Shown here in pieces: positions 1 to 34,111 of a stretch of 34,111 nt of DNA. The DNA is from Acidiferrobacteraceae bacterium (GTDB lineage Bacteria > Pseudomonadota > Gammaproteobacteria > Arenicellales > UBA868), in NCBI GenBank assembly GCA_002726415.1, contig PBSU01000035.1, positions 55,261 to 89,371 of the forward strand, given 5' to 3'. How positions within the stretch are numbered: position 1 is the stretch's first letter; every line of letters begins with the position of its first letter. The translations under genes and the position numbers were made by a program. The notes below the pieces were generated by a model. That model was not told where the DNA came from. It saw only the letters and a program-made list of their open reading frames with translations, and did no database searches.

Positions 1-180
1 ATCTTCAGCCAGTCCGAAATTCAGGCATATGGACTTAGCGTGCCCAATATGTAGGTAGCCATTAGGCTCAGGAGGAAATCGGGTGGTGATGCCCTGCGGG
101 TACTGTCCAGCCGCCAGGTCCGCCGCAATTTTCTGGCGAATAAAATGGGCAGGCGGATTGTTATTGCTCTCTTCAGGCAT
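1..180 (-). CDS. glnS: Glutaminyl-tRNA synthetase, N-terminal fragment
   Basis: The reverse strand reads from an ATG at 180 to the window edge as 60 residues, and the C-terminal remainder lies outside. The enzyme charges tRNA-Gln with glutamine in the cytosol. The fragment carries the class I aminoacyl-tRNA synthetase start: [10 protein letters not shown], then [18 protein letters not shown]. This contains the HIGH signature (HIGH at about residues 47-50) in the exact context typical of bacterial GlnS. The close match to gammaproteobacterial GlnS, which lacks a GatB-like extension here, makes the call secure although only the N-terminus is visible. It lies downstream of the cytochrome c gene on the same strand, separated by about 150 bases in which I see no other gene. 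Confidence 0.95.
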
Positions 181-331
181 CAGTCTGGTGGGGCATCTTA
201 CTGGAGCGGTGCGGGCGCATTTGACCCTGGCTGGGGTCTAAGTGCTGGGCCGACCAGTTGCATGGGCGTTGTGGCCGGGCCAGTGCGGGGAGCGTCTGTT
301 AAAACGGTCCCGCATCAGCCCGGTCGGTTTA

Positions 332-958
332 TTACCAGTTGGTCGGTGTCGACAGTTCCGAAGGCTGGCTGCCGAAATAGGCAGCAAGGTTCAGGATGTC
401 TTCATCACTTAAGGCTGCGGTAAAGCCCTTCATGATGGCGTTGTTACGGGCACCTGATTTGTAACTACGCAAAGCATGGGCAAGGAAATCCGGGTATTGG
501 CCCGCCAGTATCGGATACTGCGGAGTGAGGGGCTTGCCACCACCGGGTCCGTGACAGGCGGTACAGGCTTGCGCCTTGGCCTGTCCCGCTGCCGCGTCAC
601 CATCACCGAACTCGCCTGCGCCGTCGGCTTTAAGGCCACTGAGATAGGCAGCAATATTGCTGATGGTTGCATCATCCAGTGTGCGGGCTTGGGCCTGCAT
701 AGTGGGATGATCTCGTTCGCCAGATTGGTAGGTCTTCAATGCGGCGGCTAGATATTGTGCCTGTTGTCCACCCAACTTAGGGACATTAAAAGTCGGGTAG
801 GCATTGCGTAAGCCGGGAGCACCATGGCAGCCCATGCAGGTGGCGCTGGCATCGCGGCCAGCCTCGGGATCGCCTGCGGCCTGCAGGGGCGACGTAGCCA
901 GTACCATAATCAGGCCGGCCGTGATCGATGACAATATTCTCATCAGGATGCGTCTCAT
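332..958 (-). CDS. Di-haem cytochrome c4-like protein
   Basis: This is a periplasmic electron carrier of the cytochrome c4/c553 family, which usually passes electrons to terminal oxidases. The start at 958 gives 208 residues beginning MRRILMRIL, with a hydrophobic signal peptide ending near SPLQA. A longer reading from 1006 would put 16 unrelated residues before the signal, so I reject it. Two CxxCH haem-binding motifs are visible: CMGCH (about residues 41-45) and CTACH (about 132-136). Each is followed by a similar domain with a Met that could be the distal ligand (HPTMQ and NAIMKG). The internal duplication is the hallmark of c4. No clear Shine-Dalgarno is seen. It could serve oxygen or nitrate respiration in a sulfur oxidiser. 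Confidence 0.9.
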   Translation of the reverse strand: MRRILMRILSSITAGLIMVLATSPLQAAGDPEAGRDASATCMGCHGAPGLRNAYPTFNVPKLGGQQAQYLAAALKTYQSGERDHPTMQAQARTLDDATISNIAAYLSGLKADGAGEFGDGDAAAGQAKAQACTACHGPGGGKPLTPQYPILAGQYPDFLAHALRSYKSGARNNAIMKGFTAALSDEDILNLAAYFGSQPSELSTPTNW

Positions 959-1034
959 GAATTGTGGAGGCGCAACTTTAGGCAACCACTTCAAAGGTTG
1001 CAACAATTTGGGCGCAGAAACTCGACTGAGAGGC

Positions 1035-1640
1035 CTAATCTCGGCGTTTTAGCACCAGTGCCAGCTCCTTGAGCCCGCTGGGATGCCCAATAGTCTGATC
1101 TTTTTGTTCCGGCCAAACCCATTTGTCGCTCCCAAAGAGCGTCTCAAGTGAATCCAGGGCGCAGTGCCAAGGTGGGCCGCCGGCACGATTCGTCTGTATA
1201 AAGAGCCCCAGTAGCATTCCGCCGGGAACCAGCCAATTGCACAGTCGGTCTGCATATTCTGGCCATAGCGTGGGTTCCAGGGCGCATAGTGCAGTCTGCT
1301 CGTAAATGACGTCAAAAGGCTGCGGGGGTTCCCAGGCCAGTAGATCAGATTGGACTACAGTGGCCTGCGCCTGGCGCTTTTTAAGTTCAAGGTTGAGTGC
1401 CGCAATGGCACTGGGAGCGAAATCGACTGCAGTGACCGTGAAGCCCTGCTGGCATAGCGTGATTACCTCATAACCCCGCCCGCACGCTGGAATCAGCACC
1501 CTGGCCGGGGGTACGGGCATCTGGGGAAGCCAGCGATCCAGCGCAGGACTGGATTCACCCCGATCCCAGCCGGTCGCCCCTTTCGCGTAGCGGTTTTCCC
1601 AACGGTCTTGTTGATTTGGCTCAGTGAACGTGATAGTCAT
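1035..1640 (-). CDS. TPMT-family SAM-dependent methyltransferase
   Basis: A 201-residue predicted cytosolic methyltransferase of the thiopurine S-methyltransferase superfamily. Visible signs are the N-terminal WENRYAKGATGWDRGE segment, which resembles the W-x-x-R-x-x-x-G-x-x-G-W start of the family. The SAM-binding loop is LIPACGRGYEV (about residues 47-57), followed by the acidic VDFAPSAI strand end and VQSDLL. The start at 1640 (MTITFTEPNQQ) is chosen because the longer open frame to 1925 runs into the divergent EF-G-like gene and adds non-family sequence. Bacterial members methylate chalcogen compounds such as tellurite or selenite, or small thiols, but the substrate here cannot be read from sequence. 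It is divergent from the next gene across about 108 bases. Confidence 0.82.
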   Translation of the reverse strand: MTITFTEPNQQDRWENRYAKGATGWDRGESSPALDRWLPQMPVPPARVLIPACGRGYEVITLCQQGFTVTAVDFAPSAIAALNLELKKRQAQATVVQSDLLAWEPPQPFDVIYEQTALCALEPTLWPEYADRLCNWLVPGGMLLGLFIQTNRAGGPPWHCALDSLETLFGSDKWVWPEQKDQTIGHPSGLKELALVLKRRD

Positions 1641-1748
1641 GATTCTGTCTTGCAGAGGAAAACAGCATACTAGAGGTGGAATCTTTGAAAGAGACGGGAT
1701 CAGGCCGTTAAATATAAGACTTAAGGATAACTGAGGAGGATAGTGACT

Positions 1749-3788
1749 ATGGATTACGAGACACCCGACATCCGCAATGTGGCGTTTGCAGGCCATGCCG
1801 GAGCCGGTAAAACCACATTGGTGGAAAAAATTCTGGCCCATGCCGGCGCCATCCAGTCTGCGGGCCTGGTCGAGAAGGGAAGCACCGTCAGCGACTGGGA
1901 TGAGCTCGAGAAGAAGCACGGTCACTCACTCTCCGCTTCGCTTGCTGGGTTCGACTACCACGATACCCATATCAACCTGCTCGACACCCCCGGATATCCG
2001 GATTTCATCGGTGCGGCACTCAGTGTGTTGCCAGCGGTTGAAACGGTAGGCGTGGTGATTAACGCCCAGCGGGGTATCGAGGGTGCCAGTCGTCGGATGA
2101 TGAACTGGGCGCAGGGCCAGGATCAGTGCCGCATGGTTGTGATTAACCAAATCGACAGCGAGCAGGCTGATGTTCAGGCGATCTATGAGGAGGTGCGCGA
2201 CGCGTTCGGTGCCGAGTGTCTTGCGGTCAACCTGCCCACCGGCGACGGAACGGGAGTGATTGACTGTTTCTTTAAGGCTGAGGGCGAGCCTGCATTTTCC
2301 TCGGCTGAGGCTGCCCACACTGCGATCGTCGATCAGACCGTTGAGGTTGATGAGGAACTGATGGCCGTGTATCTCGAGCAGGGCGAAGTCTCAGCAGCAC
2401 AGTTGCACGATGCGTTCGAACAGGCAATGCGTGAAGGCCACCTTATCCCCGTCTGCTTTGTGTCTGCCCACACGGGTGTCGGCGTCCCGGAATTGCTTGA
2501 TTTTATTGTCCGTCTGTTACCAAACCCGGGCGAGGGTAATCCGCCCCACTTCCTCAATGGCTTTGGTGAAGATGCGCAGCAGGTCGAGGTCAGCCCTGAT
2601 CCTAATCAGCATGTCCTGGCCCACGTCTTTAAAGTGTCATTCGATCCTTTCGTTGGGCGACAAGCCCTGTTCCGTGTCCACCAGGGCACCGTTCGCAAAG
2701 ACATGCAATTGTTCGTGGGCGATGCCCGCAAGCCGATCAAGATCAGCAATCTGGCGGTGCCGCTGGGTAAGGAAAGCAGTGAGCGCAGCACGGCGGTGCC
2801 GGGGGATATCATGCTCGTATCAAAAGTCGACGGTCTGGCTTACGATAATGTCCTGCATGATTCACATGATGAGGACCTTATTCACCTGGAACCTTTGCAT
2901 CTTCCTGCGCCGATGGCGGGTGTATCGATTGCCCCCAGCAGTCGCGGTGATGAGCAGAAGATTGCCGATGTCTTGTCACGACTCACAGCGGCCGACCCGT
3001 GTTTGCGGGTCGAGCGAGACCCGGTAGCCAATGAGACTGTTCTGCGTGGAACAGGCGAGTTGCATTTGCGGACTGCCATTGAGCGGATGTCAGATCAGTA
3101 TGACCTCAAGGTGACGACAGGCGTGCCCTCGATACCCTACCGAGAGACTATCGGCAAGACAGCTAAAGGACACTGTCGACACAAGAAACAGACTGGAGGG
3201 GCGGGCCAGTTCGGTGAGGTATTTCTTGAGATCGAGCCACTGCCACGTGGGTCGGGTTTTGAGTTTGTGAATAAGGTCGTCGGTGGTGTTATCCCGTCTC
3301 AGTTCATTCCGGCAGTTGAAAAAGGGGTACACAGTGTCCTGGAGGGTGGCGCGATCGCGGGGTTTCCGCTGCAGGATGTACGTGTCAAAGTTTATGACGG
3401 CAAGCATCACCCCGTCGATTCCAAGGAGGTGGCATTTGTCAATGCCGGGCGAAAAGCATTTCTGGATGCGATTGCAAACGCGAAACCCTTGATTCTGGAG
3501 CCGGTGGTAAATATTGAAGCGGTGGTCCCCTCTGGCAATATGGGAGACATTACCGGTGATCTGGCATCCCGGCGGGGCCGGGTCGCCAGCACTGATGTTG
3601 TCAGCGCGGACCAGATGATGGTTAGCGGCCAAGTGCCTCTGGCCGAGATGGACGATTACCAGTCCCGGCTCAAATCGGTGACCGGGGGGGAGGGTAGTTT
3701 CAGCATGGAGTTTGCCAGTTATGAACCTGCGCCGACGGCGGTGCAGAAACGGCTGATGTCATCCTTTGAGCATCCCGAGGAGGAGTGA
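1749..3788 (+). CDS. EF-G-like translational GTPase (FusA2 type)
   Basis: A 679-residue paralogue of elongation factor G. The ATG at 1749 lies 8 bases after AGGAGGA (1734-1740). A GTG at 1743 is only 2 bases from it, so 1749 is preferred. The G domain shows a P-loop GHAGAGKT (residues 15-22), DTPGYPD (79-85) and NQID (133-136) in place of the usual NKxD. The RGITI switch of true EF-G is replaced by a divergent KKHGHSLSAS segment. EF-G domains II to V follow, with the domain IV region near KKQTGGAGQFGEV. These departures are typical of the EF-G-like (FusA2) branch, whose role is not settled. It is unlikely to be the housekeeping fusA, which normally sits with rpsL, rpsG and tuf. Confidence 0.85.
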   Translation: MDYETPDIRNVAFAGHAGAGKTTLVEKILAHAGAIQSAGLVEKGSTVSDWDELEKKHGHSLSASLAGFDYHDTHINLLDTPGYPDFIGAALSVLPAVETVGVVINAQRGIEGASRRMMNWAQGQDQCRMVVINQIDSEQADVQAIYEEVRDAFGAECLAVNLPTGDGTGVIDCFFKAEGEPAFSSAEAAHTAIVDQTVEVDEELMAVYLEQGEVSAAQLHDAFEQAMREGHLIPVCFVSAHTGVGVPELLDFIVRLLPNPGEGNPPHFLNGFGEDAQQVEVSPDPNQHVLAHVFKVSFDPFVGRQALFRVHQGTVRKDMQLFVGDARKPIKISNLAVPLGKESSERSTAVPGDIMLVSKVDGLAYDNVLHDSHDEDLIHLEPLHLPAPMAGVSIAPSSRGDEQKIADVLSRLTAADPCLRVERDPVANETVLRGTGELHLRTAIERMSDQYDLKVTTGVPSIPYRETIGKTAKGHCRHKKQTGGAGQFGEVFLEIEPLPRGSGFEFVNKVVGGVIPSQFIPAVEKGVHSVLEGGAIAGFPLQDVRVKVYDGKHHPVDSKEVAFVNAGRKAFLDAIANAKPLILEPVVNIEAVVPSGNMGDITGDLASRRGRVASTDVVSADQMMVSGQVPLAEMDDYQSRLKSVTGGEGSFSMEFASYEPAPTAVQKRLMSSFEHPEEE

Positions 3789-3813
3789 CGATCTGCGATC
3801 TAGGGTAACGCGG

Positions 3814-3822
3814 TGATATACT
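3814..3822 (+). promoter_or_regulatory. Extended -10 promoter for DAHP synthase (candidate)
   Basis: TGATATACT reads as an extended -10 (TGn plus TATACT). No good -35 lies at the expected distance, which is tolerated for extended -10 promoters. It would start transcription around 3829, giving a roughly 48-base leader that opens with the hairpin at 3831-3857. Confidence 0.4.
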
Positions 3823-3830
3823 GATAGGCA

Positions 3831-3857
3831 CTTTGCGGCACGGGGGGTGGCGCAAAG
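3831..3857 (+). promoter_or_regulatory. 5'-leader hairpin before DAHP synthase
   Basis: CTTTGCG (3831-3837) and CGCAAAG (3851-3857) form a perfect 7-bp stem around a G-rich 13-base loop. It sits at the predicted 5' end of the mRNA. It may stabilise the transcript or modulate it. No TyrR-like box was recognised. Confidence 0.4.
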
Positions 3858-3876
3858 AACTCCTTAGGTTATCACT

Positions 3877-4950
3877 GTGCAGACGAAGAGAACCGATGAT
3901 CTTCGTATCGTCGATATACAGGATGTTGCCAACCCGGACACGATTGTTGCCGAGGTGCCACTGAGCGAGCGCGCAGCCGAAGTAGTCTCTGCCGCTCGTC
4001 GCGATATCCACCAGGTACTTCAGGGCCATGACGATCGGCTGATTGTTGTTGTCGGTCCATGCTCTATTCATGATCCCAACGCGGCGCGGGAGTATGCGGA
4101 ACGGTTGTCACCGCTTGTAACGCAGTATGCCGATAACCTGGTCTTGATGATGCGCGTCTATTTCGAGAAACCGCGCACGACGGTTGGGTGGAAAGGGTTG
4201 ATCAATGATCCAGGCCTGGATGACTCATTCGATATCAACCGGGGGCTGCGTACCGCGCGCCAACTTCTCGCGGATATCAATGAGATGGGTGTAGCGGCCG
4301 GAACAGAATATCTCGATCTGCTGACCCCGCAGTACCTTGCTGACCTGGTAGGCTGGGGGGCTATTGGAGCCCGCACGACCGAGAGCCAGTTGCATCGTGA
4401 AATGGCGTCAGGTTTGTCCTGTCCGGTAGGGTTCAAGAACGGTACAGACGGCAATCTAAAAATTGCAATCGACGCCGTTGGCGCAGCCCGGCATTCCCAT
4501 CATTTCCTCACTCTGACAAAACACGGACACTCGGCTATCTTTACCACCTCGGGCAACGAGGATGGCCATGTTATTCTGCGTGGGGGTATTGAACCCAACT
4601 ACGACCCGCAGAGCCTGGATCGTGCTGAAGCACTGATGGTTAAGGCCGGGATTCCAGCCCGACTTATGGTGGATTGCAGTCATGCCAACAGTGGCAAGGA
4701 TCCACAGCGACAACCTCTGGTGATCGACGCCCTTTGCGATCAGTTGGCAGGTGGTGAGCACCGCCTGATCGGTGTCATGATAGAAAGCCATCTGCAGTCG
4801 GGGCGCCAGGATATTGTTTCGGGCCAGCCGCTCACCTATGGCCAAAGTATTACCGATGCGTGTATTGGCTGGGAGCAAACTAAGCCCTTGTTTGCGCAGT
4901 TGGCCGGCGCAGTACGGCAGCGCCGTCAGAGGGTGCCAGCACCGGTTTAA
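3877..4950 (+). CDS. 3-deoxy-7-phosphoheptulonate synthase (class I DAHP synthase)
   Basis: This enzyme condenses phosphoenolpyruvate with erythrose 4-phosphate, the first step of the shikimate pathway to aromatic amino acids. The 357-residue protein aligns by eye throughout with AroF/AroG/AroH. Visible motifs are VVVGPCSIHDP (about residues 57-67), MRVYFEKPRTTVGWKGL, GARTTESQ.HREMASGLS, PVGFKNGTDG, GHVILRGG and the metal-site region MVDCSHANSGKD. The only reasonable start is the GTG at 3877, with a weak upstream AGG; no in-frame ATG lies nearby. Which allosteric class (Phe, Tyr or Trp) it belongs to cannot be judged, so no symbol is given. It stands alone, without other aro genes. Confidence 0.95.
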   Translation: MQTKRTDDLRIVDIQDVANPDTIVAEVPLSERAAEVVSAARRDIHQVLQGHDDRLIVVVGPCSIHDPNAAREYAERLSPLVTQYADNLVLMMRVYFEKPRTTVGWKGLINDPGLDDSFDINRGLRTARQLLADINEMGVAAGTEYLDLLTPQYLADLVGWGAIGARTTESQLHREMASGLSCPVGFKNGTDGNLKIAIDAVGAARHSHHFLTLTKHGHSAIFTTSGNEDGHVILRGGIEPNYDPQSLDRAEALMVKAGIPARLMVDCSHANSGKDPQRQPLVIDALCDQLAGGEHRLIGVMIESHLQSGRQDIVSGQPLTYGQSITDACIGWEQTKPLFAQLAGAVRQRRQRVPAPV

Positions 4951-4956
4951 CCTCCT

Positions 4957-4997
4957 GAATCGTGCAACTTTGGCAGGGATGCCCGATTCTTTCTTAT
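4957..4997 (+). terminator. Possible Rho-independent terminator after DAHP synthase
   Basis: GAATCG (4957-4962) pairs with CGATTC (4984-4989), and two more G-C pairs lie inside after one mismatch. The right arm runs into TTTCTTAT. The stem is short and the loop long, so the call is tentative. Confidence 0.35.
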
Positions 4998-5053
4998 GCT
5001 GTAATCAAAAGAATTTGCTCAGCAGATCGGGACGAAGGTGCTAATGTGTGCGT

Positions 5054-5105
5054 TGTTCATGAACAGCCAGGCTCACATGGGTGACCCAAAACCCAGAGCG
5101 TGAGC
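5054..5105 (+). promoter_or_regulatory. Palindrome and hairpin in the sat leader
   Basis: TGTTCATGAACA (5054-5065) is a perfect 12-bp palindrome. It is followed at once by a stem of GCTCAC (5071-5076) with GTGAGC (5100-5105). Inside it, TGGGT (5078-5082) can pair with either of two ACCCA copies (ending at 5088 and 5095), so two alternative folds exist. The element ends about 40 bases before the sat start. Confidence 0.35.
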
Positions 5106-5145
5106 AACGATCGGTGTAGTGACCCTATTCCTGGAGACTCAAAAG

Positions 5146-6345
5146 ATGATCAGACCCCATGGTTCCGATTTTTTGATTCCGCTGATGGTAGAGAACCCTC
5201 AGCACCATGCGGCATTACAGGCTGAGGCCCTTGACCTGACACGCCTCATTATCAACTCTGCTGCCGCAGCAAATACCGTCATGTTGGGTGCCGGGTACTT
5301 CACGCCGCTAAAAGGCTTTATGAATAAAGCCGACGCCCTGAGTGTCGCGACTGACATGCACACGGCCGACGGACTGTTCTGGCCAGTGCCGGTGATGAAT
5401 CTGACAGAAAATGGCGACAGGATCACAGCGGGGTCAAGAATTGCGTTGTGTGATCCTAATGTGCCCGGTAACCCGGTTATCGCAATTCAAGAGGTGGCAG
5501 CCGTAGAGAAGCTGAGCACGGAAGAGGTCAATCTCATTGTGCAGCAGGTGTACGGGACGACCGATCAGACCCATCCTGGTGTGGCAACTTTTGGTTCTTT
5601 GGGAAAATTTGTGGTCTCAGGACCGGTCGAAGTTCTCAATTTCAGCTATTTCGAAACCGAGTTCCCTGAGACTTTCCGCACGGCCGAGCAAATCCGCACG
5701 CAGATTCAAGCATGCGGCTGGAAAACCGTGGTTGCATTTCAGACCCGTAATCCAATGCATCGAGCGCACGAGGAATTGTGCAAGATGGCGAGCGAGGCCG
5801 TAAATGCAGATGGCGTGTTGATTCATATGCTGCTGGGCCAACTTAAGCCCGGTGATATCCCCGCTGAGGTGCGCGATGCGGCCATCCGGAAAATGGTCGA
5901 ACTGTATTTTCCGTCCAACTCAGTGATGATCGCAGGCTATGGGTTTGACATGCTCTATGCTGGGCCGCGCGAGGCGGTGCTGCACGCGTTATTCCGCCAG
6001 AACGCGGGTTGTACCCATTTGATCGTGGGGCGTGATCATGCCGGAGTCGGTGATTTTTATGGCGCCTTTGATGCCCAGACCATTTTCGATGAAGCCGTGC
6101 CAGCGGGCGCATTGGAAATCGAGATTTTCCGCGCCGATCACACGGCCTATTCAAAGAAACTGAACAGAGTAGTCATGATGCGGGATGCACCGGATCATCA
6201 AAAGGACGACTTCGTCCTGTTGTCCGGCACCCGGGTACGGGAGATGCTGGCGGCGGGAGAGGATCTGCCGCTAGAGTTTGCACGCCCGGAAGTGGCCGGC
6301 ATCCTGATGGATCACTACGCTCGGGAAACCGCTGAAGTCGCTTAA
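5146..6345 (+). CDS. sat: Sulfate adenylyltransferase (ATP sulfurylase, dissimilatory-type homomer)
   Basis: The enzyme interconverts ATP plus sulfate and APS plus pyrophosphate. In sulfur oxidisers it runs towards ATP and sulfate as the last step after APS reductase. This 399-residue form is the Sat/MET3-like type, unrelated to the CysDN GTPase pair. Key motifs are QTRNPMHRAHEE (residues 199-210; the family usually has V where this has M) and GRDHAG (295-300). The start at ATG 5146 has CTGGAG nine bases upstream; a GTG at 5119 would leave the Shine-Dalgarno inside the gene. No aprAB, aprM or APS kinase gene is next to it, so its direction is inferred from the co-occurring form II RuBisCO rather than from local context. 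Confidence 0.95.
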   Translation: MIRPHGSDFLIPLMVENPQHHAALQAEALDLTRLIINSAAAANTVMLGAGYFTPLKGFMNKADALSVATDMHTADGLFWPVPVMNLTENGDRITAGSRIALCDPNVPGNPVIAIQEVAAVEKLSTEEVNLIVQQVYGTTDQTHPGVATFGSLGKFVVSGPVEVLNFSYFETEFPETFRTAEQIRTQIQACGWKTVVAFQTRNPMHRAHEELCKMASEAVNADGVLIHMLLGQLKPGDIPAEVRDAAIRKMVELYFPSNSVMIAGYGFDMLYAGPREAVLHALFRQNAGCTHLIVGRDHAGVGDFYGAFDAQTIFDEAVPAGALEIEIFRADHTAYSKKLNRVVMMRDAPDHQKDDFVLLSGTRVREMLAAGEDLPLEFARPEVAGILMDHYARETAEVA

Positions 6346-6392
6346 ACCCCGGGATATCCTGGATTCGCTTTGTGTGCCGGTCTGGCTGGATT

Positions 6393-6659
6393 CTATAAGC
6401 CGTCGATCTGGTCGGCCGGAATGCTTTCTTTCTCCAGCATGATCGGAATATTGTCGTCGACCCGGTAGATTCTCTGGTGATTATCGGTGATCAGCCCTTC
6501 GGTCAGAGGAGTGGTCACTACTTGCTCATCGGTGTTGGTGAGTTCCCCAACCTCGATTTGCTTATTGATCAGGGCCAGTTGATCAGCGTTCAGCGCAGTC
6601 AGTCCCTGCTTGCTGACGGGACAGCAGAGGATTTCCAGTAGTTTGCGGTCTAATGTCAT
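6393..6659 (-). CDS. Trm112-family (UPF0434-like) small protein
   Basis: An 88-residue protein of the Trm112/YcaR family. It begins LDRKLLEILCCPVSKQGL and ends RVDDNIPIMLEKESI, matching the family's start (L-L-x-I-x-x-C-P) and its closing segment D-x-I-P-x-M-L. The zinc-ribbon is degenerate: only the first Cys pair (CCP) is present. The middle is longer than in E. coli YcaR, which is about 60 residues. Eukaryotic and archaeal Trm112 activates methyltransferases, while the bacterial role is not established. It converges on sat and is divergent from the CDF transporter. Confidence 0.85.
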   Translation of the reverse strand: MTLDRKLLEILCCPVSKQGLTALNADQLALINKQIEVGELTNTDEQVVTTPLTEGLITDNHQRIYRVDDNIPIMLEKESIPADQIDGL

Positions 6660-6707
6660 CAGGCTGTTGGGACGGTTGCGGTCGGGTTACGGCCAATAGT
6701 GGCCTCT

Positions 6708-6717
6708 AAGTATACTT
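6708..6717. promoter_or_regulatory. Palindrome in a divergent promoter region
   Basis: AAGTATACTT is a perfect 10-bp palindrome in the 119-base gap between the divergent Trm112-like and CDF genes. It contains a TATACT -10-like hexamer on each strand, so it may be a shared promoter core or an operator. Chance palindromes of this size are common. Confidence 0.25.
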
Positions 6718-6778
6718 CGGACCTGAGTTCCGGGCGTGCACCGCCCCATCATAATTTACAACCAGGATTCTTCTCGCC

Positions 6779-7873
6779 ATGGCCTCGGGTTCCCGCCGCG
6801 CTGTTTTGAGCGCTATAACCGGTAATGCGTTTCTCACCGTGCTCAAGTTCGCGGTGGCTCTGCCTACCCAATCTGCCGCCATGATGAATGAGGCGGTGCA
6901 CAGCCTGATGGATACCCTGAACCAGGTTTTTCTGCTGATTGGTCTGGCTCAGGGCGAGCGGCGTGCGGACGCCCGCTATGCTTTTGGCCATGGGCAGAAG
7001 AAGTACCTCTGGAATCTGTGGAGTGCTATCGGCCTCTTCTCCATCGGCTGTGGGTTGGGGTTGGCGCATGCCTGGCATGCCTGGCATCAGTTGGAAAAAG
7101 GTGCGCCAGTTACTGACATGATCTTTGCGGGCTTCAGGATAGACCCGATCTGGCTGGCTGGCGTCGTGCTGTTAATCGCTTTTGTGGTCGAGAGTTATGT
7201 GTTGCGCTTGGCCTGGACTGAATTTACCAAGCGGGCGCAGTCCCAGGAAATTTCGCCATGGCGCAAGCTGTTCCGCCCGGGCGATCCCACGTTGCTGGCA
7301 GTGGTGCTCGAGGATGCGATTGCAGTCACCGGGGTGATGCTCGCCGGTTGCGGTATCACGTTGTCGCGAGTAACCGGGAATGCAGCCTGGGATGTTGGTT
7401 TCTCAGTTGCCATCGCGTTGATGCTTGGGGTTACGGCGGTTATTCTCGGTGCGATCAATATGCGGTTGCTGTCAGATGTACGGGACCGTGAAGCAGAAGG
7501 CATATTTGAAACCATCATCAAAGCGCATCGTGAAGTCGAGCGCTATCATGATCTGCGCAGCATCGTGGTGGATGAGGAGAACACGGTACTGGTTGCCGAG
7601 GTCGAAATTCGTGAGGAGGCAGTCTTGGCAGGATTGCGCCGCCGGATTGATGAGCACGAGGAAGCGTTGCTCGCATTGTTGTCGGAATCACGCCGGGATG
7701 ACTCCGAGCTCAGGGCTTATGTCGCGGATCGGGCCGCGGTTCAGGCAACACTGGAACGAACCGAACAGCTCATTGATGAACTCGAAGCGCAGCTGCGGAA
7801 TCGCTGCCCTCGGGTATCTCATGTGACAATAGAGGTACAGGGGATCGCTGAGGACTCGCGATCCAGATTCTAA
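6779..7873 (+). CDS. Cation diffusion facilitator (CDF) metal transporter, SLC30A9-like
   Basis: A 364-residue inner-membrane transporter predicted to export Zn2+ or a similar divalent ion by proton exchange. Membrane segments occupy about residues 8-235. The first metal site is seen as H-x-x-x-D in NEAVHSLMDTLNQ, followed by YAFGHGQKKYLWNLW, both CDF hallmarks. The second half-site reads LEDAIAVTG, with Glu-Asp rather than His-x-x-x-Asp, which resembles the SLC30A9/ZNT9 branch. The C-terminal cytoplasmic domain is interrupted by a long charged helical stretch (about residues 280-345), likely coiled coil. The ATG at 6779 has AGGA about 12 bases upstream. The metal cannot be assigned. The FKBP gene follows after 26 bases. 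Confidence 0.88.
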   Translation: MASGSRRAVLSAITGNAFLTVLKFAVALPTQSAAMMNEAVHSLMDTLNQVFLLIGLAQGERRADARYAFGHGQKKYLWNLWSAIGLFSIGCGLGLAHAWHAWHQLEKGAPVTDMIFAGFRIDPIWLAGVVLLIAFVVESYVLRLAWTEFTKRAQSQEISPWRKLFRPGDPTLLAVVLEDAIAVTGVMLAGCGITLSRVTGNAAWDVGFSVAIALMLGVTAVILGAINMRLLSDVRDREAEGIFETIIKAHREVERYHDLRSIVVDEENTVLVAEVEIREEAVLAGLRRRIDEHEEALLALLSESRRDDSELRAYVADRAAVQATLERTEQLIDELEAQLRNRCPRVSHVTIEVQGIAEDSRSRF

Positions 7874-7899
7874 ATTTATCCGACTTAATTGGAAGCAAC

Positions 7900-8589
7900 A
7901 TGAAAAAAACGGTTCTTACGCTCACTCTCCTGATGGCTGCTGTGGTAACAGGGTCCTCCGATGCCGATGAAATACCACAGACCCCCCGCGAGCAATTCAG
8001 CTATGCCCTGGGTTTTCAGATTGGTAGCCAGATCGCCCAACAGGTCATGGCTGATGGCCTTGATCTGGACCCGGCCATGCTGGCACAGGCTATCGAAGAT
8101 GCGCTCTCAGGTCGTAACCCGGCCATAACTGCCGACCAGATGAATACAGCAATCAGTGAGGCACAGCAACGTGCCCAGGAGAAAAGTATGGCAACAGCTC
8201 AGGCCGCCGTCACCGCGGGTGCGGCATTTCGTGATGAATACCTAAAACGTGATGGCGTGATTCAGACACAAAGTGGCATTCTTTACCGGGTACTGACTGA
8301 GGGAACCGGCAAACAACCTCAGGCAAGTGACACGGTAGTGGTGCATTACCGGGGTACACTGATTGACGGTACTGAGTTCGATAGTTCGCTTAAACGCAAC
8401 CAGCCAGCCACGTTCAGTTTGGGCGGTATTATTCCCGGCTGGCGGGAGGTTCTACAGTTAATGACCGAGGGGGCCCGCTGGGAAGTAGTGATTCCGCCTG
8501 CATTGGCCTATGGCAGTACCGGTGCTGGTGGGGCTATTGGTCCCGAGGAGACGCTGGTTTTTGAAATTGAACTGCTTCAGGTCAAATAA
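7900..8589 (+). CDS. FKBP-type peptidyl-prolyl cis-trans isomerase (FkpA/Mip-like)
   Basis: A 229-residue periplasmic folding catalyst. It has an N-terminal signal peptide (about residues 1-22, cleaved near SDA). An alpha-helical dimerisation domain follows, starting QFSYALGFQIGSQIAQQ. The C-terminal FKBP domain covers about 115-229, with VVVHYRGTLIDGTEFDSS, the IIPGWREVLQLM strand and PALAYGSTGAGGAIGP. These active-site segments (Y, F-D, W, Y) are intact. The lack of a lipobox Cys argues for a soluble protein. GGAAG lies shortly before the ATG. Its substrates are unknown; Mip-like proteins act broadly on outer-membrane and periplasmic clients. Confidence 0.92.
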   Translation: MKKTVLTLTLLMAAVVTGSSDADEIPQTPREQFSYALGFQIGSQIAQQVMADGLDLDPAMLAQAIEDALSGRNPAITADQMNTAISEAQQRAQEKSMATAQAAVTAGAAFRDEYLKRDGVIQTQSGILYRVLTEGTGKQPQASDTVVVHYRGTLIDGTEFDSSLKRNQPATFSLGGIIPGWREVLQLMTEGARWEVVIPPALAYGSTGAGGAIGPEETLVFEIELLQVK

Positions 8590-8656
8590 CGAAGACCATA
8601 AGGTTGGTGCACTGAGGTTTGATGGACTCGACTGAACACGGGTTCAATACCCAATA

Positions 8657-8704
8657 CACAGTGTCATTCACCATTGCAGATTAGCGTCTGCGCAGTGACA
8701 TGTG
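8657..8704 (+). other. Intergenic stem-loop between fkp and livK
   Basis: CACA plus TGTCA (8657-8666, with one bulged G) pairs with TGACATGTG (8696-8704). Inside it GCAGA (8676-8680) pairs with TCTGC (8687-8691). The surrounding gap 8590-8884 has no gene. The structure could end fkp transcription or be part of the livK upstream region. There is no long T run. Confidence 0.3.
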
Positions 8705-8884
8705 GTTTTGTGAATTTATGTAAAAAGTGACCTGACTCAACCGCAAAAGCTGGCGAGGGATTGTGTTTGTTTTTTGCTTGTGCGATATTGGGCTGGTTGT
8801 AAATCATAAAACCTTGAGGTGGTGCGGTGACGCTAACGTCGAAAGCATTGTCTCAAGACCGCCTAGACGAGAGAGGATAAATTT

Positions 8885-10108
8885 ATGAAGACCAGTTTGT
8901 CTGTATTAGGAGTGGTGGCTGGGGCAGCTATGCTGCTGCCGGGGGCCGCATCTGCAGCCTGTGAAACCATCACCCTGGGATCAGCGATCTCGCTGACGGG
9001 TAAATATGCAACCAACGGCATGCATGCTAAAAACGGTTATGAGTTTGCCATCGAGAAAATTAAAGATGCCGGTGGCGTCCAGTTCGGTGGCAAGTGTTAT
9101 AACTTCAATGTTATCTATTACGATGATGAATCCAAGGGTGACCGTGGAGCGACCCTGGCAGAGCGCCTGATCAATCAGGATAAAGTGCAATACATGCTTG
9201 GCCCCTACTCTTCAGGAATGACCAAGGCCATCGCACCCGTTACTGAGAAGTATCAGATTCCGATGGTGGAGGCCGAAGGTGCCTCACGATCCCTTTTTAA
9301 TAAAGGATACAAGTACCTCTTTGCGGTATTGTCGACCTCAGAGCAATACCTGGCATCGGCGATTGCCCTTGCAGCAGAGAAAGCCACCGAATCCGGCAAA
9401 GACCCCTCATCCGTCACGGTGGCCGTTGCTGTTGAGAACGACCCCTTCTCGTTGGATATCCGCGCGGGAGTGCTGGAAGATGCAGCGAAATTTGGCATGA
9501 AGGCAGTTGTGGATGAGAAACTGCCACGGGATCTTTCCGATATGAGCGCAATCCTGACCAAGGTTAAACTGCTCAAGCCCGATGTACTGATCGTCAGTGG
9601 CCATTCCAAGGGTGCAGCTACTGCGGTACGCCAGATCAGCGAGCAGAACGTGAAGGTGCCGATGCTGGCAATCACACACTGCGAAGCGGCCGATGTCACC
9701 GGAAAGTTCGGCGCTGCTGCTAACGATGTATTGTGCTCGACTCAGTGGGCAGAAACACTCTCCTATGAAGATCCGCTGTTTGGCACGGCTGCCAATTTCA
9801 ATACGGAGTTCAAGGCGGCGTTCACGGATTATCAGAATAAGAAGGTTCCGTACCAGGCTGCTCAGGCTTCTGCCGCTGTATACGTCTTCAAGGATGCCTT
9901 TGAGCGTGCGGGTTCTTTGGATAAGGAAGCGGTACGCGATGCAATCGCGGCAACGGATCTGCAGACCTTTTACGGGCAGATCAAATTCTCCGAAGCCGGT
10001 AACAATATTGCTAAGCCCATGGTGCTGCGCCAGATTCAAGACGGCAAATACAACGTGGTGGCGCCATCCGCATTTGCATCTCATAAGCTGAACTGGCCAC
10101 GCGGTTAG
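8885..10108 (+). CDS. livK: Periplasmic substrate-binding protein of a branched-chain amino acid type ABC importer
   Basis: A 407-residue Peripla_BP_6-type receptor that would deliver its ligand to the LivHMGF complex encoded just downstream. It has a clear signal peptide cleaved after about residue 24 (GAASA). The mature start CETITLGSAISLTGKYA is typical of the family, as is DDESKGDRGATLAERLI. The paired Cys residues near the mature N-terminus and in GGKCYNF suggest a disulfide. GAGAGAGG lies before the ATG. Family members bind Leu/Ile/Val, amides, urea, aromatic acids or other small organics, and the ligand here cannot be told from sequence. A strong hairpin after the stop may keep this message more abundant than the rest of the operon. 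Confidence 0.9.
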   Translation: MKTSLSVLGVVAGAAMLLPGAASAACETITLGSAISLTGKYATNGMHAKNGYEFAIEKIKDAGGVQFGGKCYNFNVIYYDDESKGDRGATLAERLINQDKVQYMLGPYSSGMTKAIAPVTEKYQIPMVEAEGASRSLFNKGYKYLFAVLSTSEQYLASAIALAAEKATESGKDPSSVTVAVAVENDPFSLDIRAGVLEDAAKFGMKAVVDEKLPRDLSDMSAILTKVKLLKPDVLIVSGHSKGAATAVRQISEQNVKVPMLAITHCEAADVTGKFGAAANDVLCSTQWAETLSYEDPLFGTAANFNTEFKAAFTDYQNKKVPYQAAQASAAVYVFKDAFERAGSLDKEAVRDAIAATDLQTFYGQIKFSEAGNNIAKPMVLRQIQDGKYNVVAPSAFASHKLNWPRG

Positions 10109-10458
10109 GTTACCCGTCCACGGCTGAGGTCTGAAATCAGGTCCGCAGTTGCCGCCCCCGAGCAGGACATCGCGCCTGCTCGGGGGCGGTCTGGGGCTGG
10201 TATTCTCGAAGATGAATCGCTAGGCTGTTCGTCGTTGGAATCCTGGTGCGTCAAAAGCCGACTTATGCCGGAAAGACACAGTTTGTTCTGTCGATGCGAG
10301 CGACCGGCCAGTAACAACTCGACAGGTTTCAGTAATTTTCAGACTTATTTCGACACAGCGACTGTCATGATCAGATCATCTGCGATAGATGCTGAGACGT
10401 ATACTGATCGAAGTGAGAATCAAGCCCCTTCAGTAATGACGACCAGAACGCTAAGTTA
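10109..10458 (+). other. 350-base livK-livH intergenic region
   Basis: No convincing gene is present. A 74-codon open frame at 10235-10459 has no family signs and no good ribosome site. The region holds the 15-bp hairpin at 10152-10189 and an ATGATC-A-GATCAT palindrome at 10367-10379, which may mark a second promoter or operator for livHMGF. Confidence 0.6.
10152..10189 (+). terminator. Strong hairpin after livK (attenuator or 3'-end stabiliser)
   Basis: The arms 10152-10166 and 10175-10189 are perfectly complementary over 15 bp (CCGCCCCCGAGCAGG and its complement), with an 8-base loop. It lies 43 bases after the livK stop. No T tract follows, so it may stop 3' exonucleases or partly attenuate transcription rather than act as a classic terminator. 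Confidence 0.7.
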
Positions 10459-11370
10459 ATGGACCAGTTTGCAGCCAATATCTCTTTGCTGTTTCAGTTT
10501 CCTGTCGTCAATCTGAAAATAGTCCTCGATGGGGTCATGATCGGCGCTTTGTTCGCACTCGCGGCTTATGGCCTGGCCTTGGTCTGGGGCGTCATGAACG
10601 TCAAGAATCTGGCCCAGGGAGATTTCGTTATCGCCGGCGGTTATGTCTGCTGGTGGCTTAGTCAGCAAGGTATCCCGGCGTTACTGGGAGTGCCGGCCGC
10701 GTTTATCGTGATGGCAGCAATAGGTTGGATTATTTACCGGGTTATTATCTGCCGAGTGATTGATCGAGATCTGTTTACGACGTTACTTGCTACATTCGGA
10801 CTGGCCATCATGATGGCGCAAATCCTGAACCTACTTTTCGGATCGGATACGCAGAGCGTTAGTCTGGGGTTCGATACGCTTTATTTCATGGATGGCTTTA
10901 TCGATGTGCCGATCGCCAAACTGATCGGGGTGCTGATGGCGGGGACACTAGCGGCCGGTGTGATCGTGTTCATGAAATACAGCCGTATGGGTCAGGCAAT
11001 CCGGGCGACGGCGCAGGATGCCCGGGCGGCCCGGGTGCTCGGGATAGATACCGACAAAGTCTACGCGTTTACTTTTTCACTGAATGCAGCTATCTGTGGG
11101 GCTGCCGGCGCCATTATCGTGATGGTGTGGGTTATCCAGCCGTTCTACGGCATTACCCATTCCATAAGGGCATTTGTCATTGTGACCGCGGCAGGTTTGG
11201 GTAACCTCCCGGGCGTCATTGCGGCCGGCCTGGGTATTGGCGCCCTGGAGCAGTACGGTGCGCACATCTTCGGTATTGGCTATCAGCAGGCCATTGCGGT
11301 GTTGCTATTGCTGATTGTGTTGATCGTACGTCTCATTCAGCAACGGCGAGTCCGCCAGAACCTGCAATAG
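10459..11370 (+). CDS. livH: ABC importer permease, LivH-type
   Basis: A 303-residue integral inner-membrane permease of the branched-chain amino acid family. Recognisable features are the N-terminal LDGVMIGALFALAAYGLALVWGVMNV and NLAQGDFVIAGGY segments and the EAA-like coupling helix MGQAIRATAQDARAARVLGID. The C-terminal block has GAAGAIIVMVWVIQPF and VTAAGLGNLPGVIAAGLGIG. Eight or so hydrophobic segments are evident. It pairs with the LivM protein, whose gene starts 12 bases later. The ribosome site is weak. It opens the four-gene livHMGF block separated from livK. Confidence 0.92.
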   Translation: MDQFAANISLLFQFPVVNLKIVLDGVMIGALFALAAYGLALVWGVMNVKNLAQGDFVIAGGYVCWWLSQQGIPALLGVPAAFIVMAAIGWIIYRVIICRVIDRDLFTTLLATFGLAIMMAQILNLLFGSDTQSVSLGFDTLYFMDGFIDVPIAKLIGVLMAGTLAAGVIVFMKYSRMGQAIRATAQDARAARVLGIDTDKVYAFTFSLNAAICGAAGAIIVMVWVIQPFYGITHSIRAFVIVTAAGLGNLPGVIAAGLGIGALEQYGAHIFGIGYQQAIAVLLLLIVLIVRLIQQRRVRQNLQ

Positions 11371-11382
11371 CCAGGGCCCGTC

Positions 11383-12423
11383 ATGAAACATAAAGCCTTT
11401 TTCTACCTGATTCTGCTGGTGGCTATGGTAGCGGCGCCTTTCGTGTTCCCGGACTTCAGAACGCAATTGGCTACTCTCTGGTTGATGATCATTGTAGCGT
11501 TGACCTGGGATATGACCGGTGGCCAGATGGGTTATAACTCGCTGGGCAATATTACGTTCTACGGAACGGGGATGTATGTTGCCGCGGTGATTACTATCGG
11601 ACTGGTCTATGACGTGGGCGACTATACCGGTGCCGCCGGCGGCGGTATTCATGCATTCAGCGAGGCGCAGTATTTCTCCGGGATGTTTCTGGGCATGCTG
11701 GGAGCGGGCCTGTTCTGTGCGATCATGGCAGTTCTGATCGGCTATATCACTTTCGGTTTACGCGGACCTTACTTTGCAATTGGAACCCTCGGTGTGGCCA
11801 TTGCCACGGGGGAGTTGGTATCTAACTGGGAGTGGGTTGGCGGTGGCCAGGGTATCGCCTTGCCCGTCTATCCCGGGGATCTGGATACGGGCAAACTGCT
11901 GTTCTATTTTCTTTATGCTGGCACGGGCGTATTGCTGTTTGTTTTTCTGAAGTGGTTGTATGCCACCCGTTTTGGTGGAGCGATCAATGCGATCCGCGAT
12001 GATGAAGAAAAAGCAGAGGCCATGGGTGTTCATACCCTGCAGTACAAGCTGGCTACCTGGGCGATGGCCGCTTTTTTCGTAGGGGTTGCCGGCGCTATTT
12101 CTGCCTTTCAGTTGATTCATTTTGAGCCTCTGGAAACGGCCTACCAGACTATCAATCTGGGAATTTTTATGGTCGTTTGTGTTTTGCTCGGTGGCAAGGG
12201 CACGCTATGGGGCCCTGTGGTTGGGGCCATTTTGTTTCATGTGTTTAAGGAAGTGACCTGGAATTACCTCCTGGGTTGGCAGTGGGTCGCGTTGGGTGCG
12301 CTCATCGTCGCCACTGTGGTCTATTTTGAAGGGGGCGTTGTCGGGTGGCTGATCAGCAAAAAACCACAATGGTTTCATGTCCAGGGCAAATCATCAGAGA
12401 CCGTGTCGGAGGAGCGTCCGTGA
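11383..12423 (+). CDS. livM: ABC importer permease, LivM-type
   Basis: A 346-residue second permease of the importer. It shows the family block WDMTGGQMGYNSLGNITFYGTGMYV, the GPYFAIGTLGVAIATGELVSNWEWVGGGQGI segment and the cytoplasmic coupling helix ATRFGGAINAIRDDEEKAEAMGV. The C-terminal region has GGKGTLWGPVVGAILF. An AGGG lies 7 bases before the ATG at 11383. The end overlaps the livG start by 4 bases (GTGA), indicating translational coupling. The C-terminal tail is about 30 residues and hydrophilic. Confidence 0.92.
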   Translation: MKHKAFFYLILLVAMVAAPFVFPDFRTQLATLWLMIIVALTWDMTGGQMGYNSLGNITFYGTGMYVAAVITIGLVYDVGDYTGAAGGGIHAFSEAQYFSGMFLGMLGAGLFCAIMAVLIGYITFGLRGPYFAIGTLGVAIATGELVSNWEWVGGGQGIALPVYPGDLDTGKLLFYFLYAGTGVLLFVFLKWLYATRFGGAINAIRDDEEKAEAMGVHTLQYKLATWAMAAFFVGVAGAISAFQLIHFEPLETAYQTINLGIFMVVCVLLGGKGTLWGPVVGAILFHVFKEVTWNYLLGWQWVALGALIVATVVYFEGGVVGWLISKKPQWFHVQGKSSETVSEERP

Positions 12424-13163
12424 GCACGATCATTGACGTTCAGAATGTCAGCAAATCCTTTGGCGGTGTCACCGCCAACCGCAATATCTCACTGTCCGTT
12501 AAGAAGGGTGCGATTACCGGCCTGATCGGCCCCAATGGATCTGGCAAGACTACCCTCTTTAATTCGATTGTCGGCTATCACCCAATTGACGCAGGCAAGA
12601 TTCAGTTTGAAGGGCGGGAGATTTCGAAACTACCGGTGCAGGAGATTGCAAGACTCGGGTTACTCCGAACGTTTCAGCAAACTCGAATCTATGCGCAGAT
12701 GCATGGCCTGGACAATATGCTGATCTCATTACCACACCGGAAGATGCGCTTTTCGGATGCGTTTGGCCGTAATGGGGCAGCCGAGTATGAGCGCGCCGAG
12801 GCGTTGCTTGAATTTGTGGGCCTTTATGAAAAGCGTTTCCTGCGCGCAGGATCACTTTCTTTTGGTCAGCAGAAGTTGCTGGAATTTGCCATGGCCTTGA
12901 TGAATGAGCCGACCGGTCTGCTGTTAGATGAGCCCACAGCTGGGATCAACCCGACCCTCATCAACGGCCTGATTGACCGCCTGCAGCGCGCGAATGCAGA
13001 GTTTGGAATCACACTTTTCGTGATTGAACATAACATGCGTGTCATCATGAATATGGCTGATCAGATTTACTGTCTTGCCCATGGTGAGTTGCTGGCCCAG
13101 GGCTCCCCAGATGATATACAGAAAGATCAGCGTGTTATCGACGCTTATCTTGGGGCGCATTGA
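12420..13163 (+). CDS. livG: ABC importer ATPase, LivG-type
   Basis: A 247-residue nucleotide-binding subunit. The GTG at 12420 is chosen: GGAGGAG (12408-12414) lies 5 bases upstream, and the protein then begins STIIDVQNVSKSFGGV, the normal family start. A longer frame from 12345 lies inside livM. Motifs are Walker A GPNGSGKTT (about residues 37-45), the LivG-type TFQQTRIYAQM Q-loop, signature LSFGQQKLLEFA, Walker B LLLDEPTAGINP and switch His in VIEHNM. The signature is LSFGQ rather than LSGGQ, common in this subfamily. It overlaps livF by one base. Confidence 0.93.
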   Translation: MSTIIDVQNVSKSFGGVTANRNISLSVKKGAITGLIGPNGSGKTTLFNSIVGYHPIDAGKIQFEGREISKLPVQEIARLGLLRTFQQTRIYAQMHGLDNMLISLPHRKMRFSDAFGRNGAAEYERAEALLEFVGLYEKRFLRAGSLSFGQQKLLEFAMALMNEPTGLLLDEPTAGINPTLINGLIDRLQRANAEFGITLFVIEHNMRVIMNMADQIYCLAHGELLAQGSPDDIQKDQRVIDAYLGAH

Positions 13164-14035
13164 TGAGCCGGGATCAAGAAGAAAAGACACGTGGTTATGG
13201 GGCTGGCAGTGTTGACTCTGTCATCTCCGTTGACGAGGTGGTCAGGCAGACCGCCGCCATTGCAGAAGATATCAGCATTGAGCAACTCGATAGCTTGGCT
13301 AATGGAGCGCCGTACGTGTCGCTGCAAGATCTGGTTGCAGGTTACGGGCAGATGCGTATTCTGCACGGCATCAACCTGAGAGTTGGCCGCAAGCAGTCGT
13401 TATGCCTGATTGGGCCAAACGGTGCCGGCAAATCAACCGTGCTGCATGCGATTTTCGGCTTTAACAATATCTTCTCTGGGCAGATTCTGGTGGGGCAGGG
13501 TGATGATCAATTTGACATCACCACTTTATCCCCCAGTCAGAAACTTTCCAAAGCGGGTGTTGCCTATATTCTGCAGGATAAGTCCATATTTCCTGGCATG
13601 ACCGTAGAGGAGAATCTCTGGATGGGTGGTTTTCTCAAGGATCAGACTGCGCAAGCCAAAAAGGCGGCCGAGATGATCTTCGATAAATATCCCCAGCTGG
13701 CCGCCCGGCGCCGACATCAGGCTAAGGTGCTATCGGGTGGTGAGCGGCGCCTGCTTGAGATTTCCCGGGCCCTGGTGATGAATCCCGATGTATTACTGGT
13801 GGATGAGCCATCCATTGGACTGGAGCCGCGGTTTATCGATATGGTCTTTGAAATCCTGCATGACCTGCAGCATAACGAGGGCAAGACTATTATCATGGTC
13901 GAGCAGAACGCTAAGAAAGGGCTGGAATTTGCCGATATTGGTTATGTCATGGTCTCGGGACAGATCGCCATCGCGGGTAAAGGTAGCGAATTGCTTGAAA
14001 ATCCGAAAGTCGGCGAATTATTCCTAGGCGGTTAA
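13163..14035 (+). CDS. livF: ABC importer ATPase, LivF-type, with N-terminal extension
   Basis: A 290-residue second ATPase, forming a heterodimer with LivG. Walker A is GPNGAGKST, followed by YILQDKSIFPGMTVEENLWMGG, signature LSGGERRLLEISRAL, Walker B VLLVDEPSIGL and VEQNAKKGLEFAD. The ATG at 13163 overlaps the livG stop (TGATG), which supports it. About 50 acidic residues precede the usual family start (YVSLQDLVAGYG). LivF proteins are normally about 235 residues, so this extension is unusual. No downstream ATG/GTG near the domain start has an obvious ribosome site, so the extension is probably translated. Confidence 0.92.
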   Translation: MSRDQEEKTRGYGAGSVDSVISVDEVVRQTAAIAEDISIEQLDSLANGAPYVSLQDLVAGYGQMRILHGINLRVGRKQSLCLIGPNGAGKSTVLHAIFGFNNIFSGQILVGQGDDQFDITTLSPSQKLSKAGVAYILQDKSIFPGMTVEENLWMGGFLKDQTAQAKKAAEMIFDKYPQLAARRRHQAKVLSGGERRLLEISRALVMNPDVLLVDEPSIGLEPRFIDMVFEILHDLQHNEGKTIIMVEQNAKKGLEFADIGYVMVSGQIAIAGKGSELLENPKVGELFLGG

Positions 14036-14341
14036 TTTCTGTTCATTTCCTCACGGGCTCAGTAGTACCACCATACCGGGTCACCCGCGCTGTAGCCAAA
14101 GAGGCCAGGGTGGGTGAGCCAGCGTCCATCTGCCAACAATCCCAATTCCGTGCACTTATAAGTGTGTCGCTGGGCAGATCATAAGCAAATTTTTGGATGC
14201 AAATCCGGCCTTGCCCTATCGCGACATTTACCGGCTTGCCTACGAAACAGTCTGTTACAGGAGTATTCAATCCCCCGGGGGCAAACGTAGAATAGCGCCG
14301 GGAGTATTGTGCGACGATAAATCATTGCGCCTGGGGGTCAT
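14036..14341. other. 306-base livF-serA intergenic region
   Basis: It probably holds the serA promoter. Visible are a perfect 12-bp palindrome CACTTATAAGTG (14153-14164), a CCCCCGGGGG palindrome (14272-14281) and a TAGAAT -10-like hexamer (14288-14293) without a good -35. A 75-codon reverse open frame is described separately. No terminator with a T tract is seen after livF. Confidence 0.5.
14043..14270 (-). CDS. Possible small hypothetical protein
   Basis: A 75-codon reverse-strand frame starting with TTG, preceded by a GGGGGA that could act as a ribosome site. The reading contains a plausible, non-repetitive segment (GQGRICIQKFAYDLPSDTL) with four Cys/Trp-rich positions, but no signal, domain or family that I recognise. 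It would fill an otherwise empty gap. The rare start codon and the palindromes inside it argue equally for a non-coding region, so it is kept only as a possibility. Confidence 0.2.
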   Translation of the reverse strand: MNTPVTDCFVGKPVNVAIGQGRICIQKFAYDLPSDTLISARNWDCWQMDAGSPTLASLATARVTRYGGTTEPVRK

Positions 14342-15310
14342 TTGAAAATCCTTTTTGCGGATAATTTTCCTGATGCCAAAATGGCATGGTTACGCGACCA
14401 GGGCCACGAATGCCGGCTTCAGCCGGATCTGGACGGGGAGACGCTTGCCGGTGCGATCGGGGATGCTGAGGTACTGGTAGTTAGGGGCACGAGGGTAACG
14501 GGGGAGACGCTGGCGGGGGCATCGGCCCTACGCCTGGTGATTCGGGCTGGTGCGGGCACCAACGCCATTGACAAGGAGGCCGCTGCGGCGCGGCAGATTC
14601 CGGTCTGCAATGTACCCGGGAAAAACGCCATCGCCGTTGCCGAGCTGGTTATCGGGTTGCTGATTGCTATTGACCGCAACATTCCAGATAACGTAGCCGA
14701 CTTGCGTGCCGGTCAATGGAACAAGAAGAAGTACTCCGTCGCTCGGGGTTTATACGGCAGGCATATGGGAATCGTGGGGTTGGGAGCGATTGGCCTGGCC
14801 GTGGCGCAACGGGCCCGGGCTTTCGGTATTCACGTGTATGTCGTTGACAAGCCGGGCCGCAGTCCCGAAATGCGCCAGGCAGTCGATGCGCTGGAGCTTG
14901 TCGTGGTGCCGGATTTAGCGGCTTTAGTGGCTCGTTGCGACATCATCAGTCTGCACGTACCGGCGGTTGCCCAGACCAAAGGCATGGTGGACAGGGCATT
15001 TCTGGCCTCGGTACAGCCCGGCACCATCATCCTGAACGCGTCACGGGGCGATGTGATTGACGAAGCGGCCTTGCTCAGCGCCATGGAGGAGAAAGGCGTG
15101 CGTGCTGGCCTCGACGTGTATGTTGATGAGCCCGTGACAGGTGAGGCATCTTTCATGTCAGCCCTGGCCTGTCATCCCAATACCTGCGGGACCCACCATA
15201 TTGGTGCCTCGACCAAACAGGCCCAGGATGCCGTTGCCCAAGGGGTTTTGCAGATTGTAGAAGCATTTGGCAAGGGTCAAATCCTCCACTGCGTCAATGG
15301 CCAGGTGTAA
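14342..15310 (+). CDS. serA: D-3-phosphoglycerate dehydrogenase (short form)
   Basis: This enzyme oxidises 3-phosphoglycerate to 3-phosphohydroxypyruvate with NAD, the first step of serine synthesis. The 322-residue protein is a D-isomer 2-hydroxyacid dehydrogenase. The Rossmann motif is GLGAIG (146-151) followed by an acidic VVDKPG. The catalytic triad is Arg235 (NASRGD), Glu263 (VDEP) and His286 (HHIGAS). The start is a TTG at 14342, four bases after GGGGG; it yields the expected KILFADNF beginning, and no ATG fits. It lacks the C-terminal ACT domain of E. coli SerA, so serine feedback by that route is absent. Adjacent serC and serB make phosphoglycerate the likely substrate rather than another hydroxyacid. 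Confidence 0.9.
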   Translation: MKILFADNFPDAKMAWLRDQGHECRLQPDLDGETLAGAIGDAEVLVVRGTRVTGETLAGASALRLVIRAGAGTNAIDKEAAAARQIPVCNVPGKNAIAVAELVIGLLIAIDRNIPDNVADLRAGQWNKKKYSVARGLYGRHMGIVGLGAIGLAVAQRARAFGIHVYVVDKPGRSPEMRQAVDALELVVVPDLAALVARCDIISLHVPAVAQTKGMVDRAFLASVQPGTIILNASRGDVIDEAALLSAMEEKGVRAGLDVYVDEPVTGEASFMSALACHPNTCGTHHIGASTKQAQDAVAQGVLQIVEAFGKGQILHCVNGQV

Positions 15311-15337
15311 GATCGCCCTTTTTTCTGGAGAATGATT

Positions 15338-16426
15338 ATGACCGAACGAGTGCACAATTTCAGTGCGGGCCCGTGCACCTTGCCGTTATCTGCGCTTGAA
15401 GAGGCTCAGGCGGAATTCGTGGATTATCAGGGTGCGGGTATGGCCCTGATCGAGATGAGCCACCGGGGTAAACATTTTGTTGCGGTCTACGAAGAGGCCA
15501 TTGCCCTGGTGCGTAGTGTATTCGGCGTCCCCCAAGACTTTGATGTCCTGTTTTTACAGGGCGGTGCTACGTTGCAGTTTGCGATGGTACCGATGAATCT
15601 ACTGAGTGACGGGCGTAAGGGGGGTTACGTCAATTCAGGTACTTGGGCCAAAGGGGCTATTGCCGATGCGAAACCCTATGGTGAGATTTATACCGCCTGG
15701 GATGGAGCCGACTGTGGTTACAGTCGGATGCCGCAATCGGCGGAGTTGCAGATGCAGAGCGATACCCGATACCTGCATATCACTTCCAACGAGACCATCG
15801 GTGGAATCCGGTTTTGCGAGTGGCCCCAGGTTGACGTGCCCTTGATCGCCGATATGTCATCAGACTATATGGCGCGACCCATTCCTTGGGATCGCTTCGA
15901 CCTGGTTTATGGCGGAGCGCAGAAGAACCTTGGGCCTGCGGGTATGGCACTGGTGATCGTTCGTAAGAACGTGGCACGGGATAATAACCGTGATATCGCT
16001 CGGTATCTGCGCTACGACATTCATGCGGACAAGGATTCCATGTTCAATACCCCACCGGTCTTTCCGATTTACGTGCTGGGCAAAGTACTGAAATGGATGC
16101 AGGAGCAGGGCGGGGTTGAGGCCATGGAAAGTCAGGCCGAAGAAAAGGCGGGAATCCTCTACCAGGCGATAGATAACAGTGATGGGTACTACCGCTGCCC
16201 GGTGGACGCCGGCTCAAGGTCGGTGATGAACGTCGTATTCCGCCTGCCCACGGAAGAGCTTGAGAAAGCATTTCTCGCGGAGGCGGACAAGGCAAAACTG
16301 CTTAACCTCAAGGGTCACCGTAGTGTCGGTGGTTGCCGTGCCAGCATTTATAACGCCATGCCGCGTGCAGGTGTGCAAGCGCTGGCAGATTTTATGGCAA
16401 CTTTTCGTTCCTCGAACCGTGGCTGA
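15338..16426 (+). CDS. serC: Phosphoserine aminotransferase
   Basis: The PLP enzyme transfers an amino group from glutamate to 3-phosphohydroxypyruvate. The 362-residue protein begins ERVHNFSAGPCTLP, the SerC signature. It has LFLQGGATLQFAMVPMNL, HITSNETIGGIRF, DMSSDYMARP and the PLP-lysine in GGAQKNLGPAG (Lys196). The C-terminal KGHRSVGGCRASIYNAMP matches the family. The ATG at 15338 is chosen over 15332 because GGAG (15327-15330) is 7 bases upstream of it. It follows serA by 27 bases and precedes the DUF1015 gene by 28, so the genes are likely co-transcribed. Confidence 0.96.
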   Translation: MTERVHNFSAGPCTLPLSALEEAQAEFVDYQGAGMALIEMSHRGKHFVAVYEEAIALVRSVFGVPQDFDVLFLQGGATLQFAMVPMNLLSDGRKGGYVNSGTWAKGAIADAKPYGEIYTAWDGADCGYSRMPQSAELQMQSDTRYLHITSNETIGGIRFCEWPQVDVPLIADMSSDYMARPIPWDRFDLVYGGAQKNLGPAGMALVIVRKNVARDNNRDIARYLRYDIHADKDSMFNTPPVFPIYVLGKVLKWMQEQGGVEAMESQAEEKAGILYQAIDNSDGYYRCPVDAGSRSVMNVVFRLPTEELEKAFLAEADKAKLLNLKGHRSVGGCRASIYNAMPRAGVQALADFMATFRSSNRG

Positions 16427-16454
16427 GGCCAGTTGCGTGTACCCAGGGGGATAG

Positions 16455-17687
16455 GTGACGCAGATACGCACTTTCAGACCCTACGTGGTTTCGGCCGAGC
16501 ACGCCACGGATACCGTCAGCCCGGCCTATGACTCGTTGAGTCCGGCACAGCGCCTTGCTTTTCGTGAGGCGCACCCGCACAACTACATCAATGCTATGCG
16601 GGCAACGGATGATTTTCCCTCTGGCCAGCGCCCCTCAGAGGAGCAGGTACTCAAGGAAAATATTGCCCAGCTGCAGCAGTTTCTGACGGACGGCGCCTAC
16701 CATCGCTGTGTCGAGGAGGGGATTTTCGTTTATGAAATTGGTGTTGAGGGCCATACCCAGACGGGCATCGTGGCTGAGATTCCCATTGCTGAGTATGAGA
16801 GTGGATTAGTCCGAAAACACGAAGGGACCCGTAAGGAGCACGAGGTGCGGCTCAGTCAGTACCTCGATACCGTCGGTGCGAGCTCGAGTCCAATCTGCCT
16901 GGCCTATGAGGGATCGACGGAGATCGACACGATAGTCAACGTGGCCGCCGGGCAAGATCCTGTACTGGATTTCTTGCTGCCAGATGGTGTACGCCAGCGG
17001 TTATGGCAAGTGACTGATTCAGCCCAGCTCCAAGCTCTGCGAACCGCATTTCTCCCAGTCGAGGCCACCTATCTGACCGATGGGCACCATCGTGCCGCTT
17101 CAACATTGCATCATGCTGCGAGCCGGCGCGCCGCCGGGAAGGGCGAGGGCCCCTGGGATTACCTGTTAGTCGTACTGTTTCCGGCAGACCAGTTGCGCGT
17201 GCTTCCCTTTAATCGTTGTGTGCGTGATCTGGGTGACATGATGCCGGCCGAACTGCTGGCTGCATTGGCGGAGGATTTCGTTATCGAGCCGGTTGCGCAA
17301 GATCAAAAGATCACATCGCCGGAGAAACGGGGTCAGTTCGTGATGTTACTTGATGGCCAGGCGACACGGCTCAGCCTACGCCAGCCCGTGCATGATGCGT
17401 CCCCAGTGAATAATCTGGATGTCTCGATCCTGCAGAATCGGGTTCTCGCGCCACTGCTGGGTATTCATGATGCGCGCGAGGATCCCCGGCTGGATTATGT
17501 GACAGGCGACAGTGGTATTCCTGGGCTGGTGCAGCGTTGCAGTGAGGGCTGGCAACTGGGGTTTGCCTGTTTCCCCACGTCACTTTCCGAATTGATGGCG
17601 GTGGCTGATGCTGGAGAGGTAATGCCACCCAAGTCGACCTGTTTCGATCCTAAACCTAGATCCGGAATTTTCATACGCATGTCCTGA
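16455..17687 (+). CDS. DUF1015 family protein
   Basis: A 410-residue cytosolic protein of the DUF1015 family, starting at GTG 16455 with AGGGGG four bases upstream. Recognisable family blocks are RTFRPYVVSAEHATDTVSPAYD at the start (DUF1015 proteins begin with F-x-P-x-x-x, then P-P-Y-D-like text). Later come LVRKHEGTRKEHEVRL, the invariant-looking TDGHHRAAST and FPADQLRVLPFNR. The function of the family is not established. Its place between serC and serB on the same strand suggests a role in serine or phosphoserine metabolism, and in many genomes it neighbours serA or serC. The DGHH and KHE motifs look like catalytic or metal-binding residues, but that is inference. Confidence 0.88.
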   Translation: MTQIRTFRPYVVSAEHATDTVSPAYDSLSPAQRLAFREAHPHNYINAMRATDDFPSGQRPSEEQVLKENIAQLQQFLTDGAYHRCVEEGIFVYEIGVEGHTQTGIVAEIPIAEYESGLVRKHEGTRKEHEVRLSQYLDTVGASSSPICLAYEGSTEIDTIVNVAAGQDPVLDFLLPDGVRQRLWQVTDSAQLQALRTAFLPVEATYLTDGHHRAASTLHHAASRRAAGKGEGPWDYLLVVLFPADQLRVLPFNRCVRDLGDMMPAELLAALAEDFVIEPVAQDQKITSPEKRGQFVMLLDGQATRLSLRQPVHDASPVNNLDVSILQNRVLAPLLGIHDAREDPRLDYVTGDSGIPGLVQRCSEGWQLGFACFPTSLSELMAVADAGEVMPPKSTCFDPKPRSGIFIRMS

Positions 17688-17724
17688 TAACGCGGTATAA
17701 GATCAGCTTTACGAAAACTATTGC

Positions 17725-17733
17725 TGTTATAGT
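17725..17733 (+). promoter_or_regulatory. Extended -10 promoter of serB (short-leader mRNA)
   Basis: TGTTATAGT is an extended -10 (TGn plus TATAGT). The start would fall near 17740, only about 8 bases before the serB ATG at 17748. That ATG has no Shine-Dalgarno, consistent with a leaderless or nearly leaderless message. Confidence 0.5.
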
Positions 17734-17747
17734 GCGCGCTGCGTTCA

Positions 17748-18992
17748 ATGAAAGAGATTGTACTCATTAAGGTGTCAGGCCATGATCGGCCGGGCATCAC
17801 CGCCCAGTTAACCACGGTGCTTGGTCGCTTTGGCGTCAATGTGCTCGACATCGGGCAGGCCGTGATCCACAATGAGTTGTCCTGGGGCATGCTGGTGGAA
17901 ATCCCTCCAGGGCCGGCGAGTACGCCTGTTTTTAAGGAATTGCTTTTTACGGCGCATGAGCTTGATCTGGATGTGCGCATCACCCCCGTATCTGAGTCGG
18001 ATTATTCCAACTGGGTGGGCGAACAGGGACAAGCCCGGCACGTCATTACGGTACTCGGCCGCCAGATCAAGGCCGAGCATCTGAGCCGGGTAGCCGAGTT
18101 GATTACGGTCAACCGGTTGAATATCGATAAGATCGTGCGGCTCTCCGGTCGTGCCCTGCTCAGCACCCCGGAATACCAGCGCCAGGCTGCCATCGAGTTT
18201 TCTGTGCGTGGCACCGTAACGGACATGTCGGTAATGCGGGCGACTTTTCTGCATCTTTCGCAGGTTATGGATGTAGACGTTGCCATCCAGAGTGACGATG
18301 CATTTCGCCGCAACCGCCGGCTCGTCTGTTTTGATATGGACTCGACACTGATCCGCAACGAGGTAATCGATGAATTGGCTAAAGTCCATGGTGTTGCTGA
18401 ACAGGTCCAGTCAATTACGGCATCCGCAATGCGCGGCGAGATTGACTTCGGGGAGAGTTTCCGTGCGCGGGTTGCCCTTCTGGCCGGCCTTGAAGAAAGC
18501 GCCTTGGCGGGGGTTGCCGATTCGTTGGTTGTGACGGGAGGAACTGAGCGGCTGTTGGCCATATTGCGCCACTTTCGTTTTCGCACGGCGATTCTGTCAG
18601 GTGGGTTTACCTTTTTCGCTCGTTACCTGCAGCAACGACTTGGGGTGGATATCATCCATGCCAACGAGCTCGAAATTGTGGATGGTCGGGTTACTGGCCG
18701 AGTTACGGGTCCAATCGTCGATGAACAGGCCAAAGCCATACTGCTTGAGAGGATTGCCAAGGCTGAGGGCATCCGTCTGGAGCAGGTGATTGCCGTAGGT
18801 GATGGCGCCAATGATCTGCCTATGCTTAGTCGGGCGGGTCTGGGTATCGCGTTCCGGGCAAAGCCGATCGTGCGTCAAAAGGCTGATTACCATCTTAGAT
18901 CCACTGGCCTGGACGCAATTCTCTACCTGATTGGCATGCGCGACCGCGATTTTGAAGAGGTCGCCTGTAGCGGCTCTGTGCCCGACGCCTGA
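17748..18992 (+). CDS. serB: Phosphoserine phosphatase with N-terminal ACT domains
   Basis: This enzyme dephosphorylates phosphoserine, the last step of serine synthesis. The 414-residue protein begins KEIVLIKVSGHDRPGITAQL, an ACT-type amino-acid-binding region (about residues 1-80, with a second related segment to about 180). A HAD phosphatase domain follows. HAD motif I is DMDSTL with nucleophile Asp196 and Asp198, motif II is in LSGGFTFFA, and motif III is GDGANDLPML. Many gammaproteobacterial and mycobacterial SerB share this two-part layout, which allows allosteric control by serine. The ATG at 17748 gives the exact family N-terminus despite lacking a ribosome site. It has its own likely promoter in the 60-base gap after the DUF1015 gene. 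Confidence 0.95.
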   Translation: MKEIVLIKVSGHDRPGITAQLTTVLGRFGVNVLDIGQAVIHNELSWGMLVEIPPGPASTPVFKELLFTAHELDLDVRITPVSESDYSNWVGEQGQARHVITVLGRQIKAEHLSRVAELITVNRLNIDKIVRLSGRALLSTPEYQRQAAIEFSVRGTVTDMSVMRATFLHLSQVMDVDVAIQSDDAFRRNRRLVCFDMDSTLIRNEVIDELAKVHGVAEQVQSITASAMRGEIDFGESFRARVALLAGLEESALAGVADSLVVTGGTERLLAILRHFRFRTAILSGGFTFFARYLQQRLGVDIIHANELEIVDGRVTGRVTGPIVDEQAKAILLERIAKAEGIRLEQVIAVGDGANDLPMLSRAGLGIAFRAKPIVRQKADYHLRSTGLDAILYLIGMRDRDFEEVACSGSVPDA

Positions 18993-19013
18993 GGCTTGGT
19001 TCGAATTGAGCCT
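18992..19013 (+). terminator. Weak hairpin at the end of serB
   Basis: AGGCT (18992-18996) pairs with AGCCT (19009-19013), extended inward by three possible G-U pairs around TTCGAA. It lies on the serB stop. No T tract follows, so termination is only possible. Confidence 0.25.
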
Positions 19014-19078
19014 GACAAAAAGAAACTGGTATTGCAACTGCGGTAGCCATGGTGCTGCGGTGTTACTCGGCCTGCCGC

Positions 19079-19084
19079 TATAAT
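19079..19084 (+). promoter_or_regulatory. -10 hexamer upstream of the corrinoid gene
   Basis: TATAAT is a perfect -10 consensus in the 217-base gap before the C1 module. The -35 at 17-18 bases upstream is poor (TGCGGT), so an activator may be needed; a CRP-type regulator is encoded at the end of this module. Confidence 0.4.
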
Positions 19085-19100
19085 GATTCGAGAATCTGCT

Positions 19101-19129
19101 GTGTCGCGTTGCGATGGTGCCGTGTCGCG
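19101..19129 (+). repeat. Direct repeat GTGTCGCG, 21-bp period
   Basis: GTGTCGCG occurs at 19101-19108 and 19122-19129, exactly two helical turns apart and just downstream of the TATAAT hexamer. It could be an operator for a regulator binding one face of DNA. Two 8-mers alone are weak evidence. Confidence 0.3.
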
Positions 19130-19209
19130 ACGAAAACAACCTGGAGCGGTTTGAAGCCTACAATCCGAGTTTGTAGCGGCTAGTCATATTCCAGAAAGGA
19201 TCCATCCTG

Positions 19210-19917
19210 ATGAGTGACGAACAACCTGACGATCTGGACCTGAGCACTCTGTCTGACGAAGAATTGGTCGAACAGATGCATGACGATCTCTATGATGGCC
19301 TCAAAGAAGAGATTGAGGAGGGCACCAACATCCTGCTTCAGCGAGGTTGGGGTCCCGATAAAGTGCTGGCCAATGCCCTGGTTGAGGGCATGCGTATCGT
19401 GGGCATTGATTTTCGCGATGGGATTCTCTTTGTACCGGAAGTTCTGATGGCGGCCAACGCGATGAAAGGCGGTATGGCGATACTGCGGCCCCTGCTCGCC
19501 GAGACGGGCGCTGAAACGGTGGGTCGCGTGGTGATTGGCACTGTTAAGGGTGATATACACGATATTGGCAAAAACCTCGTCGGTATGATGTTGGAAGGCG
19601 CCGGTTTTGAGGTTTTCGATCTGGGCATTAATAACCCCGTTGAGAACTATCTCGAGGCAATCGAGGAGCATAAGCCCGATATAATCGGCCTGTCTGCTCT
19701 GTTGACCACGACCATGCCCTACATGAAGGTGGTCATTGATACCCTGGTGGAGCAGGGATTGCGGGATGACTACATCGTGATGGTGGGAGGCGCCCCACTT
19801 AATAATGAGTTCGGTGAGGCAATTGGAGCCGATGCTTATTGCCGTGATGCCGCTGTCGCGGTTGAGACTGCCAAACAACTTGTTGCTGAAAAAAGAACGC
19901 ACCGACAGACAGCCTGA
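19210..19917 (+). CDS. Corrinoid (B12-binding) methyl-carrier protein, MtgC/MttC-like
   Basis: A 235-residue protein that carries the methyl group on a cobalamin cofactor between methyltransferases. An N-terminal helical cap domain (about residues 10-95, with the ILFVPEVLMAANAMKGG block) is followed by a Rossmann-like B12 domain. The cobalt-ligand motif D-x-H-x-x-G is GDIHDIGKNL, followed by GFEVFDLGINNP and GLSALLTTTMPYM, and VGGAPLNNEF near the end. AAGGA lies 9 bases before the ATG. The first 20 residues are acidic and precede the usual start of the family. It heads the C1 module. Which substrate-specific methyltransferase methylates it cannot be told, since none is encoded in the window. 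Confidence 0.93.
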   Translation: MSDEQPDDLDLSTLSDEELVEQMHDDLYDGLKEEIEEGTNILLQRGWGPDKVLANALVEGMRIVGIDFRDGILFVPEVLMAANAMKGGMAILRPLLAETGAETVGRVVIGTVKGDIHDIGKNLVGMMLEGAGFEVFDLGINNPVENYLEAIEEHKPDIIGLSALLTTTMPYMKVVIDTLVEQGLRDDYIVMVGGAPLNNEFGEAIGADAYCRDAAVAVETAKQLVAEKRTHRQTA

Positions 19918-19935
19918 GTAACTGTGGTCACTAGG

Positions 19936-19970
19936 CCGCGGCAGGTTTAACGTCTTGCCGAACGCCGCGG
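19936..19970 (+). terminator. Hairpin after the corrinoid gene
   Basis: CCGCGG at 19936-19941 and again at 19965-19970 (self-complementary) can form a 6-bp stem. An alternative stem is CGGCA (19939-19943) with TGCCG (19956-19960). The right arm is followed by TTTACCC. It may partly terminate or stabilise the corrinoid mRNA relative to downstream genes. Confidence 0.4.
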
Positions 19971-20012
19971 TTTACCCACTCAGGCTATTTTCGGCCCCAT
20001 GAGCACGAGGTT

Positions 20013-20639
20013 ATGGCCAAAGTCCCAGCATTGGAGAAAAGCCTGGTTATCGCCTGTGGCGCACTGGCGCATGAAATCACGGCGCTGCTGCGACTCAACG
20101 GTTGGAATCATCTGGAGATTCAATGCTTGCCCGCAAGCCTGCATAATCAGCCACGACTGATTGCCCCAGCGGTGCGTGAAAAGGTGCACCAATGTCGGGG
20201 TCAGTTCAAGGCAATTTTTGTCGCTTACGCGGATTGTGGCACTGGCGGCCAGTTGGATAAGGTTCTGGCAGAAGAAAAGCTGGAAAGGTTGCCCGGAGCA
20301 CATTGTTACGAATTCTTTTGGGGATCCCATGCCTTTCTGGAACGGCATGAACGGGAACCGGGCGTTTTTTACCTGACCGATTTTCTGGCACGCCATTTTG
20401 ATCGATTGGTAATGGACGAACTCGGCATAAACCGTCATCCGCAACTGCTGGAGACTTATTTTTCGGCGTATTCCACGTTGGTTTATCTGGCGCAGACTGA
20501 GTCGCCACAAACCCTGTCACTAGCCCGCTCTGCCGCGCAGGTGCTGGGTTTAGAGTTTGAGGTTATCCGCACTGGCTATGGCGCACTGGAGGTAGGGCTC
20601 GCTGAATTCAGCCGGGCATCTGAGGGTATGATGAAATAG
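20013..20639 (+). CDS. DUF1638 family protein
   Basis: A 208-residue protein of the DUF1638 family. The typical blocks are visible: LVIACGALAHEITALLR near the start, CLPASLHNQPRLI, then FVAYADCGTGGQLD, and CYEFFWG. Conserved Cys residues (CGAL, CLPA, ADCGTGG, HCYEFF) are consistent with a metal or cofactor site. The biochemical function is not established. I associate the family with corrinoid protein and methyltransferase clusters, and here it lies between the corrinoid gene and the MetF group, which fits a role in corrinoid handling or methyl transfer. The ATG at 20013 has GAGG only 2 bases upstream, so the start is slightly uncertain, but no other good start is near. Confidence 0.88.
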   Translation: MAKVPALEKSLVIACGALAHEITALLRLNGWNHLEIQCLPASLHNQPRLIAPAVREKVHQCRGQFKAIFVAYADCGTGGQLDKVLAEEKLERLPGAHCYEFFWGSHAFLERHEREPGVFYLTDFLARHFDRLVMDELGINRHPQLLETYFSAYSTLVYLAQTESPQTLSLARSAAQVLGLEFEVIRTGYGALEVGLAEFSRASEGMMK

Positions 20640-20709
20640 GAATGTAAGTGCTTAGAGTTGTCACGAAGAAACACATCAATTCTCATTCCATCAGGATTGT
20701 GACTGCCTG

Positions 20710-20761
20710 ATTGATGGCGCAATCAATGACAATCAAGCATAGCTGCTATGCCAAAATTTTG
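20710..20761. promoter_or_regulatory. Cluster of palindromes before the virulence-factor-family gene
   Basis: Three inverted repeats follow one another: ATTGAT-N6-ATCAAT (20710-20727), GCATAGC-T-GCTATGC (20737-20751) and CAAAATTTTG (20752-20761). CAATCAA is also repeated at 20720 and 20730, one helical turn apart. They lie in a 249-base gap that splits the C1 module and may mark an internal promoter with operators. Confidence 0.4.
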
Positions 20762-20888
20762 CTTCATATCATGTATTTGATAGATCAGGAGCTAGCCAGA
20801 TTTCCGGGGCCAGCACGCATGAGCCACAAAGCTTATAGGCTGGCCTCGCCATCACGCGCGGGGAAGTGAAGTCGTTCCAGGAGAGACA

Positions 20889-21209
20889 ATGGCGAAATTA
20901 ATTACGGTTTTCTGGCGGGATATTCCGTCCCAGGTCATGGTGCGTAAAGGGCGCCAGACACTAAAGGCTATGCTCGGGCAGCGCTTTCAGGATGCGATCG
21001 ATCGTGCGGCGATGCGCGCGGGCAAGGGTTCATCAGATGCGTACTTGAGTGAATGGCGCCGTGACACCGAGCCCTGTAGTGATGAAAATCTGGACCAGAT
21101 TGTCCGCGATGCCGCTGAGCGTCTGGAGGGAATGTATGCTGATGAGGATCTGCTTATGTTGATCCGAGCCCACGGCTGTGCCAGCCCTGGCGCAGCACAA
21201 GCGGATTGA
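20889..21209 (+). CDS. 'Virulence factor' family small protein (PF13769-like)
   Basis: A 106-residue protein. The block KLITVFWRDIPSQVMVRKGRQT at the start, then LGQRFQDAIDRAAMRAGK and YLSEWRR, matches the small family labelled 'virulence factor' in domain databases. That label comes from distant annotation and does not describe a known activity. In C1-methyltransferase loci it occurs next to DUF1638 and MetF genes, as here. GGAGAG lies about 6 bases before the ATG. The stop overlaps the region just before the next gene (5 bases apart), so the two are translationally coupled. A role as a chaperone or subunit of the downstream reductase is plausible but unproven. Confidence 0.82.
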   Translation: MAKLITVFWRDIPSQVMVRKGRQTLKAMLGQRFQDAIDRAAMRAGKGSSDAYLSEWRRDTEPCSDENLDQIVRDAAERLEGMYADEDLLMLIRAHGCASPGAAQAD

Positions 21210-21214
21210 GCTTA

Positions 21215-21685
21215 ATGTATGCCCTAAGACAATGGTCCATCCGTAACGCCCAGGTACTGGAGTGGCTTTATGAGAATTTCGAAGGTGTAATGGTTGCGTT
21301 GCATCCTCTCTGGCTGTGGATGGGCTACAACCGCATTGAGGGACCCATCCGCGGCTTGGAACGTCGAATCAAGGCAACTCTGTTTGATTGTCGGATGTGT
21401 GGACGTTGTGTGTTGAGTCAGACCGGCATGTCCTGCCCGATGAACTGCCCGAAGGAATTACGCAACGGCCCCTGCGGCGGTGTGCGGGAAGACACCTTCT
21501 GTGAAATTCAACCACAGATGCGCTGTGTCTGGGTAGATGCTTGGGAGGGCTCCGCGCGTATGCGTGACGGTTCTGGAATTGGGCGTGTCCAGCCCCCACT
21601 GGCCCAGGGTCACCGAGGCCGGTCTTCGTGGTTACGCGAAGTTCGCGAGAAACGTGATCGCCGATTTTTTGGCAGCGGAGATTAA
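21215..21685 (+). CDS. Methylenetetrahydrofolate reductase C-terminal-like iron-sulfur protein (MetV-like)
   Basis: A 156-residue Cys-rich protein of the MTHFR_C family, which partners MetF in acetogens (MetV) and other bacteria. Eight Cys are visible at residues 59, 62, 65, 74, 78, 87, 96 and 104, in C-x-x-C-G-x-C, TGMSCPMNCP and RNGPCGG contexts. They probably bind iron-sulfur clusters or zinc. It would pass electrons between MetF and an acceptor other than NADH. The ATG at 21215 gives the normal family start (YALRQW); the TTG at 21206 lies on the previous stop. The C-terminus (VQPPLAQGHRGRSSWL) matches relatives, so the overlap with a longer metF frame is not a frameshift. Confidence 0.88.
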   Translation: MYALRQWSIRNAQVLEWLYENFEGVMVALHPLWLWMGYNRIEGPIRGLERRIKATLFDCRMCGRCVLSQTGMSCPMNCPKELRNGPCGGVREDTFCEIQPQMRCVWVDAWEGSARMRDGSGIGRVQPPLAQGHRGRSSWLREVREKRDRRFFGSGD

Positions 21686-21686
21686 T

Positions 21687-22691
21687 TTGATTCACGGCGA
21701 TGAACCGATGCCCGGCATGCCCCTGCCGATTCTGGAAGGACACGCATCAGCGGGCCGGCTGGAGCGGGTACTGCGAGCCGGGCGGTTTGCAGTTACCACC
21801 GAAATTGCACCACCTGATACAGCGGATGCCCAAGCGGTTTTTGAAAGGGCAAGTGTATTCGATGGCTCGGTTGATGCCATCAATGCGACCGACGGATCTG
21901 GCGCTAACTGCCATATGTCCAGTGTCGGAGTGTGTGCCCTGCTCACGCGTAGAGGTTATGCGACGGTCATGCAGGTCTCTTGTCGGGATCGAAACCGGAT
22001 TGCGATCCAGGGTGATGTGCTCGGTGCAGCAGCAATGGGTGTGACGAGTATTCTCTGCCTTACGGGAGACGGGGTACAGGCTGGCGATCAGCCCCATGCC
22101 AAGCCGGTATTCGATTTTGACTGCATGAGTCTGCTGGAGACGGTTACAGTCATGCGGGATCAGGGTGAATTTCTCAGTGGTCGTAAACTCAATAACCCAC
22201 CCCGGGTTTTTATCGGTGCCGCGGCCAATCCTTTTGCCCCGCCACTGGATTATCGGCCTTTACGGTTGAAGAAAAAAATCGATGCCGGCGCACAGTTTGT
22301 TCAGACGCAATACTGCTTTGATCTGGAACAGCTCAAGTCTTATATGGTCCAGGTGCGAGACATGGGCCTGACCGAGCAGTGCTATATCCTGGTGGGGGTC
22401 GGGCCTCTGGCCTCTGCCCGTACGGCGGCATGGATACGCGATAATGTGCCAGGGGTACACATTCCCGACCCTGTCATTCGTCGATTGCTCGGGTCTGAAA
22501 ACCAGCGTGAAGAGGGTATCCGAATCTGCGTGGAGATGATCCAGGCGATTCGCGAGATTGAAGGGGTGCACGGCGTGCACATTATGGCTTATCGGCAGGA
22601 AGAGCGGGTAAGTGACATAGTTAGGGAGTCTGGTGTGCTGGAGGGAAGAATGCCCTGGCATCCGGGTTTAACACAACGTTTAATTGATTAA
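21687..22691 (+). CDS. metF: Methylenetetrahydrofolate reductase
   Basis: The FAD enzyme interconverts methylene-THF and methyl-THF. The family core is clear: RAGRFAVTTEIAPPDTADAQ, NATDGSGANCHMSSVG, QVSCRDRNRIAIQGDVLGA, CLTGDGVQAGDQP, GAAANPFAPP, KIDAGAQFVQTQYCFD and VGVGPLASARTA. The start is uncertain. A TTG at 21687 sits one base after the previous stop with GGAG six bases upstream, giving 334 residues. An ATG at 21708 gives 327 residues with a weak site. The open frame further upstream lies inside the preceding gene. With the MetV-like partner and a corrinoid methyltransferase beside it, it may run in the oxidative direction, from methyl-THF to methylene-THF, rather than for methionine synthesis. 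Confidence 0.92.
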   Translation: MIHGDEPMPGMPLPILEGHASAGRLERVLRAGRFAVTTEIAPPDTADAQAVFERASVFDGSVDAINATDGSGANCHMSSVGVCALLTRRGYATVMQVSCRDRNRIAIQGDVLGAAAMGVTSILCLTGDGVQAGDQPHAKPVFDFDCMSLLETVTVMRDQGEFLSGRKLNNPPRVFIGAAANPFAPPLDYRPLRLKKKIDAGAQFVQTQYCFDLEQLKSYMVQVRDMGLTEQCYILVGVGPLASARTAAWIRDNVPGVHIPDPVIRRLLGSENQREEGIRICVEMIQAIREIEGVHGVHIMAYRQEERVSDIVRESGVLEGRMPWHPGLTQRLID

Positions 22692-22703
22692 GAGGTAGAG
22701 CAA

Positions 22704-23615
22704 GTGACAGTAACTGTTGTCAGTTCAGCAACCAAGGAAGTGAAAATCGGTTTTGATCAACCATTTTGTGTAATCGGTGAGCGAATCAACCCGACCGGAC
22801 GGAAGGTGCTGGCCGCCGAAATGAAAGCCGGTGACTACAGTCGTGTCGAGTCCGATGCGCTCGCACAGGTAGCGGCTGGGGCTCATATGCTGGATGTCAA
22901 TGCGGGTATTCCGTTGGCCGACGAGCCAGCCATATTGGCTGAGTGTGTAAAGCTAGTGCAGTCGCTGACCGATGTGCCGCTGTCAATCGATTCTTCGATC
23001 GTTGCGGCGCTGGAGTCGGGTCTGTCCGTGTACCAGGGCAAGGCACTGGTTAACTCGGTTACCGGAGAGGAGGAGCGGCTGGAACAGGTATTGCCACTGG
23101 TGAAAAAATATAATGCAGCCGTGGTCGCGATTTCCAACGATGAAACGGGCATCTCCGAGAATCCTGACGAGCGTTTTGCCGTGGCGCGCAAGATCATCGA
23201 GCGGGCAGCGGATCACGGTATTCCGGCACAGGACGTGGTCGTCGATCCGTTGGTGATGCCTGTCGGCGCTCTGAATAATGCGGGTCAACAGGTGATGCAC
23301 ATCCTGCAGCGGCTGCGCGATGAACTCAAGGTCAACAGTACCTGTGGTGCGTCCAATGTCAGTTTTGGGCTGCCCAATCGCAATGGCCTGAATGCCGCTT
23401 TCCTGACGATGGCAATTGGTGCCGGGATGACTTCGGCAATTACCAGTCCATTACACACGGAAGTAATGCAGGCCGTGATGGGGGCGGATGTGATGATGGG
23501 GCACGATCCGGATTGTTTGCGTTGGATCTCCCGATTCCGCGAACCATTGGCAGAGGGTCAAGTTAGCGCCCGTGAAAGGCGCCGTCGCGGGCGCCGTCAG
23601 TCAGCCGGTGCCTGA
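22704..23615 (+). CDS. Methyltetrahydrofolate:corrinoid methyltransferase (MtgA/MeTr-like)
   Basis: A 303-residue pterin-binding TIM-barrel enzyme that moves a methyl group between corrinoid protein and THF. Motifs are CVIGERINPTGRK at the start and the pterin aspartate region HMLDVNAG. Next come PLSIDSS, VNSVTGEEERL, VVDPLVMPVG and GASNVSFGLPNR. These match AcsE (MeTr) and MtgA. It starts at GTG 22704 with AGAGG about 8 bases upstream. The tail ends in a very basic ARERRRRGRRQSAGA segment, absent from most relatives. It is too short for MetH, and no homocysteine domain is present, so it is not methionine synthase. The corrinoid protein encoded at 19210 is the obvious partner. Confidence 0.92.
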   Translation: MTVTVVSSATKEVKIGFDQPFCVIGERINPTGRKVLAAEMKAGDYSRVESDALAQVAAGAHMLDVNAGIPLADEPAILAECVKLVQSLTDVPLSIDSSIVAALESGLSVYQGKALVNSVTGEEERLEQVLPLVKKYNAAVVAISNDETGISENPDERFAVARKIIERAADHGIPAQDVVVDPLVMPVGALNNAGQQVMHILQRLRDELKVNSTCGASNVSFGLPNRNGLNAAFLTMAIGAGMTSAITSPLHTEVMQAVMGADVMMGHDPDCLRWISRFREPLAEGQVSARERRRRGRRQSAGA

Positions 23616-24009
23616 GAAATTCATTGCCGGCAGTTGCCTATGTGGGGCAGTCCGCTTTACGGTCTGCGCGCCACTGCGGCCGGTGTTGGTCTGCCATTGT
23701 TCGCAGTGTCGTAAGACTAGCGGTCACTACTGGGCGGCCACTTCAGCGCCTTGGGCTAATGTGAATATTGAGCATGATGGCGCTCTAAAATGGTTTCAGT
23801 CATCGGTACACGCTCAGAGAGGGTTCTGCCGGTACTGCGGGTCCAGCCTGTTCTGGCGGCATACAGCGCAGGATACCCTCGCTATTGCAGCCGGCGCCTT
23901 AGATGGGCCCACGGGACTACATACTCAGGCCCATATCTTTTTCACAGATGCGTCGGACTACTACCGGGTGCACCCAGATGAAGCCACGTTCGAGGGCAGT
24001 GCATACTGA
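23608..24009 (+). CDS. GFA-family (Mss4-like) zinc-binding protein
   Basis: A 133-residue protein of the GFA/CENP-V fold. The zinc-binding Cys pairs are present: GSCLCGAVRF, then CHCSQCRKTSGHYWA, then FCRYCGSSLFW. The founding member was proposed to promote formaldehyde-glutathione adduct formation, but the family is broad and most members are uncharacterised. A GTG at 23608 starts close to the first motif and overlaps the upstream stop by 8 bases; an alternative GTG at 23572 would overlap by 44. Neither has a strong ribosome site, so translational coupling is likely. Its insertion in a C1 module hints at formaldehyde or methylene-THF chemistry. Confidence 0.82.
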   Translation: MPEKFIAGSCLCGAVRFTVCAPLRPVLVCHCSQCRKTSGHYWAATSAPWANVNIEHDGALKWFQSSVHAQRGFCRYCGSSLFWRHTAQDTLAIAAGALDGPTGLHTQAHIFFTDASDYYRVHPDEATFEGSAY

Positions 24010-26036
24010 TGAACGCCCACAAAACTGAGACTTTTACTGGGGAGGCGGTGCGCGTGGTTTTCACTCCCTCGGGTCGGCGTGGCCGGGTCGAGCGAGGCAT
24101 CACGGTACTGCAGGCTGCTCGTGAACTGGGCGTCGATCTGGATTCAGTCTGCGGCGGCAGGGCAATCTGTGGTCGCTGCCAGGTGACCCTCAGTGAAGGG
24201 TCGTTTCCCAAACATGGTATTGAGTCGATCCCCCAGCACCTCTCTGAACTGGGCGAAAACGAGATAGCGTACGATGTGGCTGGCGGACTGGCCCAAGGCC
24301 GCCGACTCGGATGTTCCGCCCGACTCCTGGGTGATGCAGTAATCGATATCCCGCCTGAGAGTCAGGTCCACCGGCAGGTGGTACGTAAGCGGACCGAGGT
24401 ACACGACCTGTCCGTTAACCCCCTGGTGCACCTGCACGTGGTAGAGGTACCCGCGGCCAGCCTGCATCAAGCCGTGTCGGATCTTCGCCGTCTGGAAGAA
24501 GAGTTGGAATTCGAATGGGGTCTTACGGAACTGCGTTGTGACCCATATGTGTTGGCCAGATTGCAACTGGCGCTGCGCGAAGGCCAACGGCAGGTGACCG
24601 TTGCGGTATACCGGGAGCACGAGATTATTGCAATCTGGCCGGGTTACCACGAGACCGTACTGGGGCTGGCTGTTGATGTGGGTTCTACGACCATCGCGGC
24701 CCATCTGATCGATCTGACCAGTGGAAAAGCCCTTGCTTCTTCCGGGCAAATGAATCCTCAGATTCGGTTCGGCGAAGACCTGATGAGTCGCGTTTCCTAC
24801 ATCATGATGCATCCGGGCAGTGAGGTGGAAATGTCACGTGTGGTGCGTCAGACCCTGGCCGAGTTAGTGACCCAGGTGTGCCAGGAAGCCAGCCAGTGCG
24901 CCGACAATATCCTTGATTGCACCTTCGTGGGCAACCCTATCATGCACCATTTGCTGCTTGGGATTTCCCCGGTTGAACTGGGAGGGGCTCCGTTTGCGCT
25001 GGCGACCGATAGCGCAGTCACGTTGCCAGCACAAGAGCTTGATCTGGGAGTGAATCCGGGGGCACGCTGTTATGTATTGCCCTGTATGGCAGGCCATGTC
25101 GGTGCGGACTGCGCTGCGGTCGTACTGTCTGAGGCGCCATATCTTCGAGAGGAAATGACGCTGCTGGTCGATGTCGGCACCAATGCAGAGATTGTACTGG
25201 GTAACCGGGATCGCCTGCTGGCTGCCAGCAGCCCCACGGGCCCGGCTTTTGAAGGGGCTCAGATCAGTGGTGGCCAGCGCGCTGCCCCCGGCGCCATTGA
25301 ACGGGTACGTATTGATCGGGATACGCTGGAACCACGCTTTCGGGTGATTGGGTGTGAGTTATGGTCGGACGATCCTGATTTTGAGCAGGCGGTCGCAGCG
25401 GTGGGAATCACCGGGATTTGCGGCTCTGGCATTATCGAGGTGTTGGGTGAGATGTATCTTGCCGGTATCGTCAGCCCTGATGGCGTGATTGACGGCAGTT
25501 TGGCCGAACGATCTGACCGGATAATTGCGCAGGGTAAAACATTTGGATTTGTTCTGCATCGAGGCGAGGTGGGTGTAGCGGTGACTCAAAAAGATGTGCG
25601 TGCAATTCAACTCGCTAAGGCGGCGCTTTATGCCGGGGTGCGACTGCTGATGGACAAGCTTGGCATCGAGACTGTTGATCGCATCCGGTTGGCCGGAGCT
25701 TTTGGCTCGCACATCGATGTCAAGTACGCCATGGTGCTGGGTTTGATTCCCGACTGTAAACTCGATCGCGTGACATCGGCGGGTAACGCGGCAGGTAGTG
25801 GCGCCCATATTGCCCTGGTAGATAAGAATGCTCGAGCTGAGATCGAGCGGGAAATCCGTCGTATCGAAAAAGTCGAGACCGCCGTAGAGCCTCGCTTCCA
25901 GGAGCATTTTATTGAAGCGATGGCGATTCCCCATAAGAGTGCTCCATTTAAGTGCCTGGCCGAGACGGTGGCACTGCCGACGCCTCCTGCCGCACCCGCA
26001 TCTCGCCCCACAGGTAGCCGGCGGCGAAAAAGGTAA
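24009..26036 (+). CDS. Corrinoid reductive activator (RACo/RamQ-like, DUF4445)
   Basis: A 675-residue protein with an N-terminal 2Fe-2S ferredoxin domain joined to an ASKHA-type ATPase. Ferredoxin Cys are at 48, 54, 57 and 102 (VCGGRAICGRCQ and LGCSA). A linker leads to LAVDVGSTTIAAHLIDL, the phosphate-1 loop, with NPQIRFGEDLMSR, CTFVGNPIMHHLLLG, LLVDVGTNAEIVLG and RLAGAFGSHID. Such proteins use ATP to drive electrons to corrinoid that has slipped to the inactive Co(II) state. The ATG at 24009 overlaps the previous stop (TGATG). The C-terminal 30 residues are Pro/Arg-rich and variable. Its presence is the strongest sign that the corrinoid enzymes here operate catalytically in a catabolic C1 route. 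Confidence 0.93.
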   Translation: MNAHKTETFTGEAVRVVFTPSGRRGRVERGITVLQAARELGVDLDSVCGGRAICGRCQVTLSEGSFPKHGIESIPQHLSELGENEIAYDVAGGLAQGRRLGCSARLLGDAVIDIPPESQVHRQVVRKRTEVHDLSVNPLVHLHVVEVPAASLHQAVSDLRRLEEELEFEWGLTELRCDPYVLARLQLALREGQRQVTVAVYREHEIIAIWPGYHETVLGLAVDVGSTTIAAHLIDLTSGKALASSGQMNPQIRFGEDLMSRVSYIMMHPGSEVEMSRVVRQTLAELVTQVCQEASQCADNILDCTFVGNPIMHHLLLGISPVELGGAPFALATDSAVTLPAQELDLGVNPGARCYVLPCMAGHVGADCAAVVLSEAPYLREEMTLLVDVGTNAEIVLGNRDRLLAASSPTGPAFEGAQISGGQRAAPGAIERVRIDRDTLEPRFRVIGCELWSDDPDFEQAVAAVGITGICGSGIIEVLGEMYLAGIVSPDGVIDGSLAERSDRIIAQGKTFGFVLHRGEVGVAVTQKDVRAIQLAKAALYAGVRLLMDKLGIETVDRIRLAGAFGSHIDVKYAMVLGLIPDCKLDRVTSAGNAAGSGAHIALVDKNARAEIEREIRRIEKVETAVEPRFQEHFIEAMAIPHKSAPFKCLAETVALPTPPAAPASRPTGSRRRKR

Positions 26037-26117
26037 AGCAGGTCGCCTTGTTTGAAGGGGGCGAGATGTTTACCCTTGGGGTATACATCAGTGTCTCGGG
26101 AGGTGGGCGTTTTGATA

Positions 26118-26768
26118 ATGGATGTGATCGAGAAAGTACCCCTGTTTTCTGCCCTGGAGCCAGAGGATTTGCAGGCTGTAGCAGTTTTGGCTCGCCCCGT
26201 CACCGCGCAACGCGGGGAGATCATCATCAGCCAGGGATCGGCCGGGGATGCGCTCTACATTGTGGTCAGTGGCCGAGTTCGAGTCTACGTGGCGGATGAG
26301 GAGGGCAGGGAGATGGTGCTGGGTCTCGAAGGCCCGTATGCGATCTTCGGCGAGATTGCTATCCTCGATGGTTCGGTTCGTTCCGCATCTGTTGCCGCAA
26401 TGGAGTGTACTGAGCTTCTCAAAATCGGCGCAGCAGATTTTCTTGATCTGCTGGAAAGCAATACAAGGCTCGCCCGATCTGTAATCGGGTCGTTGGCAGG
26501 ATTGATTCGTAAACTCACTGATGCCACTCAGGGACTAGCGTTGGATAGCGTTTATCGACGTCTGGTGGCACGACTCCAGGAGCGTGTGGTCGAGGAGAAT
26601 GGATTACAAGTGATACCGGAAAGACTGACCCACCAGTTGCTTGCCGACATGATTGGCTGTTCCCGGGAGATGGTCAGCCGAATCATGAGTGATCTCGGCA
26701 AGGGTGGGTATATTCGCCTTGAAGCCGGGCGGTGGGTTATCCAGCGCAAATTGCCGGCAGACTACTGA
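26118..26768 (+). CDS. CRP/FNR-family transcriptional regulator
   Basis: A 216-residue regulator with an N-terminal cyclic-nucleotide-binding fold and a C-terminal helix-turn-helix. The sensor domain shows ISQGSAGDALYIVVSGRVRVY and FGEIAILDGSVRSAS, where the Gly-Glu and Arg-Ser residues match the cAMP pocket of CRP. The DNA-binding domain reads ADMIGCSREMVSRIMSDL; its R-E-x-x-x-R recognition helix is CRP-like, so a TGTGA-type half-site is expected. No FNR-type Cys cluster is present. The start at ATG 26118 or TTG 26112 is uncertain: GGAGG at 26099-26103 suits the TTG better. It follows the reactivator gene by 81 bases and may regulate this C1 module. Confidence 0.88.
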   Translation: MDVIEKVPLFSALEPEDLQAVAVLARPVTAQRGEIIISQGSAGDALYIVVSGRVRVYVADEEGREMVLGLEGPYAIFGEIAILDGSVRSASVAAMECTELLKIGAADFLDLLESNTRLARSVIGSLAGLIRKLTDATQGLALDSVYRRLVARLQERVVEENGLQVIPERLTHQLLADMIGCSREMVSRIMSDLGKGGYIRLEAGRWVIQRKLPADY

Positions 26769-26898
26769 GCACGAATCAAGCGATGAATAGGCAGATGACC
26801 GTTTGCGATGATCGGTGTGAGTGCTGGGCGGGCGGGTATTCCCGATAGCATATCCCGCGTTTTGAGCGAGAATGCAAGGGCACATCAAAGGGGCACCT

Positions 26899-27723
26899 AT
26901 GACGGTCGGAGTGATTCAGAAAATGCGCACCGGACTTGGACCACCGGTGACATACCAGTTGCCGATAGGGGAGAGCCTGATTGAGCTCAATACTCTGATC
27001 GGCCACGAGTTGCAGATTACGTTTGCCGGCGTGATCAACTGCCTTGCCTGTGGGCGAAAAATCACAAAAAGTTTCAACCAAGGGCATTGTTATCCGTGCT
27101 TTAAGCGTCTGGCCTCCTGCGATCAATGCATTATCAAGCCAGAGTTATGTCATCTTCATGAAGGCACCTGCCGTGAGCCTGACTGGGGTCAAAGACACTG
27201 TCTGCAGCCCCATGTGGTTTACCTCGCGAATTCCTCCGGGCTCAAGGTCGGGATCACCCGGGCGACCCAGGTACCCACCCGCTGGATCGACCAGGGGGCG
27301 ACTCAGGCTCTGCCGATCTTTAACGTCAGTGAACGGCGCATTTCAGGATTGCTGGAGGTGGCTATGCGACAGGTGGTTTCTGATCGTACTGATTGGCGCC
27401 GTATGCTTAAGGGGAGTCCCGACAAGCTTGATATGATCGGCGAACGTGATCGCCTACTGGCCCAGGCGAGCACGGCGATCGGGGAGGTTGCAAAGGTACA
27501 TCAGGATGGAGAAGTGGTTGCAGCACCGGTGATACCGGTCTGTGAGATTACGTATCCGGTACACCGCTACCCCGATAAAATCCGTGCCCACAACCTCGAC
27601 AAGACACCCCGTATTGAGGGACGCCTGTGGGGTATCAAAGGTCAATACCTGATATTGGATAGCGGCGTGCTGAATATCCGAAAGTTTGGTGGCTACCAAG
27701 TGTCGCTAGAGCATCAGACATAG
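26899..27723 (+). CDS. DUF2797 family protein
   Basis: A 274-residue cytosolic protein of the DUF2797 family. The ATG at 26899 has GGGG about 6 bases upstream; an earlier ATG at 26872 has no site. The N-terminal half holds Cys-rich blocks that look like zinc or iron-sulfur ligands: CLACGRKI, NQGHCYPCFKRLASCDQCIIKPELCH and EGTCREP. A conserved segment VYLANSSGLKVGITRATQVPTRWIDQGA follows, then a C-terminal beta domain. The KVGITR motif resembles the core of GIY-YIG-like nucleases (I infer this; residues HVVYLAN...GLKVGIT fit VYL-x-x-x-x-x-x-KVGI). The function is unknown. It converges on cbbM with only 29 bases between. Confidence 0.85.
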   Translation: MTVGVIQKMRTGLGPPVTYQLPIGESLIELNTLIGHELQITFAGVINCLACGRKITKSFNQGHCYPCFKRLASCDQCIIKPELCHLHEGTCREPDWGQRHCLQPHVVYLANSSGLKVGITRATQVPTRWIDQGATQALPIFNVSERRISGLLEVAMRQVVSDRTDWRRMLKGSPDKLDMIGERDRLLAQASTAIGEVAKVHQDGEVVAAPVIPVCEITYPVHRYPDKIRAHNLDKTPRIEGRLWGIKGQYLILDSGVLNIRKFGGYQVSLEHQT

Positions 27724-27752
27724 ATCGTTGAATCTGGCCAGAGCCTGATAGA

Positions 27753-29141
27753 TCAAGCTACTGCAATTCCCAGTTTCTCTTGCCAGCCGGGATAGAGCGC
27801 ATCGGCATCCTGCGGGAAGGATTCGAAGGCGCGGGCAAATTCCCTGTGATCCTTGGCCCACTCGACAGGGTCAGCACCGGCCAGCCAGCACTCGTAAGCC
27901 TGGCGTAGCGAAGTCGCACCCGCAGCTGGGCTGTCGATGTGTCCGTAACTACCACCCCCAGCCGTGTTGATCAGGTTGCCGTGGCCAAGGTTTTCGAAGA
28001 ATCCAGGCAGGCGGAGGGCATTCATGCCCCCGGAAACAATCGGGGTTGTCGGCTTCATTCCCAGCCACTCCTGATGATAAGCCGGGCCGGTGTAACTGTC
28101 CCGTTCAATAATGTAAGCAATAGCGCGGTCATCGCGTTCCCCCTCCATCTTGCCGTAGCCCATGGTGCCGACATGGATGCCTGAGGCACCCTGTAAGCGC
28201 GACATCTTCGCTAGCACATACGCGGTATATCCGCGTTTTGCTGATGGCGAGGTTACTGCACCATGTCCTGCCCGGTGGTAGTGCAGATACTGGTTCGGGA
28301 ACCAGCGTCGGGCCGTGGTAACCATTCCTGGCCCACCGACATAGCCGTCGACCAGGAAAGCGCAGTGGTCAGCGAACTCCCCGAATTCTGAAAGGATATA
28401 CTCGCCCCGGGCGACCATCTCATTGTGACAGTCGGCCGTAATGTTGGCAGAGAATAGTTTGGCTTGGCCGGTATCATCCTGCGCTCGAGCCATGGCATCT
28501 ACCACTAGCGGAATCACCTCTTTCATGGGCGCAAAGGTCTGGTTGCCCTGCGGTTCATCGTTTTTGATGAAATCACCACCCAGCCAAAACTGGTAGGCGG
28601 CTTGTGCGAAAGGTTTTGGTCTTAACCCAAGTTTCGGTTTGATGATTGTGCCGGCGATGTAGCCACCGTCTACGACAGGGCGTCCGAGAATCCGCCACAG
28701 ATCGGATATATCCTTAGCGGGGCCATCAAACAACTGTACAGCTCTGGGTGGCATATAGAAGTCGTACATTTTGGCGTGCTCAATATCGCCCATGCCCTGG
28801 TTGTTACCAATCGTCAGGGTCAAAAATGAGGCAATCATCATTCGACCGTCGGTGATATTCCGATCGAACAGCTCCAACGGGTAGGCGATACGCATGTCTT
28901 CGCTGACTTCGTCGATGTAATAGACCAGGGCATCAACGCCCTTGGTAAAGTCATCGGTGGTGGAGACCTCCACGTTGGTGCCGGTGGAGGATTCAGCGGC
29001 AAAATGAGCGGCGCCCTCAAGGTAGCCCGTACCGGGCCTGGGCTTCATTCGGTAGGCACAAAGTATGTGCTGGCCCTCGCTCATCAGGGTCTGCTCGTCA
29101 AGACTGAGGTCTGCGTAACGACTGGATTGATTTAAAGCCAC
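27753..29141 (-). CDS. cbbM: Ribulose-bisphosphate carboxylase, form II
   Basis: The enzyme fixes CO2 onto ribulose 1,5-bisphosphate in the Calvin cycle. The 462-residue protein is form II, a large-subunit homodimer without small subunit. All active-site residues are visible with a +2 offset from Rhodospirillum rubrum: Lys168 and Lys170 (IIKPKLG), the carbamylated Lys193 with Asp195 and Glu196 (GGDFIKNDE), His289, Lys331 (GYGKMEG) and Ser370 (VSGGMN). So it is a real RuBisCO and not a RuBisCO-like protein. It starts at GTG with GGAG eight bases upstream. No cbbR, cbbQ, cbbO or other Calvin genes are adjacent. Form II enzymes work best at high CO2 and low O2, suiting a suboxic sulfur oxidiser. 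Confidence 0.97.
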
Positions 29142-29254
29142 TGCCTTAGCTCCCGGGATTGTGCCGCCCTGATCTAAGCGGGTCTGACCAGCTCATTAAA
29201 GAATCTGAAGCGGCTGAGTTGATGGTCTCTAGTGGGTGAACGATAAAGTGAGAA

Positions 29255-29300
29255 AAACATAAATAAAAGTCAAATTAAATAATATTAAACATAAATAAAA
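29255..29300 (-). repeat. 14-bp direct repeats in the cbbM upstream region
   Basis: AAACATAAATAAAA occurs at 29255-29268 and 29287-29300, 32 bp apart or about three helical turns. The stretch is far richer in A and T than its neighbours. A TTGACT hexamer on the minus strand (29273-29268) lies between the repeats and may be the cbbM -35. The repeats are candidate sites for a CbbR-type or other activator. Confidence 0.5.
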
Positions 29301-29367
29301 TATTATGAATAAGTCAGTTCCGGGAATGAGTGCCGGTTGCCCTTTTTTAGCAGGGCAGGCCCCTCGC

Positions 29368-30570
29368 TCATGGACGGGATACCGGTCGGGTTATCCCCCG
29401 CTGACCCAAGATCACCTCATTACCGTGGGCGGGGTTCAGGGGAATGTTGAGTGACAGAATCAGTGACAGCCCGGCGAGAACCGCACCGACCAGGAATACG
29501 CCTGACGGTGAATTCAGCCAGAGCACGCCCAAAATGGCGGGCAGAATCACCGCGGCGATGTGATTGATCGTAAAAGCGACCCCGGCGCTGGAGGCGATAT
29601 CCGCCGGGTCGGCAATTTTCTGGAAATAGGTCTTGATGGCAATGGCCAGGGCAAAAAAGAAGTGATCGACGATGTACAACCCCGCGGCGATCTGAGCGTT
29701 GTTGACGAAAGCGTATGCAATAAAGACGATGACCAGGCCGGCGTACTCAAACACCAGGGCGGTTCGTTCACCCACGACGCCGATCAAGCGGCCGATCCTT
29801 GAGGCAAACAACGTGCTCAGTATGGCATTGATCAGGAATAAAACTGAGATAGCCGCGACGCTATAGCCAAATTTTTCAACCATCAGGAAGCCGGCAAAAA
29901 CAACAAAAATCTGGCGCCGTGCTCCGGACAGAAAAGTAAGCGCATAGTAAAGCCAGTATCGTTTTCGAAGAACCAGTTGCCGATGTTGTCGGACCTTGGC
30001 CGGGAAAAGCGGGAAGAGCCGCCAGCAGACTAGGGCGATTCCCACGGTGACGCCGCCGCCGAGGATGTAGACGGCTTTGAAGCCCAGCCCGGCAATATCA
30101 AAGGCGAGCCAGATCACGGCGAAAGTCACGATTGAGGTGAACGAACCTACGGCAATGATCTGGCCGAGCACTTCAGGGGCTTTTTCCTTATCCAGCCACT
30201 GCAGGGACAGTGAGGTCTGGATGGTTTCATAGTAGTGATAGCCCACAGACATGAGCACTGTGGTGGCGTAAAGCCCAATCACGTTCGGGAAAAACCCCGT
30301 AAGCGCCGTTCCAACCCCAAGCAGTGCCAGCGAGATCAATGCGATGGTCTGCTCACGCAGTACGAACAACAGGAAGACCACAGCAAAAGCGAGAAAGCCG
30401 GGAACTTCGCGCAGACTCTGCAGGATGCCAATCTCAGCGCCGGTGAAGGCCGCCTGCTCAATAGCAAAGTTATTCAGCAGCGCCTGCCAGGTGGCGAAGC
30501 TGAGCGGCACGGCGCCGGCCATCAGCAGCAACAGGATGTCGGGACGGTTTCGATACTTTTTCAGGTTCAC
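29368..30570 (-). CDS. MFS transporter, substrate unknown
   Basis: A 400-residue inner-membrane protein with about 12 hydrophobic segments in two halves split near residue 200 (PAKVRQHRQLVLRKRYW, a basic cytoplasmic loop). The segment ASRIGRLIGVVGERTAL resembles the MFS loop between TM2-3 and TM8-9 (G-x-x-x-D/R-R-x-G-R). No substrate-specific signature is recognised. It starts at GTG 30570 with no clear ribosome site. It is divergent from the Lut operon (139-base gap) and lies upstream of cbbM on the same strand, 226 bases away. A role in lactate or another organic acid uptake is possible from the position only. Confidence 0.8.
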   Translation of the reverse strand: MNLKKYRNRPDILLLLMAGAVPLSFATWQALLNNFAIEQAAFTGAEIGILQSLREVPGFLAFAVVFLLFVLREQTIALISLALLGVGTALTGFFPNVIGLYATTVLMSVGYHYYETIQTSLSLQWLDKEKAPEVLGQIIAVGSFTSIVTFAVIWLAFDIAGLGFKAVYILGGGVTVGIALVCWRLFPLFPAKVRQHRQLVLRKRYWLYYALTFLSGARRQIFVVFAGFLMVEKFGYSVAAISVLFLINAILSTLFASRIGRLIGVVGERTALVFEYAGLVIVFIAYAFVNNAQIAAGLYIVDHFFFALAIAIKTYFQKIADPADIASSAGVAFTINHIAAVILPAILGVLWLNSPSGVFLVGAVLAGLSLILSLNIPLNPAHGNEVILGQRGITRPVSRP

Positions 30571-30709
30571 GGATTTATTGGTCTGTCCAGCAGAAAGACC
30601 GCTGGTGAGGACTGGAGGATAGAGGCAGCGGTGTTGCCGAGCACCCCATTATGGTTAAAGGACAGCGTGGATGATACATTTCCCGTCGCCCCACTGTTGT
30701 TAAACGCTG

Positions 30710-31492
30710 ATGACTGAGCAAAAAAACACACTAACGCGCGTTGGCCTTTTTGTCACTTGCCTGGCCGACCTGATCCGCCCCAAGGTGGCCTTTGCCGCGG
30801 TGCATCTGCTGGAACAGGCGGGTTGTACTGTAACAGTGCCGCAGGCCCAGACTTGTTGTGGCCAGCCCGCATTGAACAGCGGTGACCAGGCCAGCACGCG
30901 AAAGATCGCACAAGGTGTTATCCGGGCATTCCAAGACTGTGATTACGTTGTGGCGCCCTCGGGCTCGTGTGCTGATACCCTGAGCCAGAAGTATCCTGAA
31001 CTGTTTCGTCACGATCTTGAGTGGGCTGGTCAGGCGCGGGCACTGTCTGAAAAGACTTACGAGCTCACGAGATTTCTGGTTGAGGTTATGAAGGTCGAGC
31101 GAGTGAATGCTTCGTATAGCGGAACCTGCACGTACCATGATTCGTGTTCCGGGTTGCGTGGCCTGGGCATTCATAGTCAGCCCCGCCAACTGTTATCCAG
31201 CGTTAAAGGTCTGAAACTGAAAGAAATGAGTGATGCCAATGTTTGTTGTGGCTTTGGTGGGCTGTTTAGTGTCAAGTACCCGGACATATCCGGACGTATG
31301 GTGTCGGATAAGTGCACAAATGTCGGAAACACTGATGCCGATACGCTGCTCGGTGGCGATCTTGGTTGCCTACTCAACATCGCTGGACGCCTTAGTCGGG
31401 AGGGCTCGTCCGTCAAGGTCTTGCATGTGGCTGAGGTGCTGGCGGACATGACAGACGGCCCAGCTATCGGTGAGCCGGAGGCTGAATCTTGA
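30710..31492 (+). CDS. lutA: LutA/LldE-type CCG-domain iron-sulfur subunit
   Basis: A 260-residue subunit of the LutABC complex, which oxidises L-lactate to pyruvate in many bacteria. It contains two CCG (Cys-rich) domains of the heterodisulfide-reductase type. The first has Cys17, Cys49-Cys50 (TCCGQPALNSG) and Cys86 (PSGSC). The second has Cys139 (GTCTYHDSC) and Cys178-Cys179 (VCCGFGG). Such domains bind iron-sulfur clusters. The start is the only ATG and has no evident Shine-Dalgarno. The next gene overlaps it by 4 bases with a TTG start. LutA relatives also occur in glycolate oxidase and HdrB-like complexes, but the LutB and LutC partners settle the call. Confidence 0.9.
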   Translation: MTEQKNTLTRVGLFVTCLADLIRPKVAFAAVHLLEQAGCTVTVPQAQTCCGQPALNSGDQASTRKIAQGVIRAFQDCDYVVAPSGSCADTLSQKYPELFRHDLEWAGQARALSEKTYELTRFLVEVMKVERVNASYSGTCTYHDSCSGLRGLGIHSQPRQLLSSVKGLKLKEMSDANVCCGFGGLFSVKYPDISGRMVSDKCTNVGNTDADTLLGGDLGCLLNIAGRLSREGSSVKVLHVAEVLADMTDGPAIGEPEAES

Positions 31493-32922
31493 GTACACCC
31501 GGGGTAAACGTGACCATCCCCTTCAAGCATCGTGCCCGACGCGCACTACATGATGAGACTTTGCAGCGTGCGATGAACAAGGCCGGGGGCGGTTTTGTTG
31601 ACAAACGTCGCGAAGCTGCAGAGTGCTTACCCGAATTTGATGATGTCCGTGATGCCGCGAGGGATATCAAGGACCATGTACTGTCGAACCTCGACAGTTA
31701 CCTGGAACTGTACGAGCAGAAAGTACAGGAGAATGGGGGCCAGGTCCACTGGGCACGTACGGCCGAGGAAGCTTGCCAGATCATTACTGCAATCTGCCGC
31801 GAATCCGAGGCAGAGCTGGTCGCCAAAGGCAAATCAATGGTAGCGGAGGAAATGGGCCTGACGGGGGCGCTGGAGGACGCTGGAATGAGGGTGGTCGAGA
31901 CCGACCTTGGCGAGTACATCGTGCAACTGGCCGGCGAAACGCCCAGCCATATCATCGCGCCAGCCGTGCATAAAACCCGTGAGCAGATTACCGAACTCTT
32001 TCATGATCATCACGCCAAACTGGGTTTTAATGAACGGGTCACCCAACGTGCTGACATCGTCAACGAGGCCCGCAGTGTTTTGCGTGATGTGTTCATCGAT
32101 GCTGATGTCGGCATCACGGGCGCCAATTACCTGATCGCTGAAACTGGCGCTAACGTAATCGTAACCAATGAGGGTAACGGGGATCTGACCAGTTGCCTAC
32201 CACGGGTACAGATTGCGGTTGCGGGAATCGAAAGGGTTATTCCTTCGCTAGATGACCTGTCAACGTTTTTGCGTGTGCTGGCGCGTAGCGCAACCGGGCA
32301 GGAGATGTCGGCCTATACAACCATGTATGCGGGCCCACGCAGGAGCGACGACACTGAGGGACCGGTCGAGTACCATGTAGTGCTGTTGGACAACGGACGC
32401 TCTGCGATGCTGGGCGGTGTTTACCGGCCGATGTTGCGTTGCATCCGCTGTGGCGCGTGTATGAATCATTGCCCGGTATATTCATCGATTGGGGGTCATG
32501 CCTACGGATGGGTTTATCCTGGTCCAATGGGGTCGGTACTGACACCGTTGCTGAACGGTTTTGAAGGGGCTGTGGATTTGCCCAATGCCTGCACCCTCAA
32601 TGGTCGTTGTAAGGCTGTCTGCCCGGTACGGATTCCTTTATCAGATCTGTTACTCGAGCATCGCGTCGAACAGCATCGCCGGGGATTAACCTCGCCTGTT
32701 GGACGATTACTTATCCGATCCTGGACGTGGTTGGCCCGTCGATCACGGCTGTACCACGGGGTGCTCGCGTTGCCGTTGTGGGTCATGCACCGAATGGGGC
32801 GCAAAGCCGGCGTGTTGCGCAAGTTGCCTTTCGTTGGCGGGTGGACTGCCAGTCGGGATTTCCCGGTGCCGGCAAGCCAATCTTTCCTGGCGCAATGGCG
32901 CGCTACCCGAAAGCGATTATGA
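31489..32922 (+). CDS. lutB: LutB/LldF-type iron-sulfur subunit
   Basis: A 477-residue subunit with an N-terminal LUD domain (about residues 60-290, with GITGANYLIAETGANVIVTNEGN). A ferredoxin-like region follows: Cys318-321-324-328 in CIRCGACMNHCP, then CTLNGRCKAVCP with Cys368, 374 and 378 but Asn371 where a four-Cys set (as in E. coli YkgF) has Cys. The C-terminal DUF3390-like tail (FVGGWTASRDFPVPA) is typical. The TTG start at 31489 is well supported by GGAGG seven bases before it and by its overlap with the lutA stop. The complex is thought to pass electrons to the quinone pool or another carrier. It overlaps lutC by 4 bases. Confidence 0.93.
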   Translation: MSTPGVNVTIPFKHRARRALHDETLQRAMNKAGGGFVDKRREAAECLPEFDDVRDAARDIKDHVLSNLDSYLELYEQKVQENGGQVHWARTAEEACQIITAICRESEAELVAKGKSMVAEEMGLTGALEDAGMRVVETDLGEYIVQLAGETPSHIIAPAVHKTREQITELFHDHHAKLGFNERVTQRADIVNEARSVLRDVFIDADVGITGANYLIAETGANVIVTNEGNGDLTSCLPRVQIAVAGIERVIPSLDDLSTFLRVLARSATGQEMSAYTTMYAGPRRSDDTEGPVEYHVVLLDNGRSAMLGGVYRPMLRCIRCGACMNHCPVYSSIGGHAYGWVYPGPMGSVLTPLLNGFEGAVDLPNACTLNGRCKAVCPVRIPLSDLLLEHRVEQHRRGLTSPVGRLLIRSWTWLARRSRLYHGVLALPLWVMHRMGRKAGVLRKLPFVGGWTASRDFPVPASQSFLAQWRATRKRL

Positions 32923-33578
32923 GCGACGCTCGAACAGAGATTCTCGGGGCGGTCCGGTCCGCACTCGAATCCGGTGAGCCGCGCACTGCCGCTCATCTGA
33001 AGGAACTTAAGGCTCGGATTAAGCAATCTGTGCCGCACGTGCAACCACAGTTAGACGATGACCTGCTATCGCAGTTTTGCGGGAAGCACGTGGCTGTGCA
33101 CGGCACTTATGAACGGGTCGAGCGATCGGAAGTGGCAGCCGCGGTCCTACGTCATCTTAAGGGCCTCGATATTCCACCGGTGCTACTTCTGGGTGGCGGG
33201 GTGATTCTGGATCAGGTGCAATGGCCCCAGGAGGTTGTCATTGAGCGTCGCCAGGCTCAAAAGGAGGATCGTGTTGCGGTCAGCGAAGCCTTCGCAGGCA
33301 TTGCCGAGACCGGGACCTTGGTCATGCTATCTGGCGCAGACCGACCCAGTTCCCACAATTTTCTGCCCGACGATCACATCATTGTCATTGATCGCGCTCG
33401 CGTCGTGGGCCTGCAGGAAGATGCCTGGACTTGGGTCCGGGGCCTGCCGGGCCGCGGGCCGCGCGCCATCCAACTCATCACCGGCCCATCCAAGACCGGG
33501 GACATCGAGCAGACGATCCAATACGGCGCCCATGGCCCGCGCCGGGTACACCTGGTCGTCGTTGAAGACAGCGCCTGA
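32919..33578 (+). CDS. lutC: LutC-type LUD-domain protein
   Basis: A 219-residue third subunit of the lactate oxidation complex. It has a single LUD domain, with GIAETGTLVMLSG, RPSSHNFLPDDHIIVIDRARVVG, GPSKTGDIEQTIQYGAHGPRRVHLVVVE, the usual LutC C-terminus. The ATG at 32919 overlaps the lutB stop as ATGA. A longer frame from 32727 sits inside lutB and is rejected. No iron-sulfur motif is expected or seen. No lactate permease (lutP, lldP) or FAD-type lactate dehydrogenase is encoded nearby, apart from the unassigned MFS protein upstream. Confidence 0.92.
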   Translation: MSDARTEILGAVRSALESGEPRTAAHLKELKARIKQSVPHVQPQLDDDLLSQFCGKHVAVHGTYERVERSEVAAAVLRHLKGLDIPPVLLLGGGVILDQVQWPQEVVIERRQAQKEDRVAVSEAFAGIAETGTLVMLSGADRPSSHNFLPDDHIIVIDRARVVGLQEDAWTWVRGLPGRGPRAIQLITGPSKTGDIEQTIQYGAHGPRRVHLVVVEDSA

Positions 33579-33644
33579 TTCTTGCCTTAGGCCCGGGCGG
33601 CTTTGTGTGATCCATGCTCCTGATGTTTGGGGCAGGGTTTCAGT

Positions 33645-33667
33645 ATATGGTGGTAAGACCACTATAC
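33645..33667 (+). promoter_or_regulatory. Imperfect inverted repeat before the oxidoreductase gene
   Basis: ATATGGTGGT (33645-33654) and ACCACTATAC (33658-33667) pair at 8 of 10 positions around AAG. It lies in the 242-base gap between lutC and the next gene. It could be an operator or the end of the lut transcript. Confidence 0.3.
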
Positions 33668-33820
33668 CAAAAGCCTGGTACTTAGCCTGGCCGACCTCTA
33701 TGGTGCATGGCTTGAGGCAGGTATCGATGCTGTGGGTCGCGCTGGCGCGGGTTCGAAAGGGGTATAAGAAAATGTCAGGCCGATTCGCTTCCGTCTTAGA
33801 GTTAGCTTAGGGAGAAAATG

Positions 33821-34111
33821 ATGTTTCAGGTCCGTATTCACGGCCGTGGTGGCCAGGGTGTAGTTTCGGCGGCCGAGATGATGTCAACTGCCGCCTTTCT
33901 TGAGGGGATGCACGCGCAGGCCTTTCCAAGCTTTGGTTCTGAGCGAACCGGCGCGCCCGTGGTCTCTTACTGCCGTATTGATGATAAGGAGATCCGCCTG
34001 CGTGAGCCGATCCTCGATCCCGACGCGGTCATTATCCAGGATCCCACGCTGTTTCAAGCCCTAGATGTATTTCAGGGTTTGGCCCCGGGCGGATTTGTTT
34101 TGATCAATTCA
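33821..34111 (+). CDS. 2-oxoacid:ferredoxin oxidoreductase gamma subunit (fragment)
   Basis: 97 residues up to the window edge, matching the gamma domain of pyruvate or 2-oxoglutarate:ferredoxin oxidoreductase. Signs are FQVRIHGRGGQGVVSAAEMMSTAA, then AFPSFGSERTGAPVVSYCRID and IIQDPTL. These enzymes cleave 2-oxoacids to acyl-CoA and CO2 with reduction of ferredoxin. The second ATG (33821) lies 6 bases after GGGAG; the ATG at 33818 is only 3 away. Which 2-oxoacid it uses cannot be judged from this part. The alpha, beta and delta subunits probably follow outside the window. Lying just after lutABC, it may consume the pyruvate made there. Confidence 0.9.
   Translation, partial: MFQVRIHGRGGQGVVSAAEMMSTAAFLEGMHAQAFPSFGSERTGAPVVSYCRIDDKEIRLREPILDPDAVIIQDPTLFQALDVFQGLAPGGFVLINS

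What the first reader, a model, noticed from the sequence alone, without database searches (positions are those of the whole stretch)
19210..26768. Compact corrinoid/THF C1 module with no substrate methyltransferase
Nine genes in one direction: corrinoid carrier, DUF1638, virulence-factor family, MetV-like, MetF, methyl-THF:corrinoid methyltransferase, GFA-family, RACo-like reactivator, CRP-type regulator. Everything needed to move a methyl group from a corrinoid to THF and oxidise it is present except the MttB/MtgB-type enzyme that takes the methyl group from the primary substrate. The gap may be filled elsewhere in the genome, or DUF1638 or the virulence-factor family protein may supply a missing activity. 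The presence of form II RuBisCO and Sat makes a mixotrophic methylated-compound sulfur oxidiser plausible.
Basis: partly seen in the sequence, partly recalled or inferred. Interest (0 to 1): 0.75.

Follow-up and report, generated by a model that had tools for sequence, protein, structure and literature searches.

The report
Methyl-transfer core with unlinked first enzyme
A nine-gene cluster in a bacterium that probably oxidises sulfur carries the shared vitamin B12 machinery that strips methyl groups from compounds such as glycine betaine and probably also makes methionine; the apparently missing first enzyme is simply encoded elsewhere in the genome, so the system is of a known kind, though two of its small proteins remain unexplained.

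Summary
In detail: all nine genes are at the stated places, on one strand, with the stated families, and no MttB match lies on this contig. The "gap" is a matter of linkage. The same genome holds seven MttB-family matches. One (contig C34), between ETF genes and a dimethylglycine-dehydrogenase-like gene, is the best paralogue match for 44 of 56 MttB genes found near this cluster in other genomes and matches a solved glycine betaine methyltransferase. The genome also has an MtgE-type gene next to metA and no detected MetH activation domain. The cluster is thus the MtgC/MtgD/MetF2/RamA/DUF1638 core of the MtgBCDE system published for Ruegeria in 2025, probably doubling as split methionine synthase. 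DUF1638 or the "virulence factor" protein replacing MttB is not supported: both co-occur with MttB, and DUF1638 also follows RACo, a corrinoid protein and a URO-D methyltransferase where MttB is absent. Open: what these two do. DUF1638 keeps three cysteines and a histidine in 80 of 80 relatives; the virulence-factor family shares MttB's distribution in a 274-genome sample (15 and 15), with exceptions outside it. New member of a known kind.

The parts
19210..19917 (+). mtgC: corrinoid protein, DxHxxG motif at residue 115
   Evidence: PF02310 98 bits, PF02607 59.6 bits; motif
20013..20639 (+). DUF1638 protein; invariant C15, H44, C75, C98
   Evidence: PF07796 99.2 bits; conservation; model pLDDT 93.7
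20889..21209 (+). Virulence_fact-family protein, 106 aa, WRDIP motif
   Evidence: PF13769 76.8 bits; alignment; model pLDDT 90.3
21206..21685 (+). MetV-type protein with eight cysteines
   Evidence: PF12225 86.6 bits; cysteines
21708..22691 (+). MetF2-type methylene-THF reductase; start uncertain (open frame from 21537; other start codons at 21687 and 21717)
   Evidence: PF02219 124.5 bits; start candidates
22704..23615 (+). mtgD: methyl-THF:corrinoid methyltransferase, AcsE/MetH-pterin type
   Evidence: PF00809 104.2 bits; PRK07535 365.9 bits over 259; solved matches
23572..24009 (+). GFA-family protein, start uncertain (23572 or 23608)
   Evidence: PF04828 72.2 bits; start candidates
24009..26036 (+). 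RACo/RamA-like reductive activase with 2Fe-2S domain
   Evidence: PF14574 296 bits, PF17651, PF17650, PF00111; solved RACo 3zyy
26052..26768 (+). CRP/FNR-type regulator
   Evidence: PF00027, PF13545, PF00325

Best explanation
The cluster is the common core of the aerobic MtgBCDE cobalamin methyl-transfer system. An MttB-family enzyme encoded elsewhere (most likely the C34 gene; others for other substrates) moves a methyl group from a quaternary amine such as glycine betaine onto Co(I) of MtgC. MtgD moves it to THF. MetF2 with the MetV-type partner oxidises methyl-THF to methylene-THF, which feeds C1 oxidation or serine. RACo uses ATP to re-reduce the Co(II) that forms by side reaction. In the other direction MtgD loads MtgC from methyl-THF and the MtgE-type protein on C69 makes methionine. 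DUF1638 is an accessory of the corrinoid protein, working with RACo, perhaps through a metal or thiol site made of C15, H44, C75 and C98. The virulence-factor protein is a further accessory of the MttB-linked version. Shown here: gene content, conservation, co-occurrence, location of the partners. Inferred: substrate, direction of flux, and the roles of DUF1638, the virulence-factor protein, GFA and the CRP regulator. The confidence is for the assignment to the MtgBCDE core; for the DUF1638 role alone it is about 0.6.
For: Seven MttB matches in the genome. C34 MttB lies between etfAB and a DAO+GCV_T (dimethylglycine-dehydrogenase-like) gene; in three relatives with a similar cluster its 76-85% identical counterpart lies beside ETF genes, with a DMGDH-like match in two of the three, one at only 36%. 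C34-type is the best of the genome's paralogues for 44 of 56 MttB genes near the cluster, in 50 loci. C34 MttB matches a solved glycine betaine methyltransferase, 9yce, 431.9 bits. MtgE-type PRK07534 469.9 bits (cut-off 338) beside a homoserine O-succinyltransferase gene. No PF02965 match; PF01717 only in open frames of 346-376 aa. A second MTHFR on C26. In print: mtgC and mtgD mutants of R. pomeroyi are methionine auxotrophs and do not grow on glycine betaine even with methionine, mtgC complemented; MetF2, RamA and DUF1638 more abundant on N-osmolytes (PMC12478193, parts 1-3 of 6 read); DUF1638 and RamA-like mutants rescued by methionine in P. inhibens (PMC5764234, passages).
Against: No function was tested. 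The genome is 79.9% complete, so absence of metH is not proven. Unlike 34 of 50 well-flanked loci, which have MttB within 7 kb, the MttB is unlinked here, so the pairing is inferred. MtgC scores under the cut-offs of NCBIfam's glycine-betaine MtgC models (212 of 370; 184.8 of 310), and no MttB of this genome reaches the trimethylamine model's cut-off, the only NCBIfam model they match. C18 MttB has its own corrinoid protein, so not every MttB need use this one. Two further stand-alone PF02574 proteins could compete for the MtgE role. The role of DUF1638 rests on association.
Confidence: 0.85

Rival explanations
1. The cluster serves mainly or only methionine synthesis (split MetH), and the MttB enzymes use other corrinoid proteins.
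For: MtgE-type gene beside metA, no PF02965 match, no full-length MetE frame. C18 MttB has its own corrinoid protein. MttB is unlinked here.
Against: The oxidative-looking partners MetV and a second MetF are in the cluster while another MTHFR is on C26. MttB is in 51 of 80 related loci and in 13 of 13 genomes searched whose locus lacks it. MtgC and MtgD serve both roles in R. pomeroyi (PMC12478193).
Confidence: 0.1
2. DUF1638 or the virulence-factor protein is itself the substrate methyltransferase that replaces MttB.
For: Both lie inside the cluster next to the corrinoid protein and neither has an assigned function; MttB is not on this contig.
Against: In the class sample both occur with MttB, not instead of it. 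DUF1638 also follows RACo, a corrinoid protein and a URO-D-family methyltransferase in G249 and G116. The genome has seven MttB matches.
Confidence: 0.03
3. The main substrate is not glycine betaine but another methylated compound taken by one of the other MttB paralogues (C24, C28, C40, C73, C18, C4).
For: Seven MttB matches, 24-50% identical to each other over the aligned parts, with different neighbours.
Against: C34-type is the usual neighbour of the cluster in other genomes (44 of 56 genes) and sits with ETF and DMGDH-like genes. The two ideas can both be true.
Confidence: 0.15

Closest known systems
MtgBCDE glycine betaine demethylase / split methionine synthase of Ruegeria pomeroyi and Phaeobacter inhibens (PMC12478193, PMC5764234)
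   Same: MtgC, MtgD, MetF2, RamA-like, DUF1638, MttB-family MtgB and an MtgE-type protein are all present; no MetH activation domain found. The paper already reports mtgC in SUP05 genomes.
   Different: Here C, D, MetF2, RamA and DUF1638 form one cluster with Virulence_fact, MetV, GFA and a CRP regulator, while mtgB and mtgE are unlinked. The words 'virulence' and 'GFA' do not occur in the main text of PMC12478193 (its figures are not held).
MtgB-MtgC-MtgA of Desulfitobacterium hafniense (PMC7154762, passages)
   Same: MttB-family methyltransferase, corrinoid protein and THF methyltransferase
   Different: The THF methyltransferase here is AcsE/MetH-pterin-like; the paper says MtgA lacks sequence identity with known structures, and 6SJ8/6SK4 were not among the 17 sequence matches.
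RACo / RamA reductive activases
   Same: RACo domain set with a 2Fe-2S domain; solved RACo 3zyy matches at 293.4 bits
   Different: Accompanied by DUF1638 in 18 of 19 RACo genomes of the class sample
RACo-corrinoid-URO-D methyltransferase clusters (here in G249 and G116)
   Same: RACo, corrinoid protein and DUF1638
   Different: URO-D-family methyltransferase; no MttB or Virulence_fact match in those genomes

Membership tests
MtgBCDE system | stand-alone corrinoid protein with DxHxxG motif | tested here: met
MtgBCDE system | stand-alone pterin-binding methyltransferase (MtgD) | tested here: met
   PRK07535 365.9 bits over 259
MtgBCDE system | PF06253 MtgB in the genome | tested here: met
   7 matches over cut-off; C34 matches solved glycine betaine methyltransferase 9yce
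MtgBCDE system | stand-alone homocysteine-binding MtgE | tested here: met
   PRK07534 469.9 bits over 338, beside metA; not compared directly with the Ruegeria or Phaeobacter protein
MtgBCDE system | MetF2, RamA-like and DUF1638 proteins | tested here: met
   MetF2 is assigned by position and family, not by comparison with SPO1862
MtgBCDE system | no classical MetH (true of most, not all, carriers in the paper) | tested here: inconclusive
   no PF02965 match, but genome 79.9% complete
MtgBCDE system | glycine betaine demethylation and methionine synthesis by the same MtgC | not testable with these tools
   needs genetics or enzymology
NCBIfam glycine-betaine MtgC models (NF047996, NF047995) | score over curated cut-off | tested here: not met
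   212 of 370 and 184.8 of 310 bits
D. hafniense MtgA | sequence match to the MtgA structures | tested here: inconclusive
   6SJ8/6SK4 not among 17 matches at E 0.001; that these entries are in the library was not checked
S-(hydroxymethyl)glutathione synthase (Gfa) | score over curated cut-off | tested here: not met
   19.7 of 249 and 19.4 of 234.55 bits; the broader Pfam GFA domain is met
Asp/Glu/hydantoin racemase fold (for DUF1638) | same fold | tested here: inconclusive
   VIA Z 9.3, rmsd 3.3, 114 aligned for 3s81, with an unrelated row (9s3o, Z 8.7) within 1; Foldseek best E 3.9e-3 to another family

The most novel reading that the evidence does not exclude
DUF1638 is an unrecognised metal- or thiol-dependent corrinoid-activation factor (site C15/H44/C75/C98) that acts with RACo on several kinds of corrinoid protein, and the virulence-factor protein is a second accessory, specific to the MttB branch, with no solved relative found; together they let an oxygen-sensitive Co(I) methyl transfer run in aerobic cells.
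Probability: 0.3. Interest if true: 0.6.

Novelty: new member of a known kind. Interest (0 to 1): 0.36.

Why it matters
It turns an apparent hole in a pathway into a question of gene linkage and points to the specific MttB gene to test. It shows the 2025 MtgBCDE gene set in a genome with dsrA and RuBisCO, so one corrinoid core may serve both methionine synthesis and osmolyte catabolism in a sulfur oxidiser (SUP05 carriers of mtgC were already reported in PMC12478193). DUF1638 has been an open question since its methionine phenotype was reported in 2018 (PMC5764234); four invariant residues and a fixed neighbour now give a direct test. The virulence-factor protein becomes a candidate further accessory; the paper searches made here (and the word search) did not find it discussed in this context.

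Tried and rejected
DUF1638 or the virulence-factor protein as replacement methyltransferase: rejected, see rivals. Virulence_fact always with MttB: weakened. Of five genomes whose cluster locus lacks Virulence_fact, three have none over cut-off anywhere (G285, G287, G290) and two have one elsewhere (G288, G289). Of the three, G285 has an MttB (weaker, E 1.6e-67) and G290 has one beside the cluster (L143, 44.7% to the C73 type); G287 was not searched for MttB; the completeness of these genomes was not told. Five DUF1638 matches of the class sample (G068, G111, G199, G218, G232; E 1e-6 to 1e-9, over the Pfam cut-off) were set aside as weak; with them 18 of 23 DUF1638 genomes have RACo. One Virulence_fact match below cut-off (G210) was set aside.

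Folds: DUF1638 gave no Foldseek match under E 0.001. The VIA top rows are Asp/Glu racemase-like (Z 9.3) with unrelated rows close behind, so no function was drawn from them. The virulence-factor model had no VIA row above Z 4.0 and no Foldseek match under E 0.1. Sequence profiles against solved structures gave best E 0.1 for DUF1638 and 0.02 (an antibody chain, taken as chance) for the virulence-factor protein. Distances between C15, H44, C75 and C98 could not be measured, as model coordinates were not at hand. MetV had no sequence match in solved structures. Rfam found nothing in the window; promoter-like and terminator-like sites were about as many as in shuffles (2 against 4.2; 7 against 6.4). 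The C24 MttB neighbours looked like a substrate clue but the ones tested were not found beside its 74% counterpart in L160, except two other genes of the contig.

Papers: searches are. PMC12478193: parts 1-3 of 6 read and passages. PMC5764234, PMC12542648, PMC7154762: passages only. All others only in search listings.
Full report
What is there. The nine genes of the finding are confirmed at 19210-26768, all on the + strand, with Pfam matches over cut-off for every named family. MtgC carries the DxHxxG cobalt-ligand motif, RACo has four cysteines in its 2Fe-2S domain, MetV eight cysteines and GFA paired cysteines as in zinc-binding members (positions; the meaning of the motifs is recalled). The methyl-THF:corrinoid methyltransferase is AcsE/MetH-pterin-like (PRK07535, 365.9 bits over 259; 17 solved matches including 2yci and 1q7m). 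It thus corresponds to MtgD of the marine system rather than to D. hafniense MtgA, whose structures 6SJ8/6SK4 (PMC7154762, passages) are not in that list.

The missing enzyme. The window's genome (1.99 Mb, 75 contigs, 79.9% complete) has seven PF06253 matches over cut-off, on C34, C24, C28, C40, C73, C18 and C4, those on C28 and C4 cut by contig ends; none is on C35, where the window lies. In an even sample of 274 genomes of the same class, 15 have MttB (at most five matches per genome were scored there). The same 15 genomes, from 11 families, hold all over-cut-off Virulence_fact matches. DUF1638 has strong matches in 18 (those 15 plus G116, G213, G249) and weak ones in 5. RACo is in the 18 plus G014. 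Tables and Fisher values are; they ignore shared ancestry. On the scored matches, DUF1638 and an MttB share a contig, 0.8 to 13.5 kb apart, in 8 of the 15.

Which MttB goes with the cluster. By tblastn with this genome's proteins, 78 of 80 hold MtgC, 75 Virulence_fact, 70 MtgD, 68 RACo, 45 MetV, 45 MetF, 51 an MttB, 22 a DMGDH-like match and 17 GFA. MtgC is directly upstream of DUF1638 in 74, Virulence_fact directly downstream in 75, and GFA lies between MtgD and RACo in 9 (many loci are cut by contig ends). Of 50 loci with at least 6 kb on both sides, 34 have MttB within 7 kb and 13 have none in the locus; all 13 of those genomes have MttB elsewhere, one of them (G285) only a weaker match. 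Among 56 MttB matches longer than 200 residues, in 50 loci, the C34 paralogue is the best of the genome's own for 44. It lies between etfAB and a DAO/GCV_T-domain gene; in three relatives with a similar cluster (G274, G275, G276) its 76-85% counterpart also lies beside ETF genes; and it matches a solved glycine betaine methyltransferase. This is the most likely MtgB.

Second role. The genome has a stand-alone PRK07534 gene (betaine-homocysteine methyltransferase type, as MtgE is described in PMC12478193) next to a homoserine O-succinyltransferase gene, plus two other PF02574 proteins, no PF02965 match, PF01717 only in frames of 346-376 aa and a second, higher-scoring MTHFR. This is the gene set of the dual glycine betaine demethylase and methionine synthase shown by mtgC and mtgD mutants, with mtgC complemented, in R. 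pomeroyi (PMC12478193, parts 1-3 of 6 read).

DUF1638. Price and co-workers reported that a DUF1638 mutant of P. [quoted passage not shown] The class sample here repeats that pairing. In G249 and G116, which have no MttB match, DUF1638 follows RACo, a corrinoid protein and a URO-D-family methyltransferase; in G213 only RACo and DUF1638 were identified. So DUF1638 goes with the corrinoid protein and its activase, not with one substrate methyltransferase. C15, H44, C75 and C98 are invariant in 18 of 18 aligned proteins, three of them at 22-26% identity, and in 80 of 80 named relatives (profile positions 13, 42, 73, 96, mapped by me). In the model (pLDDT 93.7) C15 and C75 follow strands, H44 ends a short helix and C98 starts one, all in the first half of an alpha/beta fold. 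A metal or thiol site is an inference.

Virulence-factor protein. A 106-aa protein with an invariant WRDIP motif in 14 of 14 aligned sequences, confidently modelled (pLDDT 90.3), with no convincing solved relative. In G143 its gene lies directly after a DMGDH-like gene, on another contig than DUF1638. Exceptions to its link with MttB are under Tried and rejected.

Organism. RuBisCO (PRK13475, 874.5 bits over 489; that this model is form II is recalled) and ATP sulfurylase (381.1 over 322.95) in the window and dsrA (628.2 over 392.85) in the genome fit a sulfur oxidiser. The nearest cluster layouts are in two gammaproteobacterial MAGs (L064, isolate BS30m-G50, and L074) and a Candidatus Thioglobus MAG (L077): serA-serC-DUF1015 upstream, GFA inside and the CRP gene at the end, no MttB in the locus; L074 and L077 show no MetV or MetF match there, and serB was matched in none of the 80 loci.

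Verdict. An ordinary and now explained gap: a known system with two unexplained accessory proteins that are well placed for testing.

Noticed in passing
L033:9094-16448 (window's genome, contig C24): An MttB paralogue lies beside a dihydropyrimidine-dehydrogenase-like gene, an amidohydrolase and a class-III aminotransferase, hinting at an unusual methylated substrate; these neighbours were not found beside its 74% counterpart in L160.
   Followed up: partly
L037:3793-6032 (window's genome, contig C18): A divergent MttB overlaps by 4 bases with its own corrinoid protein gene; hydantoinase/5-oxoprolinase-looking genes lie around it (named by eye, not searched).
   Followed up: partly
L036:2936-4973 (window's genome, contig C73): Another MttB paralogue lies beside a second GFA-family gene on the opposite strand, so a GFA protein accompanies corrinoid methyl-transfer genes twice in this genome.
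   Followed up: no
14342-18992: serA-serC-DUF1015-serB directly upstream of the cluster; serA, serC and DUF1015 are there in L064, L074 and L077 too, suggesting a link between methylene-THF and serine.
   Followed up: partly
20640-20888: A 249-bp gap between DUF1638 and Virulence_fact; in 75 loci with both genes the gap is -35 to 100 bp, median -1. No RNA family and no promoter-like site of the simple scan in it.
   Followed up: partly
26872-27723: DUF2797 protein (330 bits) between the CRP gene and the RuBisCO gene.
   Followed up: no
G014:C14:24893-25654: RACo match without a DUF1638 match in the genome and with one in-frame TGA.
   Followed up: no
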